A stretch of 64,000 nt of DNA. Source: Winogradskyella sp. GTDB lineage: Bacteria > Bacteroidota > Bacteroidia > Flavobacteriales > Flavobacteriaceae. Positions 1 through 64,000 of this stretch are shown piece by piece; the first letter of the stretch is position 1, and every line of letters starts with the position of its first letter. The stretch is from the NCBI GenBank assembly GCA_004211785.1, contig SHBX01000003.1:1-64000 (forward strand), written 5' to 3'. The position numbers and the translations under genes were made by a program. The notes under the pieces were generated by a model. That model did not search any database. It saw only the letters and a list, made by a program, of their open reading frames with translations, and was not told the origin of the DNA.

Positions 1-1
1 A

Positions 2-289
2 TCCGTACTCATAAACGGAAGGAATCTTACCAATTTTGGTGTATTCAGAAAGTATCTTCAAAATTATATTGAAAACCACTCGGCTTTAAATGAAGATATG
101 ACAATGATGGTACGCCAATTAGAGCAAACCACACAAGGAATTCCTCTAGAAATCTATACTTTTAGTAAAGATCAACGTTGGGAAAATTACGAGTATATCA
201 TGGGAGATATTTTTGATCATGTATTGGCTTCAGTAGAATATTTTGATTTAGAAATTTATGAACTGGGATTAACTACTGATAAAAACTAG
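2..289 (+). CDS. MscS-family mechanosensitive channel, YbdG-like (C-terminal fragment)
   Basis: Only the last 95 codons are in the window; the reading frame is open from base 2, so the gene starts upstream. The visible part reads as the end of the cytosolic domain of a YbdG-type mechanosensitive channel: an INGRNLTNFGVFRKYL stretch, then MTMMVRQLEQTTQGIPLEIY and the IFDHVLASVEYF segment, which is the usual order in that subfamily of MscS proteins. Such channels sit in the inner membrane and release solutes on osmotic downshift. The membrane-spanning part is not visible. The TAG stop lies inside a CTAG palindrome that also supplies the stop of the convergent thioesterase gene. Confidence 0.8.
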   Translation, partial: SVLINGRNLTNFGVFRKYLQNYIENHSALNEDMTMMVRQLEQTTQGIPLEIYTFSKDQRWENYEYIMGDIFDHVLASVEYFDLEIYELGLTTDKN

Positions 290-675
290 TTGTTAAGTCT
301 ATCTTTAACGAATTCTACTTCTGTTTTCCCATGAGGTGCAGGTTTTCCGTCTGCACCAAGGTTAACCATTATCATATTATCTACCGTCAATATGGTTTCT
401 CGTGTCATCTTATTTCTAGCTTCGCACTTCATGGTAATAGATGTTCTCCCAAACTTAATAACCTCCATACCAATCTCTACAATATCTCCCTTTTTGGCAG
501 ATGACATAAAGTTAATTTCTGACATAAACTTAGTCACTATTTTAGAGTTTTCAAGCTGAATGATAGTATATAATGCGGCCTCTTCATCTATCCAAGCCAA
601 TAGCTGGCCTCCAAACAATGTACCATTTGGGTTTAAATCTTCGGGCTTTACCCATTTACGTGTATTAAATTTCAT
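286..675 (-). CDS. Acyl-CoA thioesterase, hotdog fold (YciA-like)
   Basis: A 129-residue single-hotdog protein that should hydrolyse acyl-CoA thioesters in the cytosol. The N-terminal part carries NPNGTLFGGQLLAWIDEEAA, the hotdog helix with the catalytic acidic residue as in YciA-type acyl-CoA hydrolases, followed by the beta-sheet region VTKFMSEINFMSSAKKGD. Length is normal for the family. It starts directly after the stop codon of the DUF72 gene, so the two are one transcript. Its stop shares the CTAG palindrome with the convergent channel gene. The exact chain-length preference cannot be told from sequence. Confidence 0.82.
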   Translation of the reverse strand: MKFNTRKWVKPEDLNPNGTLFGGQLLAWIDEEAALYTIIQLENSKIVTKFMSEINFMSSAKKGDIVEIGMEVIKFGRTSITMKCEARNKMTRETILTVDNMIMVNLGADGKPAPHGKTEVEFVKDRLNN

Positions 676-1569
676 TTACAATAATGTTTGTTGTCCTTCT
701 GAATCATCATTAGGGATTTTTAAATCTGTTTTCAATTCAGAATTCAATTTTCTAATTAAATATGCCGAAAGTAATGGTGATTCTTTTTCTATATTTTGAT
801 GTACAAAGAAATTAATATCTTTTATACCTATATCTTTCCATATTTTTAAGCGCTCTACCCAATCATCTAAGCGCGAATAATCACTTTGATGATTAGCACC
901 AACATATCTTATAAAAGCTCTAGAGTTCGTTAGTCGCATATGCATTATATCGCGTCGCCCAGCAGAATCAACAATAATATTAGAAATATTATTCTCCTCA
1001 AGGAGTTGATATAAATCTTCAGCCACCGCTTTGTCATTATACCAATTTGTGTGTCTAAACTCTATAGCTAATGGAATTTCTTTTGGCCAAGATTCAACAA
1101 AATTTATAACTCTATCAAAATCTTTGGGTGCAAAATTACTGTGCATCTGCAGAAATACACATCCTAGTTTTTCTTTAAGATTAATAGCACTATACAAATA
1201 GTTGTCTACTACTGGCTTGACTTCATCATTTAAGCGTTTCCAATGACTAATTTCTTGATTAAGCTTTGGGAAAAACTTAAAGTTATCTGGAGTTTTATCA
1301 TACCATTTCGCAAATTGTTCAGGTAGAAAAATCCTATAAAATGTAGCATTAAGTTCAATAGAATTAAATTGACGAGAGTAATACTCTAACTCATCTTTAG
1401 TGCCCCTTGGGTAAAACCCTTTTAGGTCTGCCCTATTCCATTTGGCACAACCAACAAATACATTTGTAGTGTCAGATGGCTGCTCGTTTAAAACTCTTAA
1501 GGTATCGGTATGGTCTTTTGGTAAAGTGAAATCTATATCTGTAGGGTTATCTACGCTTCCAAACTTCAT
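676..1569 (-). CDS. DUF72 family protein (YecE-like)
   Basis: A 297-residue protein of the DUF72/YecE family, a TIM-barrel-like fold of unproven function. Visible landmarks are VGCAKWNRADLKGFYP near residue 39, where the family has its GTSGW-type start, then NSIELNATFYRI, FKFFPKLNQEISH, LGCVFLQMHSNFAP and IPLAIEFRHTNWY. It is the first gene of a two-gene minus-strand unit with the thioesterase, which follows with no gap. A residue stretch of about 35 amino acids precedes the domain, longer than in many homologues. I cannot assign a reaction. Confidence 0.85.
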   Translation of the reverse strand: MKFGSVDNPTDIDFTLPKDHTDTLRVLNEQPSDTTNVFVGCAKWNRADLKGFYPRGTKDELEYYSRQFNSIELNATFYRIFLPEQFAKWYDKTPDNFKFFPKLNQEISHWKRLNDEVKPVVDNYLYSAINLKEKLGCVFLQMHSNFAPKDFDRVINFVESWPKEIPLAIEFRHTNWYNDKAVAEDLYQLLEENNISNIIVDSAGRRDIMHMRLTNSRAFIRYVGANHQSDYSRLDDWVERLKIWKDIGIKDINFFVHQNIEKESPLLSAYLIRKLNSELKTDLKIPNDDSEGQQTLL

Positions 1570-1640
1570 ATTTATAATTTTAAGATAAAGATACTAACTT
1601 GTAATTGTACTAGCTAGAAATTGATTTGTTAATAACACCG

Positions 1641-1670
1641 TTGACAAGATAATTCTCACATTTATATTTC
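1641..1670 (+). promoter_or_regulatory. Bacteroidota-type promoter (TTG - 19 bp - TATATTTC)
   Basis: TTG at 1641-1643 is followed after 19 bases by TATATTTC at 1663-1670, one base off the TAnnTTTG minus-7 consensus known for Bacteroidota sigma factors. It would start a transcript about 45 bases before the 1722 gene. This is the best two-part match in the window. Confidence 0.45.
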
Positions 1671-1721
1671 ACTTTAGTTAATGCTTAAATTTAATTCCAT
1701 ATTAATTGAAACACTAATAAT

Positions 1722-2138
1722 ATGGAAACCCGATCTAAACTTCTACTTAACATCAGACCACAGATTCCTTCAGCAAAAGTCTATGATACTATGTCAAATG
1801 ACGAAGCTTTTCAGAATATAACACTCCGTCCTATTATTAAAATGCAGAATGATTTGTTTGTATATGTATTTAAGAATTACATCTCTAAAAGAAAAAATGT
1901 TTTTTACGATTTAACCCTGCCAAAACAGATGGCATATATAGAAAATGCTATACATAAAGATATGAAGTTTAGGAACTCCCTTAAAGGTATGGTCATTGGG
2001 CAGTTTACTGTTGAAGAATATGAACTATATATTCTAAATTCTTCAGCATTAAACAAACGCATGATGAACATCGTAAAAGAGCGTTTGCTCAGTAGTATTC
2101 AGCTTTTTGTAAAACCAGATTTTTTAAAAGCTGTCTAA
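1722..2138 (+). CDS. Conserved flavobacterial protein of unknown function
   Basis: A 138-residue soluble protein without signal peptide or membrane segment. It has a central region with NDLFVYVFKNYISKRK, IENAIHKDMKFRNSLKGMVIG and a C-terminal ALNKRMMNIVKERL helix. I recall close relatives in many Flavobacteriaceae, some carrying the label glyoxalase, but I see no glyoxalase metal-binding pattern here, so that name looks doubtful. It is mostly helical with many basic residues. The gene stands alone with its own promoter candidate and overlaps the convergent DUF2461 gene by four bases. Function unknown. Confidence 0.75.
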   Translation: METRSKLLLNIRPQIPSAKVYDTMSNDEAFQNITLRPIIKMQNDLFVYVFKNYISKRKNVFYDLTLPKQMAYIENAIHKDMKFRNSLKGMVIGQFTVEEYELYILNSSALNKRMMNIVKERLLSSIQLFVKPDFLKAV

Positions 2139-2809
2139 AGTAAAGATTCACCATTTAGATTGGTGGTAAGCACATCACTCATATAATCAAAGTAAGGTCG
2201 TATCTTTTTGAAAGCTTCATTTACATTGTCTAAAAAACCTTCAGCTAAGACTTCTTTGTCTGTAAATTTTTTAGTAAAGATGAATTGCTTTTTTCGAATT
2301 AAATCTATAGCAGAATGTTCTTTATCAAAACCTTTTGGTGCTGTTTTTAGCTCATCACCAACAAAACTTCCCCAAGTTGCTTTAAAGGTTTTATTATTTA
2401 GAATGTCTCGCATTTCGCTGTCATCCATTTCAAATTCCTTTCGAATGCGCAGCAAATCTTCTTTATTAGGCTCCCAAAAACCTGTTGCTATAAATGATTC
2501 ATTATTTGGTTGGATATGCAAATAATAACCACCTCTTAATTCAGGTTTCTTCCTATGAAAAGAACCACCAAAATGTGTTTTATAGGGTAATTTGTTTTTT
2601 GAAAAACGTACATCTCTATATATTCTAAAGATTTTCACCTTATCTATTTGATCATGAATATTCATTAATTCTCCTAGATGATTATAAGATTCTTTTACTT
2701 GAGATTCAATGCGTTTAAATTCTGGTTTATTGTCATTAAACCAATCTCGATTATTATTCTTTTCAAGCTTTTTTAGAAAAGCAAAGGTGTCTTTAGAAAT
2801 TGAACTCAT
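2135..2809 (-). CDS. DUF2461 family protein
   Basis: A 224-residue cytosolic protein of the DUF2461 (TIGR02453) family. The family hallmarks are clear: FLKKLEKNNNRDWFNDNKPE near the start, RIYRDVRFSKNKLPYKTHFG in the first third, and GGYYLHIQPNNESFIATGFW in the middle. The function of the family is not established. Length matches relatives. It is monocistronic and its TAG stop sits within the stop of the convergent 1722 gene (CTAA overlap). Confidence 0.88.
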   Translation of the reverse strand: MSSISKDTFAFLKKLEKNNNRDWFNDNKPEFKRIESQVKESYNHLGELMNIHDQIDKVKIFRIYRDVRFSKNKLPYKTHFGGSFHRKKPELRGGYYLHIQPNNESFIATGFWEPNKEDLLRIRKEFEMDDSEMRDILNNKTFKATWGSFVGDELKTAPKGFDKEHSAIDLIRKKQFIFTKKFTDKEVLAEGFLDNVNEAFKKIRPYFDYMSDVLTTNLNGESLL

Positions 2810-2832
2810 TAATTTTGTTATTTATAGATATT

Positions 2833-2840
2833 CAAAAATA
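2833..2840 (-). promoter_or_regulatory. Putative minus-7 box of the DUF2461 gene
   Basis: On the minus strand this reads TATTTTTG, a full match to TAnnTTTG, 23 bases before the start codon. A TTTG (bases 2863-2866 on the minus strand) lies 22 bases further upstream and could be the minus-33 element. Confidence 0.38.
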
Positions 2841-3018
2841 TAAAATTGGAACTTCAATTTCACAAAGAGTAAATACATATTAGAAAATTTATCAGACTTA
2901 AATTGAAAACAGACTTAGTTCTTAATGAATATTCTTCATTTTTTTAACAATTAAAGGATTATTATTTTATTTAACGATTAATCGATATGGTTTAGAATAA
3001 TTCAAAATAAACTTGTAC

Positions 3019-3036
3019 AGTGAAAGAATTTTCACT
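3019..3036. promoter_or_regulatory. Operator-like inverted repeat before the 3071 gene
   Basis: A perfect dyad, AGTGAAA-GAAT-TTTCACT, sits 34 bases before the start codon at 3071. A near-consensus minus-7 box, TAAACTTG, lies just upstream at 3008-3015, so the dyad would cover the expected transcription start. It could be a repressor site or a small hairpin at the very 5' end of the mRNA. Confidence 0.4.
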
Positions 3037-3070
3037 ATAATGCAAAAATTAATAATTACAGATATAACAT

Positions 3071-3292
3071 ATGGGTAGACCAGCAACTAAGCCAACTAAA
3101 TTAAAAGATGGCTATTATATAGAAATTAGAAACAAAGGTTCTAGATCTGGCGTAAAACTATACAATGCCACGGAAATGCAGATGGAGCGTTCTATAAAAA
3201 TGTACGAACGTTCTAAAGAAGTTATCATACTTGGCGAATGTGTCAATGGTAAGTTCGTAACTAAAGAACCAAAATTACATGTAGTGAAGTAA
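3071..3292 (+). CDS. Small conserved protein with N-terminal GRP motif
   Basis: A 73-residue soluble basic protein that I recognise only as a conserved flavobacterial type without known role. It begins MGRPATKPTKLKDGYYIEIR; GRP is the core of AT-hook minor-groove binders, but a single occurrence is weak evidence. The rest alternates basic and acidic residues and contains KMYERSKEVIILGEC followed by a short VNGKFV turn. No signal peptide or membrane segment. It stands alone between a palindrome-containing promoter region and a strong terminator, so it is likely an independently controlled gene. Confidence 0.7.
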   Translation: MGRPATKPTKLKDGYYIEIRNKGSRSGVKLYNATEMQMERSIKMYERSKEVIILGECVNGKFVTKEPKLHVVK

Positions 3293-3319
3293 GAATTTTT
3301 CTTACGTAACTTCACAAAA

Positions 3320-3351
3320 AATCATCTTAATTTATTAAGGTGATTTTTTTT
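3320..3351. terminator. Bidirectional rho-independent terminator
   Basis: AATCATCTTAAT and ATTAAGGTGATT (3320-3331 and 3334-3345) form a 12-bp stem with one G-T pair, followed by T7 on the plus strand and preceded by A-rich sequence that serves the minus strand. It closes the 3071 gene and the convergent TruA-like gene. A second small hairpin (GTAAGAA/TTCTTAC) lies just upstream. Confidence 0.75.
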
Positions 3352-4138
3352 ATTCAAAATCTATAGAATGCAAGATTAATCCTGATGCTGGCGCTATGTA
3401 ATCCATAACTTCTGTACTATCATCTGATAAAGACATTTTTATATAATCTAATGTCACTTCTCCTCTACCCAACTTAATCAATACACCAAACATTAAGCGT
3501 ATTTGGTTACGCATAAAACCTTTTCCTCTTACTTTTAGCACATACGATTTTTCTGGAAAGAAACTTGCAGTATAATCTGTATTTTCAGTTAACTCACAAT
3601 CTTCAATGGTTCTTACAAATTCTCCATTGACAGATGCTTTATAGCAATACGATTTAAAATAATGAGTACCTTTAAAGAGCTCAGCTCCTTTTTTCATAAG
3701 TTCAACATCTAACGGCTCAAGTATAGTTGTTAATATTGGTGCGCAAAACGGATGATTTTTTTGACCTTCAGAAAACACATAATGGTATTCCTTAATTTTA
3801 GAATCTTGAATAATATTAAAATCTTTATTGACTTCTTTAATACTTAAAGCTCTTATGTCTTGGGGCAAATTATGATTAAAAAGTTCTAAAAATTCATCAA
3901 AATTTTCAATTGGCACATTGTATATAAACAACTCCAATGCCGCTTCATTTGCAGAAACCATGGCATCTGTTCGCCCTGCTCCTAATGTTTTAAACCTAAT
4001 ATCTTTCAGAATAAACTTAAGCGTTCTGTCAATCATTAGATGGATCGTTTTTACATCTGGTTGTTTTTGCCAACCATGAAAGCGATATCCTAAATACTGG
4101 AGTTTTATGAGGTAATAATATCTTTTGTCAAATGCCAT
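3350..4138 (-). CDS. TruA-like tRNA pseudouridine synthase
   Basis: A 262-residue member of the TruA pseudouridine synthase family, which modifies uridines in the tRNA anticodon arm. Features: LQYLGYRFHGWQKQP near residue 13, then GAGRTDAMVSA with the catalytic aspartate at residue 58, and the C-terminal VRGKGFMRNQIRLMFGVLIKLG helix typical of TruA. The catalytic loop departs from the usual RTD-x-GVHA: here the VHA part reads VSA. Flavobacteria often carry two TruA-type proteins, and this looks like the divergent one, so the target positions are uncertain and I leave the symbol blank. It is a single gene with a shared terminator downstream. Confidence 0.82.
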   Translation of the reverse strand: MAFDKRYYYLIKLQYLGYRFHGWQKQPDVKTIHLMIDRTLKFILKDIRFKTLGAGRTDAMVSANEAALELFIYNVPIENFDEFLELFNHNLPQDIRALSIKEVNKDFNIIQDSKIKEYHYVFSEGQKNHPFCAPILTTILEPLDVELMKKGAELFKGTHYFKSYCYKASVNGEFVRTIEDCELTENTDYTASFFPEKSYVLKVRGKGFMRNQIRLMFGVLIKLGRGEVTLDYIKMSLSDDSTEVMDYIAPASGLILHSIDFE

Positions 4139-4223
4139 ATCGTGGTCGAAAGTACTGCATGAAAATCACCTAATCAAAATTTTTTTTAACTTGAAACATA
4201 AATCTAATTAAATCAATTTAACT

Positions 4224-4634
4224 ATGACAACAACAAAACCACCAATTTGGTTCTGGATTGTAAGTGTATTAGCACTAGTCTGGAACGGCATGGGAGTTAA
4301 GGCTTACCTTGATCAAGCATATAATACTGAAACTTACAGAGCTATGTACTCTGAAGAACAAATAGAAATTGCTGCAAACTTACCCTCATATATAACAGCA
4401 GCATTTGCGATAGCGGTTTTTGGAGGTATTTTGGGATCCATTTTATTACTGCTACGTAAAAAACTGGCAACTGTTGTATTTTACTTATCGCTTCTTGCGG
4501 TTGTAGTACAGATGGGTTACTTATTAATTAACGATTACGCTAGTAGTATTGGAATGACTGTTATGATTATAGCCTTTGCACTATTTTTAGCATGGTTCGC
4601 AAAGTTTTCGGCATCTAAAGGATATATAAGCTAA
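4224..4634 (+). CDS. Small four-helix membrane protein
   Basis: A 136-residue integral membrane protein with four predicted helices at about residues 9-28, 57-78, 83-103 and 108-127. The first helix begins right after MTTTKPPIWFW, so the N-terminus is short. Between helix 1 and 2 is a polar loop rich in Tyr and Glu (YLDQAYNTETYRAMYSEEQ). Similar proteins occur widely in Bacteroidota as uncharacterised inner-membrane proteins; I cannot assign a function. It is monocistronic with a strong terminator after it. Confidence 0.75.
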   Translation: MTTTKPPIWFWIVSVLALVWNGMGVKAYLDQAYNTETYRAMYSEEQIEIAANLPSYITAAFAIAVFGGILGSILLLLRKKLATVVFYLSLLAVVVQMGYLLINDYASSIGMTVMIIAFALFLAWFAKFSASKGYIS

Positions 4635-4653
4635 GCTTATAGTTTTATTATAT

Positions 4654-4684
4654 AAAGCATCAGTAACTCTGATGCTTTTTTATT
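4654..4684. terminator. Bidirectional terminator between the 4224 gene and the his operon
   Basis: AAAGCATCAG and CTGATGCTTT (4654-4663, 4669-4678) form a perfect 10-bp stem with a TAACT loop, followed by a T run. The A-rich left flank allows it to work for the minus-strand his operon, whose last stop codon lies at 4680. Confidence 0.8.
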
Positions 4685-5282
4685 TTTCTCTTTTTTGAAG
4701 GACATTAACCACATCATTAAGCCTAAAACCTTTGGCTTGCAATAGCATTAAGTAATGAAATAGTAAGTCAGCACTTTCTTCAAGGAATAATTTATTATTG
4801 TTATCTTTTGCTTCAATAACAACTTCTACAGCTTCTTCTCCTACTTTCTGTGCAACTTTATTAATGCCTTTGGCAAACAAAGAAGCAACATAAGATGTTT
4901 CAGAATCTGCACTTTCAATTCTAGCCGATATAGTATCTTCTAATTTTGAAATAAAGCCGAAAGACTCATCATTATCTTCATTCCAACACGTATCTGCACC
5001 TTTATGACAAGTAGGTCCTTCTGGATTTACAGAAATCAACAGTGTATCATTATCACAGTCTAGTTTCATATCAACTAAATTAAGCACATTACCACTGTCT
5101 TCACCTTTGGTCCAAAGTCTGTTTTTTGTTCGACTATAGAAGGTTACTAAGCCCGTAGTTTTAGTTTTTTCAAATGCCTCAGCATTCATATAGCCTAACA
5201 TTAATACATTTTTAGTATAAGCATCTTGAATGATTGCTGGGACTAATCCGTCATCATTTTTATTGAAATCTATATTTTCCAT
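4680..5282 (-). CDS. hisIE: Bifunctional phosphoribosyl-AMP cyclohydrolase / phosphoribosyl-ATP pyrophosphatase
   Basis: A 200-residue fusion that carries out steps 2 and 3 of histidine synthesis. The N-terminal HisI part (about residues 1-115) has NAEAFEKTKTTGLVTFYSR and the zinc and magnesium site residues in KLDCDNDTLLISV and GPTCHKGADTC. The C-terminal HisE part (about 115-200) has KVGEEAVEVVIEAK and SADLLFHYLMLL. It is the last gene of the his operon, seven bases after hisF, and ends on a strong terminator. Length is typical of the fusion. Confidence 0.96.
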   Translation of the reverse strand: MENIDFNKNDDGLVPAIIQDAYTKNVLMLGYMNAEAFEKTKTTGLVTFYSRTKNRLWTKGEDSGNVLNLVDMKLDCDNDTLLISVNPEGPTCHKGADTCWNEDNDESFGFISKLEDTISARIESADSETSYVASLFAKGINKVAQKVGEEAVEVVIEAKDNNNKLFLEESADLLFHYLMLLQAKGFRLNDVVNVLQKREK

Positions 5283-5289
5283 TCGTTTT

Positions 5290-6045
5290 TTATAATCTCA
5301 CAGGAATGCCCTGTTTTTTTAATTCTTCTTTTAATTCTATGATTGGTATTTCGCCAAAATGAAACACACTAGCTGCTAATGCTGCGTCAGCTTTTCCGTC
5401 TATAAATGTATCTACAAAATGCTGCATAGTTCCTGCTCCGCCAGAAGCTATAATTGGAATATTTACCAAATCTGATAATTTGGCTAATGCTTCATTAGCA
5501 AATCCTGCTTTGGTACCATCATGATTCATCGATGTAAATAATATTTCACCTGCTCCTCTCTGTTCCACCTCCTTAGCCCAATCAAATAATTTAATTTCTG
5601 TTGGTATAGTTCCGCCTGCCAAATGCACAAACCACTCACCTTCTACTTGTTTAGCATCAATAGCAACAACAACACATTGACTTCCAAATTTATCTGATAA
5701 TTCATTAATTAATTCTGGACGCTTTACTGCTGATGAGTTTATAGACACCTTATCCGCACCGCAATGCAACAAAGCGTCTACATCTGCTACTGAAGAAATT
5801 CCACCACCAACAGTAAATGGAATATTTACTTGTTCAGCTACTTTTAAAACCATATCCTGCATGGTTTTTCTGTTTTCTAGTGTTGCAGCAATATCCAAAA
5901 ACACCAATTCGTCAGCACCTAATTCAGCATATTGCTTTGCTAAAATCACTGGGTCGCCAGCATCTCTTAAATCCACAAAGTTGACACCTTTTACAGTACG
6001 TCCATTTTTAATATCCAAACAAGGAACAATTCGTTTTGTAAGCAT
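5290..6045 (-). CDS. hisF: Imidazole glycerol phosphate synthase, cyclase subunit
   Basis: A 251-residue (beta/alpha)8 barrel that uses ammonia from HisH to form imidazole glycerol phosphate and AICAR. The start [20 protein letters not shown] carries the first catalytic aspartate (D11); the second is in [12 protein letters not shown]. The phosphate loops FTVGGGI and [10 protein letters not shown] are both present. It follows hisA after one base and precedes hisIE. Nothing unusual. Confidence 0.97.
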
Positions 6046-6046
6046 A

Positions 6047-6781
6047 TTATATAAACTCTTCTAACTGTTTTAAACTAATTCTATTTTCGTAAATGGCTTT
6101 TCCTATAATGACGCCTTCACATCCAATAGCTTTTAAATCTTGCAGGTCTTTAATATCTGAAACTCCACCAGACGCTATAAGTTTTATAGATTGTGCACCA
6201 CTTTTACTACTACAGGTGTTTATAATTGTTTTGTAAAGCTCAATTGAGGGACCTTCTAGCATACCATCTTTTGAAATGTCTGTACAAATAACATACTGTA
6301 TGTGCTTTCGCTGATAGTCTTTTATAAACGAGACCACTTCTTCTTTACTATTGTCTTGCCAGCCGTTTATAGCAATTTTACCGTCGTTACTGTCGGCTCC
6401 TAAAATTATTTTTTGTGGTCCATATTTTGATAACCAGCCTTCGAAAGTTTCCCTGTCGCTCACAGCAATACTACCACCTGTTATCTGTCTTGCGCCATTA
6501 TTAAATGCAATGTTTAAATCTTCATTAGACTTTAATCCACCACCAAAATCAATTTTCAATCTCGTTTTAGAAGCAATCTGCTCCAAGACTTTGTAATTAA
6601 CAATATGCTTAGCTTTTGCACCATCTAAATCTACAAGGTGCAAGTATTCAATACCTGAAGCTTCAAATTGTTTAGCGACTTCCAAAGGGTTTGTGTTATA
6701 TACTTTCTTGGTGTTATAATCTCCTTTTGTCAATCGCACACATTGACCGTTTATGATATCTATTGCTGGTATAATTCTCAT
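6047..6781 (-). CDS. hisA: ProFAR isomerase
   Basis: A 244-residue barrel that isomerises ProFAR to PRFAR. It begins [17 protein letters not shown] with the catalytic aspartate at residue 8; the second catalytic aspartate is in [11 protein letters not shown], and the phosphate-binding loops are IDFGGGLK and LIASGGVSD. It is homologous to the neighbouring HisF, as expected. One base separates it from hisH upstream and from hisF downstream. Confidence 0.96.
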
Positions 6782-6782
6782 A

Positions 6783-7364
6783 TTATAAGTCTAAAAAGTT
6801 TTGTAATAACTGTGCTCCTGCTTTACTACTTTTCTCAGGGTGAAACTGTACTCCAAAGAAATTGTCATTTTCTAATGCTGACGCATATTCGATTTTATAA
6901 TCTGAAGTTGCGATGGATTCTTCACAATTTTCAGCATAATAACTATGCACCAAATACATATAATCACCCTCAGAAATATTTTTAAATAAATCTGATTTTA
7001 GATTCTTAACAGTGTTCCATCCCATTTGAGGCACTTTTACCGCATTTGAAAACCGTTTTACATCAACATCAAAAATCCCGAGACCTTTAGTATTACCTTC
7101 TTCCGTATGATTGCACATCAATTGCATGCCTAAACATATACCTAAAACAGGTTGTTTTAATTGTGGAATCAAAGTATCTAATCCACTATCTTTTAACATT
7201 TTCATTGCTGAACTCGCCTCACCGACACCAGGAAAAATGACTTTGTCAGAAGCTATAATCTCTTCAGAATTATTGGTTAGAACTGCATCATAACCTAATC
7301 TTTGAAATGCAAACTGAATACTCTTAATATTTCCAGCACCGTAATTAACTATTTTTAAATTCAT
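6783..7364 (-). CDS. hisH: Imidazole glycerol phosphate synthase, glutaminase subunit
   Basis: A 193-residue class I glutamine amidotransferase that supplies ammonia to HisF. The nucleophile is C77 in LGICLGMQL; the His-Glu pair is in VQFHPEKSS near residue 173. The oxyanion strand motif FPGVGEA is present. It overlaps the hisB stop by one base, so the two are probably translationally coupled. Confidence 0.96.
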
Positions 7365-8497
7365 TACAACATACCTTTTGTTGATGGCAAAATCATTTTC
7401 TCAAAATCTTGTTTTACTGCCATTTTAATAGCTTTTGCAAAGGCTTTAAAAATGGCTTCTATCTTGTGATGCTCATTAATGCCTTCAACTTTAATATTCA
7501 AATTACATTTTGCACCATCAGTAAAAGATTTAAAGAAGTGGTAAAACATTTCTGTAGGCATTTTGCCAATCATTTCGCGTTTAAAATCGGCATCCCAAAC
7601 GAGCCAATTACGACCACCAAAATCTATAGCAGCTTGTGCCAAACAATCATCCATTGGCAAAGAAAATCCATAGCGTTCTATACCTAATTTATTACCTAAG
7701 GTTGTTGCAAACACTTCGCCTAAAGCAATTGCTGTATCTTCTATGGTGTGATGTTCATCTACTTCTAAATCTCCATCTACTTTAATATTTAAATCCATTT
7801 GACCATGACGTGCAATTTGGTCTAACATGTGGTCAAAAAAGGCAATACCTGTATCGATATTACTCTTTCCTGTACCATCGAGGTTTAAATCTATCTTGAT
7901 TTTAGTCTCATTAGTGTTTCTTTCAATAGAACCAACACGTTCAGTCGTTTTTAGAAATCTATAAATAACTTCCCAATCGTTGGTTTCTAAAGCTATATAC
8001 TGTTCTAATTCATTACCACTCACAGTGACTTCATCTGTACCCAAATTGGTGTTATCGTTTATGAAAATCCCTTTTGCATTTAGATTTTTAGCCAATTCCA
8101 CATCGGTTAATCTATCTCCGATAACAAAAGAGTTTTCTAAGTCATAATCCTCAGAAAAATATTTCGTTAATAACCCAGTATTTGGTTTACGAGTTGACGC
8201 ATTGTCTTTTGCAAAGGTTCTATCAATGAATTGTTCTTTGAAAATAATACCTTCTGCTTCAAAAGTTTTTACAACAAAATTATGAACTGGCCAAAAGGTG
8301 TTTTCAGGATATACTTCAGTTCCTAAACCATCTTGATTTGTAATCATAACGATTTCGAAGTTGAGTTCTTTGACGATTTTACTTAAGTATTGGAATACTT
8401 TAGGGTAAAATTCAAGCTTTTCAAAAGAATCGATTTGTTCGTCAGCTGGCTCTTTTATTAGTGTTCCGTCTCTGTCTATGAATAATACAGGCTTCAT
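7364..8497 (-). CDS. hisB: Bifunctional histidinol-phosphatase / imidazoleglycerol-phosphate dehydratase
   Basis: A 377-residue fusion. The N-terminal HAD phosphatase (about 1-165) has FIDRDGTLI with D8 and D10, MITNQDGLG, and [10 protein letters not shown]. The C-terminal dehydratase (about 185-377) has [27 protein letters not shown] and [13 protein letters not shown], the manganese-binding repeats. The cysteine/histidine zinc loop of the E. coli phosphatase domain is not visible: the corresponding stretch reads [11 protein letters not shown]. It overlaps hisC and hisH by one base each. Confidence 0.96.
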
Positions 8498-9531
8498 TAT
8501 AATTGGTTTAATGTCTTTATTAGTTTTTGGTTCTCTACTTCTGTGCCAACTGTAAATCTCAAACAGTTTTCACATAAAGGCTGAGTAGTTCTATTACGAA
8601 CAACAATACCTTTTTCAATTAATTGGTCGTAACGTTGATTTGCATCATCAACTTTAACCAATAGAAAATTTGCATCAGATGTATATACTTTTTCTACGAA
8701 ACTGATAGTATTCAATGCTTCTAATAAATGTTCTCGTTGTTCAAGAATCATTTTGACTTCGGAATTAACTGTTTCAATTGTATTTAATCGATTGAGAGCG
8801 GCCTTTTGAGTTAGCTCGTTGATGTTGTATGGTGGTTTTATTCTATTAAGAACTGCAATAATTTCCTCGGAAGCGTAGCAAATTCCTAATCGAATTCCAG
8901 CTAAACCATAGGCTTTTGAAAGCGTTTGCGTCACCACAAGGTTTGGGAACTCATCTAATCGACTTAACCAACTCTCTTGGTTTGAAAAATCAATATAAGC
9001 TTCATCTATTACAACTATTCCTTTAAATCCGTTTAGCAATTCTTCAATTTTTGAAGCTTCAAAACTATTTGCTGTTGGATTATTTGGGGAACATAAGAAT
9101 AGAATCTTTGAATTCTTATTCTGAGCTTCTAGAATGTCGTCAACATTTGGTTCAAAATTTGTGTCTAAAATCACTTCTATAATGGCTATAGCATTAAGAT
9201 TTGCTAGTACAGAATACATGCCATAAGTTGGTGGTAATGTGATAATATTATCTTGATTTGGTTCACAAAACGCTCTTAAAATCAAATCTAAAACTTCGTC
9301 ACTACCGTTACCTAATAATATTTGATTTATTGGAATAGTTTTTAATTCACTTAATCTGGACTTGACTATTGTCTGTTGCGGATCGGGATATCTATTTACC
9401 TCTGACTCAAATGGATTTTCATTTGCATCAATAAATATCATCTCATTAGAAACTTCGGTATATTCATCTCTTGCTGAAGAATACGCTTTTAGGTTTTTAA
9501 TATTTTCCCTTAAAAGATTTTCTATGTTCAT
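8497..9531 (-). CDS. hisC: Histidinol-phosphate aminotransferase
   Basis: A 344-residue fold-type I PLP enzyme converting imidazole acetol phosphate to histidinol phosphate. Motifs: [16 protein letters not shown] near the start, [36 protein letters not shown], and the PLP lysine in [14 protein letters not shown]. The C-terminal [11 protein letters not shown] holds the substrate carboxylate arginine. It overlaps hisD by four bases. Confidence 0.96.
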
Positions 9532-10817
9532 GATTCTAAATCTTTTAATCTTAATGTAACTGCATTTTTGTGTGCTTGCAAACCTTCAGCTTCTGCCATT
9601 AGTTCAATAACATTACCAATATTCTGAATGCCTTTTTTGGATATTTTCTGAAATGTTATACTCTTTTGAAAGCTATCTAAATTTACGCCAGAGTATGCTT
9701 TAGAAAAACCATTCGTTGGTAACGTATGATTAGTACCTGAGGCATAATCGCCAGCACTTTCTGGCGTATAGTTACCAATAAACACCGAGCCAGCATTCCT
9801 AATGTTATATGTAAAATAATCTTCATCTTTTACCACTAAAATTAAATGCTCTGGAGCATAAACATTGATAATATCAAGAAGGTTATACATGTCATTATCA
9901 AATAATATTGTTTTTGAATTTTTAATAGCTTGTTCAACTATAGTTTTACGCGGTAAATCTAAAATCTGATTTTTAACTTCTAAGCTAACTTCTTCTAGTA
10001 AAGTTTTAGAGTTGGTTACAAGAATAACCTGACTGTCTGTACCATGTTCTGCCTGACTCAATAAATCTGAAGCTACATAACGTGCATTAGCACTATCATC
10101 TGCAACAATCATCAATTCACTAGGACCAGCCGGCATATCGATAGCTACACCATATTTTGTAGCTAATTGTTTAGCAACAGTAACATATTGATTTCCTGGA
10201 CCAAAGATTTTATAAACTTTTGGAATGGACTCAGTTCCGAAAGTCATTCCAGCAATAGCTTGTATTCCACCAACTTTTAGGACTTTATTGATACCACATA
10301 ACTGTGCAGTATATAAAATTTCATCAGCTACTTTACCTTCTTTATTTGGTGGTGTACATAATATAATATCTCTACAACCTGCAATTTTTGCAGGTATAGC
10401 AAGCATTAAAATAGTAGAAAATAATGGTGCCGTACCACCAGGAATATATAATCCAACTTTATCTATTGCGCGCTTTTCTTGCCAACAAATAACACCTTTT
10501 GTGGTTTCAACAGATAATCTATCTGTTTTTTGTGCAGAATGAAATTTACTGATATTAGATTTTGCAAATTGAATGGCTTCTTTTAATTCTTCTGACAACT
10601 TAGATTTAGCAGCTAGAATATCGTCAAAAGATACTTCTATGTTATCTACATCTACATTATCAAACTTTGATGTATAATTCTTGACAGCAATATCACCAGT
10701 TTCTTCAATAGTATTAAAAACTTCAATAACTGTAGCTTCAATATCTTCAACTGTTTTGGTTGGGCGCTTTAGGATATCAACCCAATCTTGGCGTTTAGGA
10801 TTTTCAAATAACTTCAT
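9528..10817 (-). CDS. hisD: Histidinol dehydrogenase
   Basis: A 429-residue NAD- and zinc-dependent enzyme for the last two oxidations of histidine synthesis. Visible: VGLYIPGGTAPLFSTILM, KIFGPGNQYVTVAK, MPAGPSELMIVAD, LLSQAEHGTDSQ with the zinc-site His, and SAGDYASGTNHTLPT. Length is standard. It overlaps the end of hisG by one base. Confidence 0.97.
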   Translation of the reverse strand: MKLFENPKRQDWVDILKRPTKTVEDIEATVIEVFNTIEETGDIAVKNYTSKFDNVDVDNIEVSFDDILAAKSKLSEELKEAIQFAKSNISKFHSAQKTDRLSVETTKGVICWQEKRAIDKVGLYIPGGTAPLFSTILMLAIPAKIAGCRDIILCTPPNKEGKVADEILYTAQLCGINKVLKVGGIQAIAGMTFGTESIPKVYKIFGPGNQYVTVAKQLATKYGVAIDMPAGPSELMIVADDSANARYVASDLLSQAEHGTDSQVILVTNSKTLLEEVSLEVKNQILDLPRKTIVEQAIKNSKTILFDNDMYNLLDIINVYAPEHLILVVKDEDYFTYNIRNAGSVFIGNYTPESAGDYASGTNHTLPTNGFSKAYSGVNLDSFQKSITFQKISKKGIQNIGNVIELMAEAEGLQAHKNAVTLRLKDLES

Positions 10818-11674
10818 TATAATACCATATTTTCAATTGGGCAAACAAGAATACCTTCAGCTCCATTGATTTTGAGTTCATCAATAACATTCCAAAAATC
10901 ATTTTTATTGATTACCGAGTGCAACGAACTCCAGCCTTCTTTTGCAAGAGGCAAAATTGTTGGGCTATTCATACCTGGTAGTATATTTACGATTTCGTCT
11001 AGTTTTTCATTTGGTGCATTAAGTAATACGTATTTGTTTTCTCTTCCTCGTAAAACAGACTTTAAACGGAATTGTATCTTATTTATAATTGCTTGATTTT
11101 CTTCAGAAATCATAGGGGAAGTCGCTAACACAGCTTCAGATTTAAGCAGAACTTCAATTTCTTTTAAGCCGTTCTTGAACAAGGTGCTTCCACTAGAAAC
11201 AATGTCACAAATGCCATCTGCTAGACCAATGTTGGGAGCAATTTCAACCGAGCCGTTAATTATGTGGAGATTAGCATTAACCCTTGCTTTATCCAAAAAT
11301 TGATTGACCGTATTTGGATATGATGTTGCGATACGTTTTCCTTCTAAGTCTTTTAAACTTTTAGCGTTTGAAGATTTTGGGACAGCAATAGACACTTTGC
11401 ATTTTGAAAAACCTAAACGCTCAACGATGGTTAAGTCATTTCCTTTTTCAATCAATACGTTTTCGCCAATTATGGCTGCATCTACAACGCCATCTCTTAA
11501 ATATTGAGGTATGTCGCCGTTTCTAAGGTAAAAGACCTCTAAAGGAAAGTTTCTGGCCGATGCTTTGAGCTGGTCTTTGCCGTTGTCTACAGAAATATCA
11601 ATAGCTTTTAAAATTTTCATTGAGTCTTCGTTAAGTCGACCCGATTTTTGCACTGCAATTTTTAATTTATTCAT
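10817..11674 (-). CDS. hisG: ATP phosphoribosyltransferase (long form)
   Basis: First enzyme and feedback-controlled step of histidine synthesis, 285 residues. I place the start at 11674 (MNKLKIAVQKSGRLNEDSM), where homologues begin; an in-frame ATG at 11728 would add 18 residues but lies inside the attenuator hairpin. Motifs: DAAIIGENVLIEKG, IATSYPNTVNQFL, GSVEIAPNIGLADGICDIVSSG. The extra C-terminal domain, ending in NGAEGILVCPIENMV, makes this the long HisG form that binds histidine itself and needs no HisZ. Confidence 0.95.
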   Translation of the reverse strand: MNKLKIAVQKSGRLNEDSMKILKAIDISVDNGKDQLKASARNFPLEVFYLRNGDIPQYLRDGVVDAAIIGENVLIEKGNDLTIVERLGFSKCKVSIAVPKSSNAKSLKDLEGKRIATSYPNTVNQFLDKARVNANLHIINGSVEIAPNIGLADGICDIVSSGSTLFKNGLKEIEVLLKSEAVLATSPMISEENQAIINKIQFRLKSVLRGRENKYVLLNAPNEKLDEIVNILPGMNSPTILPLAKEGWSSLHSVINKNDFWNVIDELKINGAEGILVCPIENMVL

Positions 11675-11718
11675 TTTTAAGTTGGAAAAGTCTGAAAAAT
11701 AGATGCGCTTTAAAAACA

Positions 11719-11751
11719 AAAAACCCATCTGAATTTATCAAACGGGTTTTT
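11719..11751 (-). terminator. his attenuator terminator
   Basis: Read on the minus strand, AAAAACCC pairs with GGGTTTTT, extended inward by six more pairs (two of them G-U), with a TAAAT loop; a T-rich tract follows. It lies between the leader peptide stop and hisG, exactly where an attenuator is expected. When His-tRNA is plentiful the leader is translated quickly and this hairpin should stop transcription. Confidence 0.85.
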
Positions 11752-11781
11752 AAATATATTTTGAAATTATTCAATACATCT

Positions 11782-11835
11782 TCACCTCGCTTGAGCGATT
11801 AAATGAAAATGATGATGTAATTGAGTAATAGTCAT
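11782..11835 (-). CDS. hisL: his operon leader peptide
   Basis: A 17-codon ORF reading MTITQLHHHFHLIAQAR, with four histidine codons in five (HHHFH) and a TGA stop 31 bases before the attenuator hairpin. This is the classical arrangement for transcription attenuation by ribosome stalling on His codons. It is the only ORF of the right size and orientation between the SPFH gene and hisG. Confidence 0.9.
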   Translation of the reverse strand: MTITQLHHHFHLIAQAR

Positions 11836-11899
11836 GTCTTTTTTTGTTGAAACAAATTTTCAGAAAAATTTATTACAATTCCAAGTGTTTAACAAACTT

Positions 11900-12712
11900 T
11901 TATTGATTTCCTAGAATAATAGGCATTCCGCTTTCGCCAGAACCAATGATAACTACCTTGCTATTAGGAGATTCTGCTAATTTTGTAGTAGCTTCTATAC
12001 CTTTATCCTGTAGAATTTTATCCGTTAAAGAAGCACTTAAGATTTTGTTTGCATCTGCTTTACCTTGTGCTTCGATACGCTGCTTTTGTGCTTCTTTGTC
12101 CGCAGTAACCAATCTAAATTCGTACTCCAAAGACTCCTGTTCTTGTTTTAATTTACGCTCAATAGCATCCTTAATTGTTGGTGGTAGTTGAACATCCTCA
12201 ACTAAAACTCTTTTAACTATTAAAAATTGTCCTTCTAATAGTTTAGTGACTTCATCTAAAATTTCTTGCTCAATAACATCTCTTTTACTTGAGTATAATT
12301 GCTCTGGTGTATAACGCCCAACTACACTTCTTGCTGCTGCATTAATAGCTGGGTCTAAAAGTTCGTTTTCATAATCTTCCCCTTTAGTTTTAATAAGCTT
12401 ACCCAAGTTACTATATTCAGGCTCGTACCAAATTGTACCGTTAACTTTAACCTCTAATCCATTTACAGAAAGTACATTCATATTATCTGAAATTGACTGC
12501 TGTCTAACTTTGCGAATAATCATATCATTCCAAGGAGCAACAACATGAAAACCTTCCCCGTAAGTTTTTTCGGTATTAATACCATTTCCTAAGCGCTCAA
12601 AAATAACACCACCTTCACCCGGTCCTATAGTTACAGCAGATTTAGCTATTAATATTATTAATACGACTACTGCTATTAAAATAGGTAATCCAATTTTTGG
12701 TAATTTTTCCAT
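11900..12712 (-). CDS. SPFH/prohibitin-family membrane protein
   Basis: A 270-residue prohibitin-like protein. One N-terminal membrane helix (about residues 8-24) anchors an SPFH domain (about 25-200) with VTIGPGEGGVIFERLGNG, GFHVVAPWND and VNGTIWYEPEY. A charged helical segment rich in Glu, Lys and Ala follows (VTADKEAQKQRIEAQGKADA), as in stomatins and prohibitins, then a hydrophobic C-terminus. Such proteins form ring assemblies at the membrane and in bacteria often modulate membrane proteases. It is last in a run that starts with fabG, 11 bases after the VWA-like gene. Confidence 0.88.
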   Translation of the reverse strand: MEKLPKIGLPILIAVVVLIILIAKSAVTIGPGEGGVIFERLGNGINTEKTYGEGFHVVAPWNDMIIRKVRQQSISDNMNVLSVNGLEVKVNGTIWYEPEYSNLGKLIKTKGEDYENELLDPAINAAARSVVGRYTPEQLYSSKRDVIEQEILDEVTKLLEGQFLIVKRVLVEDVQLPPTIKDAIERKLKQEQESLEYEFRLVTADKEAQKQRIEAQGKADANKILSASLTDKILQDKGIEATTKLAESPNSKVVIIGSGESGMPIILGNQ

Positions 12713-12723
12713 GTCTTTATTTT

Positions 12724-14754
12724 TTAAATTAATCCGTTATATTTTCTTATAAACCATTCCAAAGATAAGGCTAAAGCAATTAATCCAAGTAAGTATTTCC
12801 AATCTATTATTGGTATTGTATTACGTTTACTTTTCTGAATTGTTGCATAACGCGTATCATTAAGCAAACTATCTACAAGATTATTTGCTTGATTGCTATA
12901 AAACGATTTACCATTTGTACTAGTCGCTAAACTGTTAAGCTTTGTTACATCTGCGTTTAAGAATTGCTGTTCTACATTGTATTCCAAAACTTTAAATATA
13001 CCCGATGCTGAAACTGGCTCATCTTGATTTTTAACTGTAAAACTATAATCTCCTGGTGAAATACCGCTTAAATCTATTCTGTACGAAGCGTTTTTAAGTA
13101 ATAATGGTAGCGTATTTGTTTCATTAGTATCATTGTTTTTATATGCTACTTGTAGATTGGCATTGCCATCAAATTCATAATTCTTGTTGAAAAATTGAGC
13201 GCTTAGAATAATGGTTTCATTCTGATTATAAAACGATTTATAATCTAGATTTAATCGATTTCTTTTCTTATTTGAGCTAAGGTATTGCGTCAATTTACCA
13301 ATGAAATTATCAAAACTAGAAAAATCATCTGTATCTAGGTAACTTTGTACTCGCCATCTCCAAATGCCTTCACCACTTAATAAGGCATGTTTTTGACCAT
13401 CTGCTTCAAAAGTGCTTAAAAGCGGTGCGTCTATATTAACGCCATTCACTGTTTTAAATAATAATGTTTCCTCAGGAACTTTAAACGTCACCATACCAAA
13501 CTCAGATTGTAATGGCGGATAATTATCAAATGTAATATTGTCAATTATAAATGTGCCATAATTTGTATTTACTGCAGGTTGAAATTCTTCCGATTGATTT
13601 GTCACTTCCTGAAAAAAGTATGCCTGACTATCATTTACGATATCAAAATCTGTAGTATTACCAGTTACAGTAAATGTATTGAGTTTTAATTCAGAAATTC
13701 TCTCTAATACATTGCTAAAGTCATTAGTCGGTTGATATAATATAACTAATTGAAAATCATTTAGTTTTAAAATTGCATCATTAGGTTTTAAAATCGTAAC
13801 ACTACGCTGCTCATTACTTTCTATAGACTTCTTCAGGGCTCCTAAATCTGGATGTAAACCATCAGCAATAAGTGCAATATTTGTCTTCTGATCAATGATT
13901 TCTACGCCGAAATTTTTGTAATTATTGACCTTGTTTTTTTCGTTCTCAAGAGGTAATATTTCTACCTTATAAGTTCTAACACCAACTTGACTTGCATTTA
14001 GTGTTGTATTTATTATCTCTGATGGTTTTGAATTATCTAAAGTGATATTTTTAGTAAATAAAACCACATTTCCTGAGCGAATTCTGAGTTGACTAGTAAC
14101 ACTTTTCTCTCCCGAATAATTGACAATAACTTCTACAGGAAAGCGATTTTTGAGGTATGCAAAACGATTGACATTGACTTGCTGTAACCTTAAGTCTGAA
14201 AAACTTGTCGTGTCACCCAAAATAACAGGAAACATGGCTTGCTTGTTTTTCTTTGCAGAATACATATAATCGTTACCTAAAGTCTGGTTACCATCCGAAA
14301 TTAGTATTACTGGTGCAATTTGTCCTTTATATAGTTCATTATAGCTTTTAAAAAAACTAGAAAAATTTGACTGGTTATCCTTAAAACTAATTGAGTCTAA
14401 TGGTGATGTTGTGTTACCAAACTTGTATGTTTCTATATTAAATCTATCCAGCAAACGTGCGTTAGTAGATACATCATCATAAATCTGTCGAGCAATTTCA
14501 TCTTGTTTTAAATAAGCAATAGATTCTGAATTATCAAGAGCTATTATGAGATTTGGCTTTTCTTCATAATAACTTACAGCTTCAAATTTCGGGTTTATTA
14601 AAAGCAATAGCATACTAAAAACTGTTACAAACCTAAGAACAGTTAACACATACCTATACTTGGTATACTTAGCCTTATAGACATACTGAAAAAGCGCTAG
14701 TAAAAGCGCTAATATTCCAGATAGTATAAGATATACAATTATGCTGTTTGCCAA
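12724..14754 (-). CDS. Large membrane protein with von Willebrand A-like domain
   Basis: A 676-residue protein with two N-terminal membrane helices (about 4-25 and 36-53) and one near the C-terminus (about 650-665). Between them lies a large periplasmic region. It starts with a VWA-like domain: LIIALDNSESIA gives a MIDAS-type DxSxS at D74, S76, S78, and VILISDGNQTLGND a further acidic position. The middle has Ig-like beta-rich sequence and the rest resembles the uncharacterised VWA/glutamine-amidotransferase-like membrane proteins of Bacteroidota. Function unknown. It sits between two small exported proteins and the SPFH gene with 3 and 11 bases of spacing, which suggests a joint envelope role. 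Confidence 0.78.
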   Translation of the reverse strand: MANSIIVYLILSGILALLLALFQYVYKAKYTKYRYVLTVLRFVTVFSMLLLLINPKFEAVSYYEEKPNLIIALDNSESIAYLKQDEIARQIYDDVSTNARLLDRFNIETYKFGNTTSPLDSISFKDNQSNFSSFFKSYNELYKGQIAPVILISDGNQTLGNDYMYSAKKNKQAMFPVILGDTTSFSDLRLQQVNVNRFAYLKNRFPVEVIVNYSGEKSVTSQLRIRSGNVVLFTKNITLDNSKPSEIINTTLNASQVGVRTYKVEILPLENEKNKVNNYKNFGVEIIDQKTNIALIADGLHPDLGALKKSIESNEQRSVTILKPNDAILKLNDFQLVILYQPTNDFSNVLERISELKLNTFTVTGNTTDFDIVNDSQAYFFQEVTNQSEEFQPAVNTNYGTFIIDNITFDNYPPLQSEFGMVTFKVPEETLLFKTVNGVNIDAPLLSTFEADGQKHALLSGEGIWRWRVQSYLDTDDFSSFDNFIGKLTQYLSSNKKRNRLNLDYKSFYNQNETIILSAQFFNKNYEFDGNANLQVAYKNNDTNETNTLPLLLKNASYRIDLSGISPGDYSFTVKNQDEPVSASGIFKVLEYNVEQQFLNADVTKLNSLATSTNGKSFYSNQANNLVDSLLNDTRYATIQKSKRNTIPIIDWKYLLGLIALALSLEWFIRKYNGLI

Positions 14755-14757
14755 TAG

Positions 14758-15303
14758 TTATTTTACTTTTAAAATATCAAATGAATTCAGGAATCGCTCA
14801 ATACTAGCATTGCCGTCATTAGACTTTACACAGACAACTTGAGATATAAACATCACATTATCAACGAGATATGCATTTATATACATATAACCCATTGAGA
14901 TTTCAATCTTAATTTCCCTTCCAGGATAACCGTTATGCTTTATTTTTTTATCATAAAGCAGTGCGCCATTTACATTACTTACTGCGCCTTCAACAGCACC
15001 ATCTAAAACATTATTTTTGTAATCTGAATCCACACCTTCAAACTGATCTTCAGGGTAGTCTGAACGAATTACAGAATATACTGCATTATCATCGGGTAAA
15101 ATTGATGGAGAATACATTACCATATGCATGTCTAATTCTCCAACTGCTGTATTAATTTTTTGAACAGAGCGCTTTGGTTCACTAGGGAAATTAGCAATAA
15201 AAGCTAAATCATCAGATTTATACCTATCCCAATCTTGTGAAAAACTTATACCTGTTATAAATACAATAGCTACTAATGCAAAAAATATTTTTTTCATAGT
15301 CAT
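14758..15303 (-). CDS. Exported protein of unknown function, paralogue of the next gene upstream
   Basis: A 181-residue protein with signal peptide (MKKIFFALVAIVFITGISFSQ; cleavage likely after ISFS). Two start codons lie two codons apart; the second, at 15297, gives the more usual signal peptide. The mature part contains AFIANFPSEPKRSVQKI, GAVEGAVSNVNGALLYDKKI and a C-terminal FLNSFDILK. The same landmarks recur in order in the 15321 gene, so the two arose by tandem duplication. No catalytic motif is visible. Confidence 0.75.
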   Translation of the reverse strand: MTMKKIFFALVAIVFITGISFSQDWDRYKSDDLAFIANFPSEPKRSVQKINTAVGELDMHMVMYSPSILPDDNAVYSVIRSDYPEDQFEGVDSDYKNNVLDGAVEGAVSNVNGALLYDKKIKHNGYPGREIKIEISMGYMYINAYLVDNVMFISQVVCVKSNDGNASIERFLNSFDILKVK

Positions 15304-15320
15304 AAATTTAAAGAAGATTA

Positions 15321-15869
15321 CTACGGTTTTACATTTATCAACTCTAAGGAGTCAAAAAAACGTTTTGAATTTAAGTTATCTTCATTTTCTTCTGTGTAAA
15401 TAACTTGTGCTAGATATAGTTTAATACCCACTAAGATGACTTTCATTTGTATTATAAAGCCTCCCTCAATAGAAATCTTAATCATCCTACCTCTATATCC
15501 ATTCAAAAATATTTTCTTTTCTGAGGCTAAGGTGCCTTTAGTATTTGTTACTGCACCATTTACACTATTGTCTAGAACTTCATTTTGCATTTCTGCAGAT
15601 TCTAGTTTATTAGGAAAAAATGAATTTGGATACTCAGTAAATGATGACATGTATATAATATTTGTGTCATCAGTAGTCTGCAAAGTATATGTGTACATTT
15701 TTACAGTTCCTTTATCAGTAGGTACATCCTGATCTGCTTTTTCAGGTTGGCTTGGAAAATTTATGATATAAGCCGCATCATTGTCTTTTATTTTAATCCA
15801 ATCAGAATTTTGTGCAAAAATTGCTTGAACATTAAAAACGAATAATAATAATAGAACACTTCTTTTCAT
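15321..15869 (-). CDS. Exported protein of unknown function, tandem paralogue
   Basis: A 182-residue exported protein with signal peptide (MKRSVLLLLFVFNVQAIFAQ). It shares its layout with the downstream neighbour: AYIINFPSQPEKADQ, SVNGAVTNTKGTLASEKKIFLNGYRGR, and FFDSLELINVK at the end. Identity is moderate, so the duplication is not recent. The pair lies 17-18 bases apart within the fabG to SPFH run. Function not known. Confidence 0.75.
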   Translation of the reverse strand: MKRSVLLLLFVFNVQAIFAQNSDWIKIKDNDAAYIINFPSQPEKADQDVPTDKGTVKMYTYTLQTTDDTNIIYMSSFTEYPNSFFPNKLESAEMQNEVLDNSVNGAVTNTKGTLASEKKIFLNGYRGRMIKISIEGGFIIQMKVILVGIKLYLAQVIYTEENEDNLNSKRFFDSLELINVKP

Positions 15870-15887
15870 TTTTCGAAATCTTTTGAA

Positions 15888-16634
15888 TTAAGTTAACATT
15901 CCTCCGTCAACATTAAGCGTTTGTCCAGTGACATAAGCACTTAAATCACTCGCTAAATACACACAAGCATTTGCAATATCTTCAGGAGTACCTCCACGTT
16001 TCAAAGGAATTGCGTTTCTCCAACCTTTTACAGTTTCCTCATCTAGTTTTGCTGTCATTTCGGTTTCAATAAAACCAGGTGCAATGACATTACTTCTAAT
16101 ATTTCTCGAGCCAAGCTCTAAAGCTACAGATTTTGAAAACCCAATAATACCTGCTTTTGAAGCTGCATAATTGGTCTGACCAGCATTACCCTTGACGCCA
16201 ACAACAGAACTCATGTTAATGATAGAACCTTTACGTTGTTTTAGCATAGTGCGTTGCACAGCTTTGGTCATGTTAAATACAGACTTAAGGTTGACTTCAA
16301 TCACCTTATCAAAATCTTCCTCTCCCATACGCATTAACAAGTTATCCTTAGTTATACCTGCGTTGTTAATTAATATGTCTATACCTCCAAAATCTTCTAA
16401 AACATCTTCAGCTAATTTTTGAGCTTGATCAAAACTAGCAGCATTACTTTGGTACCCTTTTGCTTTGATTCCTTTTGAATTCAAATCTTTTTCAAGTTCG
16501 TTTGCCGCTTCAACGGAAGAACTGTATGTAAATGCAACATTTGCACCATGCTCTGCAAAAATCTCTGCAATACCTTTTCCAATGCCTCTTGAAGCTCCTG
16601 TTATGATTGCTGTTTTACCTTCTAATAATTTCAT
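15888..16634 (-). CDS. fabG: 3-oxoacyl-ACP reductase
   Basis: A 248-residue short-chain dehydrogenase that reduces 3-oxoacyl-ACP in fatty acid synthesis. I use the ATG at 16634 (MKLLEGKTAIITGASRGIG); a start 13 codons upstream would add residues absent from the family. Cofactor loop TGASRGIG at 12-19, NNAG at 90-93, and the Ser143-Tyr156-Lys160 triad (MSSVVGVKGNAGQTNYAASK). The C-terminal GQTLNVDGGM is typical of FabG. It is the first gene of the run that continues through the exported pair. Confidence 0.93.
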   Translation of the reverse strand: MKLLEGKTAIITGASRGIGKGIAEIFAEHGANVAFTYSSSVEAANELEKDLNSKGIKAKGYQSNAASFDQAQKLAEDVLEDFGGIDILINNAGITKDNLLMRMGEEDFDKVIEVNLKSVFNMTKAVQRTMLKQRKGSIINMSSVVGVKGNAGQTNYAASKAGIIGFSKSVALELGSRNIRSNVIAPGFIETEMTAKLDEETVKGWRNAIPLKRGGTPEDIANACVYLASDLSAYVTGQTLNVDGGMLT

Positions 16635-16670
16635 ATGGTTAGATAGTCTATGATTAATACTTATGTATTT

Positions 16671-16678
16671 CAAATATA
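16671..16678 (-). promoter_or_regulatory. Putative minus-7 box of fabG
   Basis: Minus strand reads TATATTTG, a full match to TAnnTTTG, 36 bases before the fabG start and just downstream of the sucD terminator. No clear TTG is seen at the minus-33 position. Confidence 0.38.
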
Positions 16679-16702
16679 TAAATTACAAATTGCATGAAAT
16701 AA

Positions 16703-16732
16703 AAAAACCTTACAAGATTTTGTAAGGTTTTT
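16703..16732 (-). terminator. sucD terminator
   Basis: A perfect 13-bp stem (AAAAACCTTACAA / TTGTAAGGTTTTT) with a GATT loop and flanking A and T tracts, starting 18 bases after the sucD stop codon in the direction of transcription. Confidence 0.85.
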
Positions 16733-16750
16733 AACAGTGTTATAATAAGA

Positions 16751-17623
16751 TTAGCCTAATACTTCAGCTACTTTCTTTCCTATTTCAGCAGGAGAATCTA
16801 CAACGTGTATTCCACATGCTCTCATAATTTTCTTTTTAGCTTGGGCTGTATCATCACTACCTCCAACTATAGCTCCAGCATGACCCATTGTACGTCCTGC
16901 AGGTGCAGTTTCTCCAGCGATAAAACCAATTACTGGCTTATGACTACCGCTATTCTTATACCATTCTGCAGCGTCAGCTTCTAATTGACCTCCAATTTCA
17001 CCAATCATTACAACAGCTTCAGTTTCTGGATCATTGATTAAAAGTTCAACAGCTTCTTTTGTTGTTGTACCGATAATTGGGTCACCACCAATACCAATCG
17101 CTGTTGTAATTCCTAATCCTTGTTTTACAACTTGGTCTGCAGCTTCATAAGTTAATGTTCCAGATTTTGAAACTATACCAACTTTTCCTGATTTAAAAAC
17201 AAATCCTGGCATAATACCAACTTTAGCTTCACCTGGTGTTATAACGCCTGGACAGTTTGGACCAACTAAACGGCAATTTCTGTCTTTAATATAATCAGCA
17301 GCTTTAATCATATCCGCAACTGGGATACCTTCTGTAATAGTAATGATTACTTTGATGCCGGCGTCAGCAGCTTCCATAATTGCATCTGCAGCAAATGCTG
17401 GCGGAACAAAAATAATGCTTGTATCTGCTCCTACTTTTTCTACAGCTTCAGAAACTGTATTAAAAACTGGTCTGTCAAGATGGGTTTGCCCACCTTTTCC
17501 TGGTGTCACACCACCTACAACATTTGTGCCGTATTCTATCATTTGACCAGCATGAAAAGTACCTTCGCTACCAGTAAAACCTTGTACAATTATATTAGAA
17601 TCTTTATTAACTAAAACGCTCAT
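16751..17623 (-). CDS. sucD: Succinate-CoA ligase, alpha subunit
   Basis: A 290-residue subunit that binds CoA and carries the phosphohistidine in the succinyl-CoA to succinate step of the TCA cycle. Motifs: [14 protein letters not shown] near residue 12, [25 protein letters not shown], and the active-site histidine in [10 protein letters not shown] near residue 245. The beta subunit is not in the window, which is common in flavobacteria where sucC lies elsewhere. It has its own promoter candidate and terminator. Confidence 0.95.
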
Positions 17624-17656
17624 TTAATTTAGAATTTTTATTCGTTTAAAACGTTG

Positions 17657-17664
17657 CAAAAATA
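17657..17664 (-). promoter_or_regulatory. Putative minus-7 box of sucD
   Basis: Minus strand reads TATTTTTG, a full match to TAnnTTTG, 33 bases before the sucD start codon. Confidence 0.38.
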
Positions 17665-17706
17665 AGTCTTTTGATACGTATTAACGAAGTGTTTTTAAAT
17701 ATTATT

Positions 17707-18090
17707 TTAAGAATTTATAGTTTTCTCATCTGCTAATTGGCTTAACTCATAACAACGATAAAGCTTACCATCTTTAACTTCCCAAATAGCAATAAAATGG
17801 GCTAGTAAAATTTCTTCGTTTGGTTGCTCAATAGTTTGCGCATACAAGTGATGACGACTTGTGACGTGATTATCATTCTCTAAAAGATGAGTGTGCAAAA
17901 ATCTTAAGCTATTATACGATGCTCTCACACCTTCAAAAAATGAGACTATATCATCATATTTCAATAATGCGAAACCGCTACTACTGTTCCAATGTAACTC
18001 ACAATCTTTGTGAAAATAATCAGCAACCAGAGTTTCATTATTTGCAACATCTGAACTATAAAATTGTTCGAGGAGTTTTTTTGCTGACAT
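17707..18090 (-). CDS. SnoaL/NTF2-like family protein
   Basis: A 127-residue cytosolic protein with an NTF2-like cone fold as judged from the pattern: helix LLEQFYSSDVANNETLVADYFHKDCELHW, a second helix YDDIVSFFEGVRA, then strands HVTSRHHLYAQTI, ILLAHFIAIWEVKDGKLYRCYEL. The last strand pattern (F-x-IWEVKDGKL-x-R) is typical of SnoaL-type proteins. No substrate can be inferred. Its start overlaps the stop of the lpxD-like gene upstream by one base (TAATG), so it is translated with it. Confidence 0.75.
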   Translation of the reverse strand: MSAKKLLEQFYSSDVANNETLVADYFHKDCELHWNSSSGFALLKYDDIVSFFEGVRASYNSLRFLHTHLLENDNHVTSRHHLYAQTIEQPNEEILLAHFIAIWEVKDGKLYRCYELSQLADEKTINS

Positions 18091-19034
18091 TATTTAATAT
18101 TTAGGTTTTTAAGTTTTTCCAATATTTCCGGAATCTGTTTTATAGAAGCTATTTCCTTGTATTTTGTTCTGAAATCTTCAGCCGGAATACCAAAATAATG
18201 CTTTCCGCCTTCTAAAGATTTACTTACTCCAGCTTTAGCGGAAATAACAGTTTTTGCACCTATTGTAATACCGCTAGTAATACCAACTTGTCCCCATATA
18301 GTGACATCATCTTCTATAACAACACATCCAGCAATTCCAGTATGTGAGGCTATCAAGCAATTCTTCCCAATTACTGTGTCATGGCCTACTTGTATTTGAT
18401 TGTCTAATTTTGAGCCTTCTCCTATAGTAGTATCTGCAGTAACACCTCTATCGATTGTGCAAGATGCACCAATATCTACATGGTTTTTTATAACAACCCT
18501 TCCACTCGACTTTAAACGGTCGTAGCCTTCTGTACGTTTTTTATAGTAAAAGGCATTAGCACCTAGTACAGTACCAGAATGAATGGTTACATTATCTCCG
18601 ATGATAGTGTCATCATAGATACTAACATTAGCATGAATTAGGCAATTATTACCAATAGTTACGTTATGCCCAATAAATGCATTTGGTTGAATAACTGAAT
18701 TTTCACCAACAGTTGCAGAGTCAGAAATTGAAGAAACTGCATTAATAAAAGGTTTAAATGTATCTGTGAGTCTATTAAAATCTCTAAAAGGGTCCTCTGA
18801 GATTAGTAATGCTTTGCCATCGGGACAATCTACTTCTTTGTTAATAAGAATAATAGTCGCTGCAGAATTTAGAGCTTTGTCATAGTATTTTGGGTGGTCA
18901 ACAAAAACGATATCGCCAGCCTCTACAACATGAATTTCGTTCATGCCAAGAACAGAAAAATCATCAGCTCCAACATATTTAGAATCGATGATTTCTGCAA
19001 TTTCTTTTAACTTATATGCTTTTGGGAATCTCAT
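18090..19034 (-). CDS. Second LpxD-type UDP-3-O-acylglucosamine N-acyltransferase
   Basis: A 314-residue left-handed beta-helix acyltransferase. The N-terminal uridine-binding-like part (about 1-95) precedes the hexapeptide repeats (about 100-265); the catalytic-type histidine is in LDNQIQVGHDTVIGKNC, and DIGASCTIDRGVTADTTIG matches LpxD. A canonical lpxD lies 3.5 kb upstream in the same gene block, so this is a paralogue whose substrate may differ. It is preceded by a possible lipoprotein gene, with two bases between, and followed by the overlapping SnoaL-like gene. Confidence 0.85.
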   Translation of the reverse strand: MRFPKAYKLKEIAEIIDSKYVGADDFSVLGMNEIHVVEAGDIVFVDHPKYYDKALNSAATIILINKEVDCPDGKALLISEDPFRDFNRLTDTFKPFINAVSSISDSATVGENSVIQPNAFIGHNVTIGNNCLIHANVSIYDDTIIGDNVTIHSGTVLGANAFYYKKRTEGYDRLKSSGRVVIKNHVDIGASCTIDRGVTADTTIGEGSKLDNQIQVGHDTVIGKNCLIASHTGIAGCVVIEDDVTIWGQVGITSGITIGAKTVISAKAGVSKSLEGGKHYFGIPAEDFRTKYKEIASIKQIPEILEKLKNLNIK

Positions 19035-19036
19035 AT

Positions 19037-19642
19037 CTAAATTATTTTAAATGTCCCATTAATGTATTCAAAAGCATTTTCATATTTATCTTTTCTATTC
19101 TCTAATGTCCAATTCATTATCATATACAGATTATCTTTACCTTCAACAAAGGCAATAATATAAAATGCATCAATACCCTCTACAGTTCCAAAAACTTTTA
19201 TTTGACGTGCAGGTATTCCGTTTATTTCAGAAAGACCATAGTCTTGAATCCTTGTTTTAATAAGTGACTCTTTTAAAGACTTTTTTTGAACAATAGTATA
19301 ATTTTCTAATACTGACAATGAATCATTATATTCATCAATCTCTTTAAAAATGTCAACAAAATACTGTTTATCTTCATGGATTACCACAGAATAAGTCTCT
19401 TTATAAATATTAGCGTATTCTAATGAAGCTTCAGGATGAAGACTAGGCATATCCTTCATGTATTTAGGAACATCTAATTGATACAAGCTGTCAATAGTAA
19501 CAGTTTTATACGCACCTTCTGATGTAGTTTCAGAAGCTTCATATGAAGAATTAGAAATCTCTTTGGTAGCTTCACTCAACATCTGAATGCAACTTGTATT
19601 GATAAACAATGACAAAACAAAAGCTATCCGTAAAATTTTCAT
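19037..19642 (-). CDS. Probable lipoprotein or exported protein of unknown function
   Basis: About 201 residues if the start is the ATG at 19642. An upstream in-frame ATG at 19711 would add 23 basic residues, but these are the efp 3' end read in another frame, so I reject it. The N-terminus MKILRIAFVLSLFINTSC looks like a signal peptide ending in a cysteine; the lipobox (NTSC) is not canonical. The mature part has YQLDVPKYMKDMPSLHPEAS and a C-terminal ENAFEYINGTFKI. I recognise no family. It starts four bases after efp. Confidence 0.68.
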   Translation of the reverse strand: MKILRIAFVLSLFINTSCIQMLSEATKEISNSSYEASETTSEGAYKTVTIDSLYQLDVPKYMKDMPSLHPEASLEYANIYKETYSVVIHEDKQYFVDIFKEIDEYNDSLSVLENYTIVQKKSLKESLIKTRIQDYGLSEINGIPARQIKVFGTVEGIDAFYIIAFVEGKDNLYMIMNWTLENRKDKYENAFEYINGTFKII

Positions 19643-19646
19643 TTCT

Positions 19647-20213
19647 TTATTCCTTAATTCTTTCTTTATAGGTACCCTTTTCAGTTTCAACCTTAATCTT
19701 ATCACCTTCATTTATAAATAAAGGAACATTAACTGTTGCACCGGTTTCTACAGTAGCTGGTTTTGTTGCATTTGTAGCTGTATTACCTTTTACTCCTGGC
19801 TCTGTTGCTGTAATCTCTAGAATAACTGTTGCTGGCAAATCTACAGATAAAGGCATATTATCCTCTGTATTGATTTGAATAGTCACAACTTCACCTTCTT
19901 TCATCAATTCTGACTTATCAAGTGCACTTTCTGTTAGCTGAATTTGAGAATAATCAGCTTCATTCATAAAATGATAGAAATCTCCATCATTATATAAAAA
20001 CTGAAATTTATGAGTTTCAACACGGACATCTTCAATCTTATGACCTGCCGAAAACGTATTATCTAATACCTTTCCTGAAGTGACACTTTTTAATTTGGTT
20101 CTCACAAATGCTGGACCTTTACCTGGTTTTACATGAAGAAATTCTATAATCTTATAAATGTCGTTATTGTATTTAATACATAATCCATTACGGATATCTG
20201 AAGTACTTGCCAT
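19647..20213 (-). CDS. efp: Elongation factor P
   Basis: A 188-residue translation factor that relieves ribosome stalling at polyproline. KOW-like domain I carries the loop VKPGKGPAFVRT with the tip lysine at residue 32, followed by LDNTFSAGHKIEDV; the two OB domains end in GDKIKVETEKGTYKERI. Length is normal. It is placed between lpxA and the lipoprotein gene, an arrangement I recall from many flavobacteria. Confidence 0.95.
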   Translation of the reverse strand: MASTSDIRNGLCIKYNNDIYKIIEFLHVKPGKGPAFVRTKLKSVTSGKVLDNTFSAGHKIEDVRVETHKFQFLYNDGDFYHFMNEADYSQIQLTESALDKSELMKEGEVVTIQINTEDNMPLSVDLPATVILEITATEPGVKGNTATNATKPATVETGATVNVPLFINEGDKIKVETEKGTYKERIKE

Positions 20214-20235
20214 ATTTATGTTACTTAGTTATTTT

Positions 20236-21021
20236 TTAGTTTGATTTGAAGTATCCTTTCATGATACCACGATGAGAATTCTTGATAAACTGCAGAATTT
20301 CATCACGTTCTGAAGTTGCTTCCATTTCTGCTTCAATAATTTCTGAAGCTTGAGTATTATTATACTGTTTTTGGTATAGTAAACGGTAAATATCCTGAAT
20401 CTCTCTAATCTTTTCTGTTGTATAGCCTCTTCGTCTTAAACCTACCGAATTAATCCCAACATAAGATAATGGTTCTCGTGCTGCTTTTACATATGGTGGC
20501 ACATCTTTTCTTACTAAAGAACCTCCAGTTACAAAAGCATGATTACCAACAGACACGAATTGATGAACAGCTGTCATACCTGCTAAAATAACATAATCGC
20601 CTACTGTTATGTGACCAGCTAATGTGCTATTATTTGAAAAAATACAATTATTACCTACAATACAATCATGAGCAATATGACAATACGCCATTATTAGACA
20701 ATTATTACCAATAACAGTTTTCATTCTGTCAGCTGTACCTCTGTTAATAGTAACACATTCTCTAATGGTTACATTGTCTCCAATTTCTACAGTTGTATCT
20801 TCATCATTATACTTTAAATCTTGAGGCACCGCAGAAATTACTGCACCAGGGAAAATATTGCAATTCTTCCCAATACGTGCACCTTCCATAATGGTAACAT
20901 TACTCCCAATCCATGTCCCTTCTCCAATAACCACATTGTTATGTATCGTTGTAAAAGGCTCAATGACTACATTCTTTGCAATTTTTGCCCCAGGATGTAC
21001 GTAAGCTAAAGGTTGGTTCAT
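20236..21021 (-). CDS. lpxA: UDP-N-acetylglucosamine acyltransferase
   Basis: A 261-residue trimeric left-handed beta-helix enzyme that adds the first 3-hydroxyacyl chain in lipid A synthesis. Starts MNQPLAYVHPGAKIAKNV; the catalytic histidine is in MAYCHIAHDCIVGNNC; FVTGGSLVRKDVPPYVKAA and INSVGLRRRGYT mark the switch to the C-terminal helical domain. It follows lpxC-fabZ after 93 bases and precedes efp. Confidence 0.95.
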   Translation of the reverse strand: MNQPLAYVHPGAKIAKNVVIEPFTTIHNNVVIGEGTWIGSNVTIMEGARIGKNCNIFPGAVISAVPQDLKYNDEDTTVEIGDNVTIRECVTINRGTADRMKTVIGNNCLIMAYCHIAHDCIVGNNCIFSNNSTLAGHITVGDYVILAGMTAVHQFVSVGNHAFVTGGSLVRKDVPPYVKAAREPLSYVGINSVGLRRRGYTTEKIREIQDIYRLLYQKQYNNTQASEIIEAEMEATSERDEILQFIKNSHRGIMKGYFKSN

Positions 21022-21114
21022 TTTCTTAATTTTATTTTTAATAAATAGGAGAAAATGTGTTCGCCTATCAGCTTATCCGCAATCAATAATAATTTTAGAT
21101 TTGCTCGGTTCATT

Positions 21115-22521
21115 TTACTTTACTTTTGAAATTTGCGCCATTAATTCGGCCTCTGCACATAGTTTACCATTTGCATAAGCATAACCTTGCATATGACAAA
21201 TACCTCTACGAATTGGTGTAATTAAATCGCACTTGAAGATAAGTGTATCTCCAGGCACAACTTTCTGTTTGAATTTTACTTTGTCAATCTTCATAAAGAA
21301 CGTCAAGTAATTTTCAGGGTCAGGTACAGTACTTAGCACTAATATTCCTCCTGTTTGTGCCATAGCTTCAACAATTAATACCCCTGGCATAACTGGTGCT
21401 CCTGGAAAATGTCCTTTGAAAAACTCTTCATTCATGGTTACATTTTTCATACCAATGACATGGCTTTCAGAAAGTTCAAATACTTTATCTAGAAGTAGGA
21501 ATGGTTGTCTGTGTGGTAACATATCCATAATCTGATTAACATCCATTAAAGGTGTTGAATTCAAATCTACAGTTGGGACATTGTTACGTCTTTCGTTTTT
21601 AATAATCTTAGACATTTTCTTTGCAAACTGAGTATTTACAAAATGTCCAGGTTTGTTTGCAATTACTTTTCCTCTAATACGAGTACCTATTAATGCCAAA
21701 TCACCTAAAACATCAAGTAATTTGTGCCTTGCAGCTTCGTTAGGATGATGTAATGTTAGGTTATCTAATATGCCATTTGGCTTTACAGCAATCTTATCTT
21801 TTTTAAATGCTACTCGAAGTCTATCCATAGTTTCTGGAGATAATTCTTTATCTACATATACTATAGCATTATTTAAGTCGCCTCCTTTGATTAATCCATG
21901 TTCTAATAGCATTTCGATTTCATGAAGGAAACTAAATGTTCTTGAATCTGCAATTTCAGTTTTAAAATCTGAAATCTTATTTAAGGTCGCATTTTGTGTC
22001 CCTAAAACCTTGGTGCCAAAGTCTACCATTGTAGTAATTTGGTAACTCGTTGCGGGCATTAATATAATTTCACTTCCAGTTTCTTCATCAGAATATGAAA
22101 CAACTTCCGTAACTACATACTCTTCTCTGGCTGTATCTTGTTCTACTATTCCAGCTTTTTCAAGAGATTCAATAAAAAACTTTGATGAACCATCCATAAT
22201 TGGCGGTTCTGAAGCATTAAGCTCTATAATAGCATTATCAATATCTAAACCTACTAAAGCAGCTAAAACATGCTCGCAAGTTTGAATAGTAACACCATTT
22301 TTTTCTAAACAGGTTCCACGCTGAGTATTTGTAACATAATTGGCATCTGCTTCAATTTTTGGACTGCCCTCTAAATCTACGCGCTCAAAAACAAATCCAG
22401 TGTTTGGAGCTCCAGATTTAAAAACTAAAGTAACATTATGTCCTGTATGAAGTCCAACACCTTGAAGGCTGACTTCTTTTTCAATAGTTTTTTGTTTGAC
22501 TTGAGTTTTAACTATCGCCAT
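21115..22521 (-). CDS. lpxC/fabZ: LpxC-FabZ fusion: UDP-3-O-acyl-GlcNAc deacetylase / 3-hydroxyacyl-ACP dehydratase
   Basis: A 468-residue bifunctional protein standard for Bacteroidota. LpxC (about 1-305) has [10 protein letters not shown], the zinc histidine H84 in TCEHVLAAL, and [20 protein letters not shown]. FabZ (about 320-468) has [14 protein letters not shown] with the catalytic His and [20 protein letters not shown] with the catalytic Glu. The fusion couples a committed step of lipid A synthesis to fatty acid elongation. It overlaps the end of lpxD by 14 bases. Confidence 0.97.
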
Positions 22522-23536
22522 TTAATTTCTTTTCTAAATCGTTTATATTTTTCACAATCTTAGGCAAATTCTTGAAATGCACATAAGATTTATTATAATC
22601 GCCATAAGCTAATGCTGGTGATCCTTGAAGCACTTCATTGTCTTTAATACTTCTTCCTATACCTGACTGAGCTTGTATTTTTACATTATTACCTATCGTA
22701 ATATGCCCTACAATACCAACTTGTCCTCCAATTTGACAATTCTCGCCAATTTTGGTCGAACCGGCAATACCCGTTTGTGCAGCAATTACTGTATTCTTTC
22801 CAATTTCTACATTATGAGCAATCTGTATTTGGTTATCTAGCTTAACGCCTTTTCTTATAACTGTAGAACCTAAAGTGGCTCTATCTATTGTGGTTCCTGC
22901 ACCTATGTCTACATTATCTTCTAAAATAACATTACCTATTTGTGGTACTTTAGAATATTCGCCATTTTCATCAGGTGCAAATCCAAAGCCATCCGCTCCG
23001 ATAATAGCTCCAGAGTTGATAACACAGTCATTGCCAATTACACATTCCGAATATATCTTACCACCAGAGAAAATAATAGTATTGTCTCCAACGACTACAT
23101 TATCACCAATGTATGAGTTAGGAAATACTTTTACATTATCACCAAGTCTTACATTATTACCTATATAAGAAAATGCGCCTACATAAACATTCTCTCCAAC
23201 TTTTGCTGATTCAGAAATATAAGATGGGTTTTCTATACCAGATTTATTGAGTTTAATCTGATTGTAATACTCTAACAACTTTGTAAATGCTTTATAGGCA
23301 TCTTCAACTTTGATTAAAGTTGTCGATAAGTCTTCCTCAGGTTCAAAATCCGAATTGACGATTGTTATGGACGCTTTTGTAGAATATATAAAAGGTTTGT
23401 ATTTAGGATTTGCTAAGAAAGTTAAAGAACCTTCTGTGCCTTCTTCTATCTTAGCTAAGGTAGAAACTTCAACATTTGAGTCTCCAATTACTGTTCCTTC
23501 TAAAATACCGGCTATCTGTTCTGCTGTAAATTTCAA
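22508..23536 (-). CDS. lpxD: UDP-3-O-(3-hydroxyacyl)glucosamine N-acyltransferase
   Basis: A 342-residue enzyme for the third step of lipid A synthesis. N-terminal uridine-binding domain (about 1-100) starts [19 protein letters not shown]; the hexapeptide repeat part has [31 protein letters not shown] and the catalytic histidine in [15 protein letters not shown] short C-terminal helix ends the protein ([18 protein letters not shown]). It opens the lipid A operon and overlaps lpxC-fabZ. Confidence 0.95.
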
Positions 23537-23566
23537 CTGTTTTGTTTAAGCTTATGGTTGGTCACG

Positions 23567-23574
23567 CAAAAATA
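23567..23574 (-). promoter_or_regulatory. Putative minus-7 box of the lpx operon
   Basis: Minus strand reads TATTTTTG, a full match to TAnnTTTG, 30 bases before lpxD. It lies in the short gap after the HD gene, so lipid A genes could be transcribed independently of it. Confidence 0.38.
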
Positions 23575-23585
23575 GAAAAAATGTC

Positions 23586-24812
23586 TTACATTTTGTTTTT
23601 AGGGTAACAGATATAATATTTAGTTACTGGTTTGCTCAAAGCCTTAAGGTTTAATTGGTCTGAAGCCTTTATAATATCCTTTACTTTTCCCGTTTTAAAC
23701 AAAATATTTATCTGCTCTTTGGATTTTTTATAAGCCTGATTTGTGATTTTACCATTAAATACAAAATACTTAGCCTCAGCTTCTGTGATATTATATTCAT
23801 TCATTAAAGCTTCTTTACGGCCTTTTAAACTTGAAATTTTAATTGGATTATTCTTGAGTTTTATTTTAAGTAAATCTCTATTAATTATAATGTCGCATAA
23901 ATTTTTAAGAACAAAATCATCATGATATTGCCATGATTTCATTGCAGATACAATATCGTAATCATCTAATCTTGAAAAAATCTCCAAACTTTCATTATCA
24001 AAATTTGATAGATTAATATCATTTCTAAGAAAGTACATTAAAGGCTCACTTGCGTCAAGGTTTCCTCCTTTTTTTACCAGTTCTTTTGCTCTTTGCAACA
24101 CTCTTGTTAGCATCTGCTCTGCAACTAATCCTGTTTTATGCAAATACACTTGCCAATACATAAAGCGTCTAGCAATCAAGAATTTTTCAACACTATAAAT
24201 GCCTTTTTCTTCAATAACTAATTCATCATTAACAACATTGAGCATTGTTATTAAACGCTCGCTGTTAATATTTCCTTCTGCTACACCAGTATAAAAACTA
24301 TCGCGTTTTAGATAATCTGCTCGATCCATATCTAATTGACTTGAAATAAGCTGACACATAAAGCGTCTGTGATATTCGCCTTTAAATATTTCAATGGCTA
24401 AGGTTAAACTTCCGTTAAATTCAGAATTTAATTTCTCCATAAAAGCCAATGAAATCTCCTCGTGGGAAATCTCATTTACGATACTATGCTCCATGGCATG
24501 AGAAAAAGGGCCATGTCCAATATCATGCAATAAAATAGCGACATAAAGTGCTGTTTCTTCATCGCTAGAAATTGTAATGTCTTTAAAACGAAGTACATTC
24601 ACCGCTTTTTGCATGAGGTACATACTACCCAATGCATGATGAAAACGTGTATGATGTGCGCCTGGATATACTAAATACGACATACCCATTTGGCTAATAC
24701 GACGCAGCCTTTGAAAATATTTGTGCTCTATTAAATCAAAAACAAGCGTATTAGGGATTGTAATAAAACCGTAAATTGGGTCGTTAAATATTTTAAGTTT
24801 GTTATTTGGCAA
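23586..24812 (-). CDS. HD-domain phosphohydrolase (dGTPase-like)
   Basis: A 408-residue metal-dependent HD-superfamily protein. The metal site is plain: HHTRFHHALGSMYLM near residue 53, then LLHDIGHGPFSHAMEHSI near 94-111 with the HD pair, and DMDRADYLKRDSF with the last aspartate. Relatives (YdhJ/SAMHD1-like) hydrolyse dNTPs or related nucleotides; the substrate here is unproven. It is transcribed away from porX with only 35 bases between the start codons. Confidence 0.88.
   Translation of the reverse strand: MPNNKLKIFNDPIYGFITIPNTLVFDLIEHKYFQRLRRISQMGMSYLVYPGAHHTRFHHALGSMYLMQKAVNVLRFKDITISSDEETALYVAILLHDIGHGPFSHAMEHSIVNEISHEEISLAFMEKLNSEFNGSLTLAIEIFKGEYHRRFMCQLISSQLDMDRADYLKRDSFYTGVAEGNINSERLITMLNVVNDELVIEEKGIYSVEKFLIARRFMYWQVYLHKTGLVAEQMLTRVLQRAKELVKKGGNLDASEPLMYFLRNDINLSNFDNESLEIFSRLDDYDIVSAMKSWQYHDDFVLKNLCDIIINRDLLKIKLKNNPIKISSLKGRKEALMNEYNITEAEAKYFVFNGKITNQAYKKSKEQINILFKTGKVKDIIKASDQLNLKALSKPVTKYYICYPKNKM
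24794..24801 (+). promoter_or_regulatory. Putative minus-7 box of porX
   Basis: TAAGTTTG, a full match to TAnnTTTG, 46 bases before the porX start and inside the first codons of the divergent HD gene. Confidence 0.35.
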
Positions 24813-24838
24813 ACGTCAGAAATTTATTAATCAAAAAA

Positions 24839-24846
24839 CAAATATA
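24839..24846 (-). promoter_or_regulatory. Putative minus-7 box of the HD phosphohydrolase gene
   Basis: Minus strand reads TATATTTG, a full match to TAnnTTTG, 26 bases before the HD start. It abuts the porX start codon on the other strand, so the two divergent promoters overlap. Confidence 0.38.
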
Positions 24847-24847
24847 C

Positions 24848-26401
24848 ATGAACACTATAAATATTCTCTGGGTAGATGATGAAATTGACCTTTTAAAACC
24901 TCATATTCTCTTTTTGGAGAAAAAGGACTACAACGTCTCTACCTGCCAAAGTGGTACTGAAGCTTTAGAAGTTATTGGTGACACCAACTTTGATATTGTG
25001 TTCTTAGATGAAAATATGCCGGGACTTACAGGTCTTGAAACTCTAAATGAGTTAAAAGAACGTCGCCCTAATCTTCCTGTAGTGATGATTACCAAAAGTG
25101 AAGAGGAATATATTATGGAAGAAGCCATTGGTAGTAAGATTGCCGATTACTTGATTAAGCCTGTAAATCCTAATCAGATCTTATTGAGTTTAAAAAAGAA
25201 TTTAGACCATTCACGCTTAATTTCAGAAAAAACAACTTCTAATTATCAGCAAGAATTTAGAAAGATTGCTATGGATTTGTCTATGGTTAATACCTTTGAA
25301 GAATGGGCAGACCTTTATCAAAAATTGATTTATTGGGAATTAGAGCTCGAAAATATTGAGGATATTGGGATGACTCAAATCCTTGAGTCTCAAAAAAATG
25401 AAGCCAACTCTCAATTTGGCAAGTTTATAGAAAAAAATTACACCGATTGGTTTCAACCTGGTGCAGATGCACCATTAATGTCGCATAATCTTTTTAAAGA
25501 AAAAGTCGTTCCTGAGCTTAGCGATAAGCAGCCTACACTTTTAGTGGTGATAGATAATTTGCGTTATGATCAATGGCGTGCTTTTGAACCTATAGTCAAT
25601 AATTATTACAAAAAAGCCTCAGAAGCTTCATTTTATAGTATTCTGCCGACCGCAACGCAATATGCACGTAATGCCATATTCTCTGGATTAATGCCAAGTG
25701 ATATGGAGAAGTTATTTCCACAATATTGGAAAAACGACACAGATGAAGGTGGAAAAAATATGCACGAAGAAGATTTTTTGCGTGAACAATTGAAGCGTTT
25801 AGGCTTATCACATGTTAATTACTCTTATAATAAGATAACCAGTCTCAAAGGCGGAAAAAAGCTTGTTGAGAACTTTAAGAGTTTAAAAGACAACGACCTG
25901 AATGTTATCGTTTATAACTTTGTTGATATGTTGTCGCATTCTAAAACCGAAATGGAAGTTGTTAAAGAACTGGCATCAAACGATAAAGCGTATCGCTCAT
26001 TAACGCAAAGTTGGTTTAAAAACTCCCCATTGTTAGAAATGATTCAGTTGTCACAACAATTGGGCTTTAAATTAATACTAACTACAGATCACGGTACTAT
26101 TAATGTGTCTGCGCCAACAAAGGTTATTGGAGATAGGGATACAAGTCTTAATCTACGCTACAAAACTGGTCGAAGCTTAACGTATCAAGACAAGGATGTA
26201 TTAGCTATCAAAGACCCAAAATCCATTCATTTGCCTTCTATTACTATGAGTAGTTCGTTTATTTTTGCAAAGAATGATTTGTTTCTAGCTTATCCAAACA
26301 ACTTTAATCATTATGTCAGTTATTATAGAAATACTTATCAGCATGGTGGCGTTTCTTTAGAAGAAATGATAATTCCATTCGTCGTTTTAGATCCAAAATA
26401 A
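24848..26401 (+). CDS. porX: Type IX secretion response regulator PorX
   Basis: A 517-residue response regulator fused to an alkaline-phosphatase-like PglZ domain. I start at the ATG at 24848 (MNTINILWVDDEIDLLKP), since the longer frame from 24806 overlaps the divergent gene. Receiver domain about 1-120: acidic pocket D10-D11, phospho-acceptor D54 in VFLDENMPG, lysine in DYLIKPVNPN. PglZ part about 205-515: TLLVVIDNLRYDQW, PTATQYARNAIFSGLMP and LILTTDHGTINV supply metal-binding residues. PorX, with the kinase PorY, controls T9SS genes in Bacteroidota; its presence implies a T9SS in this organism. No PorY in the window. Confidence 0.95.
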   Translation: MNTINILWVDDEIDLLKPHILFLEKKDYNVSTCQSGTEALEVIGDTNFDIVFLDENMPGLTGLETLNELKERRPNLPVVMITKSEEEYIMEEAIGSKIADYLIKPVNPNQILLSLKKNLDHSRLISEKTTSNYQQEFRKIAMDLSMVNTFEEWADLYQKLIYWELELENIEDIGMTQILESQKNEANSQFGKFIEKNYTDWFQPGADAPLMSHNLFKEKVVPELSDKQPTLLVVIDNLRYDQWRAFEPIVNNYYKKASEASFYSILPTATQYARNAIFSGLMPSDMEKLFPQYWKNDTDEGGKNMHEEDFLREQLKRLGLSHVNYSYNKITSLKGGKKLVENFKSLKDNDLNVIVYNFVDMLSHSKTEMEVVKELASNDKAYRSLTQSWFKNSPLLEMIQLSQQLGFKLILTTDHGTINVSAPTKVIGDRDTSLNLRYKTGRSLTYQDKDVLAIKDPKSIHLPSITMSSSFIFAKNDLFLAYPNNFNHYVSYYRNTYQHGGVSLEEMIIPFVVLDPK

Positions 26402-26496
26402 ATCTATGTAAAGCATAAAAATCCGACGAAATACACTTTTTTCTAGGTTTTTTGATAATTTATCTGTAATATTGCCATGTTTCATAATATGAGATT

Positions 26497-26952
26497 TTGG
26501 ACACTATACAATACATATACAATTTAGAAGACATAGATGCCGTAGCATTAAAGGTTTTAGAACAGTTAAATTCTAAAGTTGTATTGTTTAATGGACACAT
26601 GGGAGCTGGTAAAACGACACTTATTAAAGCTCTAGTAAAAGCTATGAAAAGTGAAGATATTGCCACTAGCCCAACGTTTTCAATTGTCAATGAATATCAA
26701 GTACCAAATGATAAAATTTATCATTTTGATTTTTACAGAATTGAAGATATTGAAGAAGCTTATAATTTTGGAATTGAAGATTATTTCGCAACAAAGCACT
26801 GGTTATTTATAGAATGGTCAGAGCGTGTTGCTTCTTTAATCCCTGATGATGTTTGCATCATTAATATTTCAATTGAAAGTCCTACAAAAAGAGCCCTCAA
26901 ATTAACTATAAATACAAATCAATTAACCGAAACTATGCAAGAAAGCAGCTAA
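26497..26952 (+). CDS. tsaE: tRNA t6A synthesis ATPase TsaE, TTG start
   Basis: A 151-residue P-loop ATPase needed for the universal t6A37 tRNA modification with TsaB and TsaD. Walker A is GHMGAGKTT with K39; TSPTFSIVNEY and FYRIEDIEEAYNFG are family motifs, and LFIEWSERV follows. No ATG is possible: an in-frame stop lies at 26485 and the next methionine is within the Walker A loop, so the start must be TTG at 26497 or ATT just before. It follows porX by 95 bases, a neighbourhood common in flavobacteria. Confidence 0.9.
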   Translation: MDTIQYIYNLEDIDAVALKVLEQLNSKVVLFNGHMGAGKTTLIKALVKAMKSEDIATSPTFSIVNEYQVPNDKIYHFDFYRIEDIEEAYNFGIEDYFATKHWLFIEWSERVASLIPDDVCIINISIESPTKRALKLTINTNQLTETMQESS

Positions 26953-26987
26953 AAGAACATATTAACTACTACCAAACAAGTATAGCT

Positions 26988-27006
26988 ATTACGGTTTTTC
27001 CGTAAT
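26988..27006. other. Small hairpin downstream of tsaE
   Basis: ATTACGG-TTTTT-CCGTAAT, a perfect 7-bp stem, 36 bases after tsaE. No T run follows on the plus strand, so it is at best a weak terminator or a processing/stability element. Confidence 0.35.
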
Positions 27007-27069
27007 TAGAAACTTAAAATTCATCGGATTTTAACATAAAGTGGTTTCATCTTATGGGTCAACGGACCT

Positions 27070-27077
27070 TAAATTTG
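27070..27077 (+). promoter_or_regulatory. Putative minus-7 box of the 27110 gene
   Basis: TAAATTTG, a full match to TAnnTTTG, 33 bases before the start codon of the 47-residue exported peptide. No convincing minus-33 TTG at the right distance. Confidence 0.38.
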
Positions 27078-27109
27078 TAGCATAATTAATTAATTAAATC
27101 CCTTGAATT

Positions 27110-27253
27110 ATGAAAAGTAAAAAACTAATTTTAGCTATCGCGATTTTTGGTGGTATGTTGTTCACTGCAGAAGCAACAAACATCATTGATTTAGATGGAC
27201 AAACTAAAACAGAAATCAAAAAGAAGAAAAGAAAACTCGTTGAAAACGGGTAA
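27110..27253 (+). CDS. Small exported peptide (47 residues)
   Basis: An ORF of 47 codons starting MKSKKLILAIAIFGGMLFTA, a good signal peptide with probable cleavage after TAEA, leaving about 25 residues that end in the Lys-rich stretch TEIKKKKRKLVENG. It has a promoter box and a normal start, and its codon use is like its neighbours, so I take it as real. It overlaps the next gene in a different frame. Function unknown; the mature peptide is too short for an enzyme and could act at the membrane or envelope. Confidence 0.6.
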   Translation: MKSKKLILAIAIFGGMLFTAEATNIIDLDGQTKTEIKKKKRKLVENG

Positions 27254-27749
27254 ACAAAAATTGAGTAGAAGTGCAATTGTTGGTACAATAGTATCCACTA
27301 TAATTGCATCTACTCCTTTAATCTATTCATTACATGAAAGTGTTCCTACTGTAGAAGTATGGGACACTTTTTTGTTTACTTATAAAAGTGGTTTTTGGGA
27401 AGATGCCCAGTATGCCATGTGGGTGTTTACTGGTAAGTTTCTTCCGTTAATATTACTTTTTATTTGGTTTTTCACTTGCCGTCATTGGTGGTATCATGTC
27501 CTTTTGGTACCAATAATCATGTATATTCTCCAAATAGTAAGCACATTTAGGGCTGAAGTACAGTACATAGATGAGAATCAAATACTAAGTTTATTACCAA
27601 TATTAGTAGTAATAGTACCTTCAATATACTTAATACGAGCAAAAATGTTTAATAAAATTAACTATGCCGATAAGACTATGGAAGAATTAGAGGCTGAATT
27701 TATGATTAAGCCAAAAACTTTATGGGATAAAATTAGTCAGTATTTTTAG
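27195..27749 (+). CDS. Four-helix membrane protein of unknown function
   Basis: An integral membrane protein with helices at about residues 27-46, 73-93, 97-116 and 132-150 counted from the ATG at 27195. The first 15 codons from that ATG are the out-of-frame reading of the upstream peptide's Lys-rich tail; a TTG at 27240 would give a more natural start (MKTGKQKLSRSAIVGTI). After helix 2 comes TCRHWWYHVLLVPIIMY. The C-terminus ADKTMEELEAEFMIKPKTLWDKI is cytosolic. It is probably translationally coupled to the peptide gene. It lies 64 bases before ald. No family function known to me. Confidence 0.72.
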   Translation: MDKLKQKSKRRKENSLKTGKQKLSRSAIVGTIVSTIIASTPLIYSLHESVPTVEVWDTFLFTYKSGFWEDAQYAMWVFTGKFLPLILLFIWFFTCRHWWYHVLLVPIIMYILQIVSTFRAEVQYIDENQILSLLPILVVIVPSIYLIRAKMFNKINYADKTMEELEAEFMIKPKTLWDKISQYF

Positions 27750-27813
27750 AGCCATATACTTCAAAGTTTTATTTTTATTTGTAATTTGAGTTATCAAACC
27801 AATTAGCACCTCA

Positions 27814-29007
27814 ATGAGCAAATCGCCGTTTACCAAAGCACAACTCTTACCGCAAGAAGAAACCTTAGAGATTTTAAAGCAAAAAGGTGAGCTTTTTATA
27901 GGCATTCCAAAAGAAACGTCATTTCAAGAAAAACGTGTGTGTTTAACACCAGATGCTGTTTCTGCATTGACTGCTAATGGACATCGTGTTATGGTTGAGT
28001 CTGGTGCTGGAAATGGTGCTAATTTTAAAGACAAAAATTATAGTGATGCCGGTGCCGAGGTTACAAAAGATACAGCAAAAGTGTTCTCCTGCCCTATTTT
28101 GCTAAAGGTTGAACCGCCATCATTAGATGAGATAAAACTTATCAATCCGCAAACGATATTAATTTCTGCCTTACAGCTCAAAACCCAGAATAAAGATTAC
28201 TTTAAATTATTAGCCGAAAAGCGTATCACCGCTTTTGCCTTCGAGTTTATTAAAGACGAAGATGGTGCTTACCCAGCCGTACGCTCTTTAAGCGAAATTG
28301 CTGGAACAGCATCTGTACTTATTGCTTCAGAATTATTATCAAACGTTAATGGTGGTAATGGTTTAATGATGGGCAATATTAGTGGTGTGCCTCCTACAGA
28401 AATTGTTATTCTTGGCGCAGGAACTGTTGGCGAATTTTCTGCGCGTTCTGCGATTGGATTGGGAGCAAATATTAAAGTTTTTGACAATTCTATTACCAAG
28501 TTGCGCTGTCTTCAATCTAACCTTAACCAAACGATTTATACATCAACCATGCAGCCAAAAAATGTTTTAAAAGCCTTAAAGCGTTGTGATGTTGCTATTG
28601 GTGCGGTTCGTGGTAATAATCGTTCTCCAATAGTCGTGACGCAATCTATGGTAGACCATATGAAACCTGGTGCGGTAGTAATAGATGTAAGTATAGATAT
28701 GGGTGGTTGTTTTGAAACTAGTGAAGTGACAACACATGACCATCCTACATTTGAATACAATGGCGTCATACATTATTGTGTCCCTAATATTCCAGCTAGG
28801 TACTCTAGAACTGCCTCAGTTTCAATAAGTAATATTTTTACGCCTTATTTACTAGAAATTGGTGAAAATGGTGGCATAGAAAATACTTTGAGATTTGATA
28901 AAGGTTTGCGACATGGTTTGTATTTTTACCACGGCATTTTAACTAATAAATCTGTTGCCGATTGGTTTGGATTAGATTTTAGTGATGCCAACTTATTGAT
29001 TTTTTAA
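27814..29007 (+). CDS. ald: Alanine dehydrogenase
   Basis: A 397-residue NAD-dependent enzyme of the alanine dehydrogenase/transhydrogenase family, interconverting alanine and pyruvate. N-terminal substrate domain: IGIPKETSFQEKRVCLTPDAV with the pyruvate-binding Arg, and ILLKVEPPS. The NAD-binding loop is VILGAGTVGEFSARSAIG. The central VVIDVSIDMGGCFETS and YCVPNIPARYSRTAS are conserved. A 30-residue N-terminal extension precedes the domain, as I recall in flavobacterial versions. Found downstream of porX and tsaE. Confidence 0.88.
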   Translation: MSKSPFTKAQLLPQEETLEILKQKGELFIGIPKETSFQEKRVCLTPDAVSALTANGHRVMVESGAGNGANFKDKNYSDAGAEVTKDTAKVFSCPILLKVEPPSLDEIKLINPQTILISALQLKTQNKDYFKLLAEKRITAFAFEFIKDEDGAYPAVRSLSEIAGTASVLIASELLSNVNGGNGLMMGNISGVPPTEIVILGAGTVGEFSARSAIGLGANIKVFDNSITKLRCLQSNLNQTIYTSTMQPKNVLKALKRCDVAIGAVRGNNRSPIVVTQSMVDHMKPGAVVIDVSIDMGGCFETSEVTTHDHPTFEYNGVIHYCVPNIPARYSRTASVSISNIFTPYLLEIGENGGIENTLRFDKGLRHGLYFYHGILTNKSVADWFGLDFSDANLLIF

Positions 29008-29023
29008 ACACTCTAGTTTTAAT

Positions 29024-29398
29024 ATGAAATTTATACAACGTCTAGGTTATTACCTTGGTGGTTTTGCCATAGGATTGATTATCCTTATGTTTTTTCTTAA
29101 TGGAAAAGATGCGTCATGTGATTATGGCCCAAATGCACGAACAGTAAAGAACATTAGCTCTAAAAAACTATCCTATTCGGATAACGCGTCATTAGAAATA
29201 AGTAAGCAATCACTTGATTCTACTATTGTAAAACAATTGATACAATACGGTAATGTTAACTTTTCTGAGAGTGACACAAAAGCTGAACCTTGTAAAGTTT
29301 ACCAAATAGAAAACACGTATAAAGAACGTGAAGTCGTTTTAAGAGTGAAGAATTGTAGTTTGGTAGCTACTATTCTTGATTTTAAAATAGAAAATTAA
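29024..29398 (+). CDS. DUF4258 membrane-anchored protein
   Basis: A 124-residue protein with one N-terminal membrane helix (about residues 9-25) and a small domain that matches what I know of DUF4258: SCDYGPNARTVKNI, then LIQYGNVNFSESDTK, CKVYQIEN and EVVLRVKNCSLVATILDF. The domain should face the periplasm. Role unknown. It begins 16 bases after ald, so likely in its transcript, and its stop overlaps the convergent proline dehydrogenase stop (TTAA). Confidence 0.7.
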   Translation: MKFIQRLGYYLGGFAIGLIILMFFLNGKDASCDYGPNARTVKNISSKKLSYSDNASLEISKQSLDSTIVKQLIQYGNVNFSESDTKAEPCKVYQIENTYKEREVVLRVKNCSLVATILDFKIEN

Positions 29399-30567
29399 AG
29401 CTTCCTGCGTTTACGCTCAGTTTTAATCAATTCTAATTCTCTATTTGTTTGCCCAGCAACAGATGTATTTTCTTCAGCACGTCTTATCAAATAAGGCATC
29501 ACATCTTTTACAGGTCCAAATGGCAAATATTTAGCTACATTATAGCCTTGTTCAGCGAGGTTAAAGCTAATATGATCACTCATCCCATAAAGCTGTCCAA
29601 ACCAAACGTTATTATCAGATTTACTTATGCTTAATTCTTTCATTATAGACATTGCTAAGTAACAACTATACTCATTATGCGTACCTATAAACACAGATAT
29701 AGCCTTATTATTTTTTAGAATGTAACTTAGGCCATTATCAAAATTATCATCTGTAATTTTTTTGGTTTCACAGATAGGCGATTTATACCCCATGTCTTCA
29801 GCTCGCTCTCTTTCTTTTTCCATGTATGCACCACGAACAATTTTCATTCCTATCTTAAACCCTTCTACTTTAGCTCTTTCATGCAAAGCTTTTAGATAAT
29901 CTAATCTATCCCAACGGTATAATTGCAAAGTGTTGTATACAATGGCCTTCTCCGTATTATAAGTACGCATCATGTCTTCTACTAAATCATCGGCTGCAGT
30001 TTGCATCCAACTTTCTTCACCGTCTATAAGAACTTCTACATCTTTTTCTTTTGATGCTCTACATACACTATGAAAGCGCTCTACAACACGTTGCCACTCT
30101 TCTTGTTCTTCCAGAGAAAGCCTAATTCCTTCAGATTTCTTTTCGTATAAATGAAAACGTCCAAAAGCCGTAGGTTTAAAAACGACTATGGGCATCGCAT
30201 CTCGCTCATCACAAAAGTTTACAATCTTTAATATTTTTTTTAAAGCATCGTCAAACTGTTCTTCAGATTCTTTTCCTTCAACCGAATAATCTAGAACAGA
30301 ACTCACACCCTGAGTATACATTTTTTCAATGGCAGGCAAACAATCTTCTTCATTAACGCCTCCGCAAAAATGATCAAACACTGTAGATCGGATAAGGCCT
30401 TCCACTGGCAAACTTGCATTTAATGCAAATTTAGTCACCGCAGTACCAATGCGAACCAAAGGTTCTTTAGAAATCATTTTGAATAAAAAATAGGCGCGTT
30501 CTAATTGAGAATCTGACTTTAAAGAAAAAGCCGTTTGTGTATTATTAAACAACGTATTTTTGCTCAT
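29395..30567 (-). CDS. Proline dehydrogenase
   Basis: A 390-residue FAD-dependent PutA-type barrel that oxidises proline to pyrroline-5-carboxylate. I use the ATG at 30567 (MSKNTLFNNTQTAFSLKS); the longer frame starts with TTG inside the promoter box. Visible: IRSTVFDHFCGGVNEEDC, VLDYSVEGKE, VVFKPTAFGRFHLY, EVLIDGEESWMQTAADDL, GFKIGMKIVRGAYMEKER, VFIGTHNEYS and WFGQLYGMSDHIS. The aldehyde dehydrogenase half of PutA is absent, so P5C must be oxidised by a separate enzyme. Monocistronic. Confidence 0.92.
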   Translation of the reverse strand: MSKNTLFNNTQTAFSLKSDSQLERAYFLFKMISKEPLVRIGTAVTKFALNASLPVEGLIRSTVFDHFCGGVNEEDCLPAIEKMYTQGVSSVLDYSVEGKESEEQFDDALKKILKIVNFCDERDAMPIVVFKPTAFGRFHLYEKKSEGIRLSLEEQEEWQRVVERFHSVCRASKEKDVEVLIDGEESWMQTAADDLVEDMMRTYNTEKAIVYNTLQLYRWDRLDYLKALHERAKVEGFKIGMKIVRGAYMEKERERAEDMGYKSPICETKKITDDNFDNGLSYILKNNKAISVFIGTHNEYSCYLAMSIMKELSISKSDNNVWFGQLYGMSDHISFNLAEQGYNVAKYLPFGPVKDVMPYLIRRAEENTSVAGQTNRELELIKTERKRRKL

Positions 30568-30585
30568 ATATAGCTTAGTTTTTTT

Positions 30586-30593
30586 CAAAAATA
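30586..30593 (-). promoter_or_regulatory. Putative minus-7 box of the proline dehydrogenase gene
   Basis: Minus strand reads TATTTTTG, a full match to TAnnTTTG, 18 bases before the ATG at 30567. This placement supports that ATG over the upstream TTG. Confidence 0.4.
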
Positions 30594-30663
30594 AATATAA
30601 GATTTTACATTTTCTGAAAATAACACCCTATTTTCACACTCTAAAATTTCAGTCCATAAAATC

Positions 30664-31737
30664 ATGAACTCTATAACTACTAAGAATGCTGTAGTACACT
30701 TCAATTCAGACGTTTATACTGAATTAAACAGCTATATAAAAAAGCAGAATCCTTCAAAAATATTTATTCTAGTAGATACAAACACTCATGATTTGTGCTT
30801 ACCGCAATTTATGGCCAATTTAGAATCAGGAGATATTATAACAGAAGTTATGGAAATGCCTGAGGGCGAAGACCATAAAACCATAGATATTTGTATGGGT
30901 GTTTGGGAAGCAATGTCTCAGTACAATGCTGACAGAAAGAGTTTGCTAATTAATCTTGGTGGCGGCGTAGTAACCGATTTAGGCGGTTTTGTGGCTAGTA
31001 CATACATGCGTGGTATTGATTATATAAATGTCCCTACATCATTGCTTGCTATGGTAGATGCATCCGTTGGTGGAAAAACTGGTGTAGATCTAGGTGTGTT
31101 AAAAAATCAAGTTGGTGTTATTAGTGAAGGTTCTATGGTACTTATAGATGTGTCTTTTCTAAATACATTACCTCAAAATCAAATGGTTTCTGGATTTGCT
31201 GAAATGCTAAAGCATGGTTTAATAACCGATGTAGATTATTGGTATACATTGACTCATTTGGAAGATCTTGATATATCTGATTTAGACCAATTAATCTATG
31301 ACTCGGTAGTCATTAAAAATAATGTAGTTACTGAAGATTCAACGGAAAATGGTATTAGAAAGACATTAAACTTTGGACATACACTTGGTCATGCGATAGA
31401 AAGCTATTGTCTAGAAAATGATGATAAAATCACTTTGCTACATGGCGAAGCAATTGCTATTGGAATGATACTTGAAAGCTATATCTCTACTAAAGTCTGT
31501 AATCTCTCTGGTGAAGCTTTAGACGAAATATCAAAAGGCATATTAAAAACTTTCGCTAAAGTTAATTTTGATGAGAACGATTATAAATATATCATGGAAT
31601 TAATGAAACATGATAAGAAAAATAGTCATGGTATAGTAAAGTTTGTTCTTCTCGAAACCATTGGAAAAGCAAAAATTGACTGCGAAGTATCTAACGATAT
31701 TATTCTAGAAGCATTTGATTACTATAAAAACCTATAA
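30664..31737 (+). CDS. aroB: 3-dehydroquinate synthase
   Basis: A 357-residue NAD- and metal-dependent enzyme, second step of the shikimate pathway. Motifs: MPEGEDHKTIDICMGVWEAM, LINLGGGVVTDLGGFVASTYMRGIDY, VPTSLLAMVDASVGGKTGVD with active-site Lys, and the metal histidines in LNFGHTLGHAIES and LLHGEAIAIGM. Monocistronic; its stop is one base from the stop of the convergent DUF3667 gene, leaving no room for a terminator. Confidence 0.96.
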   Translation: MNSITTKNAVVHFNSDVYTELNSYIKKQNPSKIFILVDTNTHDLCLPQFMANLESGDIITEVMEMPEGEDHKTIDICMGVWEAMSQYNADRKSLLINLGGGVVTDLGGFVASTYMRGIDYINVPTSLLAMVDASVGGKTGVDLGVLKNQVGVISEGSMVLIDVSFLNTLPQNQMVSGFAEMLKHGLITDVDYWYTLTHLEDLDISDLDQLIYDSVVIKNNVVTEDSTENGIRKTLNFGHTLGHAIESYCLENDDKITLLHGEAIAIGMILESYISTKVCNLSGEALDEISKGILKTFAKVNFDENDYKYIMELMKHDKKNSHGIVKFVLLETIGKAKIDCEVSNDIILEAFDYYKNL

Positions 31738-31738
31738 G

Positions 31739-32809
31739 CTAAGTATTCATTAAACCAAATAATACCAGCAAAATACCTGTTGTTGGTATCACCATCATCA
31801 TAAATACAAACGTTATCACGCTACTTTTTATAAATGTAAAAAACCAATTGCGCTGGTAGAAATTGAGCAATGCAAAATAAAAATAGAAGAACGTAGATAA
31901 TACAATTAGCCAACTTATCCATGCAGGAATTTCGAATATAAAAAGGTCTATCGCTAGTAATAATCCAAATAGCGTAAATAAGAATGAAAAAAAGTAGAAG
32001 CTAAATACTAGATGATGAGAATATCGCCCTCGTTTGTAATAAAATAGCTTTAATAAAAATGCAAATAAAGGCAGTAATATAAACATGGCTATTGGCACTG
32101 CATCAACTGAACGCTGAATAATTGAGCCTGCACCACTACCTTTCATCACATTCAAAAATCCTTTAAAAATCCTTTTTTCGAAAAACCCAGGGTTTTCAGA
32201 CATTCCCATTTCTCTGTATATAACCTTATCTTCTGCACCAGCATCTATTAAAGAATCAACTTTCTTTTTATCAAAATCCCAAGATGTTTTCAAGTTATTT
32301 CCACTTTGAGACTTTATAATAGAATCTGTTTTTTTCAAATCTTCATCCGACATACCAATCAAGGCTTGGTTTTTCTTTAGTGATTCTAATACTTTAGCTT
32401 TTTGAATAGAGTCAAATGCTACTTGAGCAGAATCCGTAGTTTTTTCAACAACTTCAGATTCTACAATTTTTTTATTAATCGCATTAGCTTCTTTTTTCCA
32501 ATCAGCTACAACAAAAGAAAACAAAAAGAAAAAAATAACAGACACAAATAAATACATCTGCGCAGGATGAAGATATAACAATCGTTTACCTGCTAAAAAC
32601 CGCTTGGCCAAATATCCAGGTCTAATCATTAATGGAATAAAACTTTTTAAAAATCGAGCATCAAATGAAAAGTAATTACTTATTGTATTGTAAAACAAAA
32701 CACCAATCGTAAGTTCTTCGTTAGTTTTTTGTCCGCAATTTGGACAAAACTTAAAGCCTTCGTCGATAGGGTTTTCACAATTTTGACAGTTGATTTGTTT
32801 AGTTTCCAT
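31739..32809 (-). CDS. DUF3667 membrane protein with zinc ribbon
   Basis: A 356-residue protein beginning with a CxxC...CxxC zinc ribbon (CQNCENPIDEGFKFCPNCGQK, residues about 9-28, given here in part), then the DUF3667 core with LIRPGYLAKRFLAGKRLLYLHPAQMYLF leading into the first helix near residue 85-102. A charged 110-residue loop rich in Lys, Ser and Asp follows, then about four more helices in the C-terminal third. The ribbon should be cytosolic. Function of the family is unknown. Monocistronic. Confidence 0.85.
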   Translation of the reverse strand: METKQINCQNCENPIDEGFKFCPNCGQKTNEELTIGVLFYNTISNYFSFDARFLKSFIPLMIRPGYLAKRFLAGKRLLYLHPAQMYLFVSVIFFFLFSFVVADWKKEANAINKKIVESEVVEKTTDSAQVAFDSIQKAKVLESLKKNQALIGMSDEDLKKTDSIIKSQSGNNLKTSWDFDKKKVDSLIDAGAEDKVIYREMGMSENPGFFEKRIFKGFLNVMKGSGAGSIIQRSVDAVPIAMFILLPLFAFLLKLFYYKRGRYSHHLVFSFYFFSFLFTLFGLLLAIDLFIFEIPAWISWLIVLSTFFYFYFALLNFYQRNWFFTFIKSSVITFVFMMMVIPTTGILLVLFGLMNT

Positions 32810-32979
32810 TATTGGTGGTTAGTTAGGTTAAAATTACAAAATTCTATTACTTAATATCATATTATTCTATACAAATACGAAGAAACAAATCGAAAAATGT
32901 TACTTGGTTCTAATTAATAATTTTTATTCTTTTAAACAAAATAAGTTATAAATAATTAAAAATCAATTAGTTATTGTTT

Positions 32980-32994
32980 TGGCACGCTAATTGG
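32980..32994 (+). promoter_or_regulatory. Sigma-54-type promoter of the 33064 gene
   Basis: TGGCAC-GCTAA-TTGG: the minus-24 TGGCAC and minus-12 TTGG (consensus TTGC) are five bases apart, the strict spacing of RpoN promoters. An extra T before and G after the minus-24 box also fit. It lies 70 bases before the start codon. An almost identical element precedes the paralogous 33864 gene. Confidence 0.7.
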
Positions 32995-33063
32995 TTTTAC
33001 TCTTAACAAATAGCGTAAGCCGAAAAGCTAAATATGAGTAGGCACAATCTAAATTCTATAATT

Positions 33064-33726
33064 ATGAAAAAGGTAATTTTACTTTTGGCAGTAATGTTAA
33101 CAGGGTTAATAACTGCAACAGCCGCAGAAAAAACTTCTGCAACACTCAACAAAGATTTAGACATTACATCACGCTATAATTATGTACAACCTATTTTGTT
33201 CGTAGAACGTGGTGTAGAGTTTTTAATCTTTGCTGATGGTAGCTTTGATTTTAACACCGATTTTATCGGTAACTCAACAAGACCAAACTACTACCGTAAT
33301 CGACGTGGAAACGTTAACAGGTCATTTGGTGCACCAGGTACTACTTATAGACATCGTGGTTCTCGAAGAGGTGTACGAATTACACATGACTATTTAGGAC
33401 GTGTAAGGCGTATTGGAAACGTGTTTATTAATTACGATAGACAAGGACGAATTAAACGCGCTGGAACCGTTTATATGAGATACCGTTACAATAGATTGCA
33501 ACAAGTTGGTAATTTAAGACTACAATACAATCGTAGAGGTCGTTTAGTTGGCTATAGAGGTTTCGTAAATCATAATAATAGGGATTGCAACACCTTTAAC
33601 CAATGGGATAATAATTGGAATGATAACGATTATGATTGGGATGATGATGACGATTTTTACTACTACCGTCAAAATGGAAAAGTAAAAAAACATAAAAAGT
33701 TGAAGAGACGTTCTCGTGACGACTAA
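33064..33726 (+). CDS. Exported protein of unknown function, paralogue of the 33864 gene
   Basis: A 220-residue protein. I take the ATG at 33064 (MKKVILLLAVMLTGLITATAA, a signal peptide) over one ten codons upstream. The mature part starts with a block shared with the 33864 protein: PILFVERGVEFLIFADGSFDF. Then comes an Arg-rich part, a repeat-like series DYLGRVRRIGNVFINYD, DRQGRIKRAGTVYMRY and YNRLQQVGNLRLQYN, and an acidic Asp/Trp/Asn stretch followed by a basic tail (KVKKHKKLKRRSRDD). These strand repeats resemble RHS/YD-like or amyloid-type beta repeats but I know no exact family. Controlled by a sigma-54-type promoter and closed by a terminator. Confidence 0.75.
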   Translation: MKKVILLLAVMLTGLITATAAEKTSATLNKDLDITSRYNYVQPILFVERGVEFLIFADGSFDFNTDFIGNSTRPNYYRNRRGNVNRSFGAPGTTYRHRGSRRGVRITHDYLGRVRRIGNVFINYDRQGRIKRAGTVYMRYRYNRLQQVGNLRLQYNRRGRLVGYRGFVNHNNRDCNTFNQWDNNWNDNDYDWDDDDDFYYYRQNGKVKKHKKLKRRSRDD

Positions 33727-33745
33727 AAACTAAATTATAGTTTAT

Positions 33746-33777
33746 AAACCTGAAGGTGCAAATCTTCAGGTTTTTTT
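33746..33777 (+). terminator. Terminator of the 33064 gene
   Basis: AAACCTGAAG / CTTCAGGTTT, a perfect 10-bp stem with an 8-base loop, followed by T7. It separates the two sigma-54 genes, so each is transcribed from its own promoter. Confidence 0.85.
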
Positions 33778-33788
33778 ATTGAAAGCCT

Positions 33789-33808
33789 TGTATAATACGC
33801 ATTATACA
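33789..33808. promoter_or_regulatory. Dyad just upstream of the second sigma-54 promoter
   Basis: TGTATAAT-ACGC-ATTATACA, a perfect inverted repeat with 8-bp arms, four bases before the TGGCAC box at 33813. Sites for sigma-54 activators usually lie about 100 bases further upstream, so a repressor or a second regulator is as likely. No T run follows it. Confidence 0.45.
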
Positions 33809-33812
33809 TTTT

Positions 33813-33827
33813 TGGCACGCTGTTTGG
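33813..33827 (+). promoter_or_regulatory. Sigma-54-type promoter of the 33864 gene
   Basis: TGGCAC-GCTGT-TTGG with the RpoN spacing of five bases, preceded by TT and sharing the CGCT start of the spacer with the element at 32980. The expected transcript starts about 25 bases before the start codon at 33864. Confidence 0.7.
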
Positions 33828-33863
33828 TAATAGTTAAATGAGTTTAATTTAAAACCAAATATT

Positions 33864-35108
33864 ATGAAAAGGATTCTATTTTTATTAGCAAGTGTATTAC
33901 TAGTCGGAGGGGCTTCATTTGCATCAACCAGCACAAGTCTTGAAGCAGAAGCTTCATTAAACAATTATGTGAGAGGTTATGGTAATTCTTTCATATTTGT
34001 CGAAGATGGTATTGAATTTTCGGTTTTCCGTGATGGACAATTCGATTTTTATGCAGGTAACTTTGGTCCAAATCTTAATGTTGGATTTAGCAATAGAAAT
34101 GTAAGCTTCAGTTTTAATACTGGTTATGATTATAACCCATACGTTCAGTATGATAGTTTTGGAGCTGTTATCCAAATAGAAAACACACCAATCTTTTATG
34201 ATTATTATGGGCGTGTGTCTCAAATAGGAAATATCTTTATTAACTACAATGGGTTTGGAAGAGTTAATAGAATAGGCGGACTAAATGTTTTTTATAGAGG
34301 AAATGTATTTTCACATTATTCAGGATTCATAAATGTCTATAACAGAAATTATATCTACAGACCATGGCACAGATATTATGCTGTACCTGCAGTTAACTTA
34401 TGTATTATAAATACAAGACCTTACAGGCAGTTTTACACACCTTATCGTCATGTATACTACAGACCATACAGAAATAACACGCGTTATGTCAATGTAAATA
34501 GCAGACGAGGTAATAGAGATTATGGGCGTAGAAATAGTAGTAGAGAATATTCTAATAGTAGTAGAGAATATTCTAGAAGATATGCTCAAACACCAAGAAA
34601 TAAACGTGAAAGAACTATAGGACGTCGTGCTCAAGAGCGTAACCAAAGTGTTACAAGAAGCCGTAACGCTAGAGTTGCAAGTGCAGATAGAACAAGAACT
34701 AGAAGCAATAGTGTAGATAGAAACGATGCTCGAACGAGAACAAGTACTACTGCAACTAAGAGGCGTTCTAACTCAACTGGAGTTACAAAACGAGACAATA
34801 GTCGTACTACTAGACCTCAAACATCAACTCGTAATTCGAGTAGAAAGAAAACAAGTACTCAAGCAAGACGCTCTAGTAGGCCGTCTAGCAATAGTAGAAG
34901 TACTGTAAACAATAATAGAACTAGAAGAAGCAATACGTCTTCAGTAAGAACTTCAAAGCCTCGTCAGGCTTCTAAATCAAGACCACAGGTAAGAACTAGA
35001 AGTACTGCAAAAACTACTAGAAAATCAACTTCTGCAAGACAAAGTACAAAGTCTACAAGAAGTAGTAAAAGTAAATCTAGTAGAACTCGCTCAAGAGGAC
35101 GAGGATAA
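33864..35108 (+). CDS. Exported protein with long Arg/Ser/Thr-rich C-terminal tail
   Basis: A 414-residue protein with signal peptide (MKRILFLLASVLLVGGASFA). Residues about 40-160 match the paralogue before it: SFIFVEDGIEFSVFRDGQFDF, then beta-repeat sequence (FYDYYGRVSQIGNIFINYNG, FGRVNRIGGLNVFYRG). A Tyr/Pro/Arg-rich stretch follows (about 165-210). The last 200 residues are almost only Arg, Ser, Thr, Lys, Asn and Gln, with small repeats such as SSREYSNSSREYS, and have a very high positive charge. Such a tail could bind nucleic acid, polyanionic glycan or lipopolysaccharide outside the cell, which is inference. No known domain. Sigma-54-type promoter upstream. Confidence 0.75.
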   Translation: MKRILFLLASVLLVGGASFASTSTSLEAEASLNNYVRGYGNSFIFVEDGIEFSVFRDGQFDFYAGNFGPNLNVGFSNRNVSFSFNTGYDYNPYVQYDSFGAVIQIENTPIFYDYYGRVSQIGNIFINYNGFGRVNRIGGLNVFYRGNVFSHYSGFINVYNRNYIYRPWHRYYAVPAVNLCIINTRPYRQFYTPYRHVYYRPYRNNTRYVNVNSRRGNRDYGRRNSSREYSNSSREYSRRYAQTPRNKRERTIGRRAQERNQSVTRSRNARVASADRTRTRSNSVDRNDARTRTSTTATKRRSNSTGVTKRDNSRTTRPQTSTRNSSRKKTSTQARRSSRPSSNSRSTVNNNRTRRSNTSSVRTSKPRQASKSRPQVRTRSTAKTTRKSTSARQSTKSTRSSKSKSSRTRSRGRG

Positions 35109-35136
35109 ACGATTTTTTTGGTTGGTTAGATAGAAC

Positions 35137-35177
35137 ATCCCGCAAATAAATGCTTCAAAGCTTATTGCGGGATTTTC
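35137..35177. terminator. Terminator between the 33864 gene and the flippase gene
   Basis: ATCCCGCAA (35137-35145) pairs with TTGCGGGAT (35165-35173), extended inside by TAA/TTA past one bulged A, with T-rich sequence after. It is placed to stop transcripts of the 33864 gene and, more weakly, of the convergent glycan operon. Confidence 0.65.
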
Positions 35178-35181
35178 GTAT

Positions 35182-36639
35182 TTATAAAAAAGGCAAATAC
35201 TTTTTTAATTGCTCGTTAATATCTTCAGAAAGATTGAATTTATACACTACAATTAAATACACAAGCGATACTAATATTGACTTTATAAAAATATTTATAA
35301 TAGGATGAAAAGGAAATTCGATATAATAGAATCCAAAACCTAAAACTATTAGAAGTAATAATACTTTGAATGTCGACACACTAAAAGGTTGCATGTTTAG
35401 TTTCAACTTAACAAAAACTAACTTAAGGGTATTATATAGTAAAATTGCCATGAACGTTGCGAAAGCTGAGCCATTAATTCCGTAAATTGGAATGAAAATC
35501 ATATTCAGAACAACAGCGAGCACGGCTAGCAATACGCCAAAAAACAAAACCACTCTGTAATAATCACTATTAAATAATATCGCATTATTATTGCCTAGCA
35601 TGTTATCATACAATTTGGCTAAACCAACAATGAACACAACAAATAGGCCGCCTGTAAACTTCTCTGGCAGTAATTGATAAAGCATATTAATGTTTAAAAC
35701 TATTAGCAAGAATATAAGTCCGCTTATGACCAAAAGACTTAAAGAACTTTTCTGATATAAGTTTAATAAGTCTTCTTTGTTATTATCATTCAGAAATTTA
35801 GCTGTAATTGGCATCATTATCTGATGCATCGATCGTTGAGGCACAGATATCACTGTAGCAATAAAAATAGCCACACTATAATAAGCTACATTTTCAATCT
35901 CCAAATACTGGCCAATCATAAATTTGTCTAAATCCAAAATGACCATAGCAATTGAACCCGCAATAATAATCAGGAAACTATACTTAAGAACTGAAGATAT
36001 ATTCTCAATTTTATTAAACTTAAAAACAGGAAATCTTAATGCATAAGCATATATTTTCATAATTAACATTCTAGCAACATATACCGCTACTACTCCAACT
36101 ATAAAGATTTCTACATTAATCCAATTCATGTAGACACAACACAATAAAATCATAATACAGAAGCGATGGAATATCTCTCGCATGATATTTCCGAAAACGG
36201 TTTTCATTTGCACCTTAGACCATGCAAAGAAAATCTCAAAATAAGCCATTGCTATCGCTGTAATATAAATATGCCATACATAATCATACACCAAAGGATT
36301 TTTGTCTGATAGTAATCCAGCAATAAAATCGTAACCAAAAGCGCCCAGAAGTCCAGTAGGAATTATAAAAACCAAGGGCAAGAATAACATTAAAGTTAGA
36401 AAACTATTGAGGCTATTCTTAGTTCTAAATGTTGAGTAAAATTTAATTAGTGCATTTTGCACACCAAAAGCCATAAATGGCAACATAATATTTGCAGCAG
36501 AAAGTACAAAAGCTACTAAACCATAATAATCGTCAGTTAAGAAATTTGTGTAAAGAAAAAGTGAATTGACAGCACCAATACCAAAGCCTATGTATGTGCT
36601 TAAAGTGTTTTTGAATGACTGTTTTATGACTATTCCCAC
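35182..36639 (-). CDS. Polysaccharide flippase (Wzx/MOP family)
   Basis: A 485-residue inner-membrane protein with about 12-14 hydrophobic segments evenly spread over its length, starting MGIVIKQSFKNTLSTYIGFGIG, a typical first helix of oligosaccharide flippases in the MATE/MOP superfamily. The family moves lipid-linked sugar repeats across the membrane. It is last in an operon behind a glycosyltransferase and a YfhO protein, which supports a role in surface glycan assembly. The substrate is not known. Confidence 0.85.
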   Translation of the reverse strand: MGIVIKQSFKNTLSTYIGFGIGAVNSLFLYTNFLTDDYYGLVAFVLSAANIMLPFMAFGVQNALIKFYSTFRTKNSLNSFLTLMLFLPLVFIIPTGLLGAFGYDFIAGLLSDKNPLVYDYVWHIYITAIAMAYFEIFFAWSKVQMKTVFGNIMREIFHRFCIMILLCCVYMNWINVEIFIVGVVAVYVARMLIMKIYAYALRFPVFKFNKIENISSVLKYSFLIIIAGSIAMVILDLDKFMIGQYLEIENVAYYSVAIFIATVISVPQRSMHQIMMPITAKFLNDNNKEDLLNLYQKSSLSLLVISGLIFLLIVLNINMLYQLLPEKFTGGLFVVFIVGLAKLYDNMLGNNNAILFNSDYYRVVLFFGVLLAVLAVVLNMIFIPIYGINGSAFATFMAILLYNTLKLVFVKLKLNMQPFSVSTFKVLLLLIVLGFGFYYIEFPFHPIINIFIKSILVSLVYLIVVYKFNLSEDINEQLKKYLPFL

Positions 36640-36669
36640 AGATTTAAAAGTACAATTTTTTTAGAGCTT

Positions 36670-37959
36670 TTAAAGATCTAATAAAAGTTTCGAGAGAGAT
36701 TGACTTAAAGAACGTCTACTATATTTCTGAAGCCCAATGCCATTAGTCTTAAGAGCGTTTGTTTTGTAGTCCTCAAAATTGCTTAAGATTTGTGCTTTTA
36801 GTAATTGCTTCTCAACATACGTAAAATAGCTTCCTGTATTTGTAGTTTTAACAATCTGCTCTACATCAGAATCTTTAGGCCCAATTGCTAAAATTGGTGT
36901 TTCGGAAATCATATACTCAAATAATTTTCCTGGTATAATGGCTTTTGTCTCTTCAGAATCTATTTCTATAAGCAATAATAATTGTGATTTTTTTTGATAA
37001 GCAATGGCTTCGTTATGGCTAATATACCCGACTAAATTCAGGTATTTTTCTAATCCGCTTTTTTTAATTGAATTGATAATTACATCACTTACAACACCAA
37101 CTAAGTTTAACTGAAATTGAAGTGCAAATTCTTTGTTTTCTTCTATTAATTCTGAAAGCGTTTCCCAAAGTATTATTGGGTTTCTATCAGACAATAACGA
37201 GCCAATATGCGATAACGAGAACTTAGGGTCTTTTTCCTTAGCTACAACTGAATGTGAATCATAACCATTGGTAATTACTGCTATTGACTGACTAGTTTTA
37301 GATGAAAATTCATTCTTTGTATGATTACTAGTAACTACAATTTGATTAGCAGAGTTAAGAACTTGATGTTCTAATTTAATATGTCTTTTCTTTGCAAAAC
37401 TTAACAATTTCAAAGCTTTATGATAACCAATTGTTGTCCATGGGTCTCTAAAATCTGCAACCCATTTGATATTTAAAGCTTGATTTAGTTTCAAACCAAT
37501 TAAGTGCAAACTATGCGGTGGTCCAGTTGTTATAATAGTTTCTATATTGTTCTTTTCTATATAATCTGAAAGAAAACGTACCGAAGGCTTAACCCAATTT
37601 TTTCGTGCGTCAGGAATGAAAAAATTCCCTCTTATAAAGAGCATCAGCTTTTCAACTATTGATTGTTTATTGTTTTCTGGAATAACTCCAGAACTTATGG
37701 TTTTAGAACTCTTTTTAGATAGCAACTTTGCAAAACGGTATGGCTCACTAATTGGATGTTTAATGATTCTTACTTTAGCAGGGAGTTCACTAACAAGGCT
37801 CTCGTCTACAATTGGATAATTTGGATTAGAAGGACAATATACAATAGGTTCTATACCAAATTCTGGTAAGTATTTTACAAATTTAAGCCATCGTTGCACA
37901 CCTGGACCACCGGCTGGCGGCCAATAATAAGTGACTATAAGGACTTTTTTGTTTACCAT
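36670..37959 (-). CDS. Glycosyltransferase family 4-like protein
   Basis: A 429-residue GT-B fold enzyme. The N-terminal domain begins KKVLIVTYYWPPAGGPGVQRW, the glycine-rich start of GT4 enzymes, with ETIITTGPPHSLHLIGL and KWVADFRDPWTT further on. The C-terminal nucleotide-sugar domain has LVGYISHNEAIAYQKKSQLLLL and the family Glu in IPGKLFEYMISETPILAIG. Donor and acceptor are unknown. It starts nine bases after the YfhO gene and is followed by the flippase. Confidence 0.88.
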   Translation of the reverse strand: MVNKKVLIVTYYWPPAGGPGVQRWLKFVKYLPEFGIEPIVYCPSNPNYPIVDESLVSELPAKVRIIKHPISEPYRFAKLLSKKSSKTISSGVIPENNKQSIVEKLMLFIRGNFFIPDARKNWVKPSVRFLSDYIEKNNIETIITTGPPHSLHLIGLKLNQALNIKWVADFRDPWTTIGYHKALKLLSFAKKRHIKLEHQVLNSANQIVVTSNHTKNEFSSKTSQSIAVITNGYDSHSVVAKEKDPKFSLSHIGSLLSDRNPIILWETLSELIEENKEFALQFQLNLVGVVSDVIINSIKKSGLEKYLNLVGYISHNEAIAYQKKSQLLLLIEIDSEETKAIIPGKLFEYMISETPILAIGPKDSDVEQIVKTTNTGSYFTYVEKQLLKAQILSNFEDYKTNALKTNGIGLQKYSRRSLSQSLSKLLLDL

Positions 37960-37968
37960 AAAGAATGG

Positions 37969-40392
37969 TTATTCTTTCTTTTTAAACTGTAAAAACCCGC
38001 CTAAAAGTAAAAGTATACCAAACAAGACCGAACTACCTAAAGCAATTTTGCTTCCAGTCTCTACAACTCGTGGCTCAAACTTGAATTCTATAGTATGGTT
38101 TCCTGCAGGTACCTGCAATGCTCTTAAGGTATAATTAACTCTTATATGTGGCGTAAGTTCACCATCGATATAAGCATTCCAACCTTTGTAATAGTATAAT
38201 TCAGAGAAAACTGCAATACCATCATTAGAGTTATTAGATTGGTATATAAGATGGCTAGGTTTGTACTCAATTAGACGTATAGATGCAATACTGTCTTTTT
38301 CGTATTCCTTTTTGAGCTTAAACTCATCAAAGATTGTTCTATTTACAACGGCTTCAATTTTTGTATTTATACTATCTAGTGCTCGTATTTCTTCATTTCC
38401 AGTTTCTATAGTCTTTAATTCAGAAATAAACCAAGCATTCCCATTTGGTTGTGTGTAACGTATAGAAGCTTCTACTCGACCTGTTTGGTCTTCGGCAATA
38501 ACATACTTAGTATTTAGCATGTTTAGTACCTCAGTATTATTTTGATAAATATGAAAATCTAAAAGCGCCTCAAATCTATTCAGCTTTGCGGCATGATAAC
38601 CATTTAGAGAATTGTGAAAATAAGCAGCTCTTGCTGGTCTTTGCTGACCTTCACGAGACACGTCCAAAACTCTAAAGTGCTCTTTGTCATTTAGTATTTG
38701 TTTATCCGCTGCTGAAGCTTGATAAGGTTTATCTACTTGACGTGCAGAAACAAAATTATCAGTATTAACGTATGCTCTATCAACTATCACCAAATCAAAT
38801 AAAATCAATATTGCGAAAACAACAACTAATAATTTTTCAGATATTTTTTCTTTCAGAAAATAGAATATAGCACCAGCAGAAAGTAATACTAAGATCAGCG
38901 TTCTTATCGTATCAGAAACAAATAATGACTTTCTATCTTCGGCCAGAGCATTAACTAAAAGTTCTGGGTATTTTTCTTCACCTGGTTTTATGAAATCGAA
39001 TAAAAATGCATGGCTTAATAGGAAAAATAGCGCTAATCCCCCAGTTATAGCTACTGCATATTTTAAAGCTTTTAGTTTTTCTTCTTTCTTCTGAAAATCA
39101 TTGAACAATCTGGATAAAGCAAAAATACCCAGAACAGGAATACAGAGTTCAAGAACTACCTGTATAGAACTTACAGCACGGAACTTATTATATAACGGTA
39201 TATATTCAATAAAAAAGTCGGTTAATAAACCGAAGTTTTTTCCGTAAGACAAAAACAACGACAACAATGTTCCACCAACAAGCCACCACTTTAGTCTTCC
39301 TTTGACTAAAAACAGACCGAGAACAAATAAGAATATAATAACAGCGCCAACATAAGCTGGTGCTTCTACAATAGTTTGGTCTCCCCAATACATTGGTGCA
39401 TTTCTAGATGCCTCAATAGCTTCAATTGGTGATGCACCAAGCTTGAGGTAAGCATCATAGGTTTCAGAATCTTTACCGATATCTTCTCCGCTTCCGCCAC
39501 CCATAAACTTTGGGATGAATAAATTAAAAGATTCTGCCAAGCCATAACTATACTCTGTAATATAACCTGGGTCCAAGCCTTCTTTTACCTTTTTTGGTTG
39601 CCCATTTGCTTTTATAGTCAAATCACTTTTACCACGTGTACTCTCTTTTACATACTCCTGCGTAGCCATTATGTTTGTGGCATTTAAGCCTACAGCAATA
39701 ATAACCGCAATAGACAATAGCCCAACAGATTTAAAAAAGTGAGGCAATTGCTTTTTCTGATACGCATCTACTAAATATGCTAAGCCTAACACTAAGACCA
39801 ATAACAGCAAATAGTACGTCATTTGGTAATGATTGGCGACTATCTCTAGTCCAAGAGCCACAATTGTCAGTAGAAATCCCCAAATGTATTTCTTTCGAAA
39901 TGTAAGAATGATGCCAGCTAAAACCAATGGCATGTATGCAATGGCATGTGCTTTGGAGTTGTGGCCAACACCTAAAATAATTATCATGTAAGTAGAAAAC
40001 CCAAATGCTAAAGCACCGAGAGCCGCAAGCTTAAAATCTACTTTTAAACTCAACAATAGAATATAAAATCCAATAAAATAAAGAAATAGATAATCTGCAG
40101 GTCTTGGCAAAAACCGAATCGTTAAATCTAATTTCTTGATGTAATTATGCGGGTATTTTGCACCCAATTGGTACGTTGGCATACCACCAAAAGCACTATT
40201 AGTCCAATAGGTTTGTTCACCTTCTTTTTCAGCATAGTCAATATGTTGTTGCGCCATGCCTTTGTAATGCATGATATCGCTCTGAAAGATTTTTTTGCCT
40301 TGTAAAACAGGACTAAAATAAGCCAGAGACAATACTACAAAACCGATTAAAACTAATACATGAGGTAGTAGGCGTTTAAATGAGAATGACAT
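37969..40392 (-). CDS. YfhO family membrane protein
   Basis: An 807-residue protein with about 12-13 membrane helices up to residue 560 and a soluble C-terminal part of about 230 residues, then one last helix. It reads SPVLQGKKIFQSDIMHYKGM near the start, with YWTNSAFGGMPTYQLG in the first large loop; both match the YfhO family (GT-C-type glycosyltransferase fold). YfhO proteins in firmicutes glycosylate lipoteichoic acid; in Bacteroidota the acceptor is not known. C-terminal FSELYYYKGWNAYIDGELT is the conserved end domain. Likely takes part in the same surface glycan route as the next two genes. Confidence 0.88.
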   Translation of the reverse strand: MSFSFKRLLPHVLVLIGFVVLSLAYFSPVLQGKKIFQSDIMHYKGMAQQHIDYAEKEGEQTYWTNSAFGGMPTYQLGAKYPHNYIKKLDLTIRFLPRPADYLFLYFIGFYILLLSLKVDFKLAALGALAFGFSTYMIIILGVGHNSKAHAIAYMPLVLAGIILTFRKKYIWGFLLTIVALGLEIVANHYQMTYYLLLLVLVLGLAYLVDAYQKKQLPHFFKSVGLLSIAVIIAVGLNATNIMATQEYVKESTRGKSDLTIKANGQPKKVKEGLDPGYITEYSYGLAESFNLFIPKFMGGGSGEDIGKDSETYDAYLKLGASPIEAIEASRNAPMYWGDQTIVEAPAYVGAVIIFLFVLGLFLVKGRLKWWLVGGTLLSLFLSYGKNFGLLTDFFIEYIPLYNKFRAVSSIQVVLELCIPVLGIFALSRLFNDFQKKEEKLKALKYAVAITGGLALFFLLSHAFLFDFIKPGEEKYPELLVNALAEDRKSLFVSDTIRTLILVLLSAGAIFYFLKEKISEKLLVVVFAILILFDLVIVDRAYVNTDNFVSARQVDKPYQASAADKQILNDKEHFRVLDVSREGQQRPARAAYFHNSLNGYHAAKLNRFEALLDFHIYQNNTEVLNMLNTKYVIAEDQTGRVEASIRYTQPNGNAWFISELKTIETGNEEIRALDSINTKIEAVVNRTIFDEFKLKKEYEKDSIASIRLIEYKPSHLIYQSNNSNDGIAVFSELYYYKGWNAYIDGELTPHIRVNYTLRALQVPAGNHTIEFKFEPRVVETGSKIALGSSVLFGILLLLGGFLQFKKKE

Positions 40393-40423
40393 GAAATAAA
40401 GGTTAAATCAATAAAACCGAAAA

Positions 40424-40705
40424 TTAATCAATTTCTTCGTAATCGATGTATTCGCCAACCTTTTTGTTTGAAGATGAATCATTAGAAGGCATTTTATCTA
40501 TAACTGTTTCACCTTCTTTTTGTTTAGACTGCTGTGGACGTTGGTTTGCACCAAATTGTTCACCAAAACGCTTTTCCATTTTTTTAGCTGCAAAACGCAA
40601 CAAATACGGAGCAAAAAGACGTGATAATATCTTTACAACAAAGTAAATACCAATAATCCAAAGAAGTGTTCTTACTAATCCCACGACAGATAAGGTGTAA
40701 ATCAT
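40424..40705 (-). CDS. DUF4834 family membrane protein
   Basis: A 93-residue protein with one N-terminal helix (about residues 5-30, VVGLVRTLLWIIGIYFVVKIL), then an amphipathic basic stretch (RFAAKKMEKRFGEQF) and a polar, probably disordered tail ending VGEYIDYEEID. This is the layout of DUF4834. Function unknown. It opens the operon with YfhO (31 bases apart), an order I recall from other flavobacteria. Confidence 0.8.
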   Translation of the reverse strand: MIYTLSVVGLVRTLLWIIGIYFVVKILSRLFAPYLLRFAAKKMEKRFGEQFGANQRPQQSKQKEGETVIDKMPSNDSSSNKKVGEYIDYEEID

Positions 40706-40722
40706 AAATTTAAAATATACTT

Positions 40723-40730
40723 CAAAAATA
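40723..40730 (-). promoter_or_regulatory. Putative minus-7 box of the DUF4834-YfhO-glycan operon
   Basis: Minus strand reads TATTTTTG, a full match to TAnnTTTG, 17 bases before the DUF4834 start codon. Confidence 0.4.
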
Positions 40731-40783
40731 CAATTAACATCATTTATAATCCGTTATTATTCCTTAAAAAAAGTATAAAATAC

Positions 40784-40791
40784 TATATTTG
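40784..40791 (+). promoter_or_regulatory. Putative minus-7 box of the 40810 gene
   Basis: TATATTTG, a full match to TAnnTTTG, 18 bases before the ATG at 40810. The box contains the TTG that a longer reading of the gene would use as a start, which argues for the ATG. Confidence 0.4.
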
Positions 40792-40809
40792 AAATCTAAC
40801 CTATATACT

Positions 40810-41787
40810 ATGCAGCAATTAAAATCCTTTTTTGTTTCGCTTATGCTCGTTGCCTCATTACCGGCATTAGCGCAATACACTGAAGTTATAAATTCTAATA
40901 GACCAGGCGTTTCTAAAGCCGCTTTTTCTGTCGGAACCAATGTTTTACAATTTGAATTAGGAGGTTTCACCATCAAGGAAGAACACAATCCATTAAACTA
41001 TGAAGTGTCTGGTTTTGGTGTTGATTTTGCTGCACGTTTTGGACTTTTGTGGGAACAACTAGAGATAAATATTGAAGGCGTTTATCAAAACGATACATTT
41101 ACTAGTAATACGTCTGCTATACCTTTTGAAGACAAGCGTTCTAACTTTAGAAACTTTACAATTGGCGCTAAATACCTAGTCTATGACCCTTATAAAAATG
41201 CTGAGGAAGACAAGCCAAACCTTTATAGTTATCATGCAAACAGACGCTTTAAATGGAAATCTTTAATTCCTGCTGTGGCTGTCTATGTTGGTGCAAATTT
41301 CGATACAAAAGATAATCCTTTCACAGCACCAGATGTTGAAGGTTTTAGCCCAAAAATAATGGTGGCCACACAAAACAATTTTGCTGGTGGTTGGGTATTT
41401 GTAATGAATTTCTTAAAAGATCGTATTGGTTCAGACTTTTCAGATTTTCAATATATCCTAACCTTGACACATTCTTTCTCAGACCAATGGGTGTTATTTG
41501 GTGAAGCGCAAGGTATACAAAGTGACTTTTATGCAGATAATATCTTTAGAGTCGGTGGTGCTTATTTATGGACTAAAGACTTTCAGTTAGATGCAAACAT
41601 TGCTTTTAATACCAAAGACACTCCTTCAGTTTTTAATATTGCTTTTGGAGCTTCTTATCGTCTCGATTGGCATAAAGACAAAAAGATAGACAATGGTGGC
41701 TCCGTTGAGGATAAAGTGGATACCTCCAAAAACAAGAAAAAGAAGAAGCGTAAAAAGAAAACAGATTTCGATTCTGATAATTTATAG
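40810..41787 (+). CDS. Outer-membrane beta-barrel protein (transporter-like)
   Basis: A 325-residue exported protein. Start at ATG 40810 gives a clean signal peptide (MQQLKSFFVSLMLVASLPALA). The mature part begins YTEVINSNRPGVSKAAFSVGTN, a start seen in transporter-type outer-membrane proteins of the MetA-pathway/DUF3187-like group, followed by alternating strands such as FEDKRSNFRNFTIGAKYLVY and FQLDANIAFNTKDTPSVFNIAFGASYRL. The last 25 residues are a basic tail (KNKKKKKRKKKTDF) beyond the last strand. Ligand unknown. Eight bases separate it from the GNAT gene. Confidence 0.75.
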   Translation: MQQLKSFFVSLMLVASLPALAQYTEVINSNRPGVSKAAFSVGTNVLQFELGGFTIKEEHNPLNYEVSGFGVDFAARFGLLWEQLEINIEGVYQNDTFTSNTSAIPFEDKRSNFRNFTIGAKYLVYDPYKNAEEDKPNLYSYHANRRFKWKSLIPAVAVYVGANFDTKDNPFTAPDVEGFSPKIMVATQNNFAGGWVFVMNFLKDRIGSDFSDFQYILTLTHSFSDQWVLFGEAQGIQSDFYADNIFRVGGAYLWTKDFQLDANIAFNTKDTPSVFNIAFGASYRLDWHKDKKIDNGGSVEDKVDTSKNKKKKKRKKKTDFDSDNL

Positions 41788-41795
41788 TTGACTAC

Positions 41796-42917
41796 ATGAT
41801 TGAAATTAAAGAAGCGATTTCTAAAAAGGAATTAAAGCAATTTGTAAAATTTCCTTTTAAACTCTACGAGAATTCAAAGAGTTGGGTGCCTCCAATTATT
41901 AGTGAAGAGCTTACTACATTTAATAAAAAAATTAATCCGGTTTTTAAAGATGCTGAAGCGCGCTTTTTCTTAGCTTACCAAAACAAACAAATTGTTGGAC
42001 GTATTGCGGCTATTATTAATTGGCTAGAAGTAAAAGGTCAAAACGAGCTGAAAATGCGTTTTGGTTGGTTTGATGTTATTGATGATGTTAATGTTACCAA
42101 GGCTTTACTTGATAAAGTACACACCATCGGGAAAGAAAAAAACTTAAGTTATGTTGAAGGTCCAGTAGGGTTTTCAAATTTGGACAAGGTTGGGATACTT
42201 ACTGAAGGTTTTGACCAAATTGGTAGTATGATTACATGGCATAATTACCCATATTATGCAGATCATTTTAGAGCTTTGGGCTATGACGTTGGAAAGGGAT
42301 ATTCTGAAAATGTTATGGAATTCAAAAATATACTTCCAGAATTTTTTACGCGTGTACAAAACTTAGTAAAGAAGCGCTATCAACTGAGAGCTCTTAATTT
42401 TGAAAATAACAAAGACATCATGGATTACGCTGATGAAATGTTTGAAGTCTTCTCAAAATCGCATTCAGTATTGTCTTCTTTTGTAGAAATTAATAAGGAA
42501 CAACGCGAATATTTTAAAAAGAAATTTATTGGGTTCTTAAACCCAGAATACGTCAAATTTGTTTTAGATAAAGACGGTAAACTAGTAGGTTTTGGTATTG
42601 TAACGCCATCATATGCAAAAGCATTACAAAAAATGAATGGCAAGCTATTTCCGTTTGGTTTTAGGCATATCCTTAATGCTAAAAAGAACGCAAAGACCGT
42701 AACTTTTTATCTTATAGGTGTTTTACCAGAGTATCAAAACAAAGGTGTCACTGCTATTATTTTTGAAGAGTTTCATCAAACTTTCACAAAAAAAGGCATT
42801 AAACTTTGTGTTAGAGGTCCAGAATTAGACGATAATACTGCAATCCACAAACTTTGGAAAAATTTTAAACCCGTGGTTAATAAAAGGCGTTGTACTTTTA
42901 AGAAAGATATTGCATAA
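41796..42917 (+). CDS. GNAT-family acyltransferase, possible sulfonolipid N-acyltransferase
   Basis: A 373-residue two-part protein. The N-terminal region (about 1-180) has VKFPFKLYENSKSWVPPI and ARFFLAYQNKQIVGRIAAI, a GNAT-like half; the C-terminal half has LVGFGIVTPSYAKAL and the acyl-CoA loop GVLPEYQNKGVTAII near residue 308. Homologues in Bacteroidota are often mislabelled GTP cyclohydrolase. It is next to, and convergent with, the cysteate-fatty acyltransferase candidate. Bacterial ceramide synthase of Caulobacter is, to my knowledge, also GNAT-like, so N-acylation of capnine is a reasonable guess but unproven. It follows the outer-membrane protein gene by eight bases. Confidence 0.72.
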   Translation: MIEIKEAISKKELKQFVKFPFKLYENSKSWVPPIISEELTTFNKKINPVFKDAEARFFLAYQNKQIVGRIAAIINWLEVKGQNELKMRFGWFDVIDDVNVTKALLDKVHTIGKEKNLSYVEGPVGFSNLDKVGILTEGFDQIGSMITWHNYPYYADHFRALGYDVGKGYSENVMEFKNILPEFFTRVQNLVKKRYQLRALNFENNKDIMDYADEMFEVFSKSHSVLSSFVEINKEQREYFKKKFIGFLNPEYVKFVLDKDGKLVGFGIVTPSYAKALQKMNGKLFPFGFRHILNAKKNAKTVTFYLIGVLPEYQNKGVTAIIFEEFHQTFTKKGIKLCVRGPELDDNTAIHKLWKNFKPVVNKRRCTFKKDIA

Positions 42918-42965
42918 AAAAAGTATTCATTGCGAATGGTTTTTTTTATATATAATAGTTAGAAA

Positions 42966-44225
42966 CTATTCGCCCATTGCAGCAATAAGAGCTGCAGACA
43001 TGCGCTTATAAGTACCGTTGTCTAAACGTTCTCTAATAGCATCAAAAGCATCTAAAGTTTCTTCAACATCTTGCAAAGTATGTGTTGCGGTAGGTATCAT
43101 TCTAAGTAGAATTAATCCTCGAGGTATCACAGGGTAAACTACTATAGAACAGAAGATTCCGTGATTTTCTCTTAAGTCTCTAACCAAAGCCATTGCTTCA
43201 GGAATACTACCCTTTAAGTATACTGGAGTTACACAACTTTGCGTTGTTCCAATATCAAATCCACGGTTCTTTAAACCAGATTGTAAAGCATCAACAATCT
43301 TCCAAAGATTCTGCTTTAATTCTGGCATAGTTCTTAACATATCCAAACGCTTTAAAGCACCAACTACTAATTGCATTTGTAGTGACTTTGCAAACATTTG
43401 TGAACGTAAGTTATATTTTAAGTAATCTATAATTTCTTGATCTGCTGCAATAAAAGCACCTGTACTAGCTAAAGACTTAGCAAATGTTGCAAAATACACA
43501 TCAATATCGTCTTGTACGCCTTGCTCTTGACCAGCTCCTGCACCAGTTTTTCCTAAAGTACCAAAACCATGCGCATCGTCAACAAATAGTCTAAAATTAA
43601 ATTTTTGTTTAAGTGCAACAATTTCTTTTAAACGTCCTTGCTCTCCTCGCATACCAAAAACACCTTCAGAAATCACTAAGATACCACCACCCGTAGTTTC
43701 GGCCATTTTAGTGGCACGTTCTAAGTTTTTCTCTAAACTTTCAATATCGTTGTGCTTATATGTAAAACGCTTGCCATGGTGCAATCTTACACCATCAATA
43801 ATACAAGCATGAGCATCAACATCGTATACGATAATATCGTCTTTACTTACTAAAGCATCTACAGTAGATACCATGCCTTGGTAACCAAAGTTTAATAAGT
43901 AAGCAGCTTCTTTGTTTACAAATTCCGCTAATTCGTTCTGTAATTGTTCGTGTAATTCGGTATGACCAGACATCATACGTGCTCCCATTGGGTATGCAGA
44001 GCCGTATTGTGCAGCTGCTTCAGCATCTACTTTACGAACTTCTGGATGATTTGCCAATCCTAAATAGTCATTAATACTCCATGTAATAACTTCTTTTCCT
44101 TGAAATTTCATTCTGTTTGAAATTTCTCCTTCTAACTTAGGGAATACAAAATAACCTTCTGCTTGCGCTGCCCACTTCCCTAATGGCCCTTTGTCTTTGT
44201 AAATCTTTTCAAATAAATCCTTCAT
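42966..44225 (-). CDS. Alpha-oxoamine synthase, likely cysteate-C-fatty acyltransferase
   Basis: A 419-residue PLP enzyme of the 2-amino-3-ketobutyrate ligase / serine palmitoyltransferase group. Motifs: WSINDYLGLANHPEV, GARMMSGHTELHEQLQ, LVISEGVFGMRGEQG, the Asp-Ala-His of FVDDAHGFGTLG, and the PLP lysine in TFAKSLASTGAF. In gliding flavobacteria this type condenses L-cysteate with a fatty acyl thioester in sulfonolipid (capnine) synthesis, and the cysteine synthase-like gene directly upstream fits cysteate supply (the CapA/CapB pair of Capnocytophaga). Serine palmitoyltransferase is the alternative. Confidence 0.8.
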   Translation of the reverse strand: MKDLFEKIYKDKGPLGKWAAQAEGYFVFPKLEGEISNRMKFQGKEVITWSINDYLGLANHPEVRKVDAEAAAQYGSAYPMGARMMSGHTELHEQLQNELAEFVNKEAAYLLNFGYQGMVSTVDALVSKDDIIVYDVDAHACIIDGVRLHHGKRFTYKHNDIESLEKNLERATKMAETTGGGILVISEGVFGMRGEQGRLKEIVALKQKFNFRLFVDDAHGFGTLGKTGAGAGQEQGVQDDIDVYFATFAKSLASTGAFIAADQEIIDYLKYNLRSQMFAKSLQMQLVVGALKRLDMLRTMPELKQNLWKIVDALQSGLKNRGFDIGTTQSCVTPVYLKGSIPEAMALVRDLRENHGIFCSIVVYPVIPRGLILLRMIPTATHTLQDVEETLDAFDAIRERLDNGTYKRMSAALIAAMGE

Positions 44226-44251
44226 ACTATCTTTTCGAACTGATTTTAAAC

Positions 44252-44272
44252 TGAGTTTTTAGAGGAAACTCA
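44252..44272. other. Inverted repeat in the leader of the 42966-44225 gene
   Basis: TGAGTTT-TTAGAGG-AAACTCA, a perfect 7-bp stem 27 bases before the start codon at 44225. No T run follows it in the direction of transcription, so it is not a terminator; it may be a leader hairpin or operator. Confidence 0.35.
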
Positions 44273-44311
44273 ATTTATAATTTTATGTTAAATTAGTTTA
44301 GCTTAACCGGG

Positions 44312-44319
44312 CAAAATTA
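44312..44319 (-). promoter_or_regulatory. Putative minus-7 box of the acyltransferase gene
   Basis: Minus strand reads TAATTTTG, a full match to TAnnTTTG, 87 bases before the start codon, leaving a leader of about 80 bases that includes the hairpin at 44252-44272. Confidence 0.38.
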
Positions 44320-44381
44320 GTTAATAATATTATGAAAGCATAATTTATTTACCCTTTATATTCACTAAGTTTTAAATATAA

Positions 44382-44411
44382 AAAGCCCATTGAAATTCAT
44401 CAATGGGCTTT
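44382..44411 (-). terminator. Terminator of the cysteate synthase gene
   Basis: AAAGCCCATTGA / TCAATGGGCTTT, a perfect 12-bp stem with an AATTCA loop and T-rich sequence after, directly downstream of the stop codon at 44429. It uncouples the two sulfonolipid genes, which then need separate promoters. Confidence 0.85.
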
Positions 44412-44428
44412 AATATGTAAGTTAGTTT

Positions 44429-45466
44429 TTACTTAACGTATTCAATAGTAGCCTGCATTTCTGTTTGGCTATCAAAGAAACCTTGATCTTCCATCCACTT
44501 GTCGTTATAAACTTTACTCATATAACGAGATCCATGGTCAGGGAAAATAACCACAATATTATCTGTTGGCTTAAACTCTCCTGATTGATTAAGTGTTTTT
44601 ATCGCTTGCAATGCTGCACCACTAGTATATCCAACAAAAAGTCCTTCTTTTGCAGATATCTCACGGGCTGAATGTGCGCTTTCTTCATCTGTAACTTTTA
44701 CAAACTTATCGATTGAATCAAAATCTGTAGCAGTTGGTATTAAATTTTTACCTAAACCTTCAATACGGTAAGGATAAATCTCTTTATCATCAAACTCACG
44801 AGTTTCGTGATATTTTTTAAGTACAGAACCGTAAGCATCTACTCCAATTATATTTACATCTGGGTTTTGCTCTTTTAGAAACCTTGCAATACCAGAGATT
44901 GTTCCTCCGGTACCACTACACGCTACCAAATGCGTGATTTTGCCTTCAGTTTGCTCCCATATTTCAGGGCCCGTAGTGTTATAATGTGCTTCGGTATTTA
45001 AAATATTAAAATACTGATTGATATATACTGAACCTTTAATTTCGTTGTGCAAGCGCTTAGCGACTTCGTAATAAGATCTTGGGTCATCTGCCTTAACATG
45101 TGCTGGACAAACATAAACCTTCGCTCCCATTGACTTTAGCATATCAATCTTATCTGGAGAAGATTTTGAGCTAACAGCCAAAATACATTCATAACCTTTT
45201 ATTATACTAACCATAGCGATACTAAAACCTGTATTACCAGATGTTGTTTCTATGATTGTATCTCCAGGCTTAAGAATACCTTGACGTTCTGCTTCTTCAA
45301 TAATATGAAGTGCAATTCTGTCTTTTGAAGAATGACCTGGGTTGAAAGCTTCTACTTTAGCAAAGAAATTACCATCGAAGTCTTCTGTAACCTTGTTTAA
45401 TTTAATCAGGGGCGTACTTCCAATAAGTTGAAGTACGTTGTCATAAACGTGTTTACTTTTCGTCAT
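44429..45466 (-). CDS. Cysteine synthase-like PLP enzyme, likely cysteate synthase
   Basis: A 345-residue fold-type II PLP enzyme. The PLP lysine is K48 in [11 protein letters not shown]; the substrate loop is [12 protein letters not shown] and the phosphate-binding loop [17 protein letters not shown]. It differs from ordinary cysteine synthase in being longer, with a C-terminal part ([14 protein letters not shown]) like cystathionine beta-synthase but without CBS domains. Next to the fatty acyltransferase gene, the best guess is formation of L-cysteate from O-phosphoserine and sulfite, as known for CapA of Capnocytophaga. A cysteine or cystathionine synthase role cannot be ruled out. Confidence 0.78.
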
Positions 45467-45514
45467 ATTTGATATTTACAAGTAACAATATAAAAAATGT
45501 CACCTAAAACCGCG

Positions 45515-45522
45515 CAAAACTA
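45515..45522 (-). promoter_or_regulatory. Putative minus-7 box of the cysteate synthase gene
   Basis: Minus strand reads TAGTTTTG, a full match to TAnnTTTG, 48 bases before the start codon and directly after the end of the upstream peptidase gene. Confidence 0.38.
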
Positions 45523-45537
45523 CAATTTTTTTTTCAA

Positions 45538-47598
45538 TTACGAGTTAATACCCTCTAGGTCTAATAGAAAGGCAAACTCCTCAGCATCTTCTCTTAAGGA
45601 TTCAAATCTACCAGATGCACCACCATGACCAGCATCCATATTTGTTTTTAAATACAATTTATTTGAATCAGTTTTTAACTCTCTTAGCTTTGCTACCCAT
45701 TTAGCTGGTTCCCAATATTGCACTTGAGAGTCATTTAGACCAGCAGTAACTAACATATTCGGATAGTTTTTTGTTTCAATATTATCGTATGGCGAATAGG
45801 ATTTTATGTATTCATAATAATCTTTCTCGTTAGGATTTCCCCATTCATCATATTCTCCAGTCGTTAATGGAATGGAATCATCAAGCATTGTCGTAACTAC
45901 ATCTACAAAAGGTACAGCCGCAATAATACCATTGTACAACTCTGGCGCTTTATTAATTATTGCACCCATTAACAAGCCGCCTGCACTTCCGCCCATTGCA
46001 TATAAATGTTCTACTGAAGTATAACCAAGATGAATCAAATGTTTAGAGCACGCAATAAAATCAGTAAATGTGTTCTTCTTTTTTAGAAGCTTTCCATGTT
46101 CGTACCAATTACGGCCTAAATATTCGCCACCACGAATATGTGCAATTACATACACAAATCCTCTGTCCATAAGTGTTAATCGAATGGTTGAAAAATATGG
46201 GTCAACCGTTGAGCCATAAGAACCATAAGAATATTGTAATAACGGATTCTTACCATCTTTTTTTAACCCTTTTCTGTAAACAACTGACATCGGAATCTTT
46301 GTACCATCTTCCGCCGTTGCCCAAAGGCGTTCTTCGGTATAATTCTCTTTATCGAATTTTCCACCTAAAACCTCTTGCTCTTTTAATACGTTTTGAGCTT
46401 TTGTACGCATATTAAACTCTATAACTGAAGCTGGTGTGGTCATAGAATTATATCCGTAACGCAATATTTCAGTATCAAAATCTACATTTGTACTGGTGTA
46501 GCATGTATATGTTTCTGACTCAAAAGGCAAATAATAATCTTCACGTCCATCCCAGCGCATAATACGGATAAGATTAAGGCCATTAGTGCGTTCGCTAACC
46601 ACCAAGTAATCTTTGAAAATATCTATGTTTTCTATGAGTGTATCTTCTCTGTGTGCGATGACATCTGTCCAATTATCTGCATTAGTATTAGCTTCTGGAG
46701 TCTTCATCAACTTAAAATTGACCGCCTTATCTTTATTGGTCATCACATAGAAATCGCCATTATAATGGGCAATACTGTATTCTAAACCTCGAACTCGTGG
46801 GCTAAAGTTTATGAAATTATCATCTGGAGTGTCAGCATTTAAAATATGATATTCATTGGTTAGGGTGCTGTAACACGCAATGATGATATATTTTCTAGAC
46901 TTTGATTTGTATACGGCGACACCAAAGGTGTCATCTGCTTCTTCAAATACCAATTCGTCATTATCTTGACCTAGTTTATGACGGTAAATCTGGTAAGAAC
47001 GTAAAGTTGTTTCATCCTTTTTAGTATAAAACAAGGTACTGTTATCATTTGCCCAGCTTGAAGAACCCGTAGTATGCTCTATCTTATCACTTTCTAATTT
47101 ATCAGTAGTTAAGTCCTTAACATAAATGGTGTAATTACGTCTTCCTGTTAAGTCTAATCCAAAAGACACTTTTGTGTTATCTGGACTAATAGAAACCCCT
47201 ACCAACTTAAAGTAAGCTTCACCTTTAGCCATGACGTTACAATCAAAAAGCAACTCTTCATCAGCCTCAAGGGTTTCTTTTTTACGTGTGTAAATTGGGT
47301 AATCTTTTCCTTTTTCGAATTTTGTAATATACCAATAGCCATTGTATTTGTAGGGCACTGAAGAATCATCCTCCTTAATTCTCCCTTTCATTTCTTCGAA
47401 CAAATCGTTCTGAAAGTCTTTAGTATGCGCCATCATCTCATCACAATATGCATTTTCAGCATTAAGGTGATTAATGACCTCTTCGTCTTCACGATTATTC
47501 ATCCAGAAATAATTATCAATCCTAACATCGCCGTGCTTTTCAAGTCTTTGAGGAACTTTCTTTGCCATTGGAGGATTCATGAGGGGAATGTCAGCCAT
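45538..47598 (-). CDS. S9 family prolyl oligopeptidase (oligopeptidase B-like)
   Basis: A 686-residue serine peptidase. The N-terminal beta-propeller (about 70-420) follows the start PKVPQRLEKHGDVRIDNYFWM-type sequence seen in protease II; the alpha/beta hydrolase domain has the nucleophile in MGGSAGGLLMGAI near residue 535, Asp in VTAGLNDSQV and His in MDAGHGGASGR. No signal peptide, so it is probably cytosolic and cleaves short peptides. Length matches oligopeptidase B. It is monocistronic. Confidence 0.92.
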   Translation of the reverse strand: MADIPLMNPPMAKKVPQRLEKHGDVRIDNYFWMNNREDEEVINHLNAENAYCDEMMAHTKDFQNDLFEEMKGRIKEDDSSVPYKYNGYWYITKFEKGKDYPIYTRKKETLEADEELLFDCNVMAKGEAYFKLVGVSISPDNTKVSFGLDLTGRRNYTIYVKDLTTDKLESDKIEHTTGSSSWANDNSTLFYTKKDETTLRSYQIYRHKLGQDNDELVFEEADDTFGVAVYKSKSRKYIIIACYSTLTNEYHILNADTPDDNFINFSPRVRGLEYSIAHYNGDFYVMTNKDKAVNFKLMKTPEANTNADNWTDVIAHREDTLIENIDIFKDYLVVSERTNGLNLIRIMRWDGREDYYLPFESETYTCYTSTNVDFDTEILRYGYNSMTTPASVIEFNMRTKAQNVLKEQEVLGGKFDKENYTEERLWATAEDGTKIPMSVVYRKGLKKDGKNPLLQYSYGSYGSTVDPYFSTIRLTLMDRGFVYVIAHIRGGEYLGRNWYEHGKLLKKKNTFTDFIACSKHLIHLGYTSVEHLYAMGGSAGGLLMGAIINKAPELYNGIIAAVPFVDVVTTMLDDSIPLTTGEYDEWGNPNEKDYYEYIKSYSPYDNIETKNYPNMLVTAGLNDSQVQYWEPAKWVAKLRELKTDSNKLYLKTNMDAGHGGASGRFESLREDAEEFAFLLDLEGINS

Positions 47599-47638
47599 AT
47601 TTTATTAGTCTTTTAAAATAAAAAGTGGCGCAATTTAC

Positions 47639-47646
47639 TAATTTTG
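47639..47646 (+). promoter_or_regulatory. Putative minus-7 box of the YbaB gene
   Basis: TAATTTTG, a full match to TAnnTTTG, 30 bases before the start codon at 47677. Confidence 0.38.
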
Positions 47647-47676
47647 TAACGTATAAATTTTTAAATCGAAAAGATT

Positions 47677-47988
47677 ATGTTTGGAGATATGATGGGTATG
47701 ATGAATAAATTGAAAGAAGCCCAAAAGAAAGTTGAAGAAACTAAAGAGCGTTTACACAGCGTTTTACTAGATGAAGCTAGCAACGATGAGAAGTTGAAGG
47801 TGACTATCACAGCCAATAGAACTATTAAATCTATTGAAATAGACGACCAATTATTATCGGATAAAGAAATGCTCGAAGATTATCTCATCCTTACACTTAA
47901 TAAAGCTATTGAACGTGCTACTGCTATAAATGACACTGAATTAGCTGCAGTTGCAAAAGAAGGTATGCCGAATATTCCTGGATTATAA
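47677..47988 (+). CDS. YbaB/EbfC family nucleoid-associated protein
   Basis: A 103-residue protein that forms dimers and binds DNA in characterised relatives. It has the family start [22 protein letters not shown], an N-terminal helix, then a strand region [19 protein letters not shown] and the C-terminal helix [18 protein letters not shown]. Length is normal. Monocistronic; one base lies between its stop and that of the convergent threonine aldolase gene. In many bacteria ybaB accompanies dnaX and recR, which are absent here. Confidence 0.88.
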
Positions 47989-47989
47989 T

Positions 47990-49009
47990 CTATAAGCTTT
48001 TTAATATATCTATTAATTTAGAATGCATCTCATCCGTATAATCTAAATGCGTGACCATACGCAGCTTATTACTACCCATACCAATAATTTTGATACCTTT
48101 TTCAGATAAATCATTCTGAAATTGATTGTCATCGATGTGAGATTTTAACTCAAAAATGACAATGTTCGTTTCAATAGGCTCCACTTTTTCGATGGCTTCA
48201 TTTTTAGACAACACCTCTCCTATTTCTTTGACTTTTTTATGGTCCTCAGCCAATCTATCAAAATGATGATCTAAAGCATACAAACCAGCTGCAGCCGCAA
48301 AACCAACTTGTCGCATGCCGCCACCCAAAATCTTACGAACACGGATAGCATTTTTCATCAAATCACTATTACCAATTAAAACTGAACCCATTGGGCAGCC
48401 TAAACCTTTACTCAAACAAACTGAAATGGTATCAAACAATTCGCCATATTGTTTTGGTGTTTGACTGGTAGCAATGAGTGCATTCCATAATCTCGCACCA
48501 TCCAAATGGTAACCTAAATCATGATTTGATGCCACTAGTCGCAATTTCTTTAGTTCTTCAAAATCCCAGCATGCACCACCACCTTTATTCGTTGTGTTTT
48601 CTACTGCGATTAAAGACGTTAATGGACTGTGATAGAAATCTGGCGGATTTATAGAGGCTTCTGCCTGTTCAGCTGTAAACATCCCACGATTTCCATCGAC
48701 TAGTTTACAAGAAATTCCACTATTAAAGGATGCGCCTCCGCCTTCATAATTATAGATATGCGCATATTTATCACAAATCACCTGCTCACCAGGATTGGTA
48801 TGCAACTTTAAAGCCGCTTGATTGGCCATACTTCCTGTTGGAAAAAATAAAGCTTCGTCCATGCCAAACATATCGGCTAATCGTTGCTCTAAAGCATTTA
48901 TACTTGGATCTTCTTTATACACATCATCACCAACTTCTGCTGTCAGCATAGCATTTAACATGCCTTTAGTTGGTTTGGTTACAGTATCGCTACGTAGGTC
49001 TATTATCAT
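47990..49009 (-). CDS. Low-specificity threonine aldolase
   Basis: A 339-residue fold-type I PLP enzyme that splits L-threonine to glycine and acetaldehyde. Motifs: IDLRSDTVTKPTKGMLNAM, EALFFPTGSMANQAAL, YHLDGARLWNALIA, and the PLP lysine in SVCLSKGLGCPMGSVL. C-terminal NIVIFELK and LRMVTHLDYT are family-typical. Its start codon overlaps the stop of the upstream protease gene (TAATG), so the two are co-translated. Confidence 0.92.
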   Translation of the reverse strand: MIIDLRSDTVTKPTKGMLNAMLTAEVGDDVYKEDPSINALEQRLADMFGMDEALFFPTGSMANQAALKLHTNPGEQVICDKYAHIYNYEGGGASFNSGISCKLVDGNRGMFTAEQAEASINPPDFYHSPLTSLIAVENTTNKGGGACWDFEELKKLRLVASNHDLGYHLDGARLWNALIATSQTPKQYGELFDTISVCLSKGLGCPMGSVLIGNSDLMKNAIRVRKILGGGMRQVGFAAAAGLYALDHHFDRLAEDHKKVKEIGEVLSKNEAIEKVEPIETNIVIFELKSHIDDNQFQNDLSEKGIKIIGMGSNKLRMVTHLDYTDEMHSKLIDILKSL

Positions 49010-51423
49010 TAGTTAGTTGGATTATAATTACAAATATCACTTCCAATTGGTGAACCATCAGGGATTTTTGGAGATGTTTCTAGTTTGAATTTTTCAGGGT
49101 GTTCTTTAAATTCATTAATCATTTTTTGATACTGATTTGCATATCTAATACTACTTTTCTTATTAAAAGCAACTCTTGTTATACTATCAATGGCTTCATT
49201 AGCTTTTGCCTTAACTTGAAAATAAGATTGATTACTTACAGCTAAATTCATTAAATATTTTAAAACGTTTGAATTAATTTGATGCTGTATTTCATTCAAA
49301 TAATTATAACTATGAGATTTCTTAAAAGTATTATCAATAATAATTTCTACCAGTTCTTCAAAAGATAATTGTTCATCATCTAAACTCTTTTGCAATACTA
49401 ATCTATTAGCGCGTTGGGGATGCAATAAAAACCTCAATGTCATATCACTAGCTGTGTTAGCAGCACTAAATGGGTCAAAAGCTACGCCTGTTTTACTAGA
49501 AAATGATTCTCTTGAACGCCCATATCCAAAGGCTCTGGGTGGAAATAAGTCTAACTTTTCCTTTGGAATAGCTAAGTTTTCAGCAGAAATAGTATTGATA
49601 ATACTCTTCAAAGTCTCTCGTTGTTCTTTTGAATAAATTGGCTTTGTCGTAAACTCACCGCCATCTTTTACTGCATAGTTGTAATCTAAACCTCCAATAA
49701 CTTTGGTAGCAGCTTCCGTTTGATAACGGTGATAAAAATACAGTGGCACAAACACATCTTCTAAAACAGAATACGGCTCATAACTCTTAATATTATCTTT
49801 TGAGAAATTTGAAATTGCTTTTTGTCGTAATCTTAAAACATTTTCTAATCCTTCAGCAGGAATTATGTCGTTATCCCAAAGGTGTGCAACGCCATGTGCC
49901 CCACCAGAAGCACGTGCATCAGCATCCGTAATAAAACGGTGCCCAGCAAAAGTTGCCGCTTTCAGTATTTTATTTAATTCGTCTTTTTCATTTGCTGTTT
50001 TGTCAAATTCAGAATAACTGTAGGCTACCGTCACTTTGTCCCATTCGCCTATTCCTGTTGCATATGCATTACTAAAATCTATATTTCCGTTTTTGAGTTC
50101 AATTTTTGGATGCGGATAATCCATTACCGAAGCACGATTATTAGCACTAGCAGCGAAGTTATGTGCAAAACCAATGGTATGTCCTACTTCGTGGGCGCTT
50201 AATTGTCTGATTCGTGCTAATGCCATTTCTAACATCGGTTGATAATTATTATCGTCATCAGCAAATGGTTTATTCATCAACGCTTGTGCAATCATAAAAT
50301 CTTGACGAATTCGGAGACTACCTAGACTTACATGTCCTTTAATGATTTCGCCAGTTCTTGGATCAACCACACTTCCACCGTAGCTCCAACCACGTGTACT
50401 ACGATGTACCCATTGAATAACATTATATCTACAGTCCATTGGGTCTGCATCACTAGGCAATATTTTAACTTGAAAAGCATCTTTAAAACCAATAGCTTCA
50501 TAAGCTTGGTTCCACCAACGTGCACCATCTAATAATGCTGAACGCACTGGTTCTGGAGTTCCTGGGTCGAGATAATAAATGATAGGTTCTACAGCTTCAC
50601 TAACTTTAGCTTCTGGATTTTTCTTTTCTAAGCGATGGCGAATAATAAATCGTTTTCTAATATCTTCTTGAACCGGGGTTGCATAATCCATATAGCTCAT
50701 AGAAATAGCACCGCTTCGAGTGTCAAAAGCTCTTGGTTTGTAATTACTATCTGGCAATTCAATGAACGAATGGTGTTGTGTTACTGTAACCAAAGAAGCT
50801 GTTGGTGTTACGCTTCGCAAGTTTCGTCCTGTTGGTTGTCCTTTAAAGGTTAATAAAGCTTCAAACTCTACATTTTTAGGGAATGCCTTAGTACGATTAA
50901 GCGCTAAAGCACTTTTGGAAGCATCTATTTTGTATGTACCTTCTCTTCTACCTTTTAATCGCCCTGAAACACCATGTGCATCTTGCATTAAAAATGGTGT
51001 AAAATCTATAATGTAGTTTCCGTCTTTTTTCTCGGCAATTTTAAAACCAAAAAGTACAGATTTTGCAAACGCTTGCTCAATACTTTTCTTCTCCAAAGCA
51101 TTATCAGTATTTGCTCTAAATTTTAAATTTGGTTGAACTAATAATAGTTTATTCCCAGCTTTTTGGAAATAAACCACACGCTCATTACCTAACTGACCTC
51201 TATCTAAACCTATGTCATTACTACCAACTCCAGAAGCTAAAGAGTTGACATACAAAAACTCTTCATTAAGTTTTTCTACTTTCAAGTAGATTTTATCTGT
51301 AGATTCCTCGTAATAGAAATCAAAATAACCGTCGTAAGATTTAAGTCCCTTTTTATTTAATATTTGAGCTTGTATATTAGAACAGAATAGTAACAGAAGT
51401 GTAATACGAAGTGTGGATTTCAT
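49009..51423 (-). CDS. Exported zinc metalloprotease (HExxHxxGxxHN)
   Basis: An 804-residue exported protein, start at ATG 51423 (MKSTLRITLLLLFCSNIQAQ, a signal peptide). The gluzincin-like active site HEVGHTIGFAHNF is near residue 405, and ASVMDYPHPKI gives the Met-turn. The N-terminal part (FDFYYEESTDKIYLKVEKL, VYFQKAGNKLLLVQPN) is a DUF5117/DUF5118-type domain, and the protein matches the DUF4953-type large proteases of Bacteroidota. It is likely periplasmic or surface-located; substrates unknown. I see no T9SS C-terminal domain. First gene of the pair with threonine aldolase. Confidence 0.85.
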   Translation of the reverse strand: MKSTLRITLLLLFCSNIQAQILNKKGLKSYDGYFDFYYEESTDKIYLKVEKLNEEFLYVNSLASGVGSNDIGLDRGQLGNERVVYFQKAGNKLLLVQPNLKFRANTDNALEKKSIEQAFAKSVLFGFKIAEKKDGNYIIDFTPFLMQDAHGVSGRLKGRREGTYKIDASKSALALNRTKAFPKNVEFEALLTFKGQPTGRNLRSVTPTASLVTVTQHHSFIELPDSNYKPRAFDTRSGAISMSYMDYATPVQEDIRKRFIIRHRLEKKNPEAKVSEAVEPIIYYLDPGTPEPVRSALLDGARWWNQAYEAIGFKDAFQVKILPSDADPMDCRYNVIQWVHRSTRGWSYGGSVVDPRTGEIIKGHVSLGSLRIRQDFMIAQALMNKPFADDDNNYQPMLEMALARIRQLSAHEVGHTIGFAHNFAASANNRASVMDYPHPKIELKNGNIDFSNAYATGIGEWDKVTVAYSYSEFDKTANEKDELNKILKAATFAGHRFITDADARASGGAHGVAHLWDNDIIPAEGLENVLRLRQKAISNFSKDNIKSYEPYSVLEDVFVPLYFYHRYQTEAATKVIGGLDYNYAVKDGGEFTTKPIYSKEQRETLKSIINTISAENLAIPKEKLDLFPPRAFGYGRSRESFSSKTGVAFDPFSAANTASDMTLRFLLHPQRANRLVLQKSLDDEQLSFEELVEIIIDNTFKKSHSYNYLNEIQHQINSNVLKYLMNLAVSNQSYFQVKAKANEAIDSITRVAFNKKSSIRYANQYQKMINEFKEHPEKFKLETSPKIPDGSPIGSDICNYNPTN

Positions 51424-51504
51424 AGTCAGTTTTTTAAAGCGACATAAAACTACGGAATTTCTAAAAATTCTATCGAAAAATAACAACACTTTAAGTCAGC
51501 ATCT

Positions 51505-51512
51505 TATATTTG
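51505..51512 (+). promoter_or_regulatory. Putative minus-7 box of prfB
   Basis: TATATTTG, a full match to TAnnTTTG, 18 bases before the prfB start codon. Confidence 0.4.
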
Positions 51513-51530
51513 CAGAAATACATTTATTTA

Positions 51531-52632
51531 ATGATTACATCTGATCAGATAAAAAGTCTTAATTCCCGTCTCGACGCACTGAGACAGTATCTTTGACTTA
51601 GATGCCAAACGCATAGAAATAGCTAACGAAGAAGAGCAAACCTTTGATCCAAATTTTTGGAATGACTCCAAAAAAGCAGAAGCTGTAATGAAATCGCTTC
51701 GTGAAAAGAAAAGTTGGGTTAACGATTTTGAAGCTGCAGCTACACTTTACGAAGATTTAGAAGTCATCTACGAGTTTTTCAAAGAAGATGAAGCACCAAT
51801 GGAAAATGTTGAAGCACGCTACGAAAAGTCTTTAAATGCTATTGAAAAACTCGAGTTTAAAAACATGCTTTCGGAAGAAGGTGATAGTTTGAGTGCTGTG
51901 CTACAAATCACAGCTGGTGCTGGAGGTACTGAAAGTTGCGATTGGGCTAGTATGCTTATGCGTATGTATATGATGTATGCAGAAAAGAGTGGTTTTAAGA
52001 TTAAAGAACTTAACTTGCAAGATGGTGATGTTGCGGGAATAAAAACAGTGACTTTAGAGATTGAAGGTGATTATGCCTTTGGTTGGTTAAAAGGTGAAAA
52101 TGGTGTACATCGTTTGGTTCGTATTTCGCCTTTTGATAGTAATGCCAAACGTCATACAAGTTTTGCTTCGGTTTATGTCTATCCATTAGTTGATGATTCT
52201 ATAGAAATAGAAATCAATCCATCCGATTTAGAAATCACAACTGCGCGTTCTAGTGGTGCTGGTGGACAAAATGTAAATAAGGTTGAGACTAAAGTTCAAC
52301 TTTTACATAAGCCATCAGGCATACAAATTCAATGTTCTGAAACACGCTCACAACATGATAATCGTGCTCGAGCTTTACAAATGTTGAAGTCTCAGTTATA
52401 TGAAATAGAATTGCAAAAGCAAATGTCACAACGTGACGATATTGAAGCTGGCAAGATGAAGATTGAATGGGGAAGTCAAATCAGAAACTACGTCATGCAC
52501 CCATACAAATTAGTTAAAGACGTACGCTCTGGCCACGAAACTGGTAATGTAGATGCTGTTATGGATGGCGATATTGAACCATTTTTAAAGGAATATCTGA
52601 TGATGATGGGGCAAAAAGATGCGGCACAATAA
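51531..52632 (+). CDS. prfB: Peptide chain release factor 2, with programmed +1 frameshift
   Basis: Release factor for UGA and UAA stops. The gene starts at ATG 51531, reads 21 codons to CTT, meets TGA at 51594-51596, and continues in the +1 frame from GAC at 51595, giving 366 residues, the normal length. Codon specificity motif SPF is in VRISPFDSN, and the catalytic GGQ in [14 protein letters not shown]. The frameshift makes RF2 control its own level. It is followed after 17 bases by the ArsC-like gene. Confidence 0.95.
51591..51597 (+). promoter_or_regulatory. prfB frameshift site CTTTGAC
   Basis: TAT-CTT-TGA-C matches the slippery core used in most bacterial prfB genes. The Shine-Dalgarno-like stimulator found upstream in E. 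coli (AGGGGG) is absent: the bases in that place read AGACAG. This fits the general lack of Shine-Dalgarno use in Bacteroidota. Confidence 0.9.
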
Positions 52633-52649
52633 TTGCTAATTAACAGACA

Positions 52650-52991
52650 ATGATACAAATATTACATAATCCGAGATGTACAAAATCTAGACAAGGTTTA
52701 GCCTTACTTGAAGACGAAGGACAAGCTTTTGAAGTCATAAAATATCTAGATGATAAACTAACTAAAGCCGATTTAACATCAATAATCACTAAATTGGGCA
52801 TGTCCCCGATTGAATTGGTTCGTAAAAACGAAGCCATTTGGAAGAGTGACTATAAAGGAAAAAATCTTGATGACGCTCAAATCATAGAAGCTATGATTGA
52901 ACATCCTAAACTAATAGAACGCCCTATAGTTATAAACAAAAACAAAGCTATCATTGGGAGACCAACAGAAGCTATAAAAACAATATTATGA
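52650..52991 (+). CDS. ArsC/Spx-family thioredoxin-fold protein
   Basis: A 113-residue protein of the arsenate reductase (ArsC/YfgD) family. The N-terminal HNPRCTKSRQGLALL carries the reactive cysteine C10; SPIELVRKNEAIWK and the C-terminal ERPIVINKNKAIIGRPTEAI hold the arginines that bind the oxyanion in ArsC. Without an ars operon around it, a general redox role is as likely as arsenate reduction. It lies 17 bases after prfB and overlaps the next gene through ATGA. Confidence 0.85.
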   Translation: MIQILHNPRCTKSRQGLALLEDEGQAFEVIKYLDDKLTKADLTSIITKLGMSPIELVRKNEAIWKSDYKGKNLDDAQIIEAMIEHPKLIERPIVINKNKAIIGRPTEAIKTIL

Positions 52992-53458
52992 AAAGAGCCT
53001 TTATTTTAATCTGCATATTGCTAACAACGGCAACAGCAACAGCTCAATTTGGACGACAAGGTCGTAACAGCAGGCTAGGTCGTCAGCAACCAGTGACACC
53101 ACCAAATGAAAACCAAAAAGCTAATATTGAAAAAAAGAATGCTGAGCGGCAAGCAGAATACATTGATAATTTTCTTAGCACTCTAGAAGCTGATGAGTTT
53201 CAGAAAGAAATAGCAAGACAAACACTTGATGATTACTTTGAAAAAACTAAAGAATTCGTAAAGATTCCTTTTGATAGCTCTGTTAAAAGGAAAGATGCCT
53301 TTGATATATTTAAGCGGGAACACTTCAAAGAGTTAAAAACAATGCTTCCAGAAAATGATATAGAAAGACTGGATGTTTTTCTAGATGGTAAATTTCAAGA
53401 AAGCGAAGTAAAAAAGAAGAAAAAGAAGAAACGTAAAAGAAAGAAAAATAAGAATTAA
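52988..53458 (+). CDS. Exported protein with polybasic C-terminus
   Basis: A 156-residue protein with signal peptide (MKRAFILICILLTTATATAQ). The mature part begins with a Gly/Arg/Gln stretch (FGRQGRNSRLGRQQP), continues with charged helices (FLSTLEADEFQKEIARQTLDDYFEKTKEF, in part) and ends in about 17 residues of nearly pure Lys and Arg. I recognise no named family, though the layout resembles small flavobacterial periplasmic proteins with a helical core. It overlaps the ArsC-like gene by four bases, so it is translated with it. Confidence 0.7.
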   Translation: MKRAFILICILLTTATATAQFGRQGRNSRLGRQQPVTPPNENQKANIEKKNAERQAEYIDNFLSTLEADEFQKEIARQTLDDYFEKTKEFVKIPFDSSVKRKDAFDIFKREHFKELKTMLPENDIERLDVFLDGKFQESEVKKKKKKKRKRKKNKN

Positions 53459-53470
53459 GTCTTATTATAA

Positions 53471-54838
53471 CTATTCTACTTTTTTTCCAGGAAGATTCTG
53501 GCCGCCTTGATGCAAAGTCATACTTTCTACAATTCCTAAATTATTTTTGTTGAAAGTAATATTTGCTTCTACTACTTTTAGAAAAAACTCATTTTCAGCT
53601 GAAGGGTAAATTTCAAACTCTTGTTGCCCAGTTGCTTGTGCAGATAATTGTTTATTATCTAACTTAATAGTAATATAAAAGTTAGGAGCTAATTCATATT
53701 TTCCAACATAAGTTTCTAAAATATCTTCAGAAACATTAACAATGTCCGGAAATTCACGTTTCACAGGCAGTTTTAACTCAACATTCATTCCTAATTGTTT
53801 TACGCCTACCAAATCCAGACCATGAACAGAATTTGTAAATATAATAACTGCCTTATCAGTTCCTTTTACAAAGCCCCCAAAGGATTTATACCCTCCAGTT
53901 CCTCCATTATGCCATATAATTGTACCGTCGGCATTATAATGCCAGCCTAAACCAATTCGGAGATTATTAGTTAAATCTTCATATGCAATTTGATGAGATA
54001 AGGCCATAGCTTTATACAAATCTGAATCATTTTTAGTCACATTTGCATTAAAAAACTTTATCATATCCCTACTGGTAGATTTTATAGCTCCAGCACCCGA
54101 AAGAACATTTAAATCCCAATTTTTTGTAATTTTTAGCTCAGCATTGTAACCATAAGCGAGGTTGCTTTTCATGTCATCATTAATTACAATTCCTGTCGAT
54201 TTCATACCTAAAGGATTTGTAATACGCTCTTTGACTAAATCTGCATAAGATTTTCCTGTATGTAACTCTAATATATGACCAAGTAATCCCATAGCTAGGT
54301 TCGAATATTCATATTGAACCCCTACATCTCTTGTAAGCTCATAACTATTTAAAAATTCATATAATTCTTTTACAGTATAATCTGCAAAAGGATTTTCTGG
54401 ATCTTTAGGATTAAAATTTGAAGGCATTCTTGGTAATCCTGATGTATGTGTCGCCAAATCTTTTAAAGTTATTTCTCTATTATTGCCTTTAATGGCTTTA
54501 AAGTCTTTAGATAAATATTTAGATATTGGATCATCTAAATTCATATTTCCTTTTAAAACTTCATCAGCTAGTATAATACAAGTAAACACTTTAGATATAG
54601 AGCCTATTTCATAAACCGAATGCTCATTTACATCACTTCCATTCTCAAGTTTCGTTTTGCCATAATTTAAATTCTTAACGACATCACCTTCCATATATGC
54701 CATAGAAATAGAAGGCACATGACCTTCATCAACCATAGACTTTATATAAACTTTTATGTCGTCATGTATTTCTTTCTCTTGACTAGATGAGATTTGAAAA
54801 GAGGTAATTAAAAAAATAATTAAGCAGAGATTTTTCAT
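53471..54838 (-). CDS. Exported serine hydrolase (class C beta-lactamase-like)
   Basis: A 455-residue protein with signal peptide (MKNLCLIIFLITSFQISSS). The beta-lactamase/DD-peptidase motifs are present: SxxK as S80-I-S-K83 in YEIGSISKVFTC, YxN in YEYSNLAMGLLGH, and a KTG-like HNGGTGGY. The C-terminal 100 residues form an extra small beta domain (LETYVGKYELAPNFYITI), as in the AmpH/EstB-like group. It may act on peptidoglycan peptides, D-amino acid esters or lipids; a true resistance role is unlikely. Monocistronic. Confidence 0.88.
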   Translation of the reverse strand: MKNLCLIIFLITSFQISSSQEKEIHDDIKVYIKSMVDEGHVPSISMAYMEGDVVKNLNYGKTKLENGSDVNEHSVYEIGSISKVFTCIILADEVLKGNMNLDDPISKYLSKDFKAIKGNNREITLKDLATHTSGLPRMPSNFNPKDPENPFADYTVKELYEFLNSYELTRDVGVQYEYSNLAMGLLGHILELHTGKSYADLVKERITNPLGMKSTGIVINDDMKSNLAYGYNAELKITKNWDLNVLSGAGAIKSTSRDMIKFFNANVTKNDSDLYKAMALSHQIAYEDLTNNLRIGLGWHYNADGTIIWHNGGTGGYKSFGGFVKGTDKAVIIFTNSVHGLDLVGVKQLGMNVELKLPVKREFPDIVNVSEDILETYVGKYELAPNFYITIKLDNKQLSAQATGQQEFEIYPSAENEFFLKVVEANITFNKNNLGIVESMTLHQGGQNLPGKKVE

Positions 54839-54928
54839 AATATTTAGAGTTATATATGTATGACGAGAAACTAACTAATTGGTTACATCTAAGGTAACTA
54901 TATTAATTTTAGAAAAATAAAACTAGAA

Positions 54929-55588
54929 TTAATTTAGCAATTCTACGGCTTTTGTATATGCAATCTCTTTATAATCAGTAATTGTGATATCCGCCATGCT
55001 ATAATCTTGATGCGATGAGTGTGGACTTTTAAAACCTACACAAAAAATACCTGCAGCATTAGCAGCTTTAATTCCGTTTGTAGAATCTTCAATGACCATA
55101 CACTCTGATTTTTTAAACCCTGTGTGTGCCGCCGCTTTTATAAATATCTCTGGATGTGGCTTGGATTGTTTTAAATCTGCACCACTAAACTTACCTATAA
55201 AATATGAGTTTAATTCAAAACGCTCAAAAATACGATTGATATTAGTCATAGATGCAGAAGAGGCTACAACAAGCTTCATATGATTTGCATGGTAATCTTT
55301 AATCAAGTCCAAAACACCATTAATTAACCTTAAATCCTTATCATTTTCAAATAAATATTTAAAGTGATAACGTTTCTGTTTCACTAAGTATTCTGGAGAA
55401 TAGCTCAAACTAAAATGACTAACCAAACGCTTGCATATATTTATAGTAGATTGCCCAGTAAATGATGCATACAAATCTTCATCTACATTAATGTCGACAT
55501 CAGAAAACATTTTAAAATAGGCTTTTCTATGCAATGGTTCAGTGTCAACTATAACACCATCCATATCAAATAATACCGCTTTAAGCAT
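54929..55588 (-). CDS. HAD-family sugar-phosphate phosphatase / beta-phosphoglucomutase-like
   Basis: A 219-residue HAD hydrolase. Motif I is FDMDGVIVDTEPLH with D8 and D10; the alpha-helical cap follows; motif II is VVASSASMTNI, motif III the lysine in KQSKPHPEIF, and motif IV CMVIEDSTNGIKAANAAG. This pattern is typical of the phosphoglucomutase-like subgroup that dephosphorylates or isomerises sugar phosphates. Substrate not known. Monocistronic. Confidence 0.9.
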   Translation of the reverse strand: MLKAVLFDMDGVIVDTEPLHRKAYFKMFSDVDINVDEDLYASFTGQSTINICKRLVSHFSLSYSPEYLVKQKRYHFKYLFENDKDLRLINGVLDLIKDYHANHMKLVVASSASMTNINRIFERFELNSYFIGKFSGADLKQSKPHPEIFIKAAAHTGFKKSECMVIEDSTNGIKAANAAGIFCVGFKSPHSSHQDYSMADITITDYKEIAYTKAVELLN

Positions 55589-55653
55589 AATCTATTTTAT
55601 ATTGCTAAATAAAAAGTCGAAATTAGTAATATTAAACGGTATCTAAATATATA

Positions 55654-55806
55654 ATGGCCAAAAAAGGACAAGAAAAAAACACAAAAAACAAAGCCAAGCA
55701 TAGTAGACTTGTTGCTCAAAAAAAGAATAAGAAAAAGCAAGAGGCCGAGTTACGCAAAGAGCGTTTAAAAGCTATAGTTAAAAAAGCAAAAGAAAGTAAA
55801 TCTTAA
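55654..55806 (+). CDS. Small Lys-rich protein (50 residues)
   Basis: An ORF of 50 codons encoding MAKKGQEKNTKNKAKHSRL and on to IVKKAKESKS, with about 20 lysines. No signal peptide, so cytosolic; it is likely a single long basic helix. The frame has normal codon use, an ATG start, and sits alone between two oppositely oriented genes. I believe similar short basic proteins occur in related flavobacteria, possibly binding RNA, DNA or the ribosome, but no function is known. Confidence 0.6.
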   Translation: MAKKGQEKNTKNKAKHSRLVAQKKNKKKQEAELRKERLKAIVKKAKESKS

Positions 55807-55831
55807 AATAATTAACACTACGAAACTATCT

Positions 55832-57739
55832 TCAAATTACATTAGTAATAATCTCATCAACCACTTCAGGATTAAGTAAAGTACTTATATCACCTAACTG
55901 GTCTGCTTCATTAAATGCTATCTTCCTTAAAATACGGCGCATAATTTTTCCAGAACGCGTTTTTGGTAAACCGTTAGTAAATTGAATCTTATCCAGCTTA
56001 GCAATTGGTCCTATCCGATCCGTAATTAACTGGTTAATCTCTTTACGTAAATTATCTTGATCTCTACTCTCACCACTATCTTTTAAAGTCACATAACCAT
56101 ACAAGGCATTACCTTTAACATCATGAGGAAAACCAACAATTGCAGACTCAGCAACAGCTTGATGCTCATTTATAGCATCTTCAATAGGTGCAGTTCCTAA
56201 ATTATGACCAGAAACAATAATAACATCATCTACACGACCAGTAATGCGGTAATACCCAACTTCATCTCGTAAAGCACCATCTCCAGTGAAATACATATTC
56301 TCAAAAGCAGAAAAATACGTGTCTTTATAGCGTTGGTGATTTCCCCAAATGGTTCTCGCCATAGATGGCCAAGGATATTTTATACATAAACGACCGTCAA
56401 CTTGATTATCGTTAAGTTCATTTCCATTTTCGTCCATTAATGCAGGCTGAATTCCAATAAAAGGCAAGGTTGCATAAGTTGGTTTTGTTGGTGTAGAAAA
56501 CGGAATCGGCGTTATCATAATACCGCCTGTTTCAGTTTGCCACCAAGTGTCTACAATTGGGCTCTTCTTTTTTCCAATATTTTCGTTATACCAATGCCAA
56601 GCTTCTTCATTAATTGGTTCTCCAACCGTTCCCAATACTTTTAGTGAAGATAAATCATGCTTTTCAACAAGCTTAGTTCCGTGCTTTGCCAAAGCTCTTA
56701 TGGCTGTCGGTGCCGTATAAAATTGAGTGATCTTATGCTTCTCAACTATCTTCCAAAAACGTCCAAAGTCTGGATAACTTGGCACACCTTCAAACATAAC
56801 TGTTGTAGCGCCATTTACTAAAGGTCCATAAACAATATAGCTATGACCAGTAATCCAGCCGATATCTGCTGTACACCAATACACATCATTTTCTCTATAA
56901 TCAAAGACATTTTTGAACGTATATGCCGAATATACCATATAACCAGCCGTTGTATGTAACATGCCTTTTGGCATGCCGGTAGAACCAGATGTATATAAAA
57001 TAAATAATGGATCTTCTGCATTCATAATTTCAATGGTACAATCGCCATAAGCATCATCCAAAAGCGACTGCAACCAATAGTCTCGACCTTCTTTCATTTG
57101 TATACCTGAATTGATTCGCTTTGCGACTAAAACTGAATCCACACCAGGACAATCTTCTAAAGCTTCATCAACTATACCTTTTAAGTCTATTGTTTTCGTA
57201 CCACGATAAGAACCATCAGAAGTAATAACCATCTTTGCATCACAATCATTAATTCTGGTTGATAATGCTGTAGCAGAAAATCCAGCAAATACAACTGAAT
57301 GCACTGCTCCTATTCTTGCACAAGCCAAAACTGATACCGCTAATTCTGGTATCATCGGTAGATATATACAAACTCGGTCACCTTTTTGTATGCCTTTACT
57401 CTTTAAAGCATTGGCAAACTTACACACACGCTCATGCAATTGCTTATACGTAATATGCTCGGCAGGTGCATTTGGGTCATTTGGTTCAAACAGTATTGCT
57501 GTCTTATCACCACGCGTACTTAAATGTCGGTCTAAGCAATTCTCAGTAATATTAAGTTGTGCACCTTCAAACCATTTGACTTCAGGTTTTGTGAAATCCC
57601 AACTTAAAACGTTATTCCATTTTTTTCGCCATGTAAAATGCTCTTCGGCAATTTCTTCCCAAAAGCCTTCAGGATTCTCAATAGATTTTCGGTAAACCTG
57701 AAAATATTCTTCAAAACTTTTAATGTGGTAATTACTCAT
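55832..57739 (-). CDS. acs: Acetyl-CoA synthetase
   Basis: A 635-residue AMP-forming enzyme that activates acetate. Motifs: FILYTSGSTGMPKGML, the ATP loop; TWWQTETGGIMITP; TGDGALRDEVGYYRITGRVDDVI; and the acetylation-site lysine in TRSGKIMRRILR. The N-terminal FWEEIAEEHFTWRKKWNNVL and WFEGAQLNITENCLDRH are typical of Acs. Slightly shorter than E. coli Acs (652). Together with the downstream AGCS symporter it points to use of small organic acids and amino acids. Monocistronic or with the symporter, 42 bases upstream. Confidence 0.95.
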   Translation of the reverse strand: MSNYHIKSFEEYFQVYRKSIENPEGFWEEIAEEHFTWRKKWNNVLSWDFTKPEVKWFEGAQLNITENCLDRHLSTRGDKTAILFEPNDPNAPAEHITYKQLHERVCKFANALKSKGIQKGDRVCIYLPMIPELAVSVLACARIGAVHSVVFAGFSATALSTRINDCDAKMVITSDGSYRGTKTIDLKGIVDEALEDCPGVDSVLVAKRINSGIQMKEGRDYWLQSLLDDAYGDCTIEIMNAEDPLFILYTSGSTGMPKGMLHTTAGYMVYSAYTFKNVFDYRENDVYWCTADIGWITGHSYIVYGPLVNGATTVMFEGVPSYPDFGRFWKIVEKHKITQFYTAPTAIRALAKHGTKLVEKHDLSSLKVLGTVGEPINEEAWHWYNENIGKKKSPIVDTWWQTETGGIMITPIPFSTPTKPTYATLPFIGIQPALMDENGNELNDNQVDGRLCIKYPWPSMARTIWGNHQRYKDTYFSAFENMYFTGDGALRDEVGYYRITGRVDDVIIVSGHNLGTAPIEDAINEHQAVAESAIVGFPHDVKGNALYGYVTLKDSGESRDQDNLRKEINQLITDRIGPIAKLDKIQFTNGLPKTRSGKIMRRILRKIAFNEADQLGDISTLLNPEVVDEIITNVI

Positions 57740-57781
57740 GCTTAAAGTGGTTTCTTCTTAAGGATTTGAAATTATAAAAAA

Positions 57782-59158
57782 TTACTCGTTTTTCAATTTA
57801 TTGAAATACAATTTAGATGCGGCAATGACTTTAGGTGCTAATAGTATAGTTGCTAACATAGTTGGTATGGCCATTAATGCAAACACACCATCAATAAAGT
57901 TTATCATAGCTTCAAAATCTGTCGTTGCTGCAAGTACAATACTTGCAATGTATAAGTAATTATAATAATGTTTTCGTTTGGCACCTATTAAAAAAGATAG
58001 GCACTTGTTGCCATAATAGGCATAAGAAAACAAAGAAGACACACTGAATATAAACACACAAACCATCAATAAATACTGACCTACTTCTGGGATTGCACTC
58101 TGAAATGCTGCAGCAGTTAAACTCACTCCATTACTTGCAGTAGTTTCCCAAACACCAGTTACTAAAATGGCCAAGGCAGTTAACGTACAAACAATTAACG
58201 TGTCAATTGCTGGACCTAGCATCGCCACTAGACCTTCGCGTACTGGCTCGTCTGTTTTTGCGGCACCGTGAGCCATAGCTGCTGTACCCAAACCTGCTTC
58301 ATTAGAGAAAGCACCTCGTTTGATTCCGTGCAAAATTAAAGCGCCCAAAACACCACCTAAAAACGGTTTATCTTCTGGCCAATAATCTGCCGCAAAAGCA
58401 TCAGTCACAATCATCGATAGATATTTAGGTATTTCTGTATAATTAACAACCAGAATAATTACCACCAACACAAAGTATAATAAGACCATTGACGGCACTA
58501 ATTTAGACGCTAATGCACTTATTCGCTTTAATCCACCAAGGATAACTATACTTGTAAATATGACTAAGATAACAGCAATAATTAAGTTTGAAGAAAAAGA
58601 TACTTCCACGCCATTAGGAATCAAAATAATATCATTAATCGCTTGTTTTAATTGATTAACATTTACCACAGGTAATGCGCCCAGCATTCCAAAGAAACTA
58701 AACATAATGGCTAAAAATCTCCAAGGTTTACCCAAACCTTCTACTATAAAATACATAGGTCCGCCTTGCAACTCACCTTCACTGTCTTTGCCTCTGTAGA
58801 GTATGGCTAAGGTTGAAGTAAAGTATTTGGTACTCATACCAACAATAGCACTCACCCACATCCAAAATACAGCACCTGGGCCACCAATAGCAATCGCCAA
58901 TGCCACACCAGATATATTACCCATTCCAATCGTAGAACTTAAAGCAGTGGTTAAGGCTTGAAAATGTGTAATCTGTCCTGGGTCATTAGGGTCATCATAT
59001 TTACCACGTAAGACTTGTATGGCATGACCGAGATACCGAAACGGTAGAAATTTTGAACGAATAATTAAGTACAAACCACCACCAATTAAAATAATAAGCA
59101 ATGGCAAACCCCAAGCTAATGATGAAAAATCCTTAAGGAGTTGGTTGAGTGTTTCCAT
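57782..59158 (-). CDS. Sodium:alanine/glycine symporter (AGCS family)
   Basis: A 458-residue inner-membrane transporter with about 10-11 helices. The AGCS signature is visible: TTALSSTIGMGNISGVALAI near the N-terminus, GPGAVFWMWVSAIVGM, and FSNEAGLGTAAMAHGAAKTDEPVREG-type sequence in the middle, given here in part. It imports alanine or glycine with sodium. The alanine dehydrogenase elsewhere in the window could use the alanine. It is followed by acs in the same direction, 42 bases apart. Confidence 0.92.
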   Translation of the reverse strand: METLNQLLKDFSSLAWGLPLLIILIGGGLYLIIRSKFLPFRYLGHAIQVLRGKYDDPNDPGQITHFQALTTALSSTIGMGNISGVALAIAIGGPGAVFWMWVSAIVGMSTKYFTSTLAILYRGKDSEGELQGGPMYFIVEGLGKPWRFLAIMFSFFGMLGALPVVNVNQLKQAINDIILIPNGVEVSFSSNLIIAVILVIFTSIVILGGLKRISALASKLVPSMVLLYFVLVVIILVVNYTEIPKYLSMIVTDAFAADYWPEDKPFLGGVLGALILHGIKRGAFSNEAGLGTAAMAHGAAKTDEPVREGLVAMLGPAIDTLIVCTLTALAILVTGVWETTASNGVSLTAAAFQSAIPEVGQYLLMVCVFIFSVSSLFSYAYYGNKCLSFLIGAKRKHYYNYLYIASIVLAATTDFEAMINFIDGVFALMAIPTMLATILLAPKVIAASKLYFNKLKNE

Positions 59159-59224
59159 AAGTTATAAAAATAGTAATTCTATAAGTACTCTATATAACTT
59201 CTTATATAATGATAGCTTAACATA

Positions 59225-59255
59225 TTGATTTACAGGTTTAAAAAAAATAACTTAG
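59225..59255 (+). promoter_or_regulatory. Putative promoter of the 59290 gene
   Basis: TTG at 59225-59227, 20 bases, then TAACTTAG at 59248-59255, one base off TAnnTTTG. The start codon lies 35 bases downstream. Confidence 0.3.
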
Positions 59256-59289
59256 TTTTATGATATTGAACTAACCAAAACTTAAAATC

Positions 59290-59967
59290 ATGTCTGACCA
59301 AAAAATATTTGAAGCTAGCCCCGAAAGTAAAACGAAAGCAAAACAATATAGAGTTATAGCTGTTATAGCGTGGATAATTGCCATTGCAGCTCAAATCTAT
59401 GCCATTTTAAAATTATTAAGTAATGAAACTATGACATGGTTAATTGTAGCCATAGTCGTGATTTTAATATTAGCAGTTACAGCTAATATTCTTTGGAAAA
59501 AAGCCAACAAGCTAGACCCAGCCTCCGAGAAAAACAAAACAAAGTTCTTTATACAAAATCAGTTGGGTGCCATTATGGGTGTACTCGCCTTTTTACCTTT
59601 AGTGATATTGATTTTCACGAACAAAGATTTGAATGGCAAAACCAAAGGTATTGCTGGTTCTATAGCCGTTATCGCATTATTAATAGCTGGTGTATCTGGT
59701 GTAGAATTCAACCCAGCTTCTATTGAAAAATATACTGAAGAAATTAATGCACAAACCGAAACTCTAAAAGATTTAGACGTTGGTGATAATGTATTTTGGT
59801 CTAAAGCTGGTAACAAATATCATATAGACAGTGATTGCTATCATATTAAAGGAAAACAATTGTCTAACGGAACTGTTAAAGAATCTTGGGAACAGAAAGG
59901 TATTTCTGAGCTATGTAAGACTTGTAGAAACAGAGCAACTAAGGTGAAAAAAGATAGTGCTTCGTAA
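59290..59967 (+). CDS. Membrane protein with C-terminal Cys/His metal-site-like module
   Basis: A 225-residue protein with four likely helices at about residues 22-42, 50-68, 90-108 and 118-138, in which the second pair resembles the first only weakly. The last 50 residues form a soluble module: NKYHIDSDCYHIKG followed by GISELCKTCRN. The spacing H-x(4)-C...G-x(4)-C-x(2)-C is like short zinc-binding domains (Ada-like metal-binding type) found at ends of bacterial membrane or secreted proteins. Function unknown. It stands alone, with a promoter-like element in front. Confidence 0.7.
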   Translation: MSDQKIFEASPESKTKAKQYRVIAVIAWIIAIAAQIYAILKLLSNETMTWLIVAIVVILILAVTANILWKKANKLDPASEKNKTKFFIQNQLGAIMGVLAFLPLVILIFTNKDLNGKTKGIAGSIAVIALLIAGVSGVEFNPASIEKYTEEINAQTETLKDLDVGDNVFWSKAGNKYHIDSDCYHIKGKQLSNGTVKESWEQKGISELCKTCRNRATKVKKDSAS

Positions 59968-60051
59968 ATTTTACATTAAAATATAATTTTACTCATCTGT
60001 TGACATAACCTGTGCTGAGCTAATAAAGAATTCATATCTTAACGTTAATAC

Positions 60052-60059
60052 TAATTTTG
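60052..60059 (+). promoter_or_regulatory. Putative minus-7 box of the 60086 gene
   Basis: TAATTTTG, a full match to TAnnTTTG, 26 bases before the start codon. Confidence 0.38.
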
Positions 60060-60085
60060 CAAATAATTTAAATACCGCTAAATTC

Positions 60086-61438
60086 ATGAAAGACCTTAGA
60101 CCACTATTAATTATTTTATGCTTTTTATTATCAACAAGCTATGCTTTAGGGCAATTATGTGACCAAGACAAAAGGTTTACGACAATAGCGTATTTCTCAG
60201 ACACCCAAATTGATTCTCTAAAAAATATAACTTACGGCAATGCTATTGATTATTTAGGTAAATCACAAGACCTGAAAATGGATATCTATTTCCCAAATAA
60301 TGATATTGATACAATAAAAAAACGCCCTTTTATTCTTCTTATTCATGGTGGCGGTTTTTATGGTGGTGCGAGAGATAACTTTATTTATCATTCTAACGAA
60401 TTTGCCAAAAGAGGTTTTGTGGTCGCAACAATGAGCTATCGCTTAGGATTTAATCAAAATGATAGTGGTGATCTTCAAAAAGCAGTTTATAGAGCACAGC
60501 AAGATGCTCACACTGCGCTGAGATATATCAATTCTCAAGCGGAAAAATTAAACATAGACAAATCATGGATTTTTATTGGAGGATCTAGTGCAGGAGCAAT
60601 AACATCACTATTCGCTAGCTATGCAAGTCAAGCAGAATGGAATCAAGTATTGCCATCTTTCGAAGAAACGCTTGGTAGCTTAAAGAGTTCTGAAACTAAT
60701 ATGGATGATTCACTCAAAATTAAAGGCATCTATAATTTTATGGGAGCTGTTCAGCCCATTGTATTTGCCTCTGGAGACTTAATACCAACCATTTCGTTTC
60801 ATGGCGAATTAGATAAAACTGTTCCTATAGGAAAAAGTCAATTTACCGGATTTGGGTCCAAACCAATTCATGACATGTTAACGAAAGCAGGTGTTTGCAG
60901 CAATCTTACCATAGTAAAAGGAGGATATCATGATATTTATTTATCTGCAGAAGGCTTAAATTTTAGGATTAATCGCGTTGCCAATTTTTTTAAAAGTTTG
61001 ATGTGTGACAGTTGTACAAGTACTGTGTATACTGATGAAGCCATTAAAAATAATAAAGACATTAACTATGAAGTACTAAGTGCAATCAAAGAAGGAAATA
61101 TCCAGAAATTGGATGAACTTATAGACATAAATGAATTAGATAAATGTCATGGTATTCAAGGTGGTTTATATAATTTTTTAGCATTTAGTATTAAGTTAGA
61201 ATCTTTTGAATCGCTAAAATATTTCATAAATAAAAAAGCAAATTTAGAGGGTAATTGTACTGGGAAAACACCTTTAATGTATGCTGCAAAATACGGACAG
61301 CTAGATGCCCTTAAATACTTACTTAAAAATGGCGCTGATATCAATTATACCTATGATGGAAAATCAGCACTAGACTATGCTAAGAATTATAACCATTCAG
61401 ATATTCAAAAATATCTGGAAGATTACAAATCGGATTAA
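60086..61438 (+). CDS. Exported alpha/beta hydrolase fused to ankyrin repeats
   Basis: A 450-residue exported protein with signal peptide (MKDLRPLLIILCFLLSTSYA). Residues about 60-305 are a carboxylesterase-like hydrolase: oxyanion motif LLIHGGGFYGGARDN, nucleophile in IGGSSAGAITS, acid in FHGELDKTVP and His in KGGYHDIYL. From about 325 to the end lie ankyrin-type repeats, clearest in KTPLMYAAKYGQLDALKYLL, KNGADINYTYDGKSALDYAK. Ankyrin repeats usually bind proteins; an esterase joined to them is uncommon. The hydrolase part is related to the 62751 gene. Substrate unknown. Confidence 0.85.
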   Translation: MKDLRPLLIILCFLLSTSYALGQLCDQDKRFTTIAYFSDTQIDSLKNITYGNAIDYLGKSQDLKMDIYFPNNDIDTIKKRPFILLIHGGGFYGGARDNFIYHSNEFAKRGFVVATMSYRLGFNQNDSGDLQKAVYRAQQDAHTALRYINSQAEKLNIDKSWIFIGGSSAGAITSLFASYASQAEWNQVLPSFEETLGSLKSSETNMDDSLKIKGIYNFMGAVQPIVFASGDLIPTISFHGELDKTVPIGKSQFTGFGSKPIHDMLTKAGVCSNLTIVKGGYHDIYLSAEGLNFRINRVANFFKSLMCDSCTSTVYTDEAIKNNKDINYEVLSAIKEGNIQKLDELIDINELDKCHGIQGGLYNFLAFSIKLESFESLKYFINKKANLEGNCTGKTPLMYAAKYGQLDALKYLLKNGADINYTYDGKSALDYAKNYNHSDIQKYLEDYKSD

Positions 61439-61513
61439 ACTAAGTGCAATAAGGTCTAAAGTTTATAGCGCCTTTAGATATTATATGATAATCCCAGCGG
61501 ACTATCAATACAT

Positions 61514-61612
61514 TTATTTTGCTAACTTTAATCCGAACCCTAAGTAATCATACATTAACGAGAAAAGCGCTACTACAAAAACCCCATTAATTCCCAAAAT
61601 CCTATATTTACG
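61514..61612 (-). other. Possible small ORF or gene remnant
   Basis: A 32-codon open stretch on the minus strand ends with a very protein-like sequence, GVFVVALFSLMYDYLGFGLK, one membrane helix plus a short tail, then TAA. No ATG opens it; a TTG at 61597 would give 27 residues. It is either a tiny membrane peptide or the last piece of a decayed gene. It fills half of the 185-base gap between the hydrolase and the acyltransferase-like gene. Confidence 0.25.
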
Positions 61613-61623
61613 TCACCAACGTA

Positions 61624-62736
61624 ATGACTTTGAGTAACAATCAACGCCTCTACTTTATTGATGCCGTTCGTGCATTTGCGATTTTAATGATGCTGCAAGG
61701 GCATTTCATAGACAGTTTGCTAGCACCAGAGCATCGTGATATGTCTCATGTGGCTTACCGTATTTGGTCTTATTTTAGAGGGATTACGGCGCCTACATTT
61801 TTTACTATTTCTGGTTTAATATTCACCTATCTCTTATTAAAGGCTAAAGAAAAAGGCACAGAAAAACAGCGTATGCGTAAAGGTCTTAACCGTGGTCTAA
61901 TGCTTATTGGTATTGGGTATTTGTTACGCATGCCGTTTTTAAGTTGGTTGTCTGGACATTTTAGTAATACTTACTTTTTAGTTATCGACGTGTTACAGAT
62001 TATCGGTTTGTCTTTAATGTGCATCGTAGGCCTGTATTATATCTGTTTTAAAAATGCTAGACTATTCTCTATTATGAGCTTTGCTATTGGCTTTACCATT
62101 TTTGTATGTGAGCCATTGTATAGAGCACTAACTCTAGAAAATGTGCCTCTCTTATTTTCCAACTATGTTTCCAAAGCCAATGGTTCTGTGTTTACCATTA
62201 TTCCATGGTTTGGCTATATGGCATTTGGAGCTTTTATTGCCACAGCGTTTTACAGACATTTAGAGAAACGTCACTTTAAACTTGTGATGGTTTTGCTGTT
62301 TATTGTTGTGGGTTACTTCTTAATTGAGTGGTCATCTCATGCATTATTCTATCTCACTAAATGGACGGATATTCAATTGTTTTTAGATGCGTCTAACTAC
62401 AATTATTTGTTTTCACGTTTGGGAGATGTACTCATATATTTTTCCATTTTCTATGGCTTAGAACGTTTTCTTAAACCACCATTGTTGTTAAAGATTGGTC
62501 AGAAAACCTTATCAATATATGTGATTCATTTTATTATCATTTACGGTAGTTTTACGGGCATTGGCTTAAGTCAATTAATAGGTAAAACCTTATCACCATG
62601 GCAAGCTGTTTTTGGAGCTGCTTTGTTTTTGGTTGTGGTTTGCTTTATTTCGTTCTATTATGTGCGAACTAACGCCTATATTTATGGAAAATTGAGACAA
62701 TTGTTTTATAAACTGAAAGGAACACCAAAAGCATAA
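61624..62736 (+). CDS. DUF1624 / heparan-glucosaminide N-acetyltransferase-like membrane protein
   Basis: A 370-residue inner-membrane protein with about 10 helices. The start RLYFIDAVRAFAILMMLQGHF carries the histidine motif of the HGSNAT/DUF1624 (YeiB-like) superfamily, followed by SYFRGITAPTFFTISGLIF, also typical. Such proteins transfer acetyl groups from cytosolic acetyl-CoA to sugars on the far side of the membrane, or have unknown acyl transfer roles. The C-terminal SIYVIHFIIIYG matches acyltransferase-type membrane proteins. It is followed after 14 bases by an alpha/beta hydrolase, so the two probably work together. Confidence 0.82.
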   Translation: MTLSNNQRLYFIDAVRAFAILMMLQGHFIDSLLAPEHRDMSHVAYRIWSYFRGITAPTFFTISGLIFTYLLLKAKEKGTEKQRMRKGLNRGLMLIGIGYLLRMPFLSWLSGHFSNTYFLVIDVLQIIGLSLMCIVGLYYICFKNARLFSIMSFAIGFTIFVCEPLYRALTLENVPLLFSNYVSKANGSVFTIIPWFGYMAFGAFIATAFYRHLEKRHFKLVMVLLFIVVGYFLIEWSSHALFYLTKWTDIQLFLDASNYNYLFSRLGDVLIYFSIFYGLERFLKPPLLLKIGQKTLSIYVIHFIIIYGSFTGIGLSQLIGKTLSPWQAVFGAALFLVVVCFISFYYVRTNAYIYGKLRQLFYKLKGTPKA

Positions 62737-62750
62737 CGACAGATAGATTT

Positions 62751-63647
62751 ATGAATTACAGAATTATTGCTTTCCTTATTGTTTTTGGTTTACAGTTCTC
62801 TTTTGCACAAACCGAGTATTTAGATGCTCTATACACGGTTGAAAAAACTACACATACGTATCATAAATTTAATAGAAAAGATAGCCTACAATTAGACTTT
62901 TATAAACCTCAAGGTGTCGACAAAGACTTACCGCTTCTACTCTACATTCACGGTGGTGGATTTTCTGGCGGCGAACGTGACGATGCCAATACGCGACAAT
63001 TTGCTAATGCTATGGCTGCAAAAGGTTATGCTGTAGCTTCAATTTCTTACCGTTTAATTATGAAGAAAAAAGGCTTTGGTTGCGATACCAAAACTAAAGA
63101 TAAGATTGAAGCATTTGATACTGCTGCTGATGATATTAGTTATGCCATAAAACATATTATTAAAAACAAATCGACTTTTAATGTTGATGAAGATAAAGTC
63201 GTGATTTCTGGCACAAGTGCTGGCGCCGAAGCCGTTTTGCATTTGGCCTATGTTTACGAAAGCAAAATATTACCTAAGAAATTTAAATTAGCTGGTGTTA
63301 TAGGTATGGCTGGTGCCATTATCACTTTAGACCAAATAGATTCTGATAAAGCCATACCAACACAGTTATTTCATGGCACAAATGACAATTTGGTGCCTTA
63401 TCATATTGCTGCACATCATTATTGCAGTCCAGATGCAAAAGGGTATATGATTTTGCATGGCTCTCGAGCTATTGCAGACCGACTAAAAGGTTTAGGAAAA
63501 TCCTATTTCTTATTTTCTGTTAATGGTGGCACACACAGTTGGTCTGGTATACCTATGAGTAGATGTATTATGGAAGTCACTGACTTTTTATACAACGATG
63601 TATTGAATAATGCTAAACGCCAAACTGAACGTACAATAGGCTTTTAG
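62751..63647 (+). CDS. Exported alpha/beta hydrolase (esterase-like)
   Basis: A 298-residue protein with signal peptide ([19 protein letters not shown]). Carboxylesterase/BD-FAE-like fold: oxyanion loop [17 protein letters not shown] near residue 64, nucleophile in [11 protein letters not shown] near 160, Asp in [12 protein letters not shown], His in NGGTHSWSG. It is clearly related to the hydrolase part of the 60086 gene. An esterase that removes acetyl groups from glycans would fit its position after an acyltransferase-like gene, but this is inference. Its stop overlaps that of convergent purC (TTAG). Confidence 0.85.
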
Positions 63648-64000
63648 CCTTTAAGATATTCTAAAACATTCGTTTCAATACGTTTTTGAATATCTGAAAC
63701 ATCTGCCTTTACAAAAGTTTGTCCTGTAATATTCTCGTAAAGCTCTATATAACGCTCGCTAACAGTCTCGATATATTCATCTGACATATAAGGAACCTTT
63801 TGACCTTCTAATCCTTGAAATCCATTAGAAATTAACCATTGACGCACAAATTCTTTAGAGAGTTGCTTTTGGGCTTCTCCTCTACTTTGGCGATCTTCAT
63901 AACCTTCCGCATAGAAGTATCGTGAAGAATCTGGTGTGTGAATTTCATCAATTAGTACAATTTTACCATCTTTAGTTTTACCAAATTCGTATTTGGTATC
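63644..64000 (-). CDS. purC: SAICAR synthetase (partial, 5' end outside the window)
   Basis: Only the last 118 codons are present; the frame is open to the window edge. The visible part begins [20 protein letters not shown], then [18 protein letters not shown], both conserved in SAICAR synthetase, and [13 protein letters not shown]. The enzyme joins CAIR with aspartate in purine synthesis. The C-terminal extension with [18 protein letters not shown] is typical of the longer purC type. Its stop overlaps the convergent hydrolase gene by four bases. Confidence 0.93.

Follow-up and report, generated by a model that had tools for sequence, protein, structure and literature searches.

The window analysed here is a stretch of 64,000 nucleotides from Winogradskyella sp. 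(assembly GCA_004211785.1, contig SHBX01000003.1, positions 1 to 64,000). A preliminary description had placed three open reading frames in it, and all three are present where it put them. Two lie on the minus strand: capA, for a cysteate synthase (44429..45466, 345 amino acids), and capB/sulA, for a cysteate-C-fatty acyltransferase (42966..44225, 419 amino acids). The third encodes a GNAT protein on the plus strand (41796..42917, 373 amino acids). On the same strand, 8 bp upstream of the GNAT gene, ends the gene of an outer-membrane-type protein, OMP (40789..41787; Phenol_MetA_deg PF13557, Pfam E 2.1e-33).

CapA scores 648.3 bits with the NCBIfam model NF053679 "cysteate synthase" (curated cut-off 600), and it matches PDB 9k2p with an E value of 1e-153. 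The top PDB match of CapB is 28eh, "Cysteate-C-fatty acyltransferase" (E 7.5e-214), followed by 7u7h (E 9.4e-173). Its K280 stands opposite an alanine in the aligned serine palmitoyltransferase (SPT). The same replacement of the SPT alanine by lysine is described for Lys281 of SulA in the portion of PMC9304779 consulted. By these matches the pair is identified as CapA/CapB, as the preliminary description had proposed in calling it capnine-type.

Between capA and capB we found a terminator-like hairpin of 12 pairs (44382..44411, minus strand) by a stem scan against shuffled sequences. The region contains three such hairpins (2.7 are expected in the shuffles), and this one has the longest stem. 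Because of its position, capA and capB may be two transcripts. A promoter scan of the region gave matches at chance level.

The CapA-CapB-CapC pathway is described, in the parts of the papers available to us, for Capnocytophaga, Ornithobacterium and Flavobacterium johnsoniae, and for SulA of Alistipes (PMC10191378, PMC12927429, PMC11211663). The steps up to capnine are already assigned there (PMC10191378, PMC11211663). The window resembles this pathway in its CapA and CapB. It differs in that a reductase gene was not found among the listed open reading frames adjoining them; the top SDR match of this genome is on a different contig.

The GNAT protein is homologous to E. coli YghO over its full length (26% identity, BLASTP E 2e-36). 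Likewise, hhalign gives 99.9% over 363 columns. By this homology, measured against YghO at only 26% identity, the protein belongs to the family of bacterial ceramide synthases (bCerS/YghO). No NCBIfam model covers it, and a sequence search of the PDB found no significant relative. The AlphaFold model (pLDDT 90.9, pTM 0.87) predicts a tandem-GNAT fold, and the first-ranked PDB folds in Foldseek are tandem GNATs (E 2.5e-14, TM 0.58-0.63 by query). This arrangement is predicted for the window protein, not for the whole bCerS family. The genome, 89.7% complete, has one bCerS-family match, which is the GNAT itself. No SPT match was found in this genome at E ≤ 1e-110.

In the partial text of PMC9386255, yghO (ECD_02850) is listed with Caulobacter CC_1154 as the N-acyltransferase gene, and the activity of E. 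coli YghO is only suggested. The preliminary description also held that such genes are usually annotated as GTP cyclohydrolase. This label is absent from the only place where it was sought, a listing of 20 out of 43 matching plasmid records. The labels there are GNAT/N-acetyltransferase, YghO, hypothetical, dATP pyrophosphohydrolase, or none.

The same description had made the GNAT a candidate for N-acylation from its place beside the synthase gene and from the GNAT-type enzymes of Caulobacter ceramide synthesis. Homology to bCerS through YghO, its single occurrence in the genome and the lack of an SPT match sustain the candidate; the argument from adjacency does not. The distance of 48 bases is correct and separates the stop codons of two convergent genes. 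The linkage is real: among 134 genomes of the taxonomic family, Flavobacteriaceae, 102 have the GNAT no more than 5 kb from capB, and the two genes are convergent in all 102. In neither the window nor these close pairs does an N-acyltransferase candidate lie on the capAB strand in operon-like order.

Of 31 regions in which capB is elsewhere, 29 still have the GNAT next to the OMP gene (from the 32 genomes with distant genes, G146 being left out). The capB side of these separated loci keeps capA in 19 of 20 cases, hand-picked from the same 32. In the linked regions, the GNAT adjoins the OMP gene in 19 of 20 examined; these were hand-picked from a random draw of 40 out of the 102, mostly without close kin of the window. 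The closest steady neighbour of the GNAT is thus the OMP gene and not capB. Furthermore, the block POP-capA-capB-(GNAT)-OMP-DUF4834-YfhO is syntenic, including in genomes that lack the GNAT. Since the GNAT opposes capB and follows OMP when the two are parted, the adjacency is mostly conserved gene order. This neighbour control rules it out as proof of a role, and the linkage carries little of the case.

These observations could also mean that the GNAT acylates another amine, either in a different lipid or in a component of the envelope, and that its place by capB is a relic of gene order. The company it keeps with OMP, the retention of capA on the capB side and the synteny of the block even in GNAT-less genomes all speak for this. 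On the other hand, at five named loci OMP adjoins capB although the GNAT is absent, so OMP does not depend on the GNAT. Moreover, except in G128, no other long-chain-base enzyme was found in the taxonomic family to serve it. We consider this explanation unlikely.

Within 149 sampled genomes of the family, 138 have a GNAT match (E ≤ 1e-10) and 146 a CapB match (E ≤ 1e-60), a conservation that exceeds chance. The two genomes at least 90% complete and without CapB, G002 and G016, show neither CapA (E ≤ 1e-85) nor a bCerS match. The SPT model finds one genome at E ≤ 1e-110 and none of the 149 over its own cut-off. Because SPT, the usual partner of bCerS, is so rare here, the CapB product would be the natural acceptor of the GNAT.

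The strongest counter-evidence comes from genomes with capB and without a bCerS relative. Protein and profile searches found no bCerS-family match in nine of the 146 capB-bearing genomes of the family; in three others the only match is of a distant type. The same absence holds in all six named genomes with capB that were searched, namely Gramella jeungdoensis, Christiangramia bathymodioli, Salegentibacter lacus, Mesonia mobilis, Psychroflexus curvus and a Gillisia MAG. Beyond the family, the 100% complete genome G187 has CapB and no bCerS match, and G210 and G301 have only short, weak relatives. Incomplete assembly is an unlikely cause for seven of the nine, which are at least 99% complete. 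A hidden bCerS was not found by profile search in the 12 family genomes tried or in the six named ones. The CapB tree does not support a single loss; it needs at least three changes to explain the absences.

In these genomes, capnine may be left unacylated, or another enzyme may be used. The second case would follow if flavobacterial sulfonolipids in general were N-acylated by a different enzyme family, for example one related to GlsB, that served the Gramella group too, with the bCerS relative redundant or differently used. GlsB, as described in the part of PMC10191378 consulted, is the glycine-lipid N-acyltransferase and attaches a 3-hydroxyacyl chain to an amine; in this it resembles the reaction proposed for the GNAT. 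The Gramella group, with CapB and no bCerS match, is what such an enzyme would explain, and the CapA of G100, a GNAT-less genome close to the six named ones, is above the cut-off (657 bits). Conversely, inspection by eye of the open reading frames listed for the GNAT-less regions L032 and L037 revealed no acyltransferase, and the Gramella group may simply make free capnine. The other seven GNAT-less regions were searched with the window proteins only. Nothing pertinent to the lipids of the Gramella group appeared among the literature matches listed. We regard a different enzyme family as quite improbable. The lack of any bCerS match in nine of the 146 capB-bearing genomes also favours the acylation of another amine discussed above.

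Elsewhere in the phylum, members of the bCerS family accompany SPT-type genes. Among 35 sampled genomes with both genes in the matches listed, 30 have a bCerS relative that immediately follows an SPT-type gene in the same orientation. They represent nine families, although 16 of the 30 come from one, and this pairing argues against another amine as the acceptor. "SPT-type" may include related synthases, because most phylum matches score below the cut-off of the model, which also matches in Bacillus subtilis. Two GNATs from the window's own clade in the tree have this arrangement. In G128 the SPT lies upstream, with about 40 bases between the matches, and G179 shows the order SPT-GNAT-epimerase. 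The distant genome G116 has a co-directional run of GNAT, SDR, CapA-like and CapB-like genes, spaced 1 to 44 bp apart.

Of the 191 phylum genomes that carry CapB, an SPT-type gene or both, 186 have a bCerS relative; of the 7 that carry neither, 3 have one (Fisher p 6.7e-5, kinship ignored). Co-occurrence with CapB alone is uninformative as support, since ceramide makers also carry the bCerS family. A plasmid-borne E. coli yghO adjoins genes for a class I/II aminotransferase-fold enzyme, an ACP, an epimerase and a fatty acyl-AMP ligase. Some window-like GNATs are in apparent fatty-acid-type clusters (L150, L151, L156), and f15 has one where the CapB search found none. So, one acceptor for the whole GNAT clade is not required.

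On balance, we favour the GNAT as a bCerS-type N-acyltransferase that converts the CapB product into an N-acylated sulfonolipid. An acyl thioester would donate the (3-hydroxy)acyl chain, which the enzyme would attach to the amino group of this product. The acceptor would be capnine or, should acylation come before reduction as it does in Caulobacter, 3-ketocapnine. The GNAT thus probably adds the second fatty chain of the sulfonolipid. Compared with bCerS/CerS of Caulobacter and E. coli, CapB takes the place of SPT, a difference of context and not a property of the protein, and the expected acceptor is a sulfonate base.

A broader reading, which we hold tentatively and find rather doubtful as a whole, has two parts. 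The bCerS family would be the missing sulfonolipid N-acyltransferase across Bacteroidota, its substrate set by SPT or CapB. In addition, Gramella, Salegentibacter, Mesonia and Psychroflexus would be natural deletion mutants whose membranes contain a one-chain lipid, free capnine. The parts of the literature searched name no enzyme for the N-acylation of capnine, the step that yields sulfobacins and RIF-type lipids. With a specific gene, the four-gene run of G116 and natural deletion lineages at hand, a single mutant and a survey of lipids could test this question.

The three genes of the preliminary description were all found in their places, and its observation as a whole holds. The cysteine synthase-like gene (44429-45466, minus strand), proposed as a cysteate synthase, scores 648.3 bits with the NCBIfam CapA model (curated cut-off 600). 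Likewise, the alpha-oxoamine synthase (capB/sulA; 42966-44225, minus strand) is confirmed as a capnine-pathway enzyme. Serine palmitoyltransferase (SPT) is a far poorer match for it than two solved structures, 28eh (named cysteate-C-fatty acyltransferase) and 7u7h. K280 of CapB aligns with an alanine of one SPT, the same difference as described for SulA in PMC9304779. A terminator-like hairpin with a 12-pair stem (44382-44411, minus strand) occupies part of the 203 bases that separate capA from capB, so these genes may form two separate transcripts. The GNAT gene (41796-42917, plus strand) is convergent with capB, and 48 bases separate the two stops. An outer-membrane-type protein gene of the Phenol_MetA_deg family (OMP; 40789-41787, plus strand) ends 8 bases 5' of the GNAT start, on the same strand.

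Pfam finds a GNAT domain in this protein, and NCBIfam gave no model for it. E. coli YghO aligns with it over the whole length (26% identity, E 2e-36), and hhalign reaches 99.9% (49-row alignment). In PMC9386255, yghO is named as the E. coli counterpart of Caulobacter CC_1154, a presumed N-acyltransferase required for ceramide. The Caulobacter enzyme is CerS and cytoplasmic, according to PMC11087976 and PMC11324152. The predicted GNAT structure (pLDDT 90.9, pTM 0.87) resembles tandem GNATs of the PDB (E 2.5e-14; TM 0.58-0.63 by query). The window genome (89.7% complete) gave a single match to this protein.

The survey of the window's family covered 149 genomes, each from a different genus. CapB is present in 146 (E <= 1e-60), and the GNAT in 138 (E <= 1e-10), 135 of them window-like over the full length. 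The CapA search also gives 146 of 149, a figure that takes in cystathionine-synthase-like paralogues. Of the three genomes without a CapB match, G002 and G016 (at least 90% complete) gave no CapA and no match to the bacterial ceramide synthase (bCerS) family. The third, G081 (66% complete), carries the GNAT. The SPT model exceeded its cut-off in none of the 149 genomes, and only G128 reached E <= 1e-110. Capnine is thus the likely acceptor of the GNAT here, judging from these gene contents.

The preliminary description asked whether the GNAT stays next to the pair across Flavobacteriaceae. Among 134 family genomes with both genes, GNAT and capB share a contig in 113, lie within 5 kb in 102 (all 102 convergent) and within 300 bases in 87. 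Linkage is therefore common, but a control with the neighbouring genes lowers its weight as evidence. In 32 genomes, GNAT and capB lie on different contigs or at a distance of over 20 kb. On the GNAT side (31 of the 32 covered), the OMP gene adjoins GNAT in 29, in 28 within 400 bases. On the capB side (20 of the 32, hand-picked), capA is adjacent in 19 and OMP in none. Among 20 of the 102 close pairs, hand-picked out of 40 drawn at random and weighted to more distant kin, OMP lies beside GNAT in 19. OMP stays with GNAT and capA with capB when the two are parted; the junction of GNAT and capB is therefore the place where two conserved blocks meet. The steady neighbour of GNAT is this outer-membrane-type protein.

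Relatives of the GNAT also lie beside SPT-type genes. Among the matches listed for 198 genomes sampled across the phylum, 65 genomes show an SPT-type gene, and 35 of these show a GNAT as well. In 30 of the 35 (nine families, 16 genomes from one family), the GNAT comes immediately after the SPT-type gene and reads in the same direction. In the phylum table, genomes that carry CapB but no SPT-type gene have a relative in 40 of 44 cases; for an SPT-type gene alone the figure is 116 of 117, for both genes 30 of 30, and for neither three of seven. The Fisher value (p 6.7e-5, either gene versus neither) overstates independence, since the four relative-less genomes of the seven belong to one family. 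In a tree of 47 GNATs, the window protein falls in a group with 100/100 support, two members of which have an SPT as neighbour. One is from G128, where an SPT match lies about 40 bases upstream of a bCerS-type GNAT (locus L041, 5225-7480) and the genome has a separate CapB. In G179, the order is SPT (over its cut-off), GNAT and epimerase. The GNAT of G116 falls in another group; its gene forms a single run with a short-chain dehydrogenase (SDR), a CapA-like protein (373 bits, under the 600 cut-off) and a CapB-like protein, in that order, with 1 to 44 bp from one gene to the next.

Other neighbourhoods were also observed. In loci L150, L151 and L156, window-like GNATs adjoin an apparent hotdog dehydratase and ketosynthase and, in L150 and L151, an apparent acyl carrier protein as well (names read from sequence starts). 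This suggests other acceptors or donors within the window-like clade. A co-directional cluster on contig G147:C94 (L048, 671-11458) has a bCerS-family GNAT, a BioF/SPT-like synthase, three radical SAM proteins, of which two score over the cut-off for a B12-binding domain, and FemAB-like, SDR and MMPL proteins. It looks like an uncharacterised aminolipid pathway.

Some genomes have capB and no family member. The family profile A1 found nothing in 12 flavobacterial genomes without an initial match, and ten of them have capB. The 149-genome survey includes nine of these capB carriers (seven at least 99% complete); the tenth is G199. Outside the family, G187 (100% complete, CapB present) gave no match in the profile search, and G210 and G301 have short, weak relatives only. 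In a CapB tree (52 rows), the ten GNAT-less genomes require 4 changes, at least 3 on supported branches. When a CapB from one of these genomes served as query, the best 80 of 589 relatives identified the lineage as Gramella, Christiangramia, Salegentibacter and others. The GNAT is present in 51 of these best 80 loci; some others end at contig edges. Whole-genome profile searches found no member in six genomes of unstated completeness (Gramella jeungdoensis, Christiangramia bathymodioli, Salegentibacter lacus, Mesonia mobilis, Psychroflexus curvus and a Gillisia MAG). The same type of search was positive in 3 of 3 (Leeuwenhoekiella polynyae and two Aequorivita; completeness unstated). Six loci (L162, L163, L164, L170, L181, L217) from Gramella, Christiangramia, Salegentibacter, Gillisia, Mesonia and Psychroflexus keep capA and capB in genomes without a bCerS match; in the first five, capB adjoins OMP and the GNAT is absent. 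Such capB-bearing genomes are evidence against the proposed role.

On the best reading, the GNAT would acylate capnine or 3-ketocapnine at the amine. According to PMC11087976 and PMC9304779, acylation in Caulobacter is held to precede reduction. Sulfonolipid work describes a free ketobase reduced by CapC and KCR (PMC11211663). A candidate reductase lies on contig C3 of the window genome and is 30% identical to the G116 SDR (E 2.3e-26). Acyl-ACP is the probable acyl donor, following the argument made for Alistipes in PMC9304779.

The literature searched, with subscription papers mostly outside reach, names no enzyme for capnine N-acylation; one may be published elsewhere. The GNAT had been put forward as this N-acyltransferase. 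Its adjacency to the pair does not carry the proposal, but family membership and the lack of SPT make it the best available role. It is a new assignment within a known enzyme family.
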